Source: an uncultured Flavobacteriaceae bacterium
GTDB lineage: Bacteria > Bacteroidota > Bacteroidia > Flavobacteriales > Flavobacteriaceae
Reading direction: 5' to 3'
Length of the DNA: 64,000 bases
Assembly (NCBI GenBank): GCA_947494695.1
Contig: CANLWB010000011.1
Coordinates: 62,001 to 126,000, forward strand
The position numbers were made by a program, and so were the translations under genes. The notes below the pieces were generated by a model that was not told the DNA's origin, ran no database searches, and saw only the letters and a list, made by a program, of their open reading frames with translations. Shown here piece by piece: positions 1 through 64,000 of the stretch. Position 1 is the stretch's first letter, and each line of letters begins with the position of its first letter.

Positions 1-1
1 A

Positions 2-307
2 AACCTATTTTCGAGTTTAAAACACGATATGGAACTTTCTAAAGATTTAGATACCGATCATGTTTTCATTGTAGATAAAGATTTAAACCAACGCGGAAGA
101 CTTGATGATCGAACAGATCATGAATTAGAGAAGAAGAAACCAATGTACGGTTTAGCGTCCTACGATTGTATAGAAGTAGCAGAAATAAAAAATAAAATGA
201 GCGAAGACATGCGCATTTTATTCACCGAATACAGACAAAAAAGAAAAGGAGAATTTAACTCCGAAACCAGAAGAGCTAGTGATTTAAAGGAATCGGCAAT
301 TAGGTGA
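2..307 (+). CDS. C-terminal part of a conserved protein of the cytochrome oxidase/SCO locus (possibly SCO/thioredoxin-like); truncated by window start
   Basis: The ORF-track frame from 29 stays open upstream to the window edge (NLFSSLKHD before the ATG). The motif HVFIVDKDLNQRGRLDDR resembles the C-terminal region of SCO-like proteins. It is followed by a SCO gene. Confidence 0.5.
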   Translation, partial: NLFSSLKHDMELSKDLDTDHVFIVDKDLNQRGRLDDRTDHELEKKKPMYGLASYDCIEVAEIKNKMSEDMRILFTEYRQKRKGEFNSETRRASDLKESAIR

Positions 308-448
308 GTTACATGACTTTCCTACTTTTCGTTTAAGATGAACTAAGGTAGGAATCCAATTTTAAATGGAGCTTTGATTTAGAATTATTGAGATTCCTGT
401 CTTACTGGAACAAATTCAGCAGATGTATCGAATCATAAAAATAAAAAA

Positions 449-1195
449 ATGAGTAAAAAAACAAATTATTCATACATAGGAATCGCTTTTGTTATTCTTG
501 TTTTTGGCATCTTATTTATACCAAAAATAGTGGACAGGATTACTAATGAAGACATCACGAGAAATGAAAGCAGAAGTAATTTTGCAAACGATAAAGAATC
601 GACGGTATCAGATTTGTCTTTTATCGAAATAAACGGAGCGCCTAAAAAGGTACCCGCATTTTCATTTACAAATCAGGATGGGAAAACCATCACTAATACA
701 GATTTCGAAGGCATGGTTTATGTGATTGAGTTCTTTTTCACGACCTGCCCTACGATTTGTCCAAGAATGAATGCGAATCTCATTCAGATTCAAAATACAT
801 TTAAAGCGTTTGATAACTTCGGCGTGGCCTCATTTACCATTAATCCGAATTATGATACACCAGAGGTTCTTAAAGACTACGCTAACAAATATGGTGTTTC
901 AAACCCTAATTGGCATTTAATGACGGGAGATCAGGAAACCATTTATAAACTCTCTAATGAAGGGTTTAATTTATACTCGGCCGAGGAGGAAGATGCAGCA
1001 GGCGGTTTCGAACATTCTGGTAACTTCGCTCTCATAGATAAAAATGGATACATTCGATCCAGAAAGGACAGTTTTGGAAATCCGATCATTTATTACAGGG
1101 GGATTGTCTCTGAAGCCGAAAAGGTTGATGATGATGGTGTGGAAGAAGAAATAAGTGCATTAAAAGAAGATATTAAAAAATTACTTGATGAGTAG
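449..1195 (+). CDS. SCO1/SenC family copper chaperone
   Basis: N-terminal TM segment and a CPTICP (CxxxC) motif in a thioredoxin-like context. Confidence 0.88.
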   Translation: MSKKTNYSYIGIAFVILVFGILFIPKIVDRITNEDITRNESRSNFANDKESTVSDLSFIEINGAPKKVPAFSFTNQDGKTITNTDFEGMVYVIEFFFTTCPTICPRMNANLIQIQNTFKAFDNFGVASFTINPNYDTPEVLKDYANKYGVSNPNWHLMTGDQETIYKLSNEGFNLYSAEEEDAAGGFEHSGNFALIDKNGYIRSRKDSFGNPIIYYRGIVSEAEKVDDDGVEEEISALKEDIKKLLDE

Positions 1196-1721
1196 TTCAA
1201 AAGACGCTTTAGATACTAAAAAATACAATAAGCTCATTATTGTATTATCTATATTAATACCGGTTGTGGTGGCCATTTTATTTGGCGTTAAAATCCCAAA
1301 TGTAGAGCCCTTAACCTTTTTACCACCAATTTATGCAAGCGTTAATGGGATAACAGCGTTAGTATTAGTACTAGCTGTCTTTCAAATAAAAAAAGGACAT
1401 AGAGCGACACATGAAAAATTGATGAAGCTGGCCATTTTGCTTTCAGTATCGTTTCTGGCTATGTATGTTGCTTATCATATGACGAGCGATTCTACAAAGT
1501 ATGGTGGAGAAGGAGCGATTAAATATGTTTACTATTTTATATTGTTGACCCATATTTTATTATCGATTGCAGTCATTCCGTTTGTACTTATTACTTACGT
1601 TCGTGGCATTACAAATAATATAGAGAAGCATAAAAAAATAGCAAAAATAACATTCCCTTTGTGGTTATATGTTGCAGTTACAGGAGTTATCGTTTATATT
1701 ATGATCTCTCCGTACTATTAA
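1188..1721 (+). CDS. DUF420 family membrane protein
   Basis: 178-aa hydrophobic protein with several TM segments, directly after SCO. The ORF track starts at TTG 1185; ATG 1188 is the likelier start and overlaps the SCO stop. Confidence 0.75.
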   Translation: MSSSKDALDTKKYNKLIIVLSILIPVVVAILFGVKIPNVEPLTFLPPIYASVNGITALVLVLAVFQIKKGHRATHEKLMKLAILLSVSFLAMYVAYHMTSDSTKYGGEGAIKYVYYFILLTHILLSIAVIPFVLITYVRGITNNIEKHKKIAKITFPLWLYVAVTGVIVYIMISPYY

Positions 1722-1740
1722 TGAGACCCTATTTTTAGGA

Positions 1741-1881
1741 GCAAGCACTGCGAACTAAAACTAGTTGGTCGAATTAATCCCGCCGGGGCGGGATCAAAAA
1801 AAGTAATATTTCTTTCTACTTTAAGAAGCAGACACTGCCCCTTAAAGTAGCTGGTCGAATTAATCCCAACTAAGGCGGGAT
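1741..1881. repeat. Two diverged ~54-bp direct repeat copies (1741-1794 and 1828-1881) with GC-rich ends
   Basis: GCAAGCACTGC...GGTCGAATTAATCCCGCCGGGGCGGGAT versus GCAGACACTGC...GGTCGAATTAATCCCAACTAAGGCGGGAT. Confidence 0.8.
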
Positions 1882-1895
1882 TTATAAGTTTTAAA

Positions 1896-2120
1896 ATGAA
1901 AAAAAGAATACACTTTTTTATACTTTCAAGTCTCTTTTTTCTAGAGACAAACGCCCAATGCGCTATGTGTCGTGCTGTTTTAGAAAGTAATGAAAGTCAA
2001 TCTGTAGCAGAAGGTATAAATGATGGGATTGTATATCTTATGGCGATTCCTTATATCCTCGTGGGCGGGATTATCTATGTCATTTACAGGAAATTCGGTG
2101 CTGTGAAAAAAAATAATTAA
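1896..2120 (+). CDS. Small secreted/membrane protein with CAMC motif
   Basis: Signal peptide, QCAMCRAVLES motif, one C-terminal TM segment. Confidence 0.7.
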   Translation: MKKRIHFFILSSLFFLETNAQCAMCRAVLESNESQSVAEGINDGIVYLMAIPYILVGGIIYVIYRKFGAVKKNN

Positions 2121-2203
2121 ATTTTTAAGAATAATTTTTGTAACATTTCTTGGGCTTTAAAGTCTAATTGTAAAGTTTAATAGCTTAACTAATCAATCAA
2201 GAG

Positions 2204-2905
2204 ATGTTAAAAATTAAAGGACTTCACAAATCCTATCCAATAGGAGATTCTAGCTTACATGTTTTAAAAGGAATAGACCTTCAGGTAGAAGAAGGTGAAA
2301 TGGTGGCCATAATGGGGTCTTCCGGGTCGGGAAAATCGACATTGCTTAATATAATAGGTATGTTAGATGAAGCCGATGAGGGAGAATATATCTTAGATGG
2401 ATTACCCATAGAAAACCTTAACGAAAAGAAGGCGGCTGTTTACAGAAATAAGTTTCTGGGGTTTATCTTTCAATCCTTCAACCTTATTAATTATAAGAAT
2501 GCATTAGAGAATGTGGCACTGCCTTTATATTACCAGGGAATGAAACGCAAAGAGCGACAGGAAAAAGCATTGTTTCATTTAGGGAAGGTAGGATTAGCAG
2601 ATTGGGCGCAACACTTACCTAAAGAACTTTCAGGAGGGCAAAATCAACGTGTTGCCATAGCCAGGGCTTTAGCGGCAAATCCTAAATTATTGCTAGCCGA
2701 TGAACCAACAGGGGCACTGGATACCAAGACCTCGCATGAGATCATGGCTTTTATTCAGCAATTGAATGATGAAGGAAAAACCATTTTAATGGTAACACAT
2801 GAGGAGGATATTGCAAGTATGTGCAAACGGATTGTACGCCTGAGAGATGGCGTGATAATGGAAGACGCAAAAGTAGAACAAATAAGAGCCGAGCAGTATG
2901 TTTGA
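2204..2905 (+). CDS. ABC transporter ATP-binding protein (MacB/LolD-type)
   Basis: Walker A GSSGSGKST, signature LSGGQNQR, Walker B LLLADEPT. Confidence 0.95.
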   Translation: MLKIKGLHKSYPIGDSSLHVLKGIDLQVEEGEMVAIMGSSGSGKSTLLNIIGMLDEADEGEYILDGLPIENLNEKKAAVYRNKFLGFIFQSFNLINYKNALENVALPLYYQGMKRKERQEKALFHLGKVGLADWAQHLPKELSGGQNQRVAIARALAANPKLLLADEPTGALDTKTSHEIMAFIQQLNDEGKTILMVTHEEDIASMCKRIVRLRDGVIMEDAKVEQIRAEQYV

Positions 2906-4127
2906 TCTGGACCTTTGGCGAGAAATATTTCAAAGTATAAATAAGAACAGAACGCGAAGCCTCTTATCTGGTTTCACAGTGACTTTTGCAATATTGTTAT
3001 TTGCCATTTTATTTGGCATTTCCAATGGCTTGCAAAATACATTTGAAGAGGCGTTTAAAGACGACGCTACCAATTCAATCTTTATCCATTCCGGAACAAC
3101 AACAAAAGCACACAAAGGCTTACAGGCGGGTAGACGTATTAGATTTAAAAACAAAGATTTTGATTATGTAAAGGAAGAGTTTGGTGATAATATACAATTT
3201 ATTACAGCACGTATTTATAGAAACACTCCGGCCTCTTTTAAAAATGAGCAAAACACCTACGATTTAAGAGCCGTTCATCCCGATCATCAGTTTTTGGAAA
3301 AAACTAAATTAAAAGAAGGGAGATACATTAACCAAAACGATATTAATAATAAAACTAAAGTTGTGGTTATAGGAAGGTTGGTCGAGGAAGACCTTTTTCT
3401 TAAAACGAAGGCCTTAGGGAAATATTTAAACCTTAGTGGAGTACAATATAAGGTAGTTGGTATTTTTACAGATGACGGAGGTGATACAGAAGAACGTAAA
3501 ATTTATACGCCTGTTAGTACGGCGCAACGCCTTTATGGTAATAACGATTATATCGACCAAATTAGCCTTACTTATAATCCGGAAATGAACTATGATAAAG
3601 CTATCGCTTTTGGAAATCAGTTAACCAAAAGTTTAAAAGATCGTTTTTCTGTGGCCAAAAACGACCAACGCGCCATTAGGATTCGAAATATGGCAGAAGC
3701 TTCTAAGAATGTGAATCAATTTAGTTTCGTTCTCGGAATTATAATTTTTGTCATAGGATTTGGAACCCTTATAGCTGGAGTAGTTGGTATAAGTAACATT
3801 ATGATTTTTATTGTAAAAGAGCGTACCAAAGAAATTGGTATACGCAAAGCTTTAGGAGCCTCTCCCAGATCTATTGTTTCAATAATTTTAATAGAAAGCA
3901 TCATTATCACTGCTATTGCAGGGTATATGGGATTATTAATAGGGGTTGGTGTATTAGAGTGGGCAGGACCAGCTTTAAAACCTTATTTTATAAAAGACCC
4001 TTCTGTAAGCACAAGTTTGGTGATAGGAGCAACCATTACCATAATTATTGCTGGAGGAATTGCAGGTTATTTCCCTGCAAAGCGAGCATCAAAGATAAAA
4101 CCTATTGTAGCACTAAGAAACGATTAA
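2898..4127 (+). CDS. ABC transporter permease (MacB_PCD/FtsX)
   Basis: N-terminal TM, periplasmic domain and C-terminal FtsX with ERTKEIGIRKALGAS. Overlaps the ATPase gene by 8 bp. Confidence 0.93.
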   Translation: MFDLDLWREIFQSINKNRTRSLLSGFTVTFAILLFAILFGISNGLQNTFEEAFKDDATNSIFIHSGTTTKAHKGLQAGRRIRFKNKDFDYVKEEFGDNIQFITARIYRNTPASFKNEQNTYDLRAVHPDHQFLEKTKLKEGRYINQNDINNKTKVVVIGRLVEEDLFLKTKALGKYLNLSGVQYKVVGIFTDDGGDTEERKIYTPVSTAQRLYGNNDYIDQISLTYNPEMNYDKAIAFGNQLTKSLKDRFSVAKNDQRAIRIRNMAEASKNVNQFSFVLGIIIFVIGFGTLIAGVVGISNIMIFIVKERTKEIGIRKALGASPRSIVSIILIESIIITAIAGYMGLLIGVGVLEWAGPALKPYFIKDPSVSTSLVIGATITIIIAGGIAGYFPAKRASKIKPIVALRND

Positions 4128-4128
4128 T

Positions 4129-5373
4129 ATGTTTAAGTTTTTATTCGATAGAGATACCTGGCAAGAAGTTTTCGATAGCTTCAATAAGAACAAACTAAGG
4201 TCGGTTTTAACTATGGTTGGTGTTTGGTGGGGCATACTATTGTTAATAGTGTTACTTGGTTCTGCAAGAGGCATGGAAAATAGCTTTAACCGCTTATTTG
4301 GTGATTTTGCGACGAATAGTGTCTTTGTTTGGGGTGAATCTACCAGTAAAGCCTTCAAGGGGTTCCAGAAGGGAAGATGGGTGAAGTTAACCTTATCGGA
4401 TGCTAAAAAAGTAGAAGAGAATGTAGAGGGCATCGAGTTCGTGGTGCCAAGAAGTCAATCACAGGCCACAGTAACCCGAAAATTTCTTTCAGGAGCTTTT
4501 CAAATGGCAGGAGACTATCCTTTGTTAGATCGCGTGCAAAAGAAGAAACTCATTCATGGACGATTTATCAATCAGGCAGATATAGACGACAATAAAAAAG
4601 TGGCACTCCTTTCAGAAGACTGTTATAAACAATTATTCGAAAAAGACGAGAAGGCTATTGGTGAGTATGTGCAAATTAATAGTATGAACTTTAAGGTTAT
4701 TGGTATCTTCAAAAATGGAGATGTTAATATGGGACCAACGACCGATATGCATATCCCCTTTACAACATTTCAACAAATATATAACAGAGGAGATCGTATT
4801 GGATGGATGATGATAACTGGAAAGCCAGAATATGATATTAAACAAATAGAGGCCGATACCAAACTGTTACTTAAGAATTTAAATAAAGTCCATCCTAAGG
4901 ACGGACGTGCATTTGGTAGTTTTAATTTGGGTAAAGAATTTTCGAAAATAACAGGATTTTTAACCGGGATGCAGTTTCTAACCTGGTTCGTTGGTATCGC
5001 AACACTAATAGCTGGCGTATTCGCTATTGGAAACATTTTACTTATAACCATAAAAGAACGAACAAAAGAAATAGGGGTAAGAAGAGCTTTAGGAGCAACA
5101 CCTTTTGAGATTAAGAGACAAATAGTCGTAGAGGCCGTGTTTTTAACGTTGGTAGCAGGGGTTGTTGGCATTATATCGGGAGGTTGGATTTTAATTTTGA
5201 TAGATGCCCTTTATGGTCAGGGGCCAGATGCCTCTCTTGTAAATGCTTCGGTTTCTATAGCCGTGGTGTTTATAGCATTATTATTATTAACTGCATTAGG
5301 GACTTTAATAGGATTAATACCTGCATTTAAAGCAACAAGTATAAAACCAATACAAGCATTAAGAGAAGAATAA
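4129..5373 (+). CDS. ABC transporter permease (MacB_PCD/FtsX), second subunit
   Basis: ERTKEIGVRRALGATP motif; same architecture as the preceding gene. Confidence 0.93.
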   Translation: MFKFLFDRDTWQEVFDSFNKNKLRSVLTMVGVWWGILLLIVLLGSARGMENSFNRLFGDFATNSVFVWGESTSKAFKGFQKGRWVKLTLSDAKKVEENVEGIEFVVPRSQSQATVTRKFLSGAFQMAGDYPLLDRVQKKKLIHGRFINQADIDDNKKVALLSEDCYKQLFEKDEKAIGEYVQINSMNFKVIGIFKNGDVNMGPTTDMHIPFTTFQQIYNRGDRIGWMMITGKPEYDIKQIEADTKLLLKNLNKVHPKDGRAFGSFNLGKEFSKITGFLTGMQFLTWFVGIATLIAGVFAIGNILLITIKERTKEIGVRRALGATPFEIKRQIVVEAVFLTLVAGVVGIISGGWILILIDALYGQGPDASLVNASVSIAVVFIALLLLTALGTLIGLIPAFKATSIKPIQALREE

Positions 5374-5385
5374 ACAATCTAAAAA

Positions 5386-6513
5386 ATGAATAAGACAGTA
5401 AGAATTATTTTAATAATAGTAGCGTTTTTACTATTAGCATGGGTACTAAAGTATTTTAAAGATGCCAATTCAAAAGATGTTGTAGACTACAAATTAGAAG
5501 AGCCGTTTTATACGTCTATAAATATGAAAGCGGTTGCAACAGGTAAATTAAATCCAGAAGAAGAGATTGAACTAAAGCCACAGATTTCAGGAATTGTTGA
5601 TGATATCTTAGTAGAAGAAGGCGATATTGTTAAGAAAGGTGATCTTATTGCAAAAATTAGAGTCGTTCCAAACGAGCAAAGTTTAGTAAGTGCCAAGAGT
5701 AGAATAGCCTCTTCAAAACTGTCTTTCGATAATGCCAAAGTATTATTCGATAGAAATAAAAAATTATTTGATAAAGGTGTTATTTCTGTACAGGATTTCG
5801 AAAACAGTGAGCTGTCTTACAATCAAGCTAAAGAGTCTTTAGTACAAGCCCAAAATGATTATCAAATTATAAGGAGAGGATCTATTTCTGGCGGAAATGC
5901 AGCCAATACCAATATCATAGCCCAAATTCCAGGAACCATTCTGGAGATTCCGGTAAGAGAAGGAGATCAGGTTATACAGAGTAATAATTTTAATGCCGGA
6001 ACAACCATTGCTACGATCGCAGATATGAGCCTTATGATTTTTGAAGGAAAGGTAGATGAAGCAGAGGTTGGGAAACTGGAAGAAGGTAAAGAAATAAAGG
6101 TCATATTAGGAGCGATTAACGACAAGGAATTTCCGGCTAAGTTAACATTTGTAGCACCAAAAGGTAAGGAAGAAAACGGCGCTGTTCAGTTCACTATTAA
6201 AGCAAACGTAAGTATAGATTCTACAACTAATATTAGAGCTGGTTATAGCGCGAATGCAGAAATAGAAATAGAAAGTAAAGACAGTGTCTTAGCTATTAGA
6301 GAAGCCTTGCTTCAGTATAACAGAATTACCGAAAAACCCTTTGTAGAGATTATGAATGGAGATAACAAGTTTAAAAAAGAAAATGTTAAGATTGGTTTAT
6401 CTGATGGTATTAATGTTGAAATTACAGACGGTGTAAAAGAAGGCGATAAAATTAAAGTATGGAATAAGGCCTCTAAAGATAATGAGGATAAGGATAATGA
6501 AGAAGAAGATTAA
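5386..6513 (+). CDS. Efflux RND/MacA-type periplasmic adaptor (HlyD family)
   Basis: N-terminal TM, lipoyl/barrel-sandwich signature (PQISGIVDDILVEEGDIVKKGDLIAKI), coiled coil. Confidence 0.92.
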   Translation: MNKTVRIILIIVAFLLLAWVLKYFKDANSKDVVDYKLEEPFYTSINMKAVATGKLNPEEEIELKPQISGIVDDILVEEGDIVKKGDLIAKIRVVPNEQSLVSAKSRIASSKLSFDNAKVLFDRNKKLFDKGVISVQDFENSELSYNQAKESLVQAQNDYQIIRRGSISGGNAANTNIIAQIPGTILEIPVREGDQVIQSNNFNAGTTIATIADMSLMIFEGKVDEAEVGKLEEGKEIKVILGAINDKEFPAKLTFVAPKGKEENGAVQFTIKANVSIDSTTNIRAGYSANAEIEIESKDSVLAIREALLQYNRITEKPFVEIMNGDNKFKKENVKIGLSDGINVEITDGVKEGDKIKVWNKASKDNEDKDNEEED

Positions 6514-6514
6514 T

Positions 6515-7969
6515 ATGACATTTAAATTGCCCGAAATGAAAAAATATGTTTTAGTATCAGCATTTTTATTAATAAGCGCGGTATTATTTGCACAAGACAG
6601 GAAGTGGACTCTTAAAGAATGTGTTAATTATGCTTTAGAGAACAATATCTCCGTAAAGCAAAATGAGTTAAATTTGAAGCTAAGCGAACTTAGTAAGAAG
6701 GACGCTATTGGTAGTTTTTTACCAACACTTAGTGCTTCCAGTTCTCACTCTTGGAATATTGGACTCAATCAGAATATAACAACAGGACTCCTAGAAAATC
6801 AAACCACGCAATTTACATCTGTAGGGGTAAATTCTAACGTTGTTCTTTATAACGGATTAGTAAATGTTAATCAGTTACACCGGGCCAATTTGGAAATTTT
6901 GGCAGGTCAATATCAACTTGCAGACATGAAAGATGATGTCGCTCTTCTGGTTGCCAATTCATTTTTACAAATACTGTTTAATAAAGAGCAATTAAAAGTT
7001 CAAAAAAATCAATACGAGGTTACCAAAGAAGAATTGAAGCGAAGTAACGAGTTGGTTGAAGCCGGAGTTATACCTCAAGGAGATGTCTTAGAATTGAAGG
7101 CTACATTAGCGTCTCAGGAACAACAAATTGTAAATGCCGAAAATGCCATTTTATTGTCTAAAATAAATTTGGCCCAAACACTGCTTATTGATGACTATCA
7201 AAATTTTGACATAGCAGAAGATGAATATGAGGTGCCTTTAACGACTATAATGAGTGAACCCGCAGAAGTCATTATAGAAAAAGCCAAAGCGAATAGATAT
7301 GATATAAAAATTGCAGAAGCCAATGTTAAGTTAGCCGATTATGATGTGAAGTTAGCTAAAGGAGGATTACAACCAACGCTCTCTGCGTTTTACGGATATA
7401 ATACCAGAGCATCTTATAGTGATCGGGTTCTTGGTTTTAACAACACGCCTGACGGAACGAACTCGCCTATTGGTTTTGTTGAAGGGTCGGGAGAAGCCGT
7501 TGTTGCTCCAAATTTCGATTCCACACCCATTATTGGAGGTCCCGATGCCTTATTTAACCAGTTTAGTTTGAACGATGGGCATTCTTTTGGATTGAGCTTA
7601 AATGTTCCGATTTTTAATGGTTTTTCTGCCAGAAATAATGTTAAAAGAAATAGTATTAATTTAGAGCGCTCTAAAAATCAATTAGAACAGGCAAAACTTG
7701 ATCTTGAAACAGAGGTTTATCAAGCGTTAAACGACTCGAAATCGGCTTTAAAAGCATATGAAGCCGCACTTAAAACGGTTGAGGCAAGGGAAGAAGCATT
7801 TAATTATTCTAAAGAACGATATAAAATAGGACTATTAAATTCATTCGATTTCAGTCAATCCCAATCAAGATTTGAGCAAGCTCAAAGTGATGTCGTTCGT
7901 ACTAAATACGATTATATTTTTAAATTAAAGGTTTTAGAATTTTATTTTGGAATAGCTTTGGCTAATTAA
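6515..7969 (+). CDS. TolC family outer membrane protein
   Basis: Signal peptide (MKKYVLVSAFLLISAVLFAQ) and duplicated outer-membrane efflux repeats. The start is probably 6515 or 6536 rather than 6482. Confidence 0.9.
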   Translation: MTFKLPEMKKYVLVSAFLLISAVLFAQDRKWTLKECVNYALENNISVKQNELNLKLSELSKKDAIGSFLPTLSASSSHSWNIGLNQNITTGLLENQTTQFTSVGVNSNVVLYNGLVNVNQLHRANLEILAGQYQLADMKDDVALLVANSFLQILFNKEQLKVQKNQYEVTKEELKRSNELVEAGVIPQGDVLELKATLASQEQQIVNAENAILLSKINLAQTLLIDDYQNFDIAEDEYEVPLTTIMSEPAEVIIEKAKANRYDIKIAEANVKLADYDVKLAKGGLQPTLSAFYGYNTRASYSDRVLGFNNTPDGTNSPIGFVEGSGEAVVAPNFDSTPIIGGPDALFNQFSLNDGHSFGLSLNVPIFNGFSARNNVKRNSINLERSKNQLEQAKLDLETEVYQALNDSKSALKAYEAALKTVEAREEAFNYSKERYKIGLLNSFDFSQSQSRFEQAQSDVVRTKYDYIFKLKVLEFYFGIALAN

Positions 7970-8236
7970 AAATTGAGGTGTTCCAAATGCTTATTTTTTC
8001 AATCAATCTGAGTCTGTCTGCGAAGCGATGGGCACGGCCTAGCAATGACCGTATCGATTGTTTTTAGGCGTTATTCAGCGGAGTACCAGAAACACCACGT
8101 AGGAATCTGATTGTTGTATACTTCAATTTAACTTTAAAACTCATAATAAAAAGATTGATCGAAAATCTATATACTTAATTTTTATGGAGTGGTGTAAAAA
8201 CAAAACGTTAGTTTTGCATTCTTTATATGGATTAAT

Positions 8237-8920
8237 ATGAGTTCATTAATACTTAGCATAGAAACCGCAACAACAAATTGTTCTGTAGCACTGTCTAAAG
8301 ACGGTGAAACTGTTGTTTTAAAGGAGGATTACGACAAGAATTATTCGCATGCTGAAAGACTGCATTTGTATATTGATGATGTTTTAAAACAAGCAAAAGT
8401 CGTACAAGAAGATATAGCCGCAATAGCTGTGAGTAAAGGTCCAGGATCTTACACCGGATTAAGAATAGGTGTTTCTGCAGTAAAAGGACTTTGCTATGCT
8501 TTAAATAAACCTTTAATATCTGTTTCTACGTTGGAGTCTCTCGCGCATCAGGTGGCGTGCGATGATGGTGTTATTGTTTCCATGTTGGATGCCAGAAGAA
8601 TGGAAGTGTATTCGGCTATTTTTGATGCAAACTATAATCAAATAAGAGCTACCGAAGCACAAATTCTCGATGAACATGCTTTTGAAGATTATTTGAAAAA
8701 GGGAACTGTTTACTTTATAGGAAATGGTGTCGAAAAGGCAAAAACACTCATAACGCATCCTAACGCCGTTTTTATTGAAGATAAGCTACCATCGGCAAAC
8801 GAGATGAGTCATTTGGCTTTTAACAAATATAAAATAGACGACATCGAAGATGTCGCCTACTTTGAACCATATTATTTAAAAGATTTTGTGGCAATAAAAC
8901 CTAAGTCTAAATTGACTTAA
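8237..8920 (+). CDS. tsaB: tRNA threonylcarbamoyladenosine biosynthesis protein TsaB
   Basis: ILSIETATTNCSVAL and SKGPGSYTGLRIGVSAVKGLCYAL motifs. Confidence 0.95.
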   Translation: MSSLILSIETATTNCSVALSKDGETVVLKEDYDKNYSHAERLHLYIDDVLKQAKVVQEDIAAIAVSKGPGSYTGLRIGVSAVKGLCYALNKPLISVSTLESLAHQVACDDGVIVSMLDARRMEVYSAIFDANYNQIRATEAQILDEHAFEDYLKKGTVYFIGNGVEKAKTLITHPNAVFIEDKLPSANEMSHLAFNKYKIDDIEDVAYFEPYYLKDFVAIKPKSKLT

Positions 8921-9729
8921 GCCTCTTTACGAATCTCTACCTGATGTGGATACGGGATTTCAATACCAGCGGCATCAAGAGCTTCTTTACATTTTTCCAG
9001 CGTTCCAAAGTATACATCCCAATAGTCATCGACCGTAGACCACGGACGTACGGCAAAATTAACTGAGCTATCTGCTAATTCAGATACATTCACTTCTGGA
9101 GCTGGATCCTTCAGTACCTGAGGATTCGATGTTAAGGCCTTCAATAAAACATCTTTGGTTTGCTTTATATCGGCATCATAACTCACGCCAACGGTTAGGT
9201 CTACGCGTAGCTTTCCTTCAGTGGAATAGTTCGTAATATTGCCATTGGATAAAGCACCATTAGGAATAATAACTTCCTTGTTAGTAGGTGTTAATATTTT
9301 AGTGGTGAAAATTTCAATCTGTTTAACTACGCCTAACTCACCTTGAGCTTCAATTAAATCGCCAATTTTTATAGGTTTAAAAATCATAATTAACACCCCT
9401 CCGGCAAAATTCCCTAAAGATCCTTGTAGAGCCATACCAACAGCTAAACCGGCAGCAGCTAGAATAGCGGCAAAAGAAGTGGTTTCCACGCCCAGTTGAG
9501 ATAAAATAGCCAGGAATAACAGAATCTTTAAGATCCAGCTAATTAAATTGAGCAGGAACTTTTGCAGGCTTTTATCATAATCGGCCTTGCTCATGACCTT
9601 CGCGATCATTTTACTAATTCTTTTAATAATCCAGGAACCAATGATCCAAATGAGAATGGCACCAATGACTTTAATGCCGTAGTTTTGGATGAATGTTACT
9701 CCAGTTTCAATCCATTTTTCTAAATCCAT
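8917..9729 (-). CDS. Small-conductance mechanosensitive ion channel (MscS family)
   Basis: TM3-like AAILAAAGLAVGMALQGSLGNFAGGVLIMIFKP. Confidence 0.93.
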   Translation of the reverse strand: MDLEKWIETGVTFIQNYGIKVIGAILIWIIGSWIIKRISKMIAKVMSKADYDKSLQKFLLNLISWILKILLFLAILSQLGVETTSFAAILAAAGLAVGMALQGSLGNFAGGVLIMIFKPIKIGDLIEAQGELGVVKQIEIFTTKILTPTNKEVIIPNGALSNGNITNYSTEGKLRVDLTVGVSYDADIKQTKDVLLKALTSNPQVLKDPAPEVNVSELADSSVNFAVRPWSTVDDYWDVYFGTLEKCKEALDAAGIEIPYPHQVEIRKEA

Positions 9730-9758
9730 AATACTTTTTTAAATTAAGGGTTATTTGC

Positions 9759-10112
9759 TTAAAAAACGAAGCTTAGTAAGGCTAAAATAGCCGGTACAGA
9801 CTGCACATAAAACAGTTTTGCTTTCTTCGTAGAATAAGACCCATAGCTCCCTGCTATGGTCACACAAATAAGAAAGAAAATGGCAAAGATTTGGTTACTT
9901 AGTATTAGGGAAAAGATAAGGCCTGCCGCCAGAAAACCGTTGTATAGCCCCTGGTTGGCAGCTAGTACCTTAGTGTCTTCGGCAAAGGCTTTAGATTTTA
10001 ATCCAAAGGCCTTAATACCTTTGGGTTTAGTCCAAAGAAACATTTCCAGAATTAGAAAATATAAATGCTCAAAGGCCACTATGGTGACTAATATTATTGT
10101 TAATAAGGTCAT
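9759..10112 (-). CDS. DUF1304 family membrane protein
   Basis: 117 aa, TM-rich, [13 protein letters not shown] motif. Confidence 0.85.
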
Positions 10113-12214
10113 TTTTTTAATAGATCAATAGCTTTATCGACTTCGGAAACAGGAAGTTGACACACTTTATTTACGCATACATAAATAAGGGTGTTATTAG
10201 GGGTGTACCTATTTTCTAACAACGGCAGGTTATTTTCTGATGTACTCCCTGCGATTAATTTATTAGGAATATAAGTTTGGTTTAATGTGTTGATTTTAGT
10301 TTTGGCGTCGGCTCCAACGATAGCAACTTCATAATACGGATGGGTATAATTAAGCATTAAATCGAACCAATTAGAATATGCCGAAGGATACTCTTGCATT
10401 TCAGGTTTTACATTGTTAAGCATACTTACGGTTGTTTCTCGATAATGTGCGTTATCAAAATAGTGAGACAGCTTGAATAAATTCTTTGCCATTATGGAAT
10501 TGCTGGCAGGAATCACATTATCCCGATATTCGATACTTCGGGATACTAAAGATTCATCTTCATTAGACGTGAAATAAAACATTTTGCTAGTGTCATCAAA
10601 AAAGTGATCGAAGGCATAATTTGCCAGATCTCGGGAGGTTGTCAACCAGGTTTCATTCAAGGTGATTTCATAAAGCGCCAGAAACGCATCAATGGCAGTT
10701 GCATAATCTTCTAAATAGCCGTTAATAGTGCTTTTTCCGTCTTTATAATTGTGGTTTAAGCCACCATCTTCCCGTAACTGATTAGTAATAATGAATTGCG
10801 CATTCTTCTTAGCTGCAGCTAAATACGAATCATTACCAAAAACGCGATAGGCGTCAATGTATCCTCTAAGCATTAAAGCATTCCAGGATGTTAGCGTCTT
10901 ATCATCTAAGCGAGGTTTAGAGCGTTTATTGCGAATCGTCAACAAAGTTTGTTTCCAACTCTTTTTCTTTTCTGAAAGCGATGCTTTGGTCAATCCGTGT
11001 TTTTCAATAATGTTTTCGTCGTCGTCTTTTCTTATTAAAACATAGTTGTCATGTTCCCAAAGGCCATAGCTGTTAATATTGTAGTAATCTGAAAACAATT
11101 CGTAGTCATCCTTTAAAATAGTTTTCAAACTATCTTTTTGCCAAACGTAAAAGGCCCCTTCTTCCAATTCACCCTCGGGTGTATTACTATCGGCATCGAG
11201 AGAAGAATAGAAAGCTCCATTTTCTGTAGTCATTTCGGTCTTTATATAGTCTAACGTTTCGGTAACGATATCTTTATATAATTCATCTTTAGTGATGAGG
11301 TAGGCATCGGAGTAAAGGCTTACCAATTGCCCATTATCGTATAGCATTTTTTCGAAGTGAGGTACATGCCATTTGATATCAACCGAGTATCTCGAAAAAC
11401 CACCTCCCAGTTGATCGAAAACACCCCCATAGGCCATTTTTTTAAGCGTTAGATTTACATGATCCATGAGCTTTTTATCGTTTGTTTGATGGGCATAACG
11501 AAGCAAAAACTTATAGTTATCTGGGTTCATGAATTTAGGAGCGCGATTGGCACCACCATGATTATTATCGAAATTCACGGACCATTTTTTTACTGCGCTT
11601 TGAATATAGTTTGGTTCAAAGACAGGGGTGTCGGTGTTTAGTTTTACAATGTCTAATGTTTTTAAGCCCTGTTCAAGTTTGTCGGCATACTCATAAAGCT
11701 TTTCGGGTTTCTCATTATATAGTTTTGTAATTTGCTCTAAAGCACTTATCCATTGTTTTTTAGGCAGATAGGTTTCTCCCCAAACAGGCCTTCCATCTGG
11801 TAAGGCAATAGCATTTAATGGCCATCCGGCTCTTCCAGTCATGAGTTGTACGGCATTTATATAAACCTGATCTACATCTGGGCGCTCCTCTCTATCCACT
11901 TTTATATTGATAAAGCTTTTATTCATAACCTGAGCCACAAGACTGTCTTCAAAACTTTCATGTTCCATGACATGGCACCAGTGACAAGCAGAGTAACCTA
12001 TGCTAATTAATAAGAGTTTTTTTTCCTCTTTGGCTTTTGCCAAGGTCTTTTCATTCCACGCATTCCAGTTTACCGGATTATGAGCGTGTTGCAATAAATA
12101 AGGACTGGTTTCATGTATGAGGTCGTTGGTATATTTATGTTCCATGGGTGTTGTGTTCTGACCTTTACAGCTTATGATTAGAATTATGAATAAAAAGAGT
12201 TGTAAATGCTTCAT
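10109..12214 (-). CDS. Thioredoxin domain-containing protein (DUF255/YyaL family), lipoprotein-like
   Basis: [24 protein letters not shown] and [18 protein letters not shown] motifs. Confidence 0.93.
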
Positions 12215-12457
12215 TTCTCAAAGTTAGCGAAATTTAGGTATAGAACTTATCTTCTTGTTTTCTATTTCCAAAAAAAAAAGCCAAGACCCCTTGCTTTTTA
12301 ATTTGCTGAAACCAAAACCAGGTTTTTAATTTTTAAAACGTGTTTAGTACCATGTATATGCTAATGTATTCAATGAAGTGTGACGTATCTGTCTAAAAAA
12401 TCTATCACTTTATTTTTGAATGAATTTAGAGCATAACGGGGATAATTTAAATAAAAA

Positions 12458-12588
12458 AGAAGCTACCTAAAAAGTGATAGCAATTTACGTTGTCGCGTTG
12501 AATCTTAGAAATGAATTCGGATAATCTGCTAAGTAAAAGTGTTTCTAAGGGATCAAAACAACAATGAATAAACTTATAGGTAGCCTCT
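12458..12588. repeat. ~131-bp non-coding element with imperfect terminal inverted repeats (possible MITE)
   Basis: Left end AGAAGCTACCTAAAAAGT; reverse complement of right end AGAGGCTACCTATAAGT. Confidence 0.45.
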
Positions 12589-12686
12589 CAAAAAAAAGGG
12601 ATTTAATTATAACTTGGATCTTGGATAAGAAAATTTATGTCAGTTTGAGTGATTTTCGATTGATATCAACTATTAAATAGTATGTT

Positions 12687-12840
12687 ACAATGTCACTACG
12701 AGTTGAGACGTTTTAGTCGAAGCCGGTCTTGCCGATTCTTTAGACAGGTATATCGAGAACCCCTATTGCCCAAATTTACTTCGTCATTATATACACTTGA
12801 TAAAAGTCTTGTCTATATTCTCGAACTGAAGTGACATTGT
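12687..12840. repeat. 154-bp interspersed element bounded by 11-bp perfect inverted repeats
   Basis: ACAATGTCACT at 12687-12697 and AGTGACATTGT at 12830-12840. Confidence 0.6.
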
Positions 12841-12863
12841 TTAATTCTTAAACAAGATTTATG

Positions 12864-13064
12864 TTAGTTAACCTCAAAAGTGATTTTAAGATTTACTCTA
12901 AACTCGGTTAGGTTTCCATTGTTTACAATAGCGCTCTGATCCTGAACGTAGACCGAACGGATATTTTTTACACTTTTAGAGGCTTGCTCTACTGCTTTTT
13001 TGGTAGCCTCTTCCCAGCTTTTATCTGAATTTGATAAAACTTCGATTACTTTTAATACAGACAT
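12864..13064 (-). CDS. Dodecin family flavin-binding protein
   Basis: 66 aa, KVIEVLSNSDKSWEEATKKAVEQASKSVKNIRSVYVQ. Confidence 0.93.
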   Translation of the reverse strand: MSVLKVIEVLSNSDKSWEEATKKAVEQASKSVKNIRSVYVQDQSAIVNNGNLTEFRVNLKITFEVN

Positions 13065-13138
13065 GGTTTGTTTTTTAAGTTAACAATCAGACTCTTTTAG
13101 AGTCATTATGAACTTAAGACACAGGTCTGTTGAAAAAG

Positions 13139-14041
13139 TCACCCATTAATGGCTTCTACCATCTCTACTTTACCAGGAAGCATTTCTTTTAACATGTTTT
13201 CTATACCACTTTTTAGTGTGAATGTGGAGGATGGACAACCGCTACAGGCACCTTGAAGCAATACGCTTACATTTTTGGTGTTTTCATCGTAAGATATAAA
13301 TTGAATATTACCACCATCACTGGCAACAGCCGGTTTTACGTATTGTTCCAGGATGTTGACTATTTCTTGTGATGTGGTATCCAGTTTGTCAAATTGAGTG
13401 TCTACTTGAGCTGTTGTTTTTTGTAATGATTCCGCAGCATTTGGGAGTACGACATCTTTCCCGTTTTCGATGTACGTTTTTATGTATTCACGAATTTCAA
13501 TAGTGATATCCTGCCATTCGGCGATGTCGTATTTTGTGATGGATACATAGTTTTCATCTATAAAAACACTTTTAACGAAAGGGAAATGGAATAATTCGGT
13601 CGCTAAAGGGGACAACTTGGCTTCGTCGATGGACGTAAATTCAAAAAGAGTGGTTACAATCTTTTTGTTAGTTACAAATTTCATTACAGACGGGTTGGGC
13701 GTGCTTTCTGCATAAACGGTTACTGGAACCTTTTGGACTTCGGCCGATGCTTCAATTACAATTCCACCATCGTTAAGATAGGTTTCGATTTGCTGCGCTA
13801 CTTCATCCTGAACATCTGCCCATTGCACAATGTCATAACGTTCTATAGCCACAAAATTTCCTGAAATATAGACCTTCTTCACAAAGGGTAAATAAAACAA
13901 CTGCTGCGCCAAAGGAGACAATTTGGCTTCATCGATATTGTTAAATTCAAAACTTTGATGTTTTGTAATAAATTGATTTAATTCGAATTTTATAATGGCG
14001 TTATTTGACGTTTCTTGCACGGAAACCTTGAAAGTGTTCAT
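13139..14041 (-). CDS. NifU-type Fe-S cluster protein with two tandem Nfu N-terminal domains
   Basis: C-terminal GACSGCPSSTFTLKSGIENML (CxxC). Two related ~90-aa N-terminal repeats, each with (N/S)IDEAKLSPLA. Confidence 0.92.
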   Translation of the reverse strand: MNTFKVSVQETSNNAIIKFELNQFITKHQSFEFNNIDEAKLSPLAQQLFYLPFVKKVYISGNFVAIERYDIVQWADVQDEVAQQIETYLNDGGIVIEASAEVQKVPVTVYAESTPNPSVMKFVTNKKIVTTLFEFTSIDEAKLSPLATELFHFPFVKSVFIDENYVSITKYDIAEWQDITIEIREYIKTYIENGKDVVLPNAAESLQKTTAQVDTQFDKLDTTSQEIVNILEQYVKPAVASDGGNIQFISYDENTKNVSVLLQGACSGCPSSTFTLKSGIENMLKEMLPGKVEMVEAING

Positions 14042-14201
14042 TTTAGCTAATTTTTTACAAAAATACTAAAAGAAAACTTTAGTATCCATATATTTGAGTT
14101 TTCTGACTTAATTTTTTAATTAATAGAGCATTGTAATTTTGCATCTTCCTTTAATGTTTAAATTTTTAGGATCAAATAATTAGTTTTATAGCCTACTTGG
14201 G

Positions 14202-15230
14202 ATGAGATTTACGAAATTAAAACATAGTTTAATGCTGGCTCTGGGGTTGGCGTTTACCCATATAGCAACTTCTCAGGAAGGGTTGCCCATCTATACCGAT
14301 TATCTTACCGATAACTATTATTTAATTCATCCATCTATGGCCGGTGTGGCAAATTGTTCTAAAGTTAGACTAACGGGAAGACAACAGTGGTTTGGTCAGG
14401 AAAATGCGCCTAAACTTTTAACGTTAAGTTTAAACGGAAAAATTGGTGATACACAATCTGCATATGGTGGTATCGTATACACCGATAAAAATGGATTTCA
14501 TTCACAAACAGGAGCTTACTTAACTTATGCGCATCATTTAATGTTTTCCAGAAGTGAGGTGGATTTAAATATGCTGTCTTTTGGGTTGAGTGCAGGGTTT
14601 ATTCAATACCAATTGGATGAAACGACTTTTTTATTAGATAGTCCTATTTCGGATCCTGCCATTGGAGGTATTGTTCAAAACCGAACAAACTTCAATATAG
14701 ATTTTGGGTTTTCTTATCACTATCTTAATTTTTATGCACATGGTACCATAAAGAATGTATTGAATAATACAGGGGTTAATACCGATATAGACCCTGTAAA
14801 TCAAACAGACAATTTAAGACGTTATTTGTTGTCTTCCGGATATGTTTTCAATAAGCTTGGAAGCCCTTGGAGTTATGAACCGTCTGTTTTACTTCAATAC
14901 AGAGATGCTACAAAAGAAGCGTCCATCGACGTAAATGCCAAAGTTTATAGAGATATGGAATTTGGACAACTTTGGGGAGGCCTGTCTTACAGAAATAGTT
15001 TTGATGGAGCCGAGTATTTAACCGTTACAAACACTATTCGTAGTCAAAAACTACAACAAATTACTCCTATAATAGGTCTTAATTATAATCAGTTTATGTT
15101 TGCATACAACTATACGTACCAAACAAACTCTGTTGTATTTTCTAATGGGGGGTACCATCAATTTACATTGGGGTATAATTTTGGTTGTAGAAGACAACGT
15201 TTCGAGTGTAAATGTCCTGCCGTTAATTAA
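14202..15230 (+). CDS. PorP/SprF family type IX secretion system membrane protein
   Basis: Signal peptide, then LPIYTDYLTDNYYLIHPSMAGVANCSKVRLTGRQQW. Confidence 0.92.
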   Translation: MRFTKLKHSLMLALGLAFTHIATSQEGLPIYTDYLTDNYYLIHPSMAGVANCSKVRLTGRQQWFGQENAPKLLTLSLNGKIGDTQSAYGGIVYTDKNGFHSQTGAYLTYAHHLMFSRSEVDLNMLSFGLSAGFIQYQLDETTFLLDSPISDPAIGGIVQNRTNFNIDFGFSYHYLNFYAHGTIKNVLNNTGVNTDIDPVNQTDNLRRYLLSSGYVFNKLGSPWSYEPSVLLQYRDATKEASIDVNAKVYRDMEFGQLWGGLSYRNSFDGAEYLTVTNTIRSQKLQQITPIIGLNYNQFMFAYNYTYQTNSVVFSNGGYHQFTLGYNFGCRRQRFECKCPAVN

Positions 15231-15343
15231 AAAAGAATCTACCCATTACAGGCAGACCCTTTTAAACCAAACATAATTCAAGTTAAACCCTAGATATAAA
15301 TATTACTGAGAAGTATGTATGGTAGATTAAAAACCCCATGATG

Positions 15344-16504
15344 TTATTTCCAACTGTATTTTTTCCTTTGAGCTTGCTCTTTAATGGCTTTTACCATAGC
15401 ATTTTCCAATCCGTTTTTAGCCCCTTCTTTTTTCTGTTCCATAACATAAGATTTACGCTTCTTGTTTAACTCCTGAATCTTTCTTTTTATCGTTTCGCGT
15501 TCTTTACTTTTTTGAGATACGTATGTTTCGATCTCTTTTTTAGTTTTCCCTTTTAACGCTTCGGGTAAAGAGGTGTCCTTAAGGTCTTCGATAGCAACTT
15601 CTTCTTGTTCGACAGCATCAACAAGGTCCCAACTTTTGTTTTTATACAGATGTGAACTTTTGCTTACGGTTCTTTTAACAGCATTGGCTTTGCTATAACT
15701 ACTTGCATTGATATCTTGCTCAGCTTGCATAGCCAACTTTTCTCTACCTCTGGTTCCATAAATCACATAAGTTTTGTTTAATTTCTGATTTAGAATTAAA
15801 ATCTCATCATCGTAAGGAGAGGCGATATGAACGGTCGTTTTGTTTTGATTGATAGCCATATAATCTCCGTTGGTCAATTGAGCACCGTCTTTCCAGTTGG
15901 AAGAGATCCCTTGATTGTAATTTCCACAGAAAATTGTGTTTATAGTAACGTCTTTTTCATTAGCATTTGAGGATGCATCTTTATAATTAATTTTACCCTG
16001 GGTAAATGGCTCATTACCTGCAATAAAGATAAGTTTTAGGTCGTCTGGATTTTTACCCCAGCTTAGTTGATTTAAAGAGGTTTGAATAACCTGTCCGCAG
16101 TATTCTTCACCACCATTTGTGGTTAGAGAAAACAGTTCTTTGGAGATTTCATCTAAATCGGTACTAAAGGATAAAACCTGTCTTATATAACCTTCACGAC
16201 TGTTTAATCGGTCATTACCGTATTCATAAAGCGCTATTTGCAGATCTGGTTTATGTGTTCCGCATTTGGCATAGGAGAGTTCGTTTACAATATCCCAAAG
16301 TTGCGCTTTTGCCTGATCGATTAGGCCATCCATACTATTACTAGTATCTAATAAGAGTGCCACTTTTATATACTGTTTATCAGGTTTATGTTCTGTTTTT
16401 TTAACTGAATTAAAGGCTTGATCGTTTTTTTTGTTATCGGCTTTGCAAGCTAAAAAGGCAACCAATGCGATACTTAATATGAAGGTCTTGATATTTGTTT
16501 TCAT
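15344..16504 (-). CDS. von Willebrand factor A domain lipoprotein
   Basis: MIDAS-like DTSNSM, lipoprotein signal MKTNIKTFILSIALVAFLAC. The ORF track extends further upstream to 16621; the internal start is preferred. Confidence 0.85.
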   Translation of the reverse strand: MKTNIKTFILSIALVAFLACKADNKKNDQAFNSVKKTEHKPDKQYIKVALLLDTSNSMDGLIDQAKAQLWDIVNELSYAKCGTHKPDLQIALYEYGNDRLNSREGYIRQVLSFSTDLDEISKELFSLTTNGGEEYCGQVIQTSLNQLSWGKNPDDLKLIFIAGNEPFTQGKINYKDASSNANEKDVTINTIFCGNYNQGISSNWKDGAQLTNGDYMAINQNKTTVHIASPYDDEILILNQKLNKTYVIYGTRGREKLAMQAEQDINASSYSKANAVKRTVSKSSHLYKNKSWDLVDAVEQEEVAIEDLKDTSLPEALKGKTKKEIETYVSQKSKERETIKRKIQELNKKRKSYVMEQKKEGAKNGLENAMVKAIKEQAQRKKYSWK

Positions 16505-16713
16505 CTTATTTTGTTTTTTGATTAACACCGTAAATCTATGGCCAACATAGATCTTAAAAAAAGAGGAATGCGTGAATGGTCGATTTGATTGAGTAAAGTG
16601 TCGTTCCCAATTTATAATCAAGCCTATTTGATGCTTTAAAAGGTCTCTTTTATAAAAACATCATTTTATTATACCAGGTAAAGTACGTAAGTTTATCTAT
16701 TATTAATGCACTC

Positions 16714-18912
16714 ATGCGAATAGCGATTAAATACATATGGTTTTTATGTGTTATACTTAGTACAACACATATACGCGCTCAGGAGTACAATATTTCTGAA
16801 AGAGAAAAAGATGATTTTACGCTTAGGGGCTCGGTGATAGAGCGTGATTCGAGAGACCCGATTTCTAATGTTAATGTTCAAATTAGTGGCGGAGCTTATG
16901 CAACCACTGATGGGCTTGGTGCGTTTAGAATTAAGGCCAGTATAGGAGACGAGCTCATTATAAGACATAAGGATTTTGAAACCGTATATTATACGGTTGA
17001 AAGTAACGATCGTATCATAGTAGAAGTTGAGTCTAGTGAAGATGAGACACAATATCGGTCTAAGAAACTTTCAAAAAAGCTCATGAGGTCCACCTCTCAA
17101 GGATTCGAATCCTTAATAGATTCTGCAAAAGTTTATTTAAAACAGGATGCCAAGCGCAGTATTCAGTTTATAGAATTGGCACTTTTAGAAAGTAATTCTG
17201 TGAAAAATAATGCCTTATCCTATGAGGTTCTGGGAGATATTCATATGTTTTGGAAACAATACGATTTAGCGGTTTCTAATTTCAGGATTAGTAACCAGAA
17301 TGAACAAAAGAATTCTGTTACATTAAAACTAGCGAATGCTTACAAATTAAATAGTAATTATCAAGAAAGTATTGCTACGTATAAGGGAATTAAAAAAGGA
17401 ACACTATCTAACTGGCAGTTGGTTGAATTGTATGAAGGACTTGGTGATGTATATTTTTTAACAAAGACGTATCAGGCTTCAATAGATAATTTTCAGAATG
17501 GGTTAAAAATCGCTCAAAAACATTTAATTACCCCTAAAGTAACGGACTTAAACTCTAAAATCGCTCAAGCTTATAATGCCAAAGGAGAAGCCCAAAAGGC
17601 CGAAGGGTATTTTGACAAGTCCATGAAACTTGCCAGTAAGCAGAACAAAAAGCGGTCGGTTGAAGAAAAGATTAGAGCGGCAGATTTTCAAAGTACGAAT
17701 CGTAATTACACTAGTGAGATTGAATTAAGACAAGAGGTTTTAGAAGACATTGATGATATTGAGGAAAGTGAGGTTTTAGATAATGAAAGTCCTTTAACCC
17801 CTCAAAAACAGAATTATAAGATAGGAAAGGCGTTTGCGTTACAGAATGATTTTAAAAATGCTATTCCATATCTGGAAAGGAGTATTGAAGAGGCTGATAG
17901 TAAAGCGGATTTAATTGTACAAAAGGATGCGACCAGAAAATTATCGGAGGTTTATAGGGATGCAGGAGAGTTTGATAAAGCGCTTATTGCTTACCAGAGT
18001 TATGTGGAACTGGTAGACAAACTTTATGTCATTAAAGAGCAGGAAATATCACAGGCAGCTAGATTCAGCAAGGATATTACTAATAAACAAAATCGAATCT
18101 CTAGTTTAGAAAGTGACAAGGCGTTAACGGAAAGTCAGTTTAAACTAACTACAGAACAATCTAAGCGACAAAAACTAATTATTTATTCACTTATAGGTGG
18201 CGTTCTGTTATTGTTAATAACGGCTTTCTTAATGTTTAAATCTATGCGGCAACAGAAGTTTGCTAATAATTTGTTGGCATTGAAAAGTTTACGTAGTCAA
18301 ATGAATCCACACTTTATTTTTAATGCACTTAATTCTGTAAATAGTTTTATTGCGTCTAATGATGAGCGTACTGCTAATAAATATCTGACGGATTTTTCAT
18401 TGCTCATGCGCGCTGTTTTGGAAAACAGTGAGGAAGATTTTATCCCATTGGAGAAAGAAATAAAGTTGTTGGAGTTATATACCAAATTAGAGCATTTCAG
18501 ATTTCAGGATAAATTTGACTACCAAATTAATATAGACGAGCATATTAATGTCAAAGATTTCGTTATTCCTCCTATGCTATTGCAGCCTTATATTGAAAAT
18601 GCGGTTTGGCATGGCTTGCGGTATAAAAAGACTAAAGGTTATTTAGATATTAGGGTGAGTCAGACAAAAGCAAGTGAAATCACAATAACTATTGCAGATG
18701 ATGGGGTGGGTAGAGAAAAGTCTAAAGCTTTGAAAACCGAAAATCAGCAAAAACAAAATTCTAAGGGGATGGGGAATATTAAAAAACGCGTCTCTATATT
18801 AAATAACATGTATAAGGATAAAGTGGATGTAACTGTTACTGATTATCGAGATACTGAAGATGTTGGAACACAGGTTACGGTTACTTTAAAAAGTATGAAG
18901 GATGAGGGATGA
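16714..18912 (+). CDS. Sensor histidine kinase (LytS/YehU-type) with N-terminal carboxypeptidase-regulatory-like domain and TPRs
   Basis: LRSQMNPHFIFNALNSVNSFI (His_kinase), HATPase ADDGVGREKS, TPR-like helices, and N-terminal GSVIERDSRDPISNVNVQISGGAYATTDGLGAFRI. Confidence 0.92.
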   Translation: MRIAIKYIWFLCVILSTTHIRAQEYNISEREKDDFTLRGSVIERDSRDPISNVNVQISGGAYATTDGLGAFRIKASIGDELIIRHKDFETVYYTVESNDRIIVEVESSEDETQYRSKKLSKKLMRSTSQGFESLIDSAKVYLKQDAKRSIQFIELALLESNSVKNNALSYEVLGDIHMFWKQYDLAVSNFRISNQNEQKNSVTLKLANAYKLNSNYQESIATYKGIKKGTLSNWQLVELYEGLGDVYFLTKTYQASIDNFQNGLKIAQKHLITPKVTDLNSKIAQAYNAKGEAQKAEGYFDKSMKLASKQNKKRSVEEKIRAADFQSTNRNYTSEIELRQEVLEDIDDIEESEVLDNESPLTPQKQNYKIGKAFALQNDFKNAIPYLERSIEEADSKADLIVQKDATRKLSEVYRDAGEFDKALIAYQSYVELVDKLYVIKEQEISQAARFSKDITNKQNRISSLESDKALTESQFKLTTEQSKRQKLIIYSLIGGVLLLLITAFLMFKSMRQQKFANNLLALKSLRSQMNPHFIFNALNSVNSFIASNDERTANKYLTDFSLLMRAVLENSEEDFIPLEKEIKLLELYTKLEHFRFQDKFDYQINIDEHINVKDFVIPPMLLQPYIENAVWHGLRYKKTKGYLDIRVSQTKASEITITIADDGVGREKSKALKTENQQKQNSKGMGNIKKRVSILNNMYKDKVDVTVTDYRDTEDVGTQVTVTLKSMKDEG

Positions 18913-18960
18913 CATACGTTCTTCCAACTTCTAGCTTTTAACGTCCAACAATAAGAACAT

Positions 18961-19695
18961 ATGAAACTAAATGCTATTGTCGTCGAAGACGAAGAAACCA
19001 GTAGAGATATTCTTAAGAATTATCTAAAAAAGTATTGTCCTAATGTTATGATTTTAGGTGAAGCGGCTAATGTAGACGAGGCCCTGGTGCTTATTCGTAA
19101 TAATGATTTGGATTTGGTGTTTTTGGATGTGGAAATGCCATACGGTAATGCTTTCGATCTATTAGACAGGGTAGGCGATATTAATTTTGAAACGGTGTTT
19201 GTGACCGCTTATAATCATTATGCGATGGATGCTCTTAATGCCCACGCCTCGTACTATTTAATGAAACCTATTTCTATTGACGAACTTATTAAGGCTGTTG
19301 ATTATGTAACCGAAATAAAAACAAAGGAAGATGCTTTACAAGATCAGGTTTTGGTGCCAAAAACGAATAGTGTTGATGGCAAAATAACAATTCCGCAGTT
19401 AGATGGTTTCGATGTTATAAATACAGCGGATATCTTATTCTGTAAGGCAAATGATAATTACACTGAAATTTATCTCAATACCAATAAGAAGAAATTAGTA
19501 AGTAAAACTTTAAAGTATTTTGAGGATGCCTTAAGTAATACTAGCTTTGCACGAGTACATAAATCTTATTTAGTGAATGTAAATGAGGTTGTTAAGTATG
19601 TAAAAGGAAAAGGAGGACGTGTGGTATTAAGTAATGGAAAGGAAATTATGGTGTCGGCTTCTAAAAAATCAGATTTACTATCATATTTTAAGTAA
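18961..19695 (+). CDS. LytTR family response regulator
   Basis: REC domain VVEDEETSRDIL...LVFLDVEMP and a C-terminal LytTR domain (FARVHKSYLVNVNEV). Confidence 0.95.
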   Translation: MKLNAIVVEDEETSRDILKNYLKKYCPNVMILGEAANVDEALVLIRNNDLDLVFLDVEMPYGNAFDLLDRVGDINFETVFVTAYNHYAMDALNAHASYYLMKPISIDELIKAVDYVTEIKTKEDALQDQVLVPKTNSVDGKITIPQLDGFDVINTADILFCKANDNYTEIYLNTNKKKLVSKTLKYFEDALSNTSFARVHKSYLVNVNEVVKYVKGKGGRVVLSNGKEIMVSASKKSDLLSYFK

Positions 19696-19904
19696 TACAT
19701 TCCAATGTAATAAACGGATTGTTGGTTGCTTATTCGGAATAAGTTGAAGTATAGACAGGAATTACATAAAGGGCGTTACATAATTTTACCGTTTTAAATA
19801 ACATGTAAGTGAATCTAGAATCTCGCGAAAGAAATTAAATATTAATATATAAAAGGGATCGGTATGAAATATGACGAGGGGTCCTTTTTTCAAATGAATG
19901 TATT

Positions 19905-20420
19905 ATGCCAGTTATAAAATCAGTAAGAGGAAAATCACCCCAGATACCAGAAGATTGTTTTGTTGCAGAAAATGCGACCATTGTAGGTGAAGTTAATATG
20001 GGAAAACAATGTAGTGTTTGGTTTAGTGCTGTTGTTAGGGGGGATGTAAACTTTATTAAAATGGGCAATAAAGTAAATGTTCAGGATGGCGCTGTTATTC
20101 ATGGGACTTTTGAGACATCTCCAACAACTATTGGCAATAATGTATCTATTGGACATAATGCTCTGGTGCATGGATGCACCATTCATGATAATGTTTTAAT
20201 TGGTATGGGGGCTATCGTTATGGACGACTGCGTCGTGGAAAGCAATAGTATTATTGCTGCTGGAGCAGTCGTAACTAAAAATACCAGAGTCGAAGCAGGG
20301 AGTATTTATGCGGGTGTTCCTGCTAAAAAGGTTAAAGATATTAGTGAAGAACTTATTTCTGGAGAGATAGATAGAATTGCTAATAACTATATTAAGTATT
20401 CTGGTTGGTTTAAGGAGTAG
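19905..20420 (+). CDS. Gamma carbonic anhydrase family protein (left-handed beta-helix)
   Basis: Hexapeptide repeats; VVRGDVNFIKMGNKVNVQDGAVIHG. Confidence 0.93.
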   Translation: MPVIKSVRGKSPQIPEDCFVAENATIVGEVNMGKQCSVWFSAVVRGDVNFIKMGNKVNVQDGAVIHGTFETSPTTIGNNVSIGHNALVHGCTIHDNVLIGMGAIVMDDCVVESNSIIAAGAVVTKNTRVEAGSIYAGVPAKKVKDISEELISGEIDRIANNYIKYSGWFKE

Positions 20421-20497
20421 GGGATTCTTGTCTATCTACTAGCTCTTAAAATTAGCTTAAGCAGAAATCACTTGAACGAGACGAAACGAGGCTTGTC

Positions 20498-20597
20498 ATT
20501 CCTGCGAAAGCAGGAATCTACTTGTATGTTAAGAGGTATGTGTCAATGTTGTCCATTTAAAGCCTCAAAATTAAGACATTCCTGCCTTCGTAGGAAT
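20498..20597. repeat. Two copies of short ATTCCTGC(N)GCAGGAAT-type hairpin repeats
   Basis: ATTCCTGCGAAAGCAGGAAT at 20498-20517 and ATTCCTGCCTTCGTAGGAAT at 20578-20597. Confidence 0.85.
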
Positions 20598-20602
20598 TGG
20601 AA

Positions 20603-21382
20603 TTAGAAATCCAAAAACTCAACAGTAGAGGTTGAATTTAATAGGGATTTCATAATGTCGGGATTACCATTTGTGAAGAAATGATGTTTACCGTTTGTGG
20701 TTGCCTTGTTTATTAAACCATGCTGATTAAGAATAGCTTTTGTTTGTCTGGCAACGGCTTCACCGGAATCTATAATTTTAACATGCTTGGGGAGCAATTC
20801 TGTTAATAATGGAATTAAGTAAGGGTAATGCGTACACCCTAAAACCAGATGGTCTATATGGGCATCAATCATAGGTTTTAGGTAACCTTTTAATAGGTTG
20901 CGCATATCTTCAGATTGCACTTTACCACTTTCTATGAGTTCAACCAGGCCTTCTCCAACTTGCTCAATAACGTTTACGTGACTGGCAAATTCCCCTGATG
21001 TTTTAGAAAACAAAGCACTGCTTAAAGTCCCTTTGGTGGCCAAGATGCCTACGGCGTGGTGTTTTGTTTGTAGCGCAGCAGGTTTAATAGCTGGTTCTAT
21101 GCCTATAAAAGGAACAGGGTAGGTATGTCTAAGATAATCTATCGCGTTTGTGGTAGCCGTGTTACAGGCTACAACAATGAGTTTACATCCTTTTTTTAGG
21201 AGGTATTCGGTATTTTTAATACTTAGCGCTAAAATATTCTCTCTACCCTTTGGCCCATAGGGGGCATTAGCACTATCTGCTAAATATATAGTGTCTTCGT
21301 TCGGCAGAAGGTTATGAATCTCTTTCCATATGGATGTGCCGCCAATACCTGAATCGAAAATGCCTATAGGCTGTGTATTCAT
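20603..21382 (-). CDS. murI: Glutamate racemase
   Basis: PIGIFDSGIGGTSIWKEI, VACNTATTNAIDYLR, LGCTHYPYL motifs. Confidence 0.96.
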   Translation of the reverse strand: MNTQPIGIFDSGIGGTSIWKEIHNLLPNEDTIYLADSANAPYGPKGRENILALSIKNTEYLLKKGCKLIVVACNTATTNAIDYLRHTYPVPFIGIEPAIKPAALQTKHHAVGILATKGTLSSALFSKTSGEFASHVNVIEQVGEGLVELIESGKVQSEDMRNLLKGYLKPMIDAHIDHLVLGCTHYPYLIPLLTELLPKHVKIIDSGEAVARQTKAILNQHGLINKATTNGKHHFFTNGNPDIMKSLLNSTSTVEFLDF

Positions 21383-21462
21383 ATCATTATGATTGGCGTA
21401 AAAGTAAATAATTCAATCGAAATACAAGATAAGATTCCAGTGTAACGTATAGTTCACTAATA

Positions 21463-21495
21463 AAAAAGCTGTTCGATTTCGAACAGCTTTTAATA
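21463..21495. terminator. Rho-independent (bidirectional-looking) terminator
   Basis: AAAAAGCTGTTCGATTTCGAACAGCTTTTAA stem-loop with A/T flanks. Confidence 0.85.
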
Positions 21496-21517
21496 ACATA
21501 TGTGTTTAGGTAATTTT

Positions 21518-22018
21518 TTAGATACCTAATTCTTTTTTTACTTCACCTAGAATGTCTTTTCCTTCAGCAACAATTAATGTTGTTCTTTCTAAAACATATT
21601 CGTATCCTAAACTTTTGGAAACTTTATTTATTGCAGCAAATGCTTTTTCTTGAATAGGCTTAAATAATTCAGCTTCTTTTTTAGCTAAATCTTGTTGCGC
21701 ATCAATTCTAAATTGTTGGATACGTTGTTGCTTTTCCTGAAGCTCTAATCCTCTTTTCTGATTTTCCTCATCGGTTTTAGTGCTCGCCTCAGCTTCATAT
21801 TGTTTTACAGTATTTTGATACTCTGTTGCCATAGCCTGCATATCCGTTTGATATGTTTTACCTAAAGTTTCAAGCTCAGCTTGAGCTGTTTTAGCTTCTG
21901 GCATAGCAGAGATTAACTCTTGAGTATTTATATGAGCAACTTTACTTTGTGCTGTAGCAAAACTTATAGTCCCCAGGCATAATGCAGTTGCAAATAAAAA
22001 AGTTCTTAATTGTTTCAT
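21518..22018 (-). CDS. OmpH/Skp family periplasmic chaperone
   Basis: Signal peptide, KVAHINTQELISAMPEAKTAQAEL, coiled coil, next to bamA. Confidence 0.93.
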   Translation of the reverse strand: MKQLRTFLFATALCLGTISFATAQSKVAHINTQELISAMPEAKTAQAELETLGKTYQTDMQAMATEYQNTVKQYEAEASTKTDEENQKRGLELQEKQQRIQQFRIDAQQDLAKKEAELFKPIQEKAFAAINKVSKSLGYEYVLERTTLIVAEGKDILGEVKKELGI

Positions 22019-22050
22019 TTTATAAATATTAGTGTGTTATAGATTATTAT

Positions 22051-23064
22051 TTAGTTTTGTTTGGTACTGTCTTTAGTTTTTTTGCGATCTTCTAAGATCT
22101 GCTTTTTTCGTTCTTCTAAAGCTTTTTTTCTAGCTTCTCTTTCTTTTAGTTTTCTCTGTCTGTTTTCTTCAATTAACTCAGCTTTCGTCTTAGTTGAACC
22201 AGTGGATGCTTTAGCGTCTGATGCTTGTGAAGCTTCAACCTCCTCCTGTTTCGTTTCTGTATGCTCTCCGCTGAGAGCTTTTTTTCTGGCGTCTAGTTTA
22301 GCTTGTCTTGCTTTTTCTCGATCCTCCATTATTTTTTGTCTTCTCGTTTCGGCTTCTTTTTTCTTTGCTTCGCGAGCGTCTAGTATTTCTTGCCTTCTTT
22401 TTTCTACGGCACTGTCACGAACGGCTTTTTTCTCATCGAGCGCTTTTTGACGCGCTTCTAATTCATAATTAATTTCCGGAACAAGTTCCTCTTCTTTAGC
22501 GGCCTTACGTTCTGCTTTAGATTTCGCTTGTTTACGTTTTGCGGCTCTCGTGATACTTCTTACGATTTGATCGCTTAAGTCAAATCGTTTTGCAGAGAAT
22601 AACATAACAGCATCGTATGATTTGTCGAAAACAAAATCATATTTTCTGCTAGAGGCCAAATCTTGAACAGCTGCAAAAATCTGATCCTGTATAGGCTGCA
22701 TCAACTGTTTTTTCTGAATGAACAAATCACCATTCGGTCCAAAACGCTTTTGTTGATAATCTAGAATTTCTTTTTCTTCAAAAGAAATATCTTCTTCACG
22801 CTCGTCAATGAGTTCTTTTGTTAAAAGTGCTTTTTCATTATTTAAAGCTTTTCTTTTTTGTTCAATAGTAGATAATTTGGCTCCGATTTCATTTTTCCAC
22901 TTATCTGCTTTCTGATTTAACTGTGCCGAAGCTTCCTGATATTCTGGAACATTTTCTAAAATATATTCAGTGTCTATATAAGCTACTCTTACACCCCGTT
23001 GAGCATGTATGAATGAGCTTATCATTAACGTTAATGTCAGTAAAAAAAGAACTCTATTTTTCAT
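22051..23064 (-). CDS. OmpH/Skp family protein with long charged C-terminal extension
   Basis: RVAYIDTEYILENVPEYQEAS in the N-terminal half; K/R/E-rich C-terminal region of about 150 aa. Confidence 0.92.
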   Translation of the reverse strand: MKNRVLFLLTLTLMISSFIHAQRGVRVAYIDTEYILENVPEYQEASAQLNQKADKWKNEIGAKLSTIEQKRKALNNEKALLTKELIDEREEDISFEEKEILDYQQKRFGPNGDLFIQKKQLMQPIQDQIFAAVQDLASSRKYDFVFDKSYDAVMLFSAKRFDLSDQIVRSITRAAKRKQAKSKAERKAAKEEELVPEINYELEARQKALDEKKAVRDSAVEKRRQEILDAREAKKKEAETRRQKIMEDREKARQAKLDARKKALSGEHTETKQEEVEASQASDAKASTGSTKTKAELIEENRQRKLKEREARKKALEERKKQILEDRKKTKDSTKQN

Positions 23065-23238
23065 CCGTATATATTTTAATTTATTGACTTATAAATTCTA
23101 AAACGACAAATGAATTTTATGTTTTGCGTTTTTCGAATTGTATCTTCAAAATTAACGAATTTTAATCTTAAAAATTTTAATTCTCATGCAAATCATATTA
23201 AGTTATTAGAAAATATCGTGCCAAAATAAATATCATGC

Positions 23239-25890
23239 TTAAAACTGTTGTCCAATAATGAAGTGAGTTTCCCATCCATGTTTCGTAGTTTGACCTGGTA
23301 ATGGATCGAATCCATGACCAAAATCGATACCCAATAATCCAAAGGCGGGCATAAAGATTCTAACCCCTAAACCGGCAGATCGATTTACATTAAATGGATT
23401 GTAATCTCTAAAATTATTAAAAGAAGCTCCACCTTCTAAAAACCCTAAAGCATAAATTTTTGCAGAAGCTTTTAAGGTTATTGGATAACGAAGTTCTAGA
23501 GAGAATTTATTATAAATAGTTCCACCGTCTTGATCTGATAAGGATTGATCGGGGTAACCACGTAATTGAACAGCCTCTCTACCATCCAAACTGTAGTTTC
23601 CTAGTCCGGTACCACCAACAAAGAAGCGTTCGAAAGGAATGGTGCCTCTAAAATTATTGTAGGCCCCTAAGAACCCAAATTCTATACTTGGTCTTAGTAC
23701 CAGGTCTTTTACAATTTGAGCATACCAATCGCCTTTAAACTTCACTTTATAGAACTCTAACCACTTATAGCGTTCTTGATCTATCTCTGAAACTCTGTCT
23801 CGTGCATCATTACGCGCTACATCTGAGCTGTTAGCATCATTTATAATATCTGAGTTATCATCACGTTCTGCTTTTAAGGCCTCATAATCGACACCATTTA
23901 CTAAAGAGTAAGGAAATGAAAGTTTAGCAGTGGCACTAAAATTAGAACCGGCTGTTGGGAAAATAGGGTCGACGCTGGTATTATTTCTGCTTAAACCAAT
24001 GGTGTAAGACAAATTATTTGAATATCCGTTACCAAATGTAAATAAAGAGGTATTGAAATTGTTTAAATCATAACGTTGATAACTTACGGCTTGGGACAGG
24101 GTGAAATAATCATCCGGTACCGATAAACGTTTTGCTAAACCAAATGTAATTCCTGTAATGTTAAAGCTTTGACTTCTATCAGCATTTCGTGTTTGCGGAT
24201 TGAATCTAAATTGTTTGGAGTGGGATAGTGAAGCCGAAAACTGAACAGGTCTTTTACCTCCTAACCAAGGCTCAGAGAACGAAAAGCTATAGGTTTGATA
24301 GAATCTACTTGCTTGTAATCTCAAAGCAAGTTTTTGTCCGTCACCCATTGGAATTGGCCTATAGGCGTCCTTTTTAAAAATGTCTTTTATTGAAAAGTTG
24401 TTAAAGGATAACCCAAGGGTTCCAATAAAGCCACCACCACCATAACCTCCTTGCAATTCTATTTGACTGGATCCTGTTTCTTTTACAGAATACTCCATAT
24501 CTATAGTACCTTCATTTGGGTTCGGGTTTAAAAAATTAGGAGATATTTCCTGAGCATCGAAGAATCCTAATTGACCAAGTTCCCGAACGGTACGAACGAC
24601 ATTGGCTTTTCTATATAATTGACCGGGTCTTGTTCTAATTTCACGGTAAACAACGTGGTCATTTGTCTTATCATTTCCCACGACAGTTACACTATTAAAA
24701 TAAGCTGGTTTTCCTTCTACAATTCGTATTTCTAAATCGATAACATTATTATCGGCACTTACTTCTACAGGGTTTATTGTAGAGAATAAATAGCCATTGT
24801 TTTGATATTCGTTGGTGATATCGAAAGCATCGGGCTTAGAATCATCGGCAATTCTTTTTTGAAGTAAAACACCATTGTAGGTATCTCCTTTTCTAATACG
24901 AAGCAGCCTGTTTAATTGTTCATTTGTGTATACGGTATTCCCGATAAATGTGATATCTCCGAAGGTATAAAGTTCACCTTCGTTTACGTCGATTTTAAGG
25001 GAAATGGTTTTGTCGTTATTAATGATTACACTATCAGACAATATACGAGCATCTCTATAGCCATTTTCTTTGTATTTCTCGATAACACTACTCAAATCTG
25101 CCTGATATGCAGAATCTATAAATTTAGAGCGCTTAAATATTCTTAAGCGATTTATTTTCTTCGTGCTTTTCATGCTTTTTCTAAGCTTTTTATCACTTAG
25201 AACTTGATTGCCATCAAAGACAATGTCTTTAATTTTTACCTTTTCGCCTTTATCAATATTTAGTACCATATTAACACGAGCCACTTTTATAGAGTCTTTG
25301 ACCTCAATAGTATTAATATGTATTTTGGTGTTTAAATATCCTTCTTTCTTGTATTTTGTAGCTAAAAAGTTTTTTGTTGTAGTAATTAGGTTTTCGGTTA
25401 CTTTGGTTCCCTTTCTTAGCTTATTATCTTTTATAATGGCTTCCTTTTTGGAATTCTTCACCCCATTTATTTTCACCTCATTAAGCTGAGGTAAATCGTG
25501 TAGTTTAATTTCTAAAAAAGCACTTTTATCCTCAATTTTTGTAACAAAAATTTCTATGTCTCCAAATAATTTTGAGTTCCATAGCTTCTTTATGGCCTTA
25601 CTAATATCTTCACCAGGAATGCTTATTTCTTTTCCTTTGCTTAAGCCGGAATATGTGATAATGGTTTGTTCACTAAAAGAGGTATTGCCGGAAACCGAGA
25701 TGTCTGCAATGGTGTATTTTTCACCATCCTTATAAAGTGTGTTTTGTCCCTGGACTTTGGGGCTGATTACAAAAAGTACTATGGCGATGAATAGTTTTGT
25801 ATATATGGCCAAGAATGAATTGCTAGCTAAGTTGTTCGCTTGTTTTCCCAAATCTTCGTTCTCTTTTTTGATATTCAATAATAGCTTCAT
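23239..25890 (-). CDS. bamA: Outer membrane protein assembly factor BamA
   Basis: Multiple POTRA repeats and a C-terminal Omp85 barrel ending in F. The start is uncertain: ORF track gives 25926, first plausible ATG is 25890, and a downstream non-ATG start is possible. Confidence 0.94.
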   Translation of the reverse strand: MKLLLNIKKENEDLGKQANNLASNSFLAIYTKLFIAIVLFVISPKVQGQNTLYKDGEKYTIADISVSGNTSFSEQTIITYSGLSKGKEISIPGEDISKAIKKLWNSKLFGDIEIFVTKIEDKSAFLEIKLHDLPQLNEVKINGVKNSKKEAIIKDNKLRKGTKVTENLITTTKNFLATKYKKEGYLNTKIHINTIEVKDSIKVARVNMVLNIDKGEKVKIKDIVFDGNQVLSDKKLRKSMKSTKKINRLRIFKRSKFIDSAYQADLSSVIEKYKENGYRDARILSDSVIINNDKTISLKIDVNEGELYTFGDITFIGNTVYTNEQLNRLLRIRKGDTYNGVLLQKRIADDSKPDAFDITNEYQNNGYLFSTINPVEVSADNNVIDLEIRIVEGKPAYFNSVTVVGNDKTNDHVVYREIRTRPGQLYRKANVVRTVRELGQLGFFDAQEISPNFLNPNPNEGTIDMEYSVKETGSSQIELQGGYGGGGFIGTLGLSFNNFSIKDIFKKDAYRPIPMGDGQKLALRLQASRFYQTYSFSFSEPWLGGKRPVQFSASLSHSKQFRFNPQTRNADRSQSFNITGITFGLAKRLSVPDDYFTLSQAVSYQRYDLNNFNTSLFTFGNGYSNNLSYTIGLSRNNTSVDPIFPTAGSNFSATAKLSFPYSLVNGVDYEALKAERDDNSDIINDANSSDVARNDARDRVSEIDQERYKWLEFYKVKFKGDWYAQIVKDLVLRPSIEFGFLGAYNNFRGTIPFERFFVGGTGLGNYSLDGREAVQLRGYPDQSLSDQDGGTIYNKFSLELRYPITLKASAKIYALGFLEGGASFNNFRDYNPFNVNRSAGLGVRIFMPAFGLLGIDFGHGFDPLPGQTTKHGWETHFIIGQQF

Positions 25891-26563
25891 ACAGATGTTC
25901 CTTTGTGAAATCAGGCCACAACACATTGGTGAAATATAACTCTGCGTATGCTATTTGCCACAGCAAAAAATTGCTTATGCGCTGTTCCCCACTGGTCCTG
26001 ATCAATAAATCTACATCTGGTAAATTTTGCGTGTAAAGATGCTCATTAATAATTGATTCATCTATATTTTCGGGCGAAATTAGGTTATTTTTAACTTTAA
26101 AACTAATTTCTTTAACAGTGTTTAGTATTTCCTCTCTAGAACCATAGCTTAAGGCGAGGGTAAGGGTCATCCTTTCGTTGTCCTTAGTAAGGTTGATAAC
26201 ATCTTGAAGCTCCTTGTAAACCTTTTCAGGTAAAGTTTTCAGGCTTCCAATAGCAGTAAGTTTTATGTTGTTATCCTGAAGCGTTTTAATCTCTTTTTTT
26301 AGACTGGAAATTAAGAGTTTCATTAACGTTTGGACTTCCAATTTAGGCCTGTTCCAGTTTTCTGTTGAAAAGGCGTAAAGTGTTAAATTTTTAACACCTA
26401 ATTCTGCACATGTTTCCACAGTACGACGTACAGCTTTTGTCCCATTTTCATGACCAAAAGCGCGAATCATTCCTTTTTGTTTGGCCCAACGTCCATTACC
26501 ATCCATGATAATGGCTATGTGTTTTGGTAGTTTTTTGTTGTTAATATCTTCTTTTAAACTCAT
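25823..26563 (-). CDS. uppS: Isoprenyl (undecaprenyl) diphosphate synthase
   Basis: PKHIAIIMDGNGRWAKQKGMIRAFGHENG and DVDLLIRTSGEQRISNFLLWQIAYAELYF. Confidence 0.96.
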   Translation of the reverse strand: MSLKEDINNKKLPKHIAIIMDGNGRWAKQKGMIRAFGHENGTKAVRRTVETCAELGVKNLTLYAFSTENWNRPKLEVQTLMKLLISSLKKEIKTLQDNNIKLTAIGSLKTLPEKVYKELQDVINLTKDNERMTLTLALSYGSREEILNTVKEISFKVKNNLISPENIDESIINEHLYTQNLPDVDLLIRTSGEQRISNFLLWQIAYAELYFTNVLWPDFTKEHLYEAIIEYQKRERRFGKTSEQLS

Positions 26564-26564
26564 T

Positions 26565-27260
26565 TTAATTGCTGCCTGGGCAGTAACAGGGATTTTCTCC
26601 GAAAGTATAGGTTAGGGTAATACCCGAGAACACATACCAGTCGTTATTGTTAATGTTTCCAAATCTATACAGGGGTCTTCGAGATGCTTCTTTTGGAAGG
26701 CTTCCATCGAGATGGTCGGAAAATGTATAACGGGCACCAACTTCTATTCCCATGACTATGTTGTCCATAAAGGACGCTTTAAAACCTAATACCATAGGGA
26801 TACCATATGCCCAGCTACTTCCGCTTTCAGGAGTTTGAATACCATTTAAGAAATAATGGTTGTCATGTTTTGCGGCACTTATACCGGTATATAAATAGGG
26901 TGTTGCTATCCTATCGCCCGAATGTAAGTCAAAATCTAAAAACGTAAATTCCAATCCTGCTGAAAGTTCCAAAATACCACTGGAAAATTCATACCCTCTT
27001 TGAACACGGCGAGGGTCATCTGATTTTGAATCTTTACCTGCTAGTTCGCTATAAATTATTGAAGCTCTATAAGAATGTCTTTTACTTCTGTTCCATTTAT
27101 AAATACCCCCTATAGCCAATTGATTTGGGGAAATATAATTGGTGGCACCTACATCTCCAATAAAATTACTTCCTCCCGCAAAAATACCAATTTCATTGAT
27201 TTGGGAGTATGAAAAATGAATGCTTAAAATGCTTAATATCAATACGGTTAAATGCCTCAT
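26565..27260 (-). CDS. DUF6089-like outer membrane beta-barrel protein
   Basis: Signal peptide, NEIGIFAGGSNFIGDVG, beta-barrel-like pattern, position after bamA/uppS. Confidence 0.8.
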   Translation of the reverse strand: MRHLTVLILSILSIHFSYSQINEIGIFAGGSNFIGDVGATNYISPNQLAIGGIYKWNRSKRHSYRASIIYSELAGKDSKSDDPRRVQRGYEFSSGILELSAGLEFTFLDFDLHSGDRIATPYLYTGISAAKHDNHYFLNGIQTPESGSSWAYGIPMVLGFKASFMDNIVMGIEVGARYTFSDHLDGSLPKEASRRPLYRFGNINNNDWYVFSGITLTYTFGENPCYCPGSN

Positions 27261-27503
27261 AAATATTCAAAAGTTTGCAAATATAATAAATAAGATTAGC
27301 CCAATGCCAATTAAACGCTAAAACACTGTATATAATTCACTACTTTTTTTATATCCTTCAAAAAAATCATGTAATCTGTGTTATAATTACAAGTTGTTAA
27401 CAATATATGCAAAAAGCGATCCATTAATTGGGTATACACTATTTTAAAATTTAAAAAGAACAAATTGTACTAGTCTAAAACAGGAAATGTCAAGAATTAT
27501 TGC

Positions 27504-28388
27504 CTAATTGCGTTTGTCTTCCCCCCAAAGCAGTTTTTTTCTAAGTGTATCTAAGAAACTTTCATCAAGAAGATCGATCATTTTAATTTTAAAGTCAGCT
27601 TTTTTAATTTTAATAATGGTACCATTAGCTAAAGTGGCAATTCTTGAGTCTAAAGATACTAAATGGCTTTCTTCGCGACCATCAACTCGTAGTTGTATTT
27701 CTGTAGAATCTGGAATTATAAGTGGTCGAGCGCTTAAATTATGGGGCGCAATAGGAGTAATTACAAAACTGTTAGTGCCTGGTGTAATAACTGGGCCTCC
27801 GCAACTCAGTGAATAACCGGTAGATCCGGTTGGTGTAGAAACGATAAGTCCGTCGCTCCAATAAGATGTGAGGTATTCTCCATCTAAATGTGTTTCAACT
27901 GTAATCATTGAGGTTGTATTTTTTCTGCTCACAGCTATTTCGTTAAGCGCAAAGTTTAGTGAGGTGATGTCGTCATTTTCAGGAGACGTTTCAATCGATA
28001 GTAAGCTACGCTCGGAAATTTTATAACGCCCATCCAGAATATGTTGAATGGCATGTTCGATAGCGTCTACTTGAATCGTAGCCAGAAACCCTAACCGACC
28101 GGTGTTAATACCAATAATTGGAATGCCAATATCTTTAACAAAGGTAATGGCTCTAAGGATGGTACCATCACCACCAACACTCACAAGAAAATCGAATGAG
28201 GTATCTAATGAATCGAATGTTTTAAAGGAGGAAAAGCCTTTAATGTTTGGAGATTCATCTAGAATAATATTAAAAAACTCTGTTTCAATGTAAGCATCGA
28301 TATTTTTTTTCAACAGGTAGTTAAAAAGAGTTTCTACAGAGATGGAGGTCGTTTTATTGTAGAATCGTCCGAAAATAGCAACTTTCAT
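27504..28388 (-). CDS. nadK: NAD kinase
   Basis: LVSVGGDGTILRAI, GINTGRLGFLA, TPTGSTGYSLSCGGP motifs. Confidence 0.96.
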   Translation of the reverse strand: MKVAIFGRFYNKTTSISVETLFNYLLKKNIDAYIETEFFNIILDESPNIKGFSSFKTFDSLDTSFDFLVSVGGDGTILRAITFVKDIGIPIIGINTGRLGFLATIQVDAIEHAIQHILDGRYKISERSLLSIETSPENDDITSLNFALNEIAVSRKNTTSMITVETHLDGEYLTSYWSDGLIVSTPTGSTGYSLSCGGPVITPGTNSFVITPIAPHNLSARPLIIPDSTEIQLRVDGREESHLVSLDSRIATLANGTIIKIKKADFKIKMIDLLDESFLDTLRKKLLWGEDKRN

Positions 28389-28476
28389 GCGTTTGTCTTT
28401 ATATTTTTTATATGGGGCATTTCATGTTTCAGGCTGTATGCTTTCATAGAGCACAACATTATGGAGGAGTAGTCAT

Positions 28477-29136
28477 TTATATATTTAAATATTTATCCAA
28501 ATAATCTGATCGTTCTTTTAAACTTTCAATATAACTGTCTTCTTCATGTCCAGATATGATATTATAGCTATATCTTCGAAATGTTTGAATAATGTCGTTA
28601 AGCCCAGTATTACCAATTTTAATAGTAATCTGTACCACATCATTTTTACTTTTAGAAATAAAAGCACCCAGGAGCTTACCATTGTTGGACTCTACAATCT
28701 GACTTATCTCACTAAATGAATAGTCGTTAATCCCTTTTTCAACGACTAGAACACCACCTGCTTCAAAAAAGAATGGTGACTCACTAAAGAGACTAATAAT
28801 GTCATTAAGTTCATAGTACCCCAGGTAATTATTTTTGTCGTCTAAAACGGGCATGATGTTGGTCGAATTTTGAGCAAAAGCTTCCAGTACATCTAGCCAG
28901 AGTGTTGTATCTCTTACGTAAAAATCTTCAATTGAATAAAGATATTCGCTAATAGGCTGATCACTTTCGTAACAATGAACGTCTGTTTCGAAAATGGATC
29001 CTAAAAAAACACCATCCTCATTTTTTATTGGAATATGAGAATACGTTAATTGATTAAATAATAGTTGCAAATCACCTATTTTAGAACTGCTGGTGAAGGG
29101 TTTAATATCGTTGATGATGTATTCTGAAAGTTTCAT
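28477..29136 (-). CDS. CBS domain-containing protein
   Basis: Tandem CBS-like repeats (YSHIPIKNEDGVFLGSI; NIMPVLDDKNNYLGYYELNDII). Confidence 0.85.
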   Translation of the reverse strand: MKLSEYIINDIKPFTSSSKIGDLQLLFNQLTYSHIPIKNEDGVFLGSIFETDVHCYESDQPISEYLYSIEDFYVRDTTLWLDVLEAFAQNSTNIMPVLDDKNNYLGYYELNDIISLFSESPFFFEAGGVLVVEKGINDYSFSEISQIVESNNGKLLGAFISKSKNDVVQITIKIGNTGLNDIIQTFRRYSYNIISGHEEDSYIESLKERSDYLDKYLNI

Positions 29137-29264
29137 TGGCCCACTTTATGAGTATGCAAATTAATTAAAAAAATAGTATTTAAGCTTGTTCTAGTTTGTA
29201 TTTTTGCAGAACTTATTTAAACTTTTCTCAAAGAAGTGTAAATGACGTTTTTCAAATTCGATAC

Positions 29265-29987
29265 ATGACAAAATTAAGTGTAAACATTAATAAGATAGCC
29301 ACACTACGAAATTCGCGGGGTGGGGATGTGCCAAATCTTTTACAATTTGCAAAGGATGCACAGCGTTTTGGAGCAGAGGGAATAACGATTCACCCAAGGC
29401 CAGATGAACGTCATATACGTTACCAGGATGCTCGCGATTTGAAATCGGAAGTCCATACAGAATATAATATTGAGGGAAATCCGGTAACATCGTTTATGGA
29501 GTTGGTTTTGGAGGTCAAGCCTACTCAGGTAACGTTAGTGCCGGATGCTGAAGATGCTATTACGAGTAATGCGGGATGGGATACTATTGTCCATAAAGAT
29601 TTTTTAGTGGATGTGATTAAGGAGTTTCAACAGAACGGCATTCGAACGTCTATCTTTGTAGATCCTGTTTTAGAACAAATCGAAGGCGCCAAAGCAACCG
29701 GTACAGATCGGATTGAACTTTATACAGAAGCTTTTGCACATCAGTACGGACTTGGAAACAAAGCTGGTGTTGTACCTTATACAGAGAGTGCTAAGTTGGC
29801 GAATAGTCTAGGTCTGGGGATTAACGCCGGACATGATTTGTCATTGGATAATATTAAGTTCTTTAAGGAAAATATTCCAAATTTATTAGAAGTATCCATC
29901 GGCCATGCTTTGATTACTGAAAGTATTTATATGGGGGTGGAAAATGTAATCCAAATGTATTTGGGGAGGCTTAAGGACAGTGTTTAG
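29265..29987 (+). CDS. pdxJ: Pyridoxine 5'-phosphate synthase
   Basis: KLSVNINKIATLRNSRGGDVPNLL and GITIHPRPDERHIRYQD. ATG 29265 is the likely start. Confidence 0.96.
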   Translation: MTKLSVNINKIATLRNSRGGDVPNLLQFAKDAQRFGAEGITIHPRPDERHIRYQDARDLKSEVHTEYNIEGNPVTSFMELVLEVKPTQVTLVPDAEDAITSNAGWDTIVHKDFLVDVIKEFQQNGIRTSIFVDPVLEQIEGAKATGTDRIELYTEAFAHQYGLGNKAGVVPYTESAKLANSLGLGINAGHDLSLDNIKFFKENIPNLLEVSIGHALITESIYMGVENVIQMYLGRLKDSV

Positions 29988-30071
29988 TGCGTAGTTTATG
30001 GTTTAATATTCAATTTTAGTATGAAGTAATCGTAAATCGCAATTTGTAAATCAAAAACGGTAATTCATTAC

Positions 30072-30836
30072 ATGTTATTACATTCAAATATAATAGGAGA
30101 AGGGCATCCATTTGTAATTCTTCATGGTTTTTTAGGGATGAGTGATAATTGGAAAACCCTTGGACGTCAATTTAGTGATAAAGGATTTCAGGTTCATTTG
30201 GTTGATCAGAGAAATCATGGTCGTAGCTTTTGGGATGATGACTTTAATTATGAGGTGCTTGTGGAAGACTTAAAACACTATTGCGATATTCATAACCTTA
30301 AAGATATTGTGTTGCTCGGGCACTCTATGGGGGGAAAAACAGCGATGTTATTTGCATCACAACATCCCGATTTGGTTTCAAAATTATTAGTTGCAGATAT
30401 TTCCCCACGTTTTTATCCTATTCATCATGATGCCATTTTAGAAGGGTTGTCTCAATTGAATTTCAATGAGATTGAGAGTAGAGGGGCTGCAGACAAAATG
30501 CTAAGCAGTTATGTGACCGATTTAGGTACGCGTCAGTTTTTACTAAAAAACCTATATTGGGTTGAAAAAGGTAAACTGGGGTTGCGTATAAATCTTGAGG
30601 TATTAAAAGAAGAAGTGGGAGAGGTCGGTGAAGCGCTGCCATCGTATTCTAAATTTGAAAAAGATACGTTGTTCTTAAAAGGAGATCGATCGGAGTATAT
30701 TGGATTGGAAGATGAAGCGATTATTTCTAGTCATTTTTCAAAAGCCAATATCGTGACCGTTTCTAATTCGGGACACTGGCTGCATGCTGAGAATCCAATG
30801 GCGTTTTTTGAGGCTGTAGTTGAGTTTGTATCCTAA
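30072..30836 (+). CDS. Alpha/beta fold hydrolase (YbfF-like)
   Basis: VILHGFLGMSDNWKTL, GHSMGGKTAM nucleophile elbow, SGHWLHAENP. Confidence 0.92.
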   Translation: MLLHSNIIGEGHPFVILHGFLGMSDNWKTLGRQFSDKGFQVHLVDQRNHGRSFWDDDFNYEVLVEDLKHYCDIHNLKDIVLLGHSMGGKTAMLFASQHPDLVSKLLVADISPRFYPIHHDAILEGLSQLNFNEIESRGAADKMLSSYVTDLGTRQFLLKNLYWVEKGKLGLRINLEVLKEEVGEVGEALPSYSKFEKDTLFLKGDRSEYIGLEDEAIISSHFSKANIVTVSNSGHWLHAENPMAFFEAVVEFVS

Positions 30837-30935
30837 ATAAGAAATTTATAATTTTAACAGTTGTAAGGGAAAATTAAAAGAAGCAAGGGGTTTTTGGTAC
30901 AGATTAACATTTAACAAAGGTTTCTTTTTCACAGA

Positions 30936-31058
30936 TTGTATAGCCTGCCCTTAGATCTGTTTGATAGAATTTCAGGCAGAACGCATAAGTATGTGCCTCC
31001 TAGAGGGCTTATTTATACAGGGTCTTCTGCCGGAGCTAAAAGTTATTATAATATTTAA
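30936..31058 (+). pseudogene. Remnant resembling the N-terminal segment of a class I SAM-dependent methyltransferase
   Basis: The frame reads LYSLPLDLFDRISGRTHKYVPPRGLIYTGSSAGAKSYYNI*. No start codon; the stop comes soon after the LIYTGS motif. Confidence 0.5.
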
Positions 31059-31158
31059 GAAATCTTAGTATTCATTGGACTAAATTAAGTTTTCAATATA
31101 AAATGAAACATTTATTATGTTTTAGCGTCTTATTAGATGAAATAAATACAGGTATATA

Positions 31159-31506
31159 ATGAAACTCGTCGTTAAACTTCTATTAAATGCGATCGCTGTA
31201 TTTGTAATTGCCAATTTTTTAAATGGAGTTGATGTAGATAATTATGTGACGGCTCTCATAGTTGCGGTCGTTCTGTCTATATTAAATCTTTTTGTGAAAC
31301 CAGTATTGGTAATTTTAACTTTACCAATTACAATCGTAACCTTAGGACTGTTTCTATTAATTATTAATGCTTTAATTATAGTGTTTGCCGACAAACTAAT
31401 TGATGGTTTTTCTGTAAGTAGTATTTGGACAGCTGTTGTGTTTAGTATCTTACTATCTGTCTTACAATCTGTACTGCACTCTTTTTTAAAAGATGAAAAA
31501 AAATAG
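31159..31506 (+). CDS. Phage holin family-like (YvlD-type) membrane protein
   Basis: 115 aa with several TM segments; LNLFVKPVLVILTLPITIVTLGLFLLIINALII. Confidence 0.9.
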   Translation: MKLVVKLLLNAIAVFVIANFLNGVDVDNYVTALIVAVVLSILNLFVKPVLVILTLPITIVTLGLFLLIINALIIVFADKLIDGFSVSSIWTAVVFSILLSVLQSVLHSFLKDEKK

Positions 31507-31628
31507 TGTAACATGAACCTCCATTTTTGAAGCATTTTAAGTCTGAATATTTTTAATAAAGAATCCCATATCACCTTTGAAAATCAATAAATAAGCGCGT
31601 GTTAAATGAAGCTGTTAAAAACTTTGTT

Positions 31629-31659
31629 GGGATGTAAAAATGTTATATTTTTGCATCCC
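31629..31659 (+). promoter_or_regulatory. Predicted tig promoter (Bacteroidota -7 TATTTTTG) embedded in a near-perfect inverted repeat
   Basis: GGGATGTAAAAAT-GTTAT-ATTTTTGCATCCC; the -7-like motif TAnnTTTG is at 31646-31653. Confidence 0.55.
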
Positions 31660-31734
31660 AATTTTGGTTAAGGAAATTTAGTTTTTTTAAGACTTATTGT
31701 TAAATGCCGGATAGAAGGCTTTATAAAATTTAAA

Positions 31735-33063
31735 ATGAATATTACAAGAGAAAACGTTGACGCATTAAATGCTGTTGTAAAGGTAGACATCGCTAAAGAA
31801 GATTATAGCGAAAAAGTTGAGAAAATCTTATCAGATTATCGTAAAACAGCTAATATTCCTGGTTTTAGAAAAGGACATGTGCCAATGGGAATGGTGAAGA
31901 AGCAATATGGAAAAGCCGTATTGGTAGATGAAGTAAATAAATTGCTTCAGGATGCATTGAACAAGTATCTTACAGAAGAAAAACTAGATGTATTAGGACA
32001 ACCTTTACCAAAACCACAAGATGATATAAACTGGGATGCTGACGGGTTTTCTTTTGAATTCGAGTTAGGTTTAGCTCCAGAATTCGAGGTAAAATTAAAA
32101 GGTAAAAAAGCCATTACACATTACCATATTGTTGCAGACGATAAGATGATTGATGAGCAGATAGAGCGTATTCAAAAGCAATATGGAAAGTTAGTTTCGC
32201 AGGAAGACGTTGAAAAGGACAGTGAAATTACTGGAGCCTTCAAGAATGAAGAAAGAGAAATAGATAATACGGTTAGCTTAACCTTGGATAAGTTTAAAGG
32301 GAAAGCTACCGAGAAGAAATTTATTGGTGCGAAACCAGGTGATGTTATTGCCTTAAAAACTAAAGGTCTTTACGATGATGAGCATGAATTAATGCATGCT
32401 TTAAAATTAGGTAAAGATGATGTAGATGGTTTAGATATTGAAGTGACTTTTACCATAACTGAAATTAATAAGCGTGAGCTAGCAGATTTAGACCAAGAGT
32501 TGTTCGATAAACTTTTTGGAAAAGATACGGTTAAGACGGTTACTGAATTAAGAGATAAAATAAAGGAAGACGCCGAAAAACAATTCGTACAACAAGCAGA
32601 CCAAAAGCTTTTAAATGATGTTACCGAGTATTTAGTTGAAAGCACAAAGTTCGATCTTCCTGTTGATTTTTTAACCAAGTGGATGCGTACAGCGGGAGAA
32701 AAAGAATTAGATGAAGTACAAGCCAGAGAGGAATATGAAAAGTCTGAAAAGGGATTAAGATATCAGTTGATAGAAGGGAAACTGATAACAGATAACGACA
32801 TTCAAGTAACTATAGACGATATTAAAGATCATGCAAGAGATATGATTAAGGCTCAAATGGCACAGTTTGGACAAATGAATGCCTCAGATAAAGAGTTAGA
32901 CGATATTGCGGCACGTGTTTTATCCAATCAGGATGAGGCTCGTAGGATTTCTGAGCAGTTGATAAGTCAAAAACTATTAGCGATTTACAAAGAAAAAGCA
33001 AATGTTAAGGTTAAAGAATTGAGTTACGAAAAGTTTGTAAAAGAAGTTTATGGTGACAAATAA
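31735..33063 (+). CDS. tig: Trigger factor
   Basis: Ribosome-binding signature GFRKGHVPMGMVKKQYG; followed by clpP and clpX. Confidence 0.95.
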   Translation: MNITRENVDALNAVVKVDIAKEDYSEKVEKILSDYRKTANIPGFRKGHVPMGMVKKQYGKAVLVDEVNKLLQDALNKYLTEEKLDVLGQPLPKPQDDINWDADGFSFEFELGLAPEFEVKLKGKKAITHYHIVADDKMIDEQIERIQKQYGKLVSQEDVEKDSEITGAFKNEEREIDNTVSLTLDKFKGKATEKKFIGAKPGDVIALKTKGLYDDEHELMHALKLGKDDVDGLDIEVTFTITEINKRELADLDQELFDKLFGKDTVKTVTELRDKIKEDAEKQFVQQADQKLLNDVTEYLVESTKFDLPVDFLTKWMRTAGEKELDEVQAREEYEKSEKGLRYQLIEGKLITDNDIQVTIDDIKDHARDMIKAQMAQFGQMNASDKELDDIAARVLSNQDEARRISEQLISQKLLAIYKEKANVKVKELSYEKFVKEVYGDK

Positions 33064-33089
33064 GTAAATAATAATTCCTTATATTTAAG

Positions 33090-33119
33090 CGCTTAAATCA
33101 TATGATTTAAGCGTTTTTT
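33090..33119 (+). terminator. Rho-independent terminator after tig
   Basis: CGCTTAAATCATATGATTTAAGCG perfect palindrome followed by T6. Confidence 0.85.
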
Positions 33120-33205
33120 ATTAAAAAAAGATAATTTTAAAAGACAGATTTTTCGCCATTAAACTGTAAGTCAGGCGATTAGTTAAATAAAATATTAAGT
33201 AAACT

Positions 33206-33880
33206 ATGGATTACGCTAAAGAGTTTGAAAAATTCGCTATAAAAGATCAAGGCATTAGCAGTACATATTACAATCAAATACTAAGTAGTATGTATCCAAC
33301 CGGTTTAACACCGAATATTATTGAAGAACGCCAAATGAATATTGCTATTTTCGACGTTTTTTCACGTTTAATGATGGATCGTATTATTTTTCTGGGAACA
33401 GCGATTAACGATCAGGTTGCCAATATTATCCAGGCGCAACTTTTATTCTTAGAGAGTGTAGATGCCTCGAAGGATATTCAAATTTATATTAATTCGCCCG
33501 GAGGGAGCGTATATGCTGGTTTAGGAATATATGATACCATGCAGTTTATTAAGCCAGATGTGGCGACGATTTGTACGGGAATGGCGGCTTCTATGGGAGC
33601 TGTTCTTCTTTGCGCAGGCGAAAAAGGAAAACGTAGCGGTTTAACACATTCGCGCGTTATGATACATCAACCATTAGGTGGTGCGCAGGGACAAGCCAGT
33701 GATATAGAAATTACGGCGAGAGAAATTTTGACCTTAAAAGAAGAGCTTTATAAAATTATTAGTAAACATTCAGGTCAGGATTACGACAAAGTATATGAAG
33801 ATAGTGATAGAGACTTTTGGATGAAAGCCGATAAGGCTAAAGAATATGGTATGATTGATGAAATTTTAGCACGTAGTTAA
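33206..33880 (+). CDS. clpP: ATP-dependent Clp protease proteolytic subunit
   Basis: [39 protein letters not shown]. Confidence 0.97.
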
Positions 33881-33953
33881 TTAAAAAATTCGTAATTTTA
33901 ATATGTTGTTATTGAGTGGTTTATGGTTAACTCATACAAAAAAATAAAGATTA

Positions 33954-35186
33954 ATGGCAAAGGAAGAATTAGAGTGTTCGTTTTGTGGTAGAAAAAAACC
34001 AGAGACGAATTTATTAATCGCAGGTTTAGATGCTCATATATGTGACAGATGTATTGAGCAGGCTCATGGTATTGTAATTGAGGAATCTAAACAAAATGAT
34101 AGTAGCGATTTATCTGCTGAATTAAAACTTCGTAAACCCCAACAAATAAAGGAGTTTCTTGATGAATACATTATTGGTCAGGGAATGACAAAAAAGGTGA
34201 TGTCTGTAGCGGTGTATAACCACTATAAGCGTTTATTGCAACCACCTTCCAAAGACGATGTTGATATTCAAAAAAGTAATATTGTAATGGTTGGACAAAC
34301 AGGTACCGGTAAAACCTTGATGGCAAAAACTGTGGCGAGAATGCTTAATGTACCATTGGCCATTGTAGATGCAACGGTGTTAACGGAAGCCGGTTACGTA
34401 GGTGAAGATGTTGAGAGTATTTTAACACGTTTATTGCAGGCGGCAGATTACAATCTGGAAAAAGCAGAAAAGGGAATTGTTTTTATAGACGAAATAGATA
34501 AAATTGCTCGTAAGAGTGATAATCCTTCTATTACCAGAGATGTTTCTGGTGAAGGAGTACAGCAGGCGTTGTTAAAGCTTCTTGAAGGTACTGTCGTTAA
34601 TGTTCCACCAAAGGGAGGGCGTAAACATCCAGATCAAAAGTTTATCGAAGTTAATACAGAGAATATCCTTTTTATTGCAGGAGGAGCATTTGATGGTATT
34701 GACCGTATTATTTCCAAGCGTCTAAATATGCAGGCGGTAGGGTACAGCGCATCAATGTCTGATGAGGTGGTAGATCAAGATCACTTACTTCAGTACATTA
34801 TTCCAAAGGACTTAAAGGATTTTGGTTTAATTCCTGAAATTATTGGTCGATTACCTGTTCTTACCTATATGGATCCCTTAGATGCTGGTACATTAAGAGC
34901 GATATTGACAGAACCAAAAAATGCCATCATTAAGCAATATAAGAAGCTTTTTGCGATGGACGAAATTGCTTTTAATATTACCGATGGTGCTCTGGATTTT
35001 ATTGTTAATAAAGCTATTGAATATAAATTAGGAGCAAGGGGATTACGTTCCCTTTGTGAAGAAATATTAACAGATGCGATGTTCGAGCTTCCAAGTAGTA
35101 ATGAGAAGAAATTGAATGTAACGAAAGTATACGCTGAAGATAAGTTAACTAAAACGACATTAAAGAAACTAAAAGCGGTTTCTTAA
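33954..35186 (+). CDS. clpX: ATP-dependent Clp protease ATP-binding subunit ClpX
   Basis: Zinc-binding [10 protein letters not shown]...ICDRC, Walker [13 protein letters not shown]+ motifs. Confidence 0.97.
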
Positions 35187-35197
35187 TAAGAAGAGTT

Positions 35198-35247
35198 ATC
35201 CATAAAAAACAAAACCACGCCATGGCGTGGTTTTGTTTTTTATGGAT
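35198..35247. terminator. Perfect 50-bp palindrome, probable bidirectional terminator between convergent genes
   Basis: ATCCATAAAAAACAAAACCACGCCA|TGGCGTGGTTTTGTTTTTTATGGAT, 25-bp arms with no mismatch. Confidence 0.85.
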
Positions 35248-35421
35248 ATTTTAATTAATAAAAGACATTATGAACATTGTCTATTTGTCTTTAACACTGA
35301 AGTAAAATTAGGCTTAATTAAAGACCCTACAAAAGTTTTTTGTGCCTTTTAGACGATGAGACGAAATACTCGTTTAAAGACTTTTCCCTTCGTACTTAAT
35401 CGGTGTTAAAGACCTTTTATT

Positions 35422-37026
35422 CTAGTTTAGAATAACAAATTCTACTCGTCTGTTTGCCTGTAAATTTTCTTCTGTACAATTGTCTGCACAGTCGACTATA
35501 GGATCATTTTCTCCATGTCCCTTAGGCTCCAAACGACTTTTCTCAATACCATTTTTAACTAAGTAGCGTAGAACAGACGCTGCACGTTTTTTAGACAGAT
35601 TTAAATTGTAAGATGCTCTACCCTTATTATCTGTATGCGCATTAACGGCTAAAGTCATTTCGGGATGCTCTTTAAGTATTTTAATAACTTTATTTAAAGA
35701 AATGGTAGATTCCTCTTTTACATGATACTTGTTAAAGTCAAAATAGATATTTTCAAGAACAATCATGAGTTCATCATCAACTTTTTCTATAACAGCTTCG
35801 GTTGAGAGTAATTCTAAATCTTTTTTATAAGATGTGTTGAAACCTCTGGTCGCTTCGAATTTAAAATGACCTGGTTCAAACCCATCTTTTAGTGTTGTAA
35901 TACTGTAATTTTCAAAGGGCGCTACATTAAAGTTGAAAGTTGCAATGTCGCTAGTAGTTTGTCTCGCAACCTCAATACCATCTTCATCTTTTAGGATAAC
36001 TAAGGTATTAGGAAGCTTTATTTGTGTTTCCAAATCTACAATACGACCTTTTACTGTTTGAATAACTTCGTCGTTTGTAGCCGTATAAATATCTAAACTC
36101 CCTTTTCCATTGGGTCTGTTGGAAGACACATATCCTTTGTTTTTAGCTGCCAGGAAATACGCAATTTCATCGTATTCAGAATTAATGGTATTACCCATAT
36201 TTCTTGGAGCTTTATATCTGTCGGAAAGTATTCGACTAGTAAAAAGATCGAAACCACCAATACTATTATGCCCCTTAGAAGAGAAGTATAAATATTTAGA
36301 ATCTAGAGATAACGATGGATATTTTTCATCTGAGCTTGTATTAATAGCAGGTCCCAAATTTTCTGGAGTACCTAACGAACCGTCATCATTTATCTTAGCA
36401 GCATAAATGTCGTAACCACCAATAGATTCAGGCATATTAGAAGCAAAATACAATTTATCGCCCTTAGGACTCATAAATGGATTTTCTATCGAAACACCAT
36501 TTTGGTTAATGCTTAATAACTCTTGGTTAATCCAGTTACCATGGGAGTTCTCTTCTAGATCGGCTTTGTATAGTTTAAACTCTGTTGAGTTCTCTTTGTT
36601 ACTTCTTGTATAGTAAACCGTTTTTTGATCTGGAGAGAAGGTCAATTGATCTTCACTATTACTGGTGTTTAGTATTCTGGAGAATAATAATGGTAAACTT
36701 AATTGTCCATTTTTACTAATATCCAGGCAAAACAAATCTTTGTAAGCTTCATTTGTATTCGGATCTATTTTTGCTAAACCCCCTAACTTTTTAGAAGAAA
36801 CCATAATAAGTTTATTTCTAAAAAAGCCAGAGCCTATTTCAGAAAATCTGGTGTTTACGCCAGCATCTAAAAGCTCGAATTGAAAGCCATTAGCACCAAC
36901 GGTATTTGATGATGCATGGAAATTGTTGTCGACTGAATAGTTATTAAAGGCTATTGAATTTGAAGTTCCTTGACCAATTACAAGATTAGATATAAGGAAT
37001 ACGAAAAAATACACTTTAGTTCTCAT
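35422..37026 (-). CDS. PD40/WD40-like repeat OmpA family protein
   Basis: PD40 repeats (LTFSPDQKTVYYTRS, KYPSLSLDSKYLYFSS), carboxypeptidase-regulatory-like domain, C-terminal OmpA domain (NAHTDNKGRASYNLNLSKKRAASVLRYL). Confidence 0.92.
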   Translation of the reverse strand: MRTKVYFFVFLISNLVIGQGTSNSIAFNNYSVDNNFHASSNTVGANGFQFELLDAGVNTRFSEIGSGFFRNKLIMVSSKKLGGLAKIDPNTNEAYKDLFCLDISKNGQLSLPLLFSRILNTSNSEDQLTFSPDQKTVYYTRSNKENSTEFKLYKADLEENSHGNWINQELLSINQNGVSIENPFMSPKGDKLYFASNMPESIGGYDIYAAKINDDGSLGTPENLGPAINTSSDEKYPSLSLDSKYLYFSSKGHNSIGGFDLFTSRILSDRYKAPRNMGNTINSEYDEIAYFLAAKNKGYVSSNRPNGKGSLDIYTATNDEVIQTVKGRIVDLETQIKLPNTLVILKDEDGIEVARQTTSDIATFNFNVAPFENYSITTLKDGFEPGHFKFEATRGFNTSYKKDLELLSTEAVIEKVDDELMIVLENIYFDFNKYHVKEESTISLNKVIKILKEHPEMTLAVNAHTDNKGRASYNLNLSKKRAASVLRYLVKNGIEKSRLEPKGHGENDPIVDCADNCTEENLQANRRVEFVILN

Positions 37027-37339
37027 ACTTAAGGGTGTTTGAGAGATTAGGATTAATTTGGGCGTAAATATAGTCTTTATGCGAGATTTTGAAAAAATTT
37101 CTTAGATGAATAGCTGTTTAATTCGTTTACCTTGGGCCGATAAGAGAAATGTCTTAAAAAAGCATGTTTTTATTCTTTAAATTTAACCAAAAATTAAGGT
37201 TAAATACAGGTGAGATTTATTGTTTTTGTGATAAGAACTTGAAACGTTTGAATGTTGTTTTTTTGGCGCATGGACGTTAATTAAGGCCTGTTCACATCTT
37301 TTAGGTTTTCTGCATACTAAATTTAAAACATAAGGATAT

Positions 37340-39151
37340 TTAATGGAGTCTTTTGTAGGCCAACCAAGCTTGTTCATTATTAATTATTCTAATGGTTTCT
37401 AGAGCTCTTATTGCTTCAGGTTTACTTTTATAACTAGCATATGCCACTTGTAATAAACCGTTATTATTTTTTCCAATACTTCTGGCGTTAACAAACCCAT
37501 CTGCTTTTAATTGTTCTACCAGTTTAATCCCATTCTTTTCAGAATTAAAAGAACCAGCTATGACATGATAATTCCCGATTTGGTCTGTCATGTTTAATGT
37601 GTTCTCTGGGGTAGCATTTAAAATCACAAACTCAACACGCCTGTTAGCTTGCGCTTCTTTATTGGTACATTTGCGTTTACAATCAATTAGCGGTTTTTGT
37701 TCTCCATAACCTTTAGATAGTAATCTATTCTTATCAATACCATTTTCGATTAAATAATTTAGGGTGGACTTTGCCCGTTTTTTAGATAACCTTAAATTAT
37801 AAGAATAAGAACCAACATTATCTGTATGAGCATTAATGACTAGTTTTATTTTAGGGTGCTCGTTAAGGACCTTTACTATTTTGTCCAGAGCCAAATTCGA
37901 TTCTTCTTTTATGCTGTGTTGACCATAGTCGAAGTATATATTCTCAACAATAATTCTAAGTTCATTATCTACTTCTGCGATCACAGGTTCGGTAGACATT
38001 ATTGCTAAATCTTGAGCGTATGTTGTGTCTTCATTTTTATAAGATCTAAAATCAAAAACTCCAGTATCATAACCGCTTTTCTGAGTAGTAATTGTATAAG
38101 CCTCCAATGGAGATACATCGAAGCTGTAAGAGCCGTCATTATCGGTTACTACTTGCTCTATTTCTCTTTGGTTTTTGTCTCTTAGAACAACAACAGCACC
38201 GGCTATCACGTTGTTAGTGGTTATATCTAAAACCTTCCCCTTTACAGTTTGTTCAATATGTTTGAACGTAAAATAATGAAGATCGTAGCTGTTTCCCTCG
38301 TTTCTATTTGATGAAAAATATCCTGAGCTATCGTTTGCATTAAAATAGGCAATTTCATCAAAAGTGGTGTTAATAGTGTTACCCATATTTTTAGGTGTAC
38401 GATATTCGTTATTTGATATTTTACTGGCAAAAAAGTCAAACCCTCCCATGCCCTCATGGCCATTGGAAGCAAAAAATAGATATTCGTCGTCAGCAGAAAT
38501 ATATGGGTGTTTGTCGTCTTCAGTTGTATTTATTTTTTCTCCTAAATTTTCAGGTATACCTAGAGTGCCGTCAGGGTTAATATTTACAGAATAAATATCG
38601 AAGCCGCCCAGGGCATCGGGCATGTTAGCCGAAAAATATAACTTATCACCCCGAGCATTTACGAAAGGGTTTTCTATAGATACATTGTCACTATTAAAAC
38701 TTAACAATTCTTCGTTCATCCAATTACCGTGAGAGCCTTCCTCAAAGCTGGCTCTGTAAAGTTTATATTCCAAGGATTTTACCCGATTACTTCGTGTGTA
38801 ATATACGGTTTGTTCGTCTGGTGAGAACGACACTTGTCCTTCACTATCGCCTGTGTTTAAAATTCTAGAAAATAATATAGGTTTAGATAAGTTTCCACTA
38901 CCAAGTGTATCAAGACAATACAGCTCTTTGTAAGCTTCATTGGTGTTGGGGTCTATTTTGGCTAATGCACCAATTTTTTTAGAAGATACCAGAATTAATT
39001 TATCTCTAAAAAAACCGGTTCCAATCTCGGAATATTCAGTGTTAATATCTGTGTCTGAAACTTCAAATTGAAATCCGTTTGTTCCAATATCCGTTTGACT
39101 GAATAATACGAGAGACTGAAGCCATACAAAAATCTTTAGATAAGCTTTCAT
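37340..39151 (-). CDS. PD40/WD40-like repeat OmpA family protein with C-terminal SPOR-like tail
   Basis: Close paralogue of 35422-37026 with an extra tail YHVIAGSFNSEKNGIKLVEQLKADGFVNARSIGKNNNGLLQVAYASY. Confidence 0.92.
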   Translation of the reverse strand: MKAYLKIFVWLQSLVLFSQTDIGTNGFQFEVSDTDINTEYSEIGTGFFRDKLILVSSKKIGALAKIDPNTNEAYKELYCLDTLGSGNLSKPILFSRILNTGDSEGQVSFSPDEQTVYYTRSNRVKSLEYKLYRASFEEGSHGNWMNEELLSFNSDNVSIENPFVNARGDKLYFSANMPDALGGFDIYSVNINPDGTLGIPENLGEKINTTEDDKHPYISADDEYLFFASNGHEGMGGFDFFASKISNNEYRTPKNMGNTINTTFDEIAYFNANDSSGYFSSNRNEGNSYDLHYFTFKHIEQTVKGKVLDITTNNVIAGAVVVLRDKNQREIEQVVTDNDGSYSFDVSPLEAYTITTQKSGYDTGVFDFRSYKNEDTTYAQDLAIMSTEPVIAEVDNELRIIVENIYFDYGQHSIKEESNLALDKIVKVLNEHPKIKLVINAHTDNVGSYSYNLRLSKKRAKSTLNYLIENGIDKNRLLSKGYGEQKPLIDCKRKCTNKEAQANRRVEFVILNATPENTLNMTDQIGNYHVIAGSFNSEKNGIKLVEQLKADGFVNARSIGKNNNGLLQVAYASYKSKPEAIRALETIRIINNEQAWLAYKRLH

Positions 39152-39274
39152 CTTTAGGGGGTTGGTCGTTTACTTCGCTATTAACGAATTTTAAAATGCA
39201 AAAGTATAATCTTAGAGGTTAAAATGCAATATTATTCGTTGAAATACAGTATTTTGAAAGGTAAACCTACATGT

Positions 39275-40789
39275 TTACCGGTTCAAACCGAGTAACTCAT
39301 CCATATAGACGCGTGTATTTGACAGACGAGGAATTTTATGTTGACCACCAAGTTTATTATTTTGTTTTAACCAATCATGAAACAAACATGGCCTAGCAAT
39401 ATTAATTTTGGGTTTGTTTAGTGTGATGTTGTTATAACGTTTGGCTTCGTAGTCTGAATTTAAGGCTTTTAATGCATTGTCAAGTAGTTCATTGAAATAA
39501 TCAATATCTCTGGGTGGGGTTTTGAATTCAATTAACCATTCATGAGCTCCCTTTTTTTTGCCTTTCATAAAAATTGGAGCAGCCGTAAAATCTACAATTT
39601 CGGCATTCGTGCGTTTGCATACTTTTTTTAGTGCATTCTCGGCATTTTCGATAATAAGTTCTTCTCCAAAAACATTGATATGGTGCCTGGTTCTGCCAGA
39701 AACTTTGAGTCTATAAGGGCTTAAGGAGGTGAATCTAATGGTGTCACCAATCTTATAGCGCCACAATCCTGCATTGGTGGTAATGATTACGGCGTAATTC
39801 TGATTAAGCTTAACCTCACTTAAAGGGATTGCTCTTTCCTCGGACGTATCGTAAACATCCATTGGAATGAATTCGTAGAAAATGCCATAATCAAGCATCA
39901 ATAGCAATTCGTTGCAGTTATTTTGATCCTGAATAGCGAAAAAACCTTCAGAGGCATTGTAAATCTCGTAATATTTAAAATCGGTGGAGGGAAGGATTTT
40001 TTTGTATTGGTCTTTATAAGGTGTGAAACTAACACCTCCATGAAAATAGACCTCCAAATTAGGCCATACCTCGTGTAAGCTTCGATTTTTTGTAGTCTCC
40101 AAAACATTGTTAAGTAAAACAAGCATCCAGGAAGGTACACCTGCCAGGCTAGTAACATTTTCTTTTATGGTTTCATCAACAATAGCTTGCATTTTATATT
40201 CCCAATCACTCATAAGAGAGACTTTACTACCTGGGGTACTGCTAAACTCTGCCCAGAAAGGCATATTATCAATTAAAATGGCAGATAAATCACCAAATAC
40301 GGTACCATTTTCTTTATACAGTTCCTTGCTGCCTCCTAATCGTAGACTCTTTCCTGTGAATAGTTGCGAATCTTCATTATTATTAAGGTACATGCACAAC
40401 AAATCTTTACTGGCAGCATAGTGACAGTCTTCGAGTGATTCTGCACTTACCGGAATAAATTTACTTTTAGATCTGGTGGTTCCGCTTGACTTGGCAAACC
40501 ATTTTATAGGGCTAGGCCAAAAGATATTACTTTCGCCTTTTCGGGAACGTTCAATAATGTCTTGCCACCCATCATAGTTTTTTATGGGGACCCGTTCAGA
40601 AAACATTCTATAATTCTTAATGGAAGCGAAGTCGTATTTTTTACCAATTTCAGTATCCTTTGCAATATCTATAAGGGTTAATAGTAATTCATTTTGTACT
40701 TCATTGGGGTATTTTAAAAAGAGTTCTATTTGATGAAACCTTTTTTTTAGAAACCAAGAAGCAATCGAATTTACTATAGGTATTGGCAT
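39275..40789 (-). CDS. GH3 auxin-responsive promoter family protein
   Basis: KWFAKSSGTTRSKSKFIPVS and GLWRYKIGDTIRFTS motifs. Confidence 0.9.
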   Translation of the reverse strand: MPIPIVNSIASWFLKKRFHQIELFLKYPNEVQNELLLTLIDIAKDTEIGKKYDFASIKNYRMFSERVPIKNYDGWQDIIERSRKGESNIFWPSPIKWFAKSSGTTRSKSKFIPVSAESLEDCHYAASKDLLCMYLNNNEDSQLFTGKSLRLGGSKELYKENGTVFGDLSAILIDNMPFWAEFSSTPGSKVSLMSDWEYKMQAIVDETIKENVTSLAGVPSWMLVLLNNVLETTKNRSLHEVWPNLEVYFHGGVSFTPYKDQYKKILPSTDFKYYEIYNASEGFFAIQDQNNCNELLLMLDYGIFYEFIPMDVYDTSEERAIPLSEVKLNQNYAVIITTNAGLWRYKIGDTIRFTSLSPYRLKVSGRTRHHINVFGEELIIENAENALKKVCKRTNAEIVDFTAAPIFMKGKKKGAHEWLIEFKTPPRDIDYFNELLDNALKALNSDYEAKRYNNITLNKPKINIARPCLFHDWLKQNNKLGGQHKIPRLSNTRVYMDELLGLNR

Positions 40790-40831
40790 ATTTATTTTAT
40801 CTTTAAGATTTTAAAAATAACATTTTTTTTT

Positions 40832-41626
40832 ATGACTTACCAAGGGGTTCTAACTAAAATGGAAACGGAGTATGCTAGTCCGATTCAGTATTACTTAGTG
40901 TTTGAGAACGATTTTTTAAATATGAATCAGTTGCTTAACAAGCATATAACCATTCAATTTGTAAAATATCAATGTTTGAATTGTGGTTTAGATAAACCTA
41001 TTTATAGACAAGGGTTTGATAAACAGTGTTTTTACAAAGTCCCTCAGGCAGCCGATTGGATTATGCGTCCCGAGTTAAGTAAGGCGCATCTTGATCAGGA
41101 GGACAGGGATTTGGAATTTGAGAAAAAAGCACAGTTGCAACCTCATATCGTATACTTGGCAAACTCCAGTAATGTAAAAGTAGGTGTGACCAGAAAAAGC
41201 CAGGTGCCAACCCGTTGGATAGATCAGGGAGCGCATGAAGCTATAGAAATTGTTGAGGTTCCAAACCGGTATTTGGCTGGGATTACAGAGGTCGCATTAA
41301 AGGATCATGTCGCAGATAAAACCAATTGGCGAAAAATGCTTAAAAATGATATTGAAGATGAAAATCTAACCGAATGGCGTGATCGTTTAAAGCCATTTGT
41401 TCCTGCCGAGGTTATTGATTATTTTATAGAAACTAATGGTGAAACGAGTTTAGAATTTCCAGTTCAAAAATATCCCGAAAAACCGAAAAGTTTAAATATT
41501 GTTAAACAACAGGAGTATTCAGGTAAATTAGCTGGTATAAAAGGACAGTATCTTATATTTGAGGATGAGACTGTTTTTAATATTCGTGCTAACGAAGGCC
41601 TTGTCGTGAATATCTCGATTAATTAG
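40832..41626 (+). CDS. DUF2797 domain-containing protein
   Basis: CLNCGLDKPIYRQGFDKQCF...VYLANSSNVKVGVTRKSQVPTRWIDQGA motifs. Confidence 0.85.
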   Translation: MTYQGVLTKMETEYASPIQYYLVFENDFLNMNQLLNKHITIQFVKYQCLNCGLDKPIYRQGFDKQCFYKVPQAADWIMRPELSKAHLDQEDRDLEFEKKAQLQPHIVYLANSSNVKVGVTRKSQVPTRWIDQGAHEAIEIVEVPNRYLAGITEVALKDHVADKTNWRKMLKNDIEDENLTEWRDRLKPFVPAEVIDYFIETNGETSLEFPVQKYPEKPKSLNIVKQQEYSGKLAGIKGQYLIFEDETVFNIRANEGLVVNISIN

Positions 41627-41710
41627 AGGACGTTCTGAATGATACCTTTTTTACTTGGTTTTTAACATAGAAAACTCATGTTAGTTAGTAGATTCCTGCT
41701 TGCTTGGGAA

Positions 41711-42331
41711 TTATGCAACATACAATTTCATAGCCTGTACGAAAGCGATAATTATCAATAAAACTCCTGTAATTTTATTAATGATATTTGATATGTTTTG
41801 AATCCTGGATTTAATTAATAAGCTAAATCTACTGTAACTGTATAGGGTAAGTAATTTTCCAATGTATACACCAGAAAAAAACAGAAATAATACCGAAAGC
41901 GACGACTGTAAGGATAGCATGATGTCGTTCTTATTCAAAAAACCAAAGGCAATCACCCAATAAATTAAAACGGGAGGGTTTACAATGCCAAGAAAAAAGC
42001 CTGTTATATATTTAGATTGTATTATTTTTTTCTTTTTAGGTTTTTCAGATTGTTTTTTCAAGAATAGATAAACTCCTACTGCTAGCAAAAGCAAGGCCAT
42101 TAGCAGTTGTACCCAGGAATGATCATTAAAAAAATTTCTAACTGTTATATTGTAATGTAGTGCGTAATACGATAACATAACCTCAGCCATACCTGCTGTT
42201 ATAGCAATTTTAAAAGCCTTTTTTGCATTTTGCCTTAGCGTGGTATTAATCACAGCAATATTAGAAGCCCCTAATGGTAACGCCCCAAGAATAGTGGTTA
42301 ATATACCTATAAGTAAATACATTACAATCAT
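41711..42331 (-). CDS. LysE family transporter
   Basis: About six TM segments; LGALPLGASNIAVINTTLRQNAKKAFKIAITAGMAEVMLSYYAL. Confidence 0.85.
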   Translation of the reverse strand: MIVMYLLIGILTTILGALPLGASNIAVINTTLRQNAKKAFKIAITAGMAEVMLSYYALHYNITVRNFFNDHSWVQLLMALLLLAVGVYLFLKKQSEKPKKKKIIQSKYITGFFLGIVNPPVLIYWVIAFGFLNKNDIMLSLQSSLSVLFLFFSGVYIGKLLTLYSYSRFSLLIKSRIQNISNIINKITGVLLIIIAFVQAMKLYVA

Positions 42332-42387
42332 AAAGCTTTGGTAGGTATAGTGTATTAAAGCTTACAAGTTTTTCCGTTAAATCAAAA

Positions 42388-42421
42388 AAGCTGCAAAACC
42401 GAATTATCGTGCTTGCAGCTT
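42388..42421. terminator. Stem-loop, likely terminator
   Basis: AAGCTGCAA...TTGCAGCTT with A-rich 5' and T-containing 3' flanks. Confidence 0.6.
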
Positions 42422-42474
42422 AATCGAATAGAATTTCTTAGAGCTTTGTCTCGAGGATCGTTCTAAGAAACTCT

Positions 42475-45147
42475 TTATTTTGATTTTTTCTTTTTGCCAA
42501 ATAAGCCTCCAAGTGCATTTTTAACGGCATCTTCCGTTGTGTTGGTCTTTGCAGAATCTGTTTTGGTTTTGTTACCTTTTAACATGTCGCCTAGAACGTC
42601 TTTTACACTATTGTTTTGCTCTTTTTTAAGAGAATCACTTTTAGATTTATTACCTCCAATAACACCACTAAGCAAATCAGAGACCTTTCCCTTTCCTTTA
42701 TTAAGCAACTTTTGTTTTTCAATTTCAATAAGTTGATTAGTAAGGGTTTTAACGCCACTGGCTAAATCGGTTTTAACAGAGGGGTTTGTATAACTTCCTC
42801 CAATATTAGCAGTGACAGGAACATTAATGTTTTTGGCATCTTTGCTATCAATTTTTCTAATTAACTGATTAACTTCACTGCCCAAATATTTTGCAGGGAC
42901 ATTAAAAACAGCACTATATTCCAGATTTTTATCGAAACCATGTGAGCCTGAAACATCAATAGTAATATCTTCGTACGTAAGCTGAAATGGTTTTACACTA
43001 ACCTTTCCATTTGCAAAGTCTAGTTTTGTTTTAAGGTCTTTTAGGCTCAGTTTATTAAAATCAATAAAATCCATAGAACCTTCCAGCTTGTTAAATAATT
43101 CACTTCTATTCGCATCGACTTTTGTAGCTAATAATTCCGTTAATCCACTTCCTGAGAGTGTACTAAGTTTTGGAAGTAACTCTTCGTCCAAATTACCAGA
43201 TAAGTTCAAATCCGTATTAAGCTTTCCCTGAAGCAACTTTGCTATGGGGGCCAGGTTTCTTAAAAATTCAATATTCTTAAACGACTGCGGAATATCGAAA
43301 CTATCTATGCCCATGTTAAAATTAAAGGTTGGGGTTTCTCCTTTGGTAGAAACATCTCCCGAAACTGCCAGAGTTCCATCGAAAATATGCGATGTTAAAT
43401 CTTTAAGTGTCACTTTTTGATCCTTAATAAAAAGCGTTCCCTTGACATCCTTTAAATTAAAATGGTCGTACACTACTGTTTTTGCATTGGCATTAACAGT
43501 ACAATCTAAAAAAGCAGGTATTTTTAGTGATTCGGTGTCTTGAGTAATGTCCTTGTCTTCCGAAATGGATTCTTCCTCAGACATAAAATCGTTGACTTTT
43601 AAAAATGTAGAATTTAAGTTGAAATTACCTTGAAGTGTATTATCACTTAACAAAAAGCCCATGATGTTTTTTATGGTTCCTGTAGCATTTAAGTCACTAC
43701 TACCTGTTCTGGCTTTAAAGGAGTTAAGTGATATCGTTTTAGGGTTAAAAGTCATATTGGCTTCAGAAATATGAATAGGATTCATAAGGTCTTCTGAAGA
43801 AAACACAAAATCATTAATGCTTACCGCTCCTGTATTTTTTATACGTTCTAAAGCATTGGTTTCGATGGCTTTCATATCGAAAGACGTATTGATACTTCCT
43901 TTTAAAACACCGGTTAATGTCTGTTCCATATCAACCGGATAGGCTTTGGTTATATTAGCCAAATTTAAAACACCTGAAACATTGGCATTTACCAACATAT
44001 TTTTTGTAATGTTTTTTAAAGAGGCAGACGATTTAAATACATCTTCGTCAATTTTAAAATTAAGCGCTTTAATATCGATGTAAGTGTCATCTATGTTCCC
44101 GGTTGTATTTTTTATGGTTGTATTAATGGTTATATTTTCAATACCTTTTGGTAAATCGGGGTATTTAAAAGATCCATTATGAGAAACAATACTAATGTCT
44201 AATGTTGGGATGGTTTTTTCAGAATGAATTCCTTTAACAATACCTTTAACTGTAAAATCACCGGTAGTTTTAACATTAGCAATACTCTTGGTATATGCTT
44301 CTGGAATTAAGGCCAAAAAGCTTTTAAAGGATGTTTCAGGGTTTTCAAAATCGATATCTATTTCCTGACCTTCTTCGAGTAATTTTACATAACCATGAAA
44401 TTCAAGAGGTAGATCGTTTATTGAGGCTTTGTTGTCTTTAAAGGTATATATACTTTGTTCTAAATCCAGTCCGATTATAGCATCCAATTTAATATGATTG
44501 TTGTTTAGATAGTTGGTGCTATCCATAGTAAAACTAATGTTGGCAGATGTTTTTGTGTCCAATTCCGATGTTTCAGCAGAAAAAATTCCTTGTCCTTCAT
44601 GATTAAGTTCAGAAATATAAATGGCCATGTTTGCAGCTTCATCAATATACGCCAAAGAACTGTTATTGATCCTGTAATTTTCTATATCAAAAGAAAAATT
44701 ACCAGATTCTGTATCGGTATCTGCTACCGGTTTGTTTTCATCACTTTTAGCAATATCAAAATTGGTATTCCCGAACTTATCGGTCTTGAGTGTTACCAGG
44801 GTTTCATCTACAGCAATCGAATTAACTACGATAGGTTCATCGCCCGAAGTTTTAAACAATTCCTTTATTGACATGGACAAAGCAATGTTTTTAGAGGTAA
44901 TGAGAGTTTCTCCTTTAAACGGTTCGAAATTCGTTATTACCAAGTCTGTTACGGAAACATGTGCTTTTGGGAAACTTTTAAAAAAACTTAAGCTTACGTC
45001 GCTAAATTCAACTTGGGCATTTAAATTTTCGTTTATGGTGCGTTTCACCATATCTTTTATCTGCGATTTAAACGCAAATGGAAGGGCTATTAATAGAATG
45101 ATAATAACGAGCATAACAATGCCCACTATCTTTAGGGTTTTTTTCAT
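42475..45147 (-). CDS. AsmA-like family protein
   Basis: N-terminal TM, VEFSDVSLSFFKSFPKAHVSVTDLVI, long beta-rich repeats, C-terminal AsmA-like region. Confidence 0.9.
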   Translation of the reverse strand: MKKTLKIVGIVMLVIIILLIALPFAFKSQIKDMVKRTINENLNAQVEFSDVSLSFFKSFPKAHVSVTDLVITNFEPFKGETLITSKNIALSMSIKELFKTSGDEPIVVNSIAVDETLVTLKTDKFGNTNFDIAKSDENKPVADTDTESGNFSFDIENYRINNSSLAYIDEAANMAIYISELNHEGQGIFSAETSELDTKTSANISFTMDSTNYLNNNHIKLDAIIGLDLEQSIYTFKDNKASINDLPLEFHGYVKLLEEGQEIDIDFENPETSFKSFLALIPEAYTKSIANVKTTGDFTVKGIVKGIHSEKTIPTLDISIVSHNGSFKYPDLPKGIENITINTTIKNTTGNIDDTYIDIKALNFKIDEDVFKSSASLKNITKNMLVNANVSGVLNLANITKAYPVDMEQTLTGVLKGSINTSFDMKAIETNALERIKNTGAVSINDFVFSSEDLMNPIHISEANMTFNPKTISLNSFKARTGSSDLNATGTIKNIMGFLLSDNTLQGNFNLNSTFLKVNDFMSEEESISEDKDITQDTESLKIPAFLDCTVNANAKTVVYDHFNLKDVKGTLFIKDQKVTLKDLTSHIFDGTLAVSGDVSTKGETPTFNFNMGIDSFDIPQSFKNIEFLRNLAPIAKLLQGKLNTDLNLSGNLDEELLPKLSTLSGSGLTELLATKVDANRSELFNKLEGSMDFIDFNKLSLKDLKTKLDFANGKVSVKPFQLTYEDITIDVSGSHGFDKNLEYSAVFNVPAKYLGSEVNQLIRKIDSKDAKNINVPVTANIGGSYTNPSVKTDLASGVKTLTNQLIEIEKQKLLNKGKGKVSDLLSGVIGGNKSKSDSLKKEQNNSVKDVLGDMLKGNKTKTDSAKTNTTEDAVKNALGGLFGKKKKSK

Positions 45148-45266
45148 AGTGTAGGTTTTTTGCTATTTAATTCTTATCAGAATTTTATTTTATAGGGTGT
45201 TACGAATTAGCACAGTGAATATACGTAAAAATGGCATTATAGGAATAAAACTAATTTTAATAAATG

Positions 45267-45980
45267 TTAATTTTTAAAAAGAAGATCGATTTCTTCGTTA
45301 ACTTTTAGGTTAAAACGTTTTCTAAACAGATAAACACCTAAATACAATAATGGCGTATCCAGAATGGCTACAAAAACTTTAAATAGAAATCCGCTTACCA
45401 ATAACCCCTTAAAGTTAGACCAATCAATAATGCCAAAAGAGCACAAGAGGAAGACAATTGTAAATGTATCGACAAATTGCGAGAACCAGGTTGAGAAATT
45501 ATTACGTAACCAAAGATGCTTTCCTTTGGTAAGTCGTTTCCAGAAATGATAAATTTGAATGTCCACAAACTGAGCAAACAGGTAGGTAAGCATGCTTGAA
45601 AATACAGCAATGATGGAATTCCCAAAAACGGTACCAAACATATCGTCTTTTACATAAGACCATGAGGTAGCCGGAACGATATCTGCCACCAAAATAATTA
45701 AAAGAGAAAAAAGAGAAGCAAAAATTCCGGTAACAACGACATCATTGGCGCGCTTTTTGCCATAAATCTCACTAATTAAATCCGTAATTAAAAAAGTGAT
45801 GGGATATGGTAATATACCAACAGAGATTTCAAAAAGCTTGCTGCCAAAGATTTCAATATCGAAAGGGTACCAGTAGAAAAATTTTTGAAAAATAAGGTTA
45901 GATACAACCAGAGAGGTTATAAATAGAGCCCCCAAAAGAATGTAAATACGTTGGGCAGCTAGTTTGTCTTTTAAATTCAT
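45267..45980 (-). CDS. Queuosine precursor transporter (YhhQ/DUF165 family)
   Basis: Multi-TM; PITFLITDLISEIYGKKRANDVV and FAQFVDIQIYHFWKRLTKGKHLWLRNNFST. Confidence 0.93.
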   Translation of the reverse strand: MNLKDKLAAQRIYILLGALFITSLVVSNLIFQKFFYWYPFDIEIFGSKLFEISVGILPYPITFLITDLISEIYGKKRANDVVVTGIFASLFSLLIILVADIVPATSWSYVKDDMFGTVFGNSIIAVFSSMLTYLFAQFVDIQIYHFWKRLTKGKHLWLRNNFSTWFSQFVDTFTIVFLLCSFGIIDWSNFKGLLVSGFLFKVFVAILDTPLLYLGVYLFRKRFNLKVNEEIDLLFKN

Positions 45981-46256
45981 CGTTGTAGTTTGTGAGTAAT
46001 AACACGTTAAACTGTTCGAATGTAACGAAACAGGTTTTAATATATAAACATAGTAAATTTATGTCTTTATAAATAAAATCCACACATACTTAAAGGATAG
46101 ACATTATAGATTTAAATTCTGTTATGTGAAAAAACCTAACAACCGGGGATAATTTGTGAATAAATATCACCTTATAAATATAAAGGATTAAAAATTGTTT
46201 TAGTTAATTTGCGCATGACACATCGTTATGTGTAAGTAGAAGTGCGTTAATGACTT

Positions 46257-47387
46257 ATGAATCTACAAGAAACATTTCATATAGCTTTAGGAAGTAATAA
46301 AGGAGATCGGTTTAAGAACTTACAGGATGCTATTGACCAAATACATGTTAAGGCAGGTAATGTAAAATTAATCTCCAGAATATACAAGTCTCCTGCATTT
46401 GGGTTTGAAGGTGAGGAGTTTTTTAATGCGTGTTTGATTTTAGAGAGTTATTTGACTCCCCAGGAATTATTAAAAACACTATTGGCTATTGAGTCGGATA
46501 TGGGGCGCGTGCGATCTCATTCTGATGGTTATGAATCACGTGTTATAGATTTAGATATTATTTTTGCCGGAGATATGGTGTTAAATACTGAAGTACTGCA
46601 TGTCCCACATCCGGAAATGGAAAAACGACGATTTGTGTTGTTACCGCTTAACGATATTGCTTCTAAAATAAAACATCCACAACTAAATAAGGAGGTGTCG
46701 TTGTTATTGAAAGAATGTAGAGACGATAGTATTCTGGAGCCTATTAATATTTGGTTGAAGAATCCAAGGAAAGCCTTTAATTTTTCAAAGTATAATTACT
46801 TGGCTATCGAGGGTAATATAGGTGCTGGAAAAACCAGTTTGGCTAATAAAATTGCCAACGATTTTAATGCCAAGCTGATCTTAGAACAATTTGCTGACAA
46901 TCCGTTTCTGCCGAAATTCTATAACGATGCGTCTCGTTACGCTTTTCCTTTAGAGATGTCCTTTTTAGCTGAGCGTTATCAGCAAATTTCTGATGACCTC
47001 GCGCAACTCGATCTCTTTAAAGATTTTATTGTAAGTGATTATGATGTCTTTAAATCACTTATTTTTTCGAAAATTACGTTACAGGAAGACGAGTTTAAAT
47101 TGTACAGAAAGTTGTTTTACTTAATGTATAAAGATATAGCCAAACCCGACTTGTATGTGTATTTGTATCAAAATACCGAAAGATTACTTGAAAACATAAA
47201 AAAGAGAGGACGCGATTTTGAACAGAATATTGATAGTAATTACCTTGAAAAAATTAATACCGGATATTTGGATTTTTTAAAATCACAATCTGATTTTAAT
47301 GTGAAAATTATTGATGTTTCTGATAAAGATTTTATCGAACACAGACAGGATTACCTATGGCTTTTAGGTGAGATTTGTGCGGAGTAA
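46257..47387 (+). CDS. Bifunctional HPPK (FolK)-deoxynucleoside kinase fusion
   Basis: N-terminal HPPK (ALGSNKGDRFKNLQDAI...ESRVIDLDIIFAGD...VPHPEMEKRRFVLLPL), then a dNK (YLAIEGNIGAGKTSLANKIANDF). Confidence 0.95.
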   Translation: MNLQETFHIALGSNKGDRFKNLQDAIDQIHVKAGNVKLISRIYKSPAFGFEGEEFFNACLILESYLTPQELLKTLLAIESDMGRVRSHSDGYESRVIDLDIIFAGDMVLNTEVLHVPHPEMEKRRFVLLPLNDIASKIKHPQLNKEVSLLLKECRDDSILEPINIWLKNPRKAFNFSKYNYLAIEGNIGAGKTSLANKIANDFNAKLILEQFADNPFLPKFYNDASRYAFPLEMSFLAERYQQISDDLAQLDLFKDFIVSDYDVFKSLIFSKITLQEDEFKLYRKLFYLMYKDIAKPDLYVYLYQNTERLLENIKKRGRDFEQNIDSNYLEKINTGYLDFLKSQSDFNVKIIDVSDKDFIEHRQDYLWLLGEICAE

Positions 47388-47436
47388 TTTTAATTTAAGG
47401 ACTATCAATTAAGATTAAAAGTCGTTTTAATACATT

Positions 47437-47700
47437 TTAGTGATGGTTAACAAAATCTTTGGTACGTAAAATATATAGACCGAAGTAATCTTTCGACGCT
47501 CTATTCTTTTTTTGACCAGATTTAACAAAAATCAAGTCTTTTTCGGAGTCTTCAATTATTGGGTAGTACAAACTAATCCCTGTATCCATGTTTTTTGATT
47601 TTTTTTCAAAAACCTCTAATTTAAAAGGGAAGGCTATTGATCTAGATTTTAATATAATAAAGCCCGTTCCATACCATTCTGGGTATCCATGGTTTACCAT
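47437..47700 (-). CDS. Hypothetical protein, possibly the 3' part of a frameshifted gene
   Basis: 87-aa ORF; an adjacent frame upstream looks protein-like, see findings. Confidence 0.3.
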   Translation of the reverse strand: MVNHGYPEWYGTGFIILKSRSIAFPFKLEVFEKKSKNMDTGISLYYPIIEDSEKDLIFVKSGQKKNRASKDYFGLYILRTKDFVNHH

Positions 47701-47868
47701 GCTGAATAAAGAACGCTTATAGCGTGATTTTTTTCAAATGCCTTAACCTCAACAGTGCATTTTTTGTCTGGAGAAGCGTACTGACCTCCGTTTAAAGTGG
47801 TAAACCGTTTTTTAAACTATCTGCCTAAAATTTATTTAGATATAACATCTTCATTTTTCATGATGTCC

Positions 47869-48243
47869 CTATTTTGATTGGAACAATGCTATTCTATTTC
47901 CCTCGCTATCTTCAAACTCTGCTACCAGTCCAATTCCAATGTTTTTTTTAGGGTACAAAATTTGTCCTCCCTTTGCAGTAGCCAGTTCTAATATGGTATC
48001 AATGTTTTCTGCACCAAAGTAAATAACGACACCGTCATTTGTTGGTTTATATATGTCTCCCTTTGCCAGGGCACCTGAAATTCCTGAATTTTCATCTGAA
48101 AATGGAAACAATGCCATGTCGTTATTGTCAATATTTTCTTTTTCGAAGTCAAACTTGAAAACTTCTTTATAAAATTTTATTGCTCTTTCGATGTCGTTGA
48201 CCGGAATTTCAAAATAAACGACTGGGTTTGATTTTTTTATCAT
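47869..48243 (-). CDS. VOC (glyoxalase/bleomycin resistance) family protein
   Basis: VVYFEIPVNDIERAIKFYKEVFKF and FEDSEGNRIALFQ. Confidence 0.95.
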   Translation of the reverse strand: MIKKSNPVVYFEIPVNDIERAIKFYKEVFKFDFEKENIDNNDMALFPFSDENSGISGALAKGDIYKPTNDGVVIYFGAENIDTILELATAKGGQILYPKKNIGIGLVAEFEDSEGNRIALFQSK

Positions 48244-48546
48244 GTGGTATTTTCTAGGTGCTTAGTTGTTGTTGAATAGTTATCGTGGGAACTAAATAAT
48301 TGAATTGAAAGTACATCAATTACAATTATCAACATGTTAATAATTTACTTCTTTGCTGCTTATCGAATTTGAGTTATCTTAAAATTATGGCTAGCAATAA
48401 TACAAAAGATATGCTCCTCTTATATTCCGTGTGCATAAATTTACTACTGCAAATTTACAGGATATCTCCTTAGATAAACTGCCTTGAATTCGGTGAATTT
48501 TACTTGTAATACCTTAAATTTTCTCACAATGTTCCGGCTATCTTGT

Positions 48547-48990
48547 TTACATACCTAATAAAGGTAAGTGTTTTACCTTGTGATAGGTGAGTGTAGCAGT
48601 AATACAGCTTTTTAAAGCAGCTTTAGGTAGATCCTCATCAAGTTGAAGAATGATGGCACGTTTGCCTTCAAATTTAAGCGTGTTTTTGTAGACTAATCTA
48701 AAAGTTTCAACCAATCGGCTGGTGCATTGGAAGTACAAAGCATATTGATTTGGAGTTTTTGCTTTCCAGTCGATTCTCAAAGTACTGCCTTTTTTAGTTA
48801 GGTAGCTAGGTTCTCCCCATTTTAGAGTTTCTTCCAGAAGAACAATATCTTCTATGTTATTAGCAGTTTCTATAATTAACTCCCGCAAGGCTATCATTTG
48901 CTTTTTAACCGAATTAGGATACTTATCGTAAACCAGCTTGACTTCGGGGGTTGTTCTTATTTCCATATGTTCAGTCGTTGTTGAATTCAA
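48547..48990 (-). CDS. DUF1801 domain-containing protein
   Basis: ALRELIIETANNIEDIVLLEETLKWGEPSYLTKKGSTLRIDWK. Confidence 0.85.
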   Translation of the reverse strand: MNSTTTEHMEIRTTPEVKLVYDKYPNSVKKQMIALRELIIETANNIEDIVLLEETLKWGEPSYLTKKGSTLRIDWKAKTPNQYALYFQCTSRLVETFRLVYKNTLKFEGKRAIILQLDEDLPKAALKSCITATLTYHKVKHLPLLGM

Positions 48991-49047
48991 AATTATACTA
49001 AATTATGAATTTACAGCTGAATGTTGTACATCCAGGACTATTTAAAA

Positions 49048-49133
49048 ATTGTCATTAAGAGCGACTTATAAAAGTCCAAATAATTAAAATTACTTGATCA
49101 ACGGGCAGATGTCGAAGTACTCAAAATGACAAT
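49048..49133. repeat. 86-bp element bounded by 9-bp inverted repeats
   Basis: ATTGTCATT at 49048-49056 and AATGACAAT at 49125-49133. Confidence 0.5.
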
Positions 49134-49163
49134 ATTTAAACGTTTTATAACCTTATGTAAATC

Positions 49164-50468
49164 TTATTTTCCTGTTGTAAAAGTTTTATTTTCTTGAGTT
49201 ATTCGTTCGCGTTGCTCCTTCGATAATCCATATTTAAAATAGAGATCGTTAGGATAAAGTAAATTGGATTTTTTCATGCTTGGATCGTTAGTTTTTTGAC
49301 TTAAGTCGCAATCAAAACGCCCCAGTTTTGTATACATCTTATCCCAGTTATTGCCAGCATTAATAAAATGAGATAATCCCCAGGTGATCCCATCGGCATT
49401 TTTAGAATCGGTAAAGGCATCAGGAGAAAACGGGCCGCCAGCAACGGGAAGCATTTTACCAACCGATGCAATTTCGAAGTTTACCCAATCTTTGGCATAT
49501 TGTATGGTATAATGTTCAATACCATCGGTGGTTACGATGGCTGCAACCCCTTCTTTGAAAGGGAATAATATGGTTTCGTGACCAGAATTCATTACAGGGT
49601 TTAATGGGTGCTTAATATAGGGGCCGTTTGGAGACTCTGCTATAGCAACGCCCCAGCCATCCCAGTGTTTTCTGTTGGCATCTCTACTGTCCATTCCAGA
49701 TTTATAATACACATATATTTTTCCATTATGTACTAAAGGGTAGGGATCGTGGATAACACGGTGATCCCACTCGTCCTCTGCTCCAAAATCAATAACAACT
49801 TTGTTAAGTGGTATCCAGGGGCCATCTGGAGAATCGGCATAAGACATAGCTACAGGGCATTTGTCGGTTGCACCACCGCTAGACGGTTTGCCGCTGGGTG
49901 CACTAAATGCCTGGTAATATAGATAGTATTTGTCTTTCCATTTTAGAACATCAGTGGTAGACACAGAGCGCCAACCTGGATTTGGTTTTTCGGGCCTGGG
50001 AATAGCAACACCCTGTTCTTTCCACGTGAATCCATCGGTGCTGGTTGCGTACCAAATATCACATAAATCCCAATCCGCAGAAGGGATGGTGTCATTACAT
50101 TTAGCGTAGCCCATAGGTTTTGTAGGTGTATTTCGGTAAGTATACCAAACATAGTATTTTCCATTTTCGAAAACTATTTTTGAAGGGTCTCTACGCGTAA
50201 TCGTACCATCTCCATTGTTATAATTAAAACCTTCCAGTTCTGTATATCTAAAATTTGAGTACAGTTCATTATCCAAAAAACGAGGCGCTTCGTAATGCTC
50301 AAAACTACGTTTCATCGCACTGCTTAGCTCTCTATTAGGATCTAAGTCTTTAATAAATAAAGGAAAAGCTTTTTCTGATTGCTTTTTTGTTTGTTTTGCG
50401 GGTGCTTTTTCCTCATGCTGACATGAAAGAAGTAATATGCTAATAATTAAAGTTAGTAGTATTCTCAT
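49164..50468 (-). CDS. Five-bladed beta-propeller glycoside hydrolase lipoprotein (GH117-like, alternatively GH43-like)
   Basis: Lipobox SILLLSC; RDPSKIVFENGKYYVWYTYR, DIWYATSTDGFTWKEQGVAIPRP, GHETILFPFKEGVAAIVTTDGIEHYTIQYAKDWVNFEI. Next to a GH2 gene. Confidence 0.7.
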   Translation of the reverse strand: MRILLTLIISILLLSCQHEEKAPAKQTKKQSEKAFPLFIKDLDPNRELSSAMKRSFEHYEAPRFLDNELYSNFRYTELEGFNYNNGDGTITRRDPSKIVFENGKYYVWYTYRNTPTKPMGYAKCNDTIPSADWDLCDIWYATSTDGFTWKEQGVAIPRPEKPNPGWRSVSTTDVLKWKDKYYLYYQAFSAPSGKPSSGGATDKCPVAMSYADSPDGPWIPLNKVVIDFGAEDEWDHRVIHDPYPLVHNGKIYVYYKSGMDSRDANRKHWDGWGVAIAESPNGPYIKHPLNPVMNSGHETILFPFKEGVAAIVTTDGIEHYTIQYAKDWVNFEIASVGKMLPVAGGPFSPDAFTDSKNADGITWGLSHFINAGNNWDKMYTKLGRFDCDLSQKTNDPSMKKSNLLYPNDLYFKYGLSKEQRERITQENKTFTTGK

Positions 50469-50493
50469 ATTTAGTTAATATTAATTAAGGGAA

Positions 50494-52527
50494 TTATTTC
50501 AAGGTCCAATTGATCTTGTCCGACAAAGTTTTTCCCGCCTTGACTTCAATTTGATTTGTTCCTTTTTTAAGTGTAATGTTTTCGAAAGTAAGGATATTGA
50601 TATCTGAGGAACATGTCTTTTTAGATATTTTTTTGCCATTTACATAAAGGACTACTTTAGATTGATTAGTATACACTTTTACAGTAGTATTACTAGCTGT
50701 GCGTTCATTGTGCCTTCTTTCTGCAATGTATAGTACAGGCGTTTTAGACCAATTTGCCTTGTAGAAATAGAAGGCGTCTTTTTTAGTTTTTCTGTCAAAA
50801 GTAACCAATCCTTTGTGATTGGTGTAAGGAATGCCGCCGCGATTCCAATTGCCTACCGAAAAATCAAATATATTCCATACATACGAACTCCATACAAAAG
50901 GACGATCTTTAATGATCTTCCATGACACCTCATGACATCGTGTTTGATCCTGTTCGGGGAAAAATCCTCCAAAAGGCTTATCTAGTTTTGTGATGTCTTG
51001 CTGAAAAATATTACCGCCTGCACCATATTCACTAATACTAATGCCAATTTCGGGTTTGGCTTTATTTGATTTGTCCAGCCATTTGGCTAAATCTTTATAA
51101 TCACCGTAATACCAACCAAAATACTTATTCCAGGCTTGCAGGTCTGAAATACCTCCCATATTCGATGTAACACCACGATCACTTGCCGATATTGTTAAAC
51201 GGCTATTATCCAGTTCGTGAGCCAGGTCGTTTAATTCTTTAGTCAGTTGTACACATGGTTCGTCTGGACTTTTCCAGGCACGGACTTCATTCCATAATCC
51301 CCAAACAAAAATGCTAGGATGGTTGTAGTTTTGGAGAATTAATTCGGTTAACTGTTGTTTGGCATTCTCAAATTCACGACCACTATAATCGTGCACAAAA
51401 GGAATTTCACTCCATACCAAAATCCCTTTTTTATCTGCGATCTCATAGGTGGATTCCGAATGTTGATAATGGGATAAACGTAACGTTGTAGCTCCAATTT
51501 CATCGATAATATCTAGATCCTGTTGGTGATGGTTTTTAGTAAGCGCAGGCCCAAATTGTTTCCATTCTTGGTGCATAGCTACGCCATGTAAGTGATAAGC
51601 AGCTCCATTCAAGCTAAATCCGGTTTTAGGATTTACATCATATGTTTTTATCCCAAAGGTTTGGGTGATTTTATCTGAAGAATTTTCGGTTTTTAGTTCA
51701 ATTTCAACAGTATATATGTGAGGGTTTTTTCGTCCATTCCATAGAATAGGTGATTTAATTTCTAAAGGGCTTTCAATAATTTCAGAATTTGAAGTAAAGG
51801 TTATACTTTTTGTTTTTTTCAGAACTGTAGTTCCTTTTTCATCCTTTACCGTATATTTTAGGTCTGCTTCTTGATTGGCAGTTCCCTGTAAATGGGTTTC
51901 AAGAGTTAATTTTGCAAAGTCTTTAGTTACCTCTTGTTGCTTAACGAATACCCCTGAAGAAGCAAAATGTATCGGAGAGATGTGAGATTTAGGAGTGGCA
52001 AATATTTGTACCGGACGATAAATACCTCCATATACATTAAATAAGTTGTCTGTAACAGGTATTATTTTAAAGTTTGGTCTATTTGTAACTTTTACAGCGA
52101 TATTATTTTCTGCACCTACATTTGCAAATTTGGTAATATCAAAACAAAATGCAGAGTAACCACCGGCATGTTTTCCAACATTTTTGCCATTTACATATAC
52201 CGTAGCCTCACGACCCACGGCTTCAAATCGAATAAAAATTTGCTTTCCAATCATTGTATTCGGAATAACAGTTTTATTTCTATACCAGGCCACACCACGA
52301 TAATAACCATTTTCCTCTATGGCATCCATAGAATAGGTGTGAGGTACTGTAATAGAAGCCCAGTCAGTTGGAGTTTCATTTAAATGTTGAACTTTATAGG
52401 TGTTCCCTTTTTTAAAGGTCCAATCGGTAAGTTTAATATGTTCTCTGGATTTTACAAATGAAATTTGTGCATTAATTTTAAAAAAAGAAATCAGGAGAAT
52501 AATTACAAAAAGTTGCTTAAATGCCAT
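50494..52527 (-). CDS. Glycoside hydrolase family 2 (beta-galactosidase/glucuronidase-like)
   Basis: Jelly-roll N-terminal domain and NHPSIFVWGLWNEVRAW acid/base region. Confidence 0.92.
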   Translation of the reverse strand: MAFKQLFVIILLISFFKINAQISFVKSREHIKLTDWTFKKGNTYKVQHLNETPTDWASITVPHTYSMDAIEENGYYRGVAWYRNKTVIPNTMIGKQIFIRFEAVGREATVYVNGKNVGKHAGGYSAFCFDITKFANVGAENNIAVKVTNRPNFKIIPVTDNLFNVYGGIYRPVQIFATPKSHISPIHFASSGVFVKQQEVTKDFAKLTLETHLQGTANQEADLKYTVKDEKGTTVLKKTKSITFTSNSEIIESPLEIKSPILWNGRKNPHIYTVEIELKTENSSDKITQTFGIKTYDVNPKTGFSLNGAAYHLHGVAMHQEWKQFGPALTKNHHQQDLDIIDEIGATTLRLSHYQHSESTYEIADKKGILVWSEIPFVHDYSGREFENAKQQLTELILQNYNHPSIFVWGLWNEVRAWKSPDEPCVQLTKELNDLAHELDNSRLTISASDRGVTSNMGGISDLQAWNKYFGWYYGDYKDLAKWLDKSNKAKPEIGISISEYGAGGNIFQQDITKLDKPFGGFFPEQDQTRCHEVSWKIIKDRPFVWSSYVWNIFDFSVGNWNRGGIPYTNHKGLVTFDRKTKKDAFYFYKANWSKTPVLYIAERRHNERTASNTTVKVYTNQSKVVLYVNGKKISKKTCSSDINILTFENITLKKGTNQIEVKAGKTLSDKINWTLK

Positions 52528-52570
52528 TATTAGTTTAAAAAAAGTTAAACGTAAATGTATGAATTATTAG

Positions 52571-52653
52571 TTGGACTTTATAGGTTAAGACGTGTAACAT
52601 ATGGTCAAATTAGTGTAACATATGCTCCTTTGAACTTTATAGTTTAATACATG
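52571..52653. promoter_or_regulatory. Compound direct repeats upstream of the GH2 gene (putative regulator binding sites)
   Basis: GTGTAACATATG at 52592-52603 and 52613-52624 (21-bp spacing). 24-bp outer repeats at 52571-52594 and 52630-52653 match at 20/24 positions. Confidence 0.6.
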
Positions 52654-52744
52654 TTGGATCTTTGGTTGGAAAAGATTTGGTTTCTTTCGTTTTTGATAAT
52701 AATCTGTTGTTTCGATGATAATTAATACCAGGATCTCGTCCTTT

Positions 52745-53275
52745 CTATAAAGATAATTTACTAAAAACATCCCAAATAACGACTCCGGCACTTACCGAAA
52801 TGTTTAAAGAATGTTTGGTGCCAAATTGAGGGATTTCAATGACCAGATCACTTGCTGTAACCACGTCTTGATCTACGCCTTTCACTTCGTTACCAAAAAC
52901 TAAGGCGTATGCTGCCTGAGGTTCGGGCTTAAAATCATTTAACATGGTGGCGTGTTCGGCTTGTTCGACAGAACAGATTTTTACACCATTTTGCTTTAAG
53001 TGTTTAATAACATCCATAGTGTTTTTGGCATATTCCCAGTGCACTGTATCGGTGCTCCCTAAAGCTGTTTTATGGATGTCCTTGTTGGGTGGGGTGGCCG
53101 TGATGCCACACAGGTAGATTTTTTCTATTAAAAAAGCATCACTCGTTCTAAAGATGGAGCCAATATTATTAAGACTTCGTATATTATCAAGTATAATAAT
53201 TAAAGGTGTTTTTTTCGCATTTTTAAAATCACTTACGCTTAATCTATCAAGTTCGCTATTTTTAAGTTTTCGCAT
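52745..53275 (-). CDS. TrmH/SpoU family RNA methyltransferase
   Basis: ILDNIRSLNNIGSIFRTSDAF, LVFGNEVKGV, IPQFGTKHSLNISVSAGV. Confidence 0.94.
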   Translation of the reverse strand: MRKLKNSELDRLSVSDFKNAKKTPLIIILDNIRSLNNIGSIFRTSDAFLIEKIYLCGITATPPNKDIHKTALGSTDTVHWEYAKNTMDVIKHLKQNGVKICSVEQAEHATMLNDFKPEPQAAYALVFGNEVKGVDQDVVTASDLVIEIPQFGTKHSLNISVSAGVVIWDVFSKLSL

Positions 53276-53397
53276 GTTGCAGGTGTTAACAATTATAGAT
53301 AACTTCTAATATTTCGATTTTACAAAAAAACAAAATAATCTTACATTAGCATCCTTTGCTAATAGTTGCAAAATAACAAAAACAAAACTACTTTACC

Positions 53398-56010
53398 TTG
53401 GCTACGAAAGTGAAAAAAGAGACCCCGTTAATGAAACAATATAACGCTATTAAAGCGAAATACCCAGATGCTTTACTGCTGTTTCGGGTAGGGGATTTTT
53501 ATGAAACCTTTGGTGAAGACGCTGTAAAGACTGCGGGTATACTGGGTATTATTTTAACCAAACGCGGTGCCGGAAGTGAAAGCGAAACCGAATTGGCTGG
53601 GTTCCCGCACCATTCTTTAAATACCTATTTGCCTAAATTGGTTAAGGCTGGAGAACGCGTTGCTATTTGCGACCAGTTGGAAGACCCAAAACTAACAAAG
53701 AAAATTGTAAAACGGGGGGTAACCGAATTGGTAACTCCAGGAGTCGCCTTGAATGATGAGGTGTTGGTGTCTAAGTCGAATAATTTTTTGTGCTCGGTTT
53801 ATTTCGATAAAAAATATATAGGGGTGTCGTTTTTGGACATTTCCACAGGAGAGTTTTTAACATCGCAAGGGAATGCAGAATATATTGATAAATTACTGCA
53901 AAATTTTAAACCCAGCGAAGTCCTCGTTTCGAAACAAAAACGTGCTGAGTTTAATGATACCTTTGGAAATGACTTTCATACGTTTTATATTGAAGACTGG
54001 GTGTATCAAACCGATTATGCTCACGAAACTCTAACCAAGCATTTTGATACTAAAACGTTAAAGGGATTTGGAATTGAAGATCTGCATGAAGGTATTATAG
54101 CTTCAGGTTCTGTACTTCATTATTTATCTGAAACGCAACATAACAAACTCGAACATATTACATCGATTTCCAGGATTGCTGAAGACGATTATGTGTGGAT
54201 GGATAAATTTACCATTCGAAACCTGGAACTCTATAATTCGACCAATAATAATGCAGTCACCTTATTAAATGTTATCGATAAAACGATTTCGCCAATGGGC
54301 GGAAGGTTGCTTAAGCGCTGGTTGGCATTGCCTTTAAAGCATGTTGATAAGATAAGGAAGCGTCACGAGGTGGTGCGTTTTTTAACAGAAGAAGGTCATG
54401 CTCAGGAAGAGATTCAGAGTCATATAAAACATATAGGTGATTTAGAACGCCTTATTTCAAAGATTGCAACCGGGAAGGTGAATCCACGAGAAGTCATTCA
54501 GCTTAAAAACTCTTTGGAAGCTATTGTCCCTATAAAATCACTAACCTCTAATTCTAAAAATGAATCCCTTAAAATTATAGGTGATGCATTACAGGATTGT
54601 GATGCACTTCGAGAAAAGATTAAGGAAACGCTAAATGAAGAAGCTCCTGTAAACATATCTAAAGGGGGTGCTATTGCTGTTGGTTTTTCTGCTGAATTGG
54701 ACGAGCTGAGAAACCTATCCAAATCAGGGAAAGATTATTTAGACAGTATGTTGGAGCGCGAGAGTGAACGCACCGGTATCCCTTCTCTAAAAATAGCATC
54801 TAATAATGTGTTTGGGTACTATATTGAAGTACGAAATACACACAAAAATAAAGTTCCGGAAGATTGGATTAGAAAGCAAACACTGGTAAGTGCAGAGCGG
54901 TATATTACAGAAGAATTAAAAGAATACGAAGCTAAAATCTTAGGTGCTGAGGAGCGAATTCATGTGATTGAGCAGGACTTATTTTCGGAACTTGTCATAT
55001 GGATGAGTCAGTTCATAAAAGATGTGCAGAAAAATGCTTATCTCGTTGGTCAATTGGATTGTTTGTGCGGGTTCGCACAATTGGCTAATGAAAATAGTTA
55101 TGTCTATCCTACTATTGACGATTCGTTTGATTTAGAGATCAAGGATGGCCGTCACCCTGTAATAGAAAAGCAGTTGCCTATTGGTGAGGCTTATATTGCT
55201 AATGATGTATTCTTAGACAGGCAGTCTCAGCAGATCATTATGATTACAGGGCCCAACATGTCTGGTAAGTCTGCCATTCTTAGGCAAACCGCTTTAATTG
55301 TTTTATTAGCACAAATAGGAAGTTTTGTGCCTGCAAAAGAAGCACGTATTGGTTTAGTTGATAAGATTTTTACCAGAGTAGGAGCTAGTGATAATATTTC
55401 CATGGGGGAATCTACATTTATGGTAGAAATGAATGAAACGGCTTCTATTCTTAATAATATATCCGAGAGAAGTCTGGTGTTGTTGGATGAAATAGGCCGT
55501 GGAACTAGTACTTATGATGGTATTTCTATCGCCTGGGCTATTAGTGAGTATTTGCACGAACATCCGGCGAGGCCTAAAACCCTGTTCGCGACACACTACC
55601 ACGAGTTAAACGAAATGACAGAAACTTTCGAACGCATAAAAAACTTTAATGTATCGGTTAAAGAGTTAAAGGACAATGTGCTTTTTTTAAGAAAACTGGT
55701 AGAGGGTGGAAGTGAGCATAGTTTTGGAATTCATGTTGCTAAAATGGCGGGGATGCCCCAACAGGTTCTACATCGTGCTAATAAGATTTTAAAGAAATTA
55801 GAGAAGTCTCATTCTAGTGAGGAACTAACAGATAAGGTTAAATCGATAGACGATGAGATGCAACTTAGTTTTTTCAATTTAGACGATCCGCTATTGGAAA
55901 ATATCAAGGAAGAGATATTACACACGAATATTGATACACTTACACCGGTTGAGGCGCTTATGAAACTCAATGAAATTAAGCGAATGTTGAGCAAAAAAAA
56001 GCATGCATAA
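53398..56010 (+). CDS. mutS: DNA mismatch repair protein MutS (apparent TTG start)
   Basis: [34 protein letters not shown], Walker [30 protein letters not shown]. Confidence 0.97.
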
Positions 56011-56124
56011 AATAAATTTCATTTATTTTGCCAAAAGGCTTTGCAATTCCTAGAAATATTTTAAATTTGCATCCGCAATAGCGATATTGCCTCCTGCGTT
56101 TTGCAGGCAAGTTCATTAAAAACT

Positions 56125-56196
56125 GCGAAAGTAGCTCAGGGGTAGAGCATCACCTTGCCAAGGTGGGGGTCGCGGGTTCAAATCCCGTCTTTCGCT
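56125..56196 (+). tRNA. tRNA-Gly (anticodon GCC)
   Basis: GCGAAAG/CTTTCGC acceptor stem, anticodon loop TTGCCAA, T-arm GGGTTCAAATCCC. Confidence 0.95.
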
Positions 56197-56244
56197 CTGA
56201 TACTTTCTTAAAATATACCAATTTCGGTTCATATAACCGAAGTA

Positions 56245-56329
56245 AGCTGAAGTGGTGGAATTGGTAGACACGTTGGACTTAAAATCCAATGGCCCTTGGG
56301 CCGTGCGGGTTCAAGTCCCGCCTTCAGTA
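56245..56329 (+). tRNA. tRNA-Leu (anticodon TAA)
   Basis: GCTGAAG/CTTCAGT acceptor, anticodon loop CTTAAAA, long variable arm, GGGTTCAAGTCCC. Confidence 0.95.
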
Positions 56330-56330
56330 C

Positions 56331-56367
56331 AAAGCCTTTACATGTTTTCTTGTAAAGGCTTTTTTTA
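56331..56367 (+). terminator. Rho-independent terminator of the tRNA operon
   Basis: AAAGCCTTTACATGTTTTCTTGTAAAGGCTTTTTTT. Confidence 0.9.
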
Positions 56368-56491
56368 TTTCAATAGAATGAACTCATGCTTTGTGCTAAT
56401 CTTTTAAAAATGATGGTACGTGGCAGAATAGGGGGATATAATTTTAAATTGGTTTCAGGGTTTGGTGGGTATTAAAACATTAACCAAGTTA

Positions 56492-57181
56492 TCAATAAGA
56501 TTTACATATATATTTCTTAATCATATATTTTGTAATTGGGTTTAGCGATTTTCCTGTTTCTGGATGAAGTCCTAAGTCCGTGAAATATTCTAATTCTTTT
56601 TTATGGTTTTTTCCATACCAAATTTTAACATTACCACTTTCGTTAAAGAATTGCGTGTTACAATCTACCTCTACTTTTCTAAAATATTTAATACGATCTT
56701 CTTTGTATAATTTAAGTTGTTCCACATTGAATTTTTCTGTATCAAATTTCACTTCTATATAGTGGTTATCTTTCCAAACCATCCAGCGTTGTTGATTAAT
56801 CGAAACGATAATAAAAATAACGGCTAATACTATAATACTAATAGAGATTTTGATTTTTTGACTCTGAAAAAAGAACAATATATTGTTTTCCTTTTTATCT
56901 TTTTTTCGGTTGTTTTCAATAAAATCTTCGTAGCTATCATAACCTAAAAAATTACATAAACCAAGAATTACTCCTAATTGTGGAATATTAATGTCTTCAG
57001 TTTTGTTTAGAGCCGATTTATAATATTGACTTAACCTTTTTTCTCCTATAGCTGTTTTTTCATTTGAAATGAACTCCGATATAATTTTTGCCAAACTATG
57101 ATCGGACGGTTTTTTAATTCCTTTTTCCTGTTCCTGTTTTTTGGCTTTTTCAAACGCTTTTACAAGTAATAGATTGTGCAT
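56492..57181 (-). CDS. Hypothetical protein with cytoplasmic N-terminal helical domain, one TM helix and C-terminal domain
   Basis: 229 aa; N-terminal LLLVKAFEKAKKQEQEKGIKKPSDHSLAKIISEFI...LGLCNFLGYDSYEDFIENN, TM ISISIIVLAVIFIIVSI. Confidence 0.75.
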   Translation of the reverse strand: MHNLLLVKAFEKAKKQEQEKGIKKPSDHSLAKIISEFISNEKTAIGEKRLSQYYKSALNKTEDINIPQLGVILGLCNFLGYDSYEDFIENNRKKDKKENNILFFFQSQKIKISISIIVLAVIFIIVSINQQRWMVWKDNHYIEVKFDTEKFNVEQLKLYKEDRIKYFRKVEVDCNTQFFNESGNVKIWYGKNHKKELEYFTDLGLHPETGKSLNPITKYMIKKYICKSY

Positions 57182-57312
57182 TAGTGGGTTGGTTTTTAGT
57201 TGTTTAATGTAGTCGTTTTTTTGGAAAAAGTATTGAAATTATGTCTAAAAAACTTTCTAAAGAACTTCCAATTGTTTTCCACGCTTTTTTTGTTTGTTTT
57301 TATTCATTTGCT

Positions 57313-57511
57313 AAAGAATTGGTAACCGCCTTAGTCGTAATAAGGTTTACGAATATCAATTCTTTTCTAGGGTAAGGGTAAAGTTTAGAACGATCTGGGA
57401 AGTCGTTTTTCAGCTTTATCCTTTCCCAAAAGACTTCCCAAAAGAGAGACGTCTCTTCATTTTTTAGTGTGTTGCCGATAATACAATCTGGTGAAAACCA
57501 GACGGCAACAC
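57313..57511 (+). other. Structured intergenic leader with four inverted-repeat elements
   Basis: Arms: 57313-57321/57357-57365 (AAAGAATTG/CAATTCTTT); 57396-57404/57432-57440 (TGGGAAGTC/GACTTCCCA); 57445-57456 (AGAGACGTCTCT); 57469-57477/57503-57511 (GTGTTGCCG/CGGCAACAC) enclosing TCTGGT-GAAA-ACCAGA. Confidence 0.6.
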
Positions 57512-57539
57512 TATTGTTAAATTTTAATAACCAAATAAA

Positions 57540-57698
57540 ATGAAGAAAATAATTTTAATAGTGTTTACGGTTTTCCTTAATGTGGTGGCTTTTTCATGTT
57601 CACCGCAAAGTTTGTCAAGTGAGGATACAATCCCACAAGCCTGTTGTGGTGAAGATGACCATATACCACCACCGCCACCTGACGGAAATGGAGGTTGA
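57540..57698 (+). CDS. Short (52-aa) secreted peptide/lipoprotein with CC motif and polyproline tail
   Basis: MKKIILIVFTVFLNVVAFSCSPQSLSSEDTIPQACCGEDDHIPPPPPDGNGG*; signal peptide with Cys. Below the length cutoff of the ORF track. Confidence 0.7.
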   Translation: MKKIILIVFTVFLNVVAFSCSPQSLSSEDTIPQACCGEDDHIPPPPPDGNGG

Positions 57699-57729
57699 TT
57701 TATTAAAGACTAATTAATACTTTAGGGGA

Positions 57730-59415
57730 ATGAAAAGACTTACAGTTTCATTCCTCTTTTTTTATTGTCAGCTTGTTAGCATTCTTTTTTTTGCGGTTAG
57801 TCCGGTTAATGGACAAAAGGTAACTGATAGTACAACTTATTATTATAAAATGGTTTTAAGTTCTAAATCCAAAGATTCTTTACTATCAGGATATGTTTTT
57901 TTTAGAAATCGAAAAGAGCAAAACTTAAAGGATAAGGATGAAGGTAAAGCCATTTTCAGTTTAAGAATGATAGTGATAGCGCAAATTGATTTGGGCTTGA
58001 ATCGCGAAGCTGAGTCATCTATTATAGAAGCGCTAAAACTAATAGACAATCAGGAAGCATTAGGCAAGCCTTTAATAAAAGATAAATTGGCGTTATTTAA
58101 TGACTTAGGGATGGTATATAGGACGACGAGAAGATATGATAAGGCTATTGCTATATATAATAAGGCATTGGATATAGCCAAAGAGAAAGGTGCTATTATA
58201 CCATTACATAATAATAAGGGGAGTGTTTATAAGGATCTTGGAAACCATCAGCGAGCAGAAAAAGAATATCTTATAGTATATAGGGAAAGATTAAAAACAG
58301 GAAATAGACAAATGCTTGCAAAGGCATTAGATAATTTGGGATCGGTACAATGGAAGCTAGGAAATGAGAAGGGGGTAGAGAGGATGTTTGAGGCGCTTAA
58401 AATTAGGGTTGAAGACAAAGATGTGGGGTATTATTATACAAGCTATAAGCATTTAACCGAATATTATAAAGATATAGGAAACCTTGAAGAAGCTAAAAAA
58501 TATGCAAACCTGGCCTATGAAGCTGCTAGTTTATATAGGCAGCCCTTCTTGAAAGATGCTTTGCCTCGTTTGCTAGAGCTTAGTGAGGATAAATTAGTTT
58601 TAGAATATGTTAAAATGAACGATAGTCTGACAAAAGAACGGCTTTTAATTGATGAAAAATATTCGAGTGCAAAATATAACCTCGAAAAAGAGCAATTCCG
58701 AACTTTTGAGGCTCAGCTTCAAAAAGAGCGACAAAAGAAGTTAAAATTAATTTATTTATTCTCAGGTTTATTCGTTTTGTTAATGGCCGTTCTACGAATA
58801 GTAATTTTAAGGAACAGGCACAAAAAAGAAAAGGTTAAACAAGTTTATAATACAGAAAGAAGAATTTCTAAAAAAGTTCACGATGAAGTAGCGAATGATA
58901 TGTCCGGTCTTATGAGTTTTGTGGAAAATAACCAGGAATTGCCGGAACACCAGAAAACGATACTATTAAATGCATTAGATGATCTTTATATACGTACCCG
59001 AGATATCTCAACACAAGCAGCGAATATTGATGTTATCAACTTTTCAGAAAGTCTTCGATACCTTTTGATGCAACATAATCGTAACGGCACAAAGATGATA
59101 ACGAATGATATTAACACAATTAGCTGGACTAAAGTGTCTGACTATAAGAAAATGGCTGTTTTTAGATGCATTCAGGAGTTGCTTGTCAATATGAAAAAAC
59201 ACAGTGAAGCTAAGGTTGTAAGTATTGTATTTAAGGAGCATGGCCGAAAAAAAGAAATTTTATATTCAGACGATGGAAAAGGTTTTGCAATAGAAAGAGT
59301 ACAGCTTAATGGGTTGTTAAATGTGGAATCCCGTATTAAAGGGATTAAAGGAAGTATTAATTTTAGAACGTCTGAAGGACACGGTTTTAAAGCTATATTA
59401 AAGTTTAAAGGTTAA
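57730..59415 (+). CDS. TPR-containing sensor histidine kinase (HisKA_3-like)
   Basis: Signal peptide, TPR repeats (ALDNLGSVQWKLGNEKGVERMFEAL), TM helix, KKVHDEVANDMSGL H-box, HATPase ELLVNMKKHSEAK...YSDDGKGFAIE. Confidence 0.92.
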   Translation: MKRLTVSFLFFYCQLVSILFFAVSPVNGQKVTDSTTYYYKMVLSSKSKDSLLSGYVFFRNRKEQNLKDKDEGKAIFSLRMIVIAQIDLGLNREAESSIIEALKLIDNQEALGKPLIKDKLALFNDLGMVYRTTRRYDKAIAIYNKALDIAKEKGAIIPLHNNKGSVYKDLGNHQRAEKEYLIVYRERLKTGNRQMLAKALDNLGSVQWKLGNEKGVERMFEALKIRVEDKDVGYYYTSYKHLTEYYKDIGNLEEAKKYANLAYEAASLYRQPFLKDALPRLLELSEDKLVLEYVKMNDSLTKERLLIDEKYSSAKYNLEKEQFRTFEAQLQKERQKKLKLIYLFSGLFVLLMAVLRIVILRNRHKKEKVKQVYNTERRISKKVHDEVANDMSGLMSFVENNQELPEHQKTILLNALDDLYIRTRDISTQAANIDVINFSESLRYLLMQHNRNGTKMITNDINTISWTKVSDYKKMAVFRCIQELLVNMKKHSEAKVVSIVFKEHGRKKEILYSDDGKGFAIERVQLNGLLNVESRIKGIKGSINFRTSEGHGFKAILKFKG

Positions 59416-59425
59416 TTATTCTACT

Positions 59426-60094
59426 ATGTTTAAAAAGGTTTTAATTGCAGAAGATCAGAATTCAATTCATAAAGGTCTGGAAAACACACTTAAAAATATA
59501 GAAATTAAAGAAGTAGTTACTGTTCAGTATTGTGATGATGCACTCTTAAAAATAAAAGCATCTTTAAAAGCCGAAAGTCCTTTCGATCTTTTGATCACGG
59601 ATTTATCTTTTAAAGAAGATCATCGTGATAGAACATTAAGATCTGGAGAAGAATTAATAACTACGGTTAGAATGATTCAGCCGGAGTTAAAAGTCATTGT
59701 ATTTTCGGTAGAACACCGTATAGGTAAGATTAAAAACTTATTAGAGATTTTTAAGGTAGATGCTTATGTAGAAAAAGGGAGGGAGGAATCTAAAGAAATT
59801 GTAAAAGCGATTCACAATGTGTTGGAAGGAAGGTCATATCATTCACATAGTCTAACCCAATTGCTTCGAAATGCAGATGATATATCTCAAACGGACAAAT
59901 ATGACGAGTTGTTACTGCAATTATTGGCTAAAGGTTTAAAAAGAGATCAAATCGCTTTATATTTTAAAGAAAAAGATTTTCCAGCGGGAAGTTTAAGTAG
60001 TATTGAGAAACGTCTCAATAAACTCAAGGTTCTGTTTGATGCCAATACATCTGAACAATTGGTCGCTATTGCAATAGATAGAGGGTTAATTTAA
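59426..60094 (+). CDS. Response regulator (REC plus degenerate LuxR-like C-terminal domain)
   Basis: VLIAEDQNSIHKGLENTL, LLITDLSF phospho-acceptor, C-terminal SLSSIEKRLNKLKVLF...VAIAIDRGLI. Confidence 0.9.
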   Translation: MFKKVLIAEDQNSIHKGLENTLKNIEIKEVVTVQYCDDALLKIKASLKAESPFDLLITDLSFKEDHRDRTLRSGEELITTVRMIQPELKVIVFSVEHRIGKIKNLLEIFKVDAYVEKGREESKEIVKAIHNVLEGRSYHSHSLTQLLRNADDISQTDKYDELLLQLLAKGLKRDQIALYFKEKDFPAGSLSSIEKRLNKLKVLFDANTSEQLVAIAIDRGLI

Positions 60095-60156
60095 TATGAG
60101 TTTGGGATAAGAGAATTTTCGTCGGTCTGAATGGATCCAATTTTTATCACGATTAT

Positions 60157-60204
60157 ATTGAAAACTTGCCTAAATACTTGTAGGTAGCCCGAAAAGTTTT
60201 CAAT
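60157..60204. terminator. Stem-loop after the response regulator gene, possible terminator
   Basis: ATTGAAAACTT (60157-60167) / AAGTTTTCAAT (60194-60204), 11-bp perfect arms. Confidence 0.5.
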
Positions 60205-60705
60205 AAAACGCAGATTTCCAGTTATATTTTGTCTAGCTATTAACAACAGCCTAAGCAGGATAGAAGTATGCTTTAAAAAATACTTTTGTTTGTGACATTT
60301 TTGGGTTGTCTTAAGAATAGGAGTTGCAAAAATTTTAGATTTGGTGTATTATTTTGAATACGATTAAAGTCTTCTCAAAAATAGTGTTTTAATAATCTCT
60401 GAAATGAAAACATGTACACTGCTCCCTTAAATATAGTCGAAATCAAGACCATAATGATATGTTTTTTGTTAAGTTTAATTAATTGATTATGAGTGTTTAT
60501 GGGGTTAAATGAGGACGAAATGCTTGAAAGGGCTTTACTGTTATGCCTTTACTGTATTTTTTCTTAATAAGTTTTAAGAGTATGTTATATTTTTGTAATA
60601 TAATTCCTATATTTAAAAAATTTCCAGAACGATACCTACATTACTTGCAGCAGGTGTGTCATGATTAAAGAAGGTTATGACTTTATCCGAAAAACAAACT
60701 AACCA

Positions 60706-63700
60706 ATGAATCTTAAAATTAAGAAAATTGAATTATTAAAATGTTTTTTTTATTTAAGAAAAAACATAAAACATCCTTTAATTCAAACTTTTATTTTTTT
60801 TTACTGTATTCCCTTTTTTGGCTTGAGCTCAAAAGATTATATACCTCAAAATAAAGAGATTATAATGAAGTTTAATGTTGAGGTATCTATAGATAAGGTA
60901 TTCAGTACAATTAAAGATCATATAAATTATGCTTTCATGTCTCATGGTAATGTTTGTAAGTATTTTCCTGATGCATATCTGAATAAAAGGGAGAGGTCAA
61001 AGGAATTATTCATTAATAATGTGATATCCAGGAATGCAAATATTACTTTGTTACATGTTAAAGAAATGCCTTCGAAAGAAAACGAAAGTGATTTCAAAGT
61101 ACAACGGCACAATATTTTTGGAGTGGTTACTGACCAATCTGGAATGCCGATTTCTGGTGTTCATGTTGTAATAAAAGGCACTAATAGGGGGGGGATTACA
61201 GACTTAGATGGTAAGTTCACAATAAAAATACGGGAACCTACTAATAATATACTTGTCTTTAGATCGCTAGGTTTTAAGACGAAAGAGGTTGCTGTTGGTA
61301 ATCAAACGACCTTTAGTGTTAGTCTTAAGGAAGACATCGGTAAATTAGAAGTTGTTACCATTAACGCAGGCTATTATAGCACAACCGAACGAGAAAGAAC
61401 GGGGAATATTAGTAAAATTGAAGCCAAAATTATTGAAAAACAACCGGTAAATAATCCTTTAGCAGCAATGCAAGGGCATTTACCTGGTGTAAATATTACT
61501 CAGAGTACAGGTCTTCCAGGAGGAAATTATCGCATTCAAATTCGAGGACAAAATTTCATAGATAAAGAAAACCAGTTGTTGGGTATTTCCAACAACCCTT
61601 TGTATGTCGTGAACGGGGTGCCTTATGTCTCTCAATCATTGGAATCAACCGATGTTCTCGGTGGAATTATAAATGGAGGTGTAAGTCCGTTAAATAGTAT
61701 AAACCCAATAGATATTGAGCGTATAGAAGTGCTTAAGGATGCAGATGCTACAGCTATTTATGGTTCTCGAGGTGCGAATGGGGTCGTGCTTATTACTACC
61801 AAAAGAGGCAAAGAAGGTACGACGCAAATCAAGGCCAATGTAAGTACGACCATAAGTAGAGTTACTGGCTTTGTAGATTTATTGAATACAGAACAATATT
61901 TGGAAGGGCTGCAAGAGGCTATAGAAAATGATGGATATACTATAGAAACATTACCAGCTATCTATAAAAATGGTACACCTGAATTATACTTATGGGATTC
62001 AAATAGATATACAGATTGGCAAAAAGAACTTATTGGAGGTGCAGCTTATAGACAAAATGGATATCTTTCTTATTCGAAAGGGGGTAGATATACTCAATTT
62101 TTATTAAGTGGTGGATTGTCTCGTGAAACCACAGTATTTCCTGGGGATTCAAAATATAATAGGGCTTCTGTGATGGTTAATATTAATCATCAATCTGTTA
62201 ATGAGCGTTTTAAATTAAATGTTTCGACGAATTATGTTACAGATTCCAATAATTTGCCAACCAGAGACTTCATAGGATATGCAACGTCGTTAGCTCCGAA
62301 TGCTCCAGCACTCTATGATAGCGAAGGTCGTTTGAATTGGGAAAATAATACCTGGTTTAACCCTTTAGGGTATTTAGAAACAAAATACAACGCTAAAGCA
62401 GATAATCTTATAATTAATACCGTGCTGTCCTATTGGCTAATGCCTTCTTTAGAGTTTAAAGCCAATTTTGGTTACAATAATTATCAGTTAAATTCGTACG
62501 CAGCAAATCCTCATACCAGAAATCCTCCAACCAAAAATAATACAAGTAGTGCGTCGTTGACCAGAACAAATAAAGGAGATCGTCAATCTTGGATTTTAGA
62601 ACCTCAAGTTCACTGGAAATATGATTGGGGAGATATGCGTTTAAAATGTCTTTTAGGGGCTAGTTTTCAACAAAACAAAGAGCAACAATTAGGTCTATTT
62701 GGAATGGGGTTCTCGAGTAATGATCTGCTATTGGATTTGTCTCAGGCATCAATCCAAAGAACCGATGTTGATAGGGAATCCGAATATAAATATCAGGCTT
62801 TTTTTGGTCGGATTAATTTGAATTGGAAACGCAAGTATATTTTAAACTTAACCGGTCGCAGAGATGGTTCTTCTCGTTTTGGTCCTGGAAAACAATTTGG
62901 CTATTTTGGAGCTATAGGTAGCGCGTGGTTATTTTCAGAGGAAAACATCTTAAAAGAAAGTGCTTTTTTGAATTTTGGTAAATTACGCGCAAGTTATGGT
63001 ATTACGGGGAACGATGCCTCAACAGATTATGCGTTCTTGGATGCATTTGAAGAGGATAACAGTTATAATTATAATGGTTCAGTCCTAAGGTCTATACGCT
63101 TATTTAATCCGTATTTTACATGGGAGGAAACTAAAAAACTAGAAGTTGCATTAGAGCTAGGTTTTTTAAACAATCGTATTTTTCTTAATGGAGTATGGTA
63201 CCGTAACCGTTCGTCTAACCAGTTATTAGATCAGCCTTTGCCTTCTACTACAGGGTTTACTGGTGTGCATGTTAATTTGGATGCCATTGTACAAAATATA
63301 GGTTTTGAGTTTGATTTGCGTGCGGTAAATATACAAACCAACCATTTTATGTGGAGTACAACTTTTAATCTTTCAACTAATAAAAATAAACTGGTCGCAT
63401 TTCCTAGTTTAGAGACGTCTTCCTTTAAGAATCAACTTATGATTGGGCAACCTTTAATGCTTACAAGGCGCTATCATTTTCTTGGGGTAAACCCAGAGAC
63501 TGGAATAGCGCAATTTGAAGATTACAATAATGATGGAGTCATTGATTTTAATGATCGTCAAAGGATTGTCGATCTTACCCCTAAATATTTTGGAGGATTA
63601 GGGAATACGATAAGTTATAAGGGGTTTCAGTTGGATGTCTTTTTCCAGTTCCAAAAACAAATGGGAGAAAAGTATATAGGTCATAAAGGTTTAACGCCGG

Positions 63701-64000
63701 GGTTCTCAAGAGCCAATATAACTTCCGTATTAGATCGTTGGCAACAGATAGGTGACCAAAAGCCAATTCAGCGTTATTCTAGAACTAATGATGAGGTGTT
63801 AAAAGCATGGGGGGATTTTGCATCGAGTAATGCGGTTATAGGGGATATCTCTTTTATTCGATTGCGAAATATATCGCTGAATTATACAGTTCCTAAAACA
63901 TATACTAAAGGGATGGATTTAAATATTTTTTTACAAGGACAAAATATTTTTGTAATCACACCATATGATGGGGCCGATCCAGAAATAAGAACTCCTAGTA
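60706..64000 (+). CDS. SusC/RagA-type TonB-dependent receptor with STN domain; truncated by window end
   Basis: Open from ATG 60706 to the end of the window (absent from the ORF track). STN-like MKFNVEVSIDKVFSTIKDH..., CarboxypepD_reg FGVVTDQSGMPISGVHVVIKGTNRGGITDLDGKF, plug GNISKIEAKIIEKQPVNNPLAAMQGHLPGVNITQ, LYVVNGVPY, VLKDADATAIYGSRGANGVVLITTKRG. Confidence 0.95.
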   Translation, partial: MNLKIKKIELLKCFFYLRKNIKHPLIQTFIFFYCIPFFGLSSKDYIPQNKEIIMKFNVEVSIDKVFSTIKDHINYAFMSHGNVCKYFPDAYLNKRERSKELFINNVISRNANITLLHVKEMPSKENESDFKVQRHNIFGVVTDQSGMPISGVHVVIKGTNRGGITDLDGKFTIKIREPTNNILVFRSLGFKTKEVAVGNQTTFSVSLKEDIGKLEVVTINAGYYSTTERERTGNISKIEAKIIEKQPVNNPLAAMQGHLPGVNITQSTGLPGGNYRIQIRGQNFIDKENQLLGISNNPLYVVNGVPYVSQSLESTDVLGGIINGGVSPLNSINPIDIERIEVLKDADATAIYGSRGANGVVLITTKRGKEGTTQIKANVSTTISRVTGFVDLLNTEQYLEGLQEAIENDGYTIETLPAIYKNGTPELYLWDSNRYTDWQKELIGGAAYRQNGYLSYSKGGRYTQFLLSGGLSRETTVFPGDSKYNRASVMVNINHQSVNERFKLNVSTNYVTDSNNLPTRDFIGYATSLAPNAPALYDSEGRLNWENNTWFNPLGYLETKYNAKADNLIINTVLSYWLMPSLEFKANFGYNNYQLNSYAANPHTRNPPTKNNTSSASLTRTNKGDRQSWILEPQVHWKYDWGDMRLKCLLGASFQQNKEQQLGLFGMGFSSNDLLLDLSQASIQRTDVDRESEYKYQAFFGRINLNWKRKYILNLTGRRDGSSRFGPGKQFGYFGAIGSAWLFSEENILKESAFLNFGKLRASYGITGNDASTDYAFLDAFEEDNSYNYNGSVLRSIRLFNPYFTWEETKKLEVALELGFLNNRIFLNGVWYRNRSSNQLLDQPLPSTTGFTGVHVNLDAIVQNIGFEFDLRAVNIQTNHFMWSTTFNLSTNKNKLVAFPSLETSSFKNQLMIGQPLMLTRRYHFLGVNPETGIAQFEDYNNDGVIDFNDRQRIVDLTPKYFGGLGNTISYKGFQLDVFFQFQKQMGEKYIGHKGLTPGFSRANITSVLDRWQQIGDQKPIQRYSRTNDEVLKAWGDFASSNAVIGDISFIRLRNISLNYTVPKTYTKGMDLNIFLQGQNIFVITPYDGADPEIRTPS

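Follow-up and report, generated by a model that had tools for sequence, protein, structure and literature searches.

Between a divergent gene and a two-component system, a stretch of about 200 nt in the genome of an uncultured Flavobacteriaceae bacterium is filled with inverted repeats, which raises the question of what these repeats are for. A first-pass annotation of the 64,000-nt stretch of DNA that we analysed (the window) had listed four of them at 57313-57511 and had put forward three possibilities: a leader RNA that regulates in cis, a small RNA, and operators for a regulator. All four are present at those positions. The 241 nt from 57300 to 57540 have a predicted folding energy of -73.9 kcal/mol, compared with -44.5 ± 4.1 kcal/mol for shuffled sequences (z = -7.2, 0/200); folding of the minus strand is strong too (z = -6.2). 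The stretch occurs once in its own 5.49-Mb genome. We wondered whether the stems belong to a single RNA, and the comparisons below show that they form one conserved structured RNA, which would be the 5' part of a short transcript.

The RNA (57313..57527, + strand) is about 210 nt long and comprises six helices and two pseudoknots, both of which had been missed in the first-pass annotation. Two covariance models of it were built, R1 from six sequences and R2 from 25. R2 comprises only helices P1, P1a, P2, P4, P5 and P6; helix P3 and pseudoknot PK1 were deliberately omitted, so the counts for these two are not fitted. RNAalifold alone returned only 20 pairs on alignment A5, probably owing to gaps and pseudoknots, and we therefore counted the named structures instead. 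Across 65 loci, 58 of the 62 pairs display double-sided changes, and 83.8% of the full structure is paired versus 67.5% in shuffles. This is the strong covariation that a leader RNA had been expected to show in relatives.

The first repeat corresponds to helix P1 (57313-57321/57357-57365, + strand) with its inner CCTTA/TAAGG stem, P1a (57329-57333/57341-57345). P1 is paired in 88.6% of cells and P1a in 89.5%, with compensatory changes in every pair. The further GTAA/TTAC stem that had been nested here is not conserved across loci and was dropped: TTACG pairs instead with the loop CGTAA, giving PK1 (loop TCGTAA, 57335-57340, with TTACGA, 57347-57352, + strand). About 70% of PK1 cells are paired and five of its six pairs have double-sided changes, the pseudoknot being weak or absent in one subgroup.

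The second repeat (57396-57404/57432-57440) was likewise described correctly as to its arms. The CTTTCCC in its loop, proposed as a competitor for the 5' arm, has its main pairing elsewhere: together with the preceding bases it forms the long helix P2 (57370-57383/57414-57427, + strand; 16 modelled pairs, each with compensatory changes, 83-88% paired). Because P2 interleaves with it, the second repeat is a pseudoknot (PK2, helix P3), in which the P2 apical loop TGGGAAGTC at 57396-57404 pairs with GACTTCCCA at 57432-57440, immediately 3' of P2 (+ strand, 91.6% paired). Seven of the nine P3 pairs are changed on both sides among the 65 loci, with 43 double-changed cells against 13 after shuffling (0/500). 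Covariation of the helix is also seen in a second alignment, made from 48 matches: 19 cells are double-changed, versus 4.9 in shuffles (0/500). Most of these matches are loci new to the analysis, and one row matches L146 weakly and in antisense. Shuffle tests of this sort give inflated results with related sequences; a control that keeps relatedness, sliding one arm by a single base, lowers P3 pairing to about 50%. An alignment-free search for P3 in new loci was noisy, and aligned counts were used for this reason.

The third repeat is the palindrome AGAGACGTCTCT (57445-57456), contained in hairpin P4 (AAGAGA-GACG-TCTCTT, 57442..57457, + strand). The fourth comprises P5 (57469-57477/57503-57511) joined to hairpin P6 (57487-57502, stem 57487-57492/57497-57502; both + strand), with 77% and 90% of cells paired, respectively, and compensatory changes; the helices stand, while the GAAA tetraloop ascribed to P6 is not conserved. 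A conserved AAATTTTAA follows at 57519..57527 (+ strand), kept in alignment A5 and located just 5' of a small ORF. An intrinsic terminator, with a GC-rich hairpin and T-run, was considered for the P5-P6 element and rejected: no T-run lies 3' of 57511, and the terminator-like hairpin of this region is found at 57724-57763. The neighbouring upstream gene is divergent, so that no plus-strand gene stands directly upstream, and the earlier judgement that a plain terminator is unlikely is borne out.

Could the repeats instead act mainly as DNA, as operators bound by the regulator or by a dimeric protein, their folding as RNA being incidental? P4 does resemble a DNA-style palindrome and the direct repeats upstream of the RNA (see below) are operator-like. 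However, interleaved helices with two-sided changes across many genera fit an RNA and not protein sites, and the core sequence of the palindrome varies. G-U pairs outnumber A-C mismatches (247 to 179), a modest sign that the plus strand functions as RNA; this strand signal is weak because the order is reversed within P3 (9 G-U, 24 A-C). We regard the operator explanation of the repeats as very improbable.

The Rfam comparison suggested at first pass was also made, and no family reached its gathering threshold over the RNA. Searches of part of the window and six loci against Rfam 15 returned nothing at this threshold except two tRNAs, and a search of 17 loci returned no match. The best match, over P1, was RAGATH-9 RNA (RF03146), which at 25 bits and E=0.3 is at chance level (gathering score 75.2) and was discarded. 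No earlier description of the RNA was found in the open-access library searched, though an earlier mention may exist elsewhere. The RNA is a large and strongly covarying class absent from Rfam and from the open-access papers searched. Structured 5' leaders of unknown function are described in Flavobacterium psychrophilum, several of them conserved in other species as well and not represented in Rfam, in the main text of that study (PMC9723704). They share with this RNA the character of a structured 5' element in flavobacteria, and the genes named in that main text are other ones: pheA, hisG, ftsY and others.

When 60 relatives were searched at the DNA level, five genomes had clear homologues (G002, G010, G016, G034 and, as a short exact match, G026), all of which precede the same kind of ORF. 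R1 matched 66 of 399 genomes of the family and R2 matched 86 of 399, distributed over 71 of 237 genera and mostly with a single copy per genome. Matches of the sequences used to build either model arise by construction, including that in the own genome (183 bits, E=9.7e-47); those of the other loci do not. In a class-wide sample of 295 genomes, seven had a match, all from the same family. Within Chryseobacterium the matches upstream of the kinase are weaker, and Myroides-type loci have clearer ones.

The order of the surrounding cassette is fixed: a divergent orphan membrane gene, the RNA, a small exported protein, a histidine kinase with a periplasmic-type TPR region and a probable NarL-type response regulator. 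The small protein in the window is a 52-residue mini-lipoprotein (57540..57698, + strand) with a CCG-acidic and Pro-rich tail, and has no family match in Pfam or NCBIfam. Each of the 66 loci in the first set has, 3' of the RNA, a small ORF with a lipobox-like Cys, as detected with a permissive pattern, and the start of this ORF is usually 9-11 nt past the 3' end of the R1 match. That the RNA keeps its place ahead of a single type of ORF, even where the kinase and regulator do not follow, is as expected of a cis leader and makes a leader the favoured member of the three possibilities first raised. In loci of the Chryseobacterium/Myroides type, the small ORF has a hydrophobic N-terminus and lacks a lipobox; four of them (L178, L190, L191 and L200) encode a non-lipoprotein, exported-looking peptide with a Pro/Lys-rich C-terminus.

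The kinase (57730..59415, + strand) is of the NarX/UhpB type and carries a TPR domain found by Pfam, with HATPase_c under its cut-off. Two hydrophobic segments, at residues 5-23 and 341-359, flank the TPR region, which is therefore probably periplasmic. A regulator of the NarL/UhpA type combines a receiver domain with a C-terminal LuxR-type HTH; the 222-residue regulator here (59426..60094, + strand) matches Response_reg above the cut-off and the RcsB, NarL and MctR models weakly. The pair is similar in type to NarX/NarL and UhpB/UhpA, and differs from them in its TPR sensor, in an apparently dedicated promoter and in bit scores that fall far below the equivalog cut-offs. The regulator has 478 relatives among public genomes; its identity to its counterparts in several Flavivirga species and in two uncultured Flavobacteriaceae is 77-84%, which makes Flavivirga or a closely related genus the probable source of the window. 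Most of the 66 loci contain both kinase and regulator: the pair is absent from the stretch fetched for six (L066, L069, L074, L092, L095 and L098) and lies upstream instead in L080. Approached from the regulator side, 59 of 80 named regulator loci have a match to the RNA, most at the expected place, and 21 have no detectable RNA, some of these being on short contigs. The isolate YR2-618 genome has a second regulator homologue (L138), at which R2 detected no RNA.

We wondered what an RNA of this kind does in front of a lipoprotein gene. Its size, pseudoknots and conserved sequence recall metabolite-sensing RNAs, and it lies directly 5' of an ORF, as would a double-pseudoknot riboswitch that binds a small molecule and thereby governs whether the lipoprotein unit is translated or terminated early. 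However, it matches no Rfam riboswitch, it accompanies the same signalling genes and not metabolic operons in the loci examined, and no alternative terminator was seen within the leader. Ligand sensing is therefore an improbable explanation, if less so than operators. Sequestration of the start codon gave no clear signal: around this codon 57% is unpaired, versus 41% in the leader, which is a moderate opening only, and so no switch is visible.

The sequences flanking the RNA suggest how it is expressed. A near-consensus -7 promoter box, TTCATTTG (cf. TAnnTTTG), lies at 57303..57310 (+ strand), and in about 50 of 65 loci the TTTG of a TTnATTTG box is found 5' of the RNA at a near-fixed offset. 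The F. psychrophilum TAnnTTTG box is placed at -12 to -5 in the main text of the report cited above (PMC9723704), and this spacing would put the start of transcription at about 57315; a start downstream of 57511, which would have spoken against a leader, is thus unlikely. Further upstream, three direct repeats with 11-bp spacing (TTTCT-N6-CTTCC-N6-TTTCC, 57254..57280, + strand), with a weaker TGTCT copy at 57242, form a candidate operator for the response regulator. Candidate operators thus exist as first proposed, and they lie just upstream of the repeat-rich interval, not inside it. The triple-repeat pattern has a single match in its own genome, and of 25 relatives, 21 had pattern matches, 19 of them only at the cassette (the exceptions are G140 and G330). 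Similar 11-bp-spaced TTTCC-type repeats lie upstream of the RNA in most loci; type-2 loci have TGTC-like repeats instead. From this position and rarity we infer that the neighbouring regulator binds the repeats, though another regulator could use the sites.

At the other end, a terminator-like hairpin with a T-run (57724..57763, + strand) overlaps the start codon of the kinase. In 48 of 58 distinct loci (59 listed, L110 and L111 sharing one sequence), a hairpin with about 9-14 bp and T's on its 3' side spans positions of about -6 to +28 relative to the kinase start, its energy ranging from about -10 to -18 kcal/mol. Where no kinase follows, a terminator-like hairpin is seen by eye 3' of the small ORF, weakly in L066. 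Type-2 loci often lack a terminator at the kinase start. On account of these hairpins, RNA and small ORF together look like a transcription unit of their own; it would be about 440 nt long, with read-through continuing into the kinase. Among the units with no kinase downstream, a palindrome resembling TTACGGAANCCGTAA, though not perfect in every case, occurs just past the terminator region in L069, L080, L092 and L095 and within it in L066.

We think it probable, from comparative sequence data, that the cassette centres on a self-regulated transcript. The response regulator would bind the 11-bp-spaced repeats and activate the promoter, and the main output would be the transcript of about 440 nt with RNA and mini-lipoprotein, which would stop at the kinase-start hairpin. 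Transcription would sometimes continue into the kinase and regulator genes, as positive feedback. The RNA would most likely act in cis: as the leader, its fold would set how well the lipoprotein mRNA is translated or how stable it is, and the exported protein would probably feed back on the periplasmic TPR sensor. The covarying helices, the fixed cassette, the near-unique operator, the offset of the -7 box, the terminator over the kinase start and the placement of the RNA at most of the matched regulator loci all argue for this model; the only moderately open start-codon region, the different repeats and frequent lack of a kinase-start terminator in type-2 loci, and the 21 regulator relatives with no detectable RNA, argue against it.

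In the agr system of Staphylococcus aureus, a histidine kinase and regulator are combined with a small exported product and a structured RNA, RNAIII, which contains a small ORF and is under the regulator's promoter. The cassette resembles agr in having an RNA with a small ORF beside a two-component system; control of the promoter by the regulator, at which the repeats hint, would be a further likeness. It differs in that the RNA lies wholly upstream of the ORF, and in that the ORF encodes a lipoprotein beside a TPR kinase (a non-lipoprotein, exported-looking peptide in Chryseobacterium/Myroides). By analogy the RNA could have a dual function, acting in trans on other mRNAs as the regulator's effector while its transcript encodes the small peptide. 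Because the presumed operator is almost unique to the locus, the transcript may be the regulator's only output; RNA and small ORF also look free-standing and terminated, even without the kinase, and a simple leader would not require so elaborate an RNA. The conserved place directly 5' of the start codon instead suggests a cis role, and the best-conserved stretches are paired and not exposed as seeds. We consider a trans-acting RNA unlikely, though a stronger contender than a riboswitch, and favour the cis-acting, self-regulated leader.

P4 may add a further property. It is a perfect palindrome of half-length at least 5 in 40 of 65 loci, versus about 3% of shuffled segments, with cores that include ACGT, GTAC, GCGC, GGCC and TGCA, and AGCGCT, CGTACG and AATATT in other lineages; many copies are identical, so few of these changes are independent. 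Some loci have ordinary loops (GCAA, GTAA, CTTG), those of L073 and L075 being of the GNRA type. Among 99 P4 loops of 4 nt, 18 are self-complementary and 19 are GACG, and dimerisation is treated as hypothetical because this census is mixed. In retroviruses, RNA dimerisation involves GACG tetraloops and palindromic stem-loops (PMC5874298); P4 is similar in often having a GACG loop or self-complementary core, a likeness limited to the short hairpin. On a speculative and rather doubtful extension, the cassette would be a new flavobacterial signalling module. Its two-component system would sense a peptide and have the double-pseudoknot RNA as its dedicated output, and this RNA, self-associating by way of the palindromic hairpin, would link its dimerisation to the production of a small exported signal protein.

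The RNA adds a class to a bacterial family in which few regulatory RNAs are understood, and the compactness of the cassette (one promoter, RNA, small exported protein and kinase-regulator pair) makes its function testable. Should the exported protein prove to be a ligand for the TPR sensor, this would be a sign that Bacteroidota signal with small proteins or peptides.

The remaining member of the cassette, DIV (56492..57181, - strand), is a 229-residue membrane protein with a helical N-terminal domain, one transmembrane helix and a C-terminal beta domain; in 64 of 66 loci its gene lies divergently to the RNA. It belongs to no Pfam or NCBIfam family, and its predicted fold (AF2 pLDDT 92) has no PDB match at E<=0.001. 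The DIV family displays a conserved C-terminal W and GLHPETGKTLKPIT-like motifs. Beyond DIV, about 1.0-1.2 kb upstream of the RNA, the window encodes tRNA-Gly(GCC) at 56125-56197 and tRNA-Leu(TAA) at 56246-56330.
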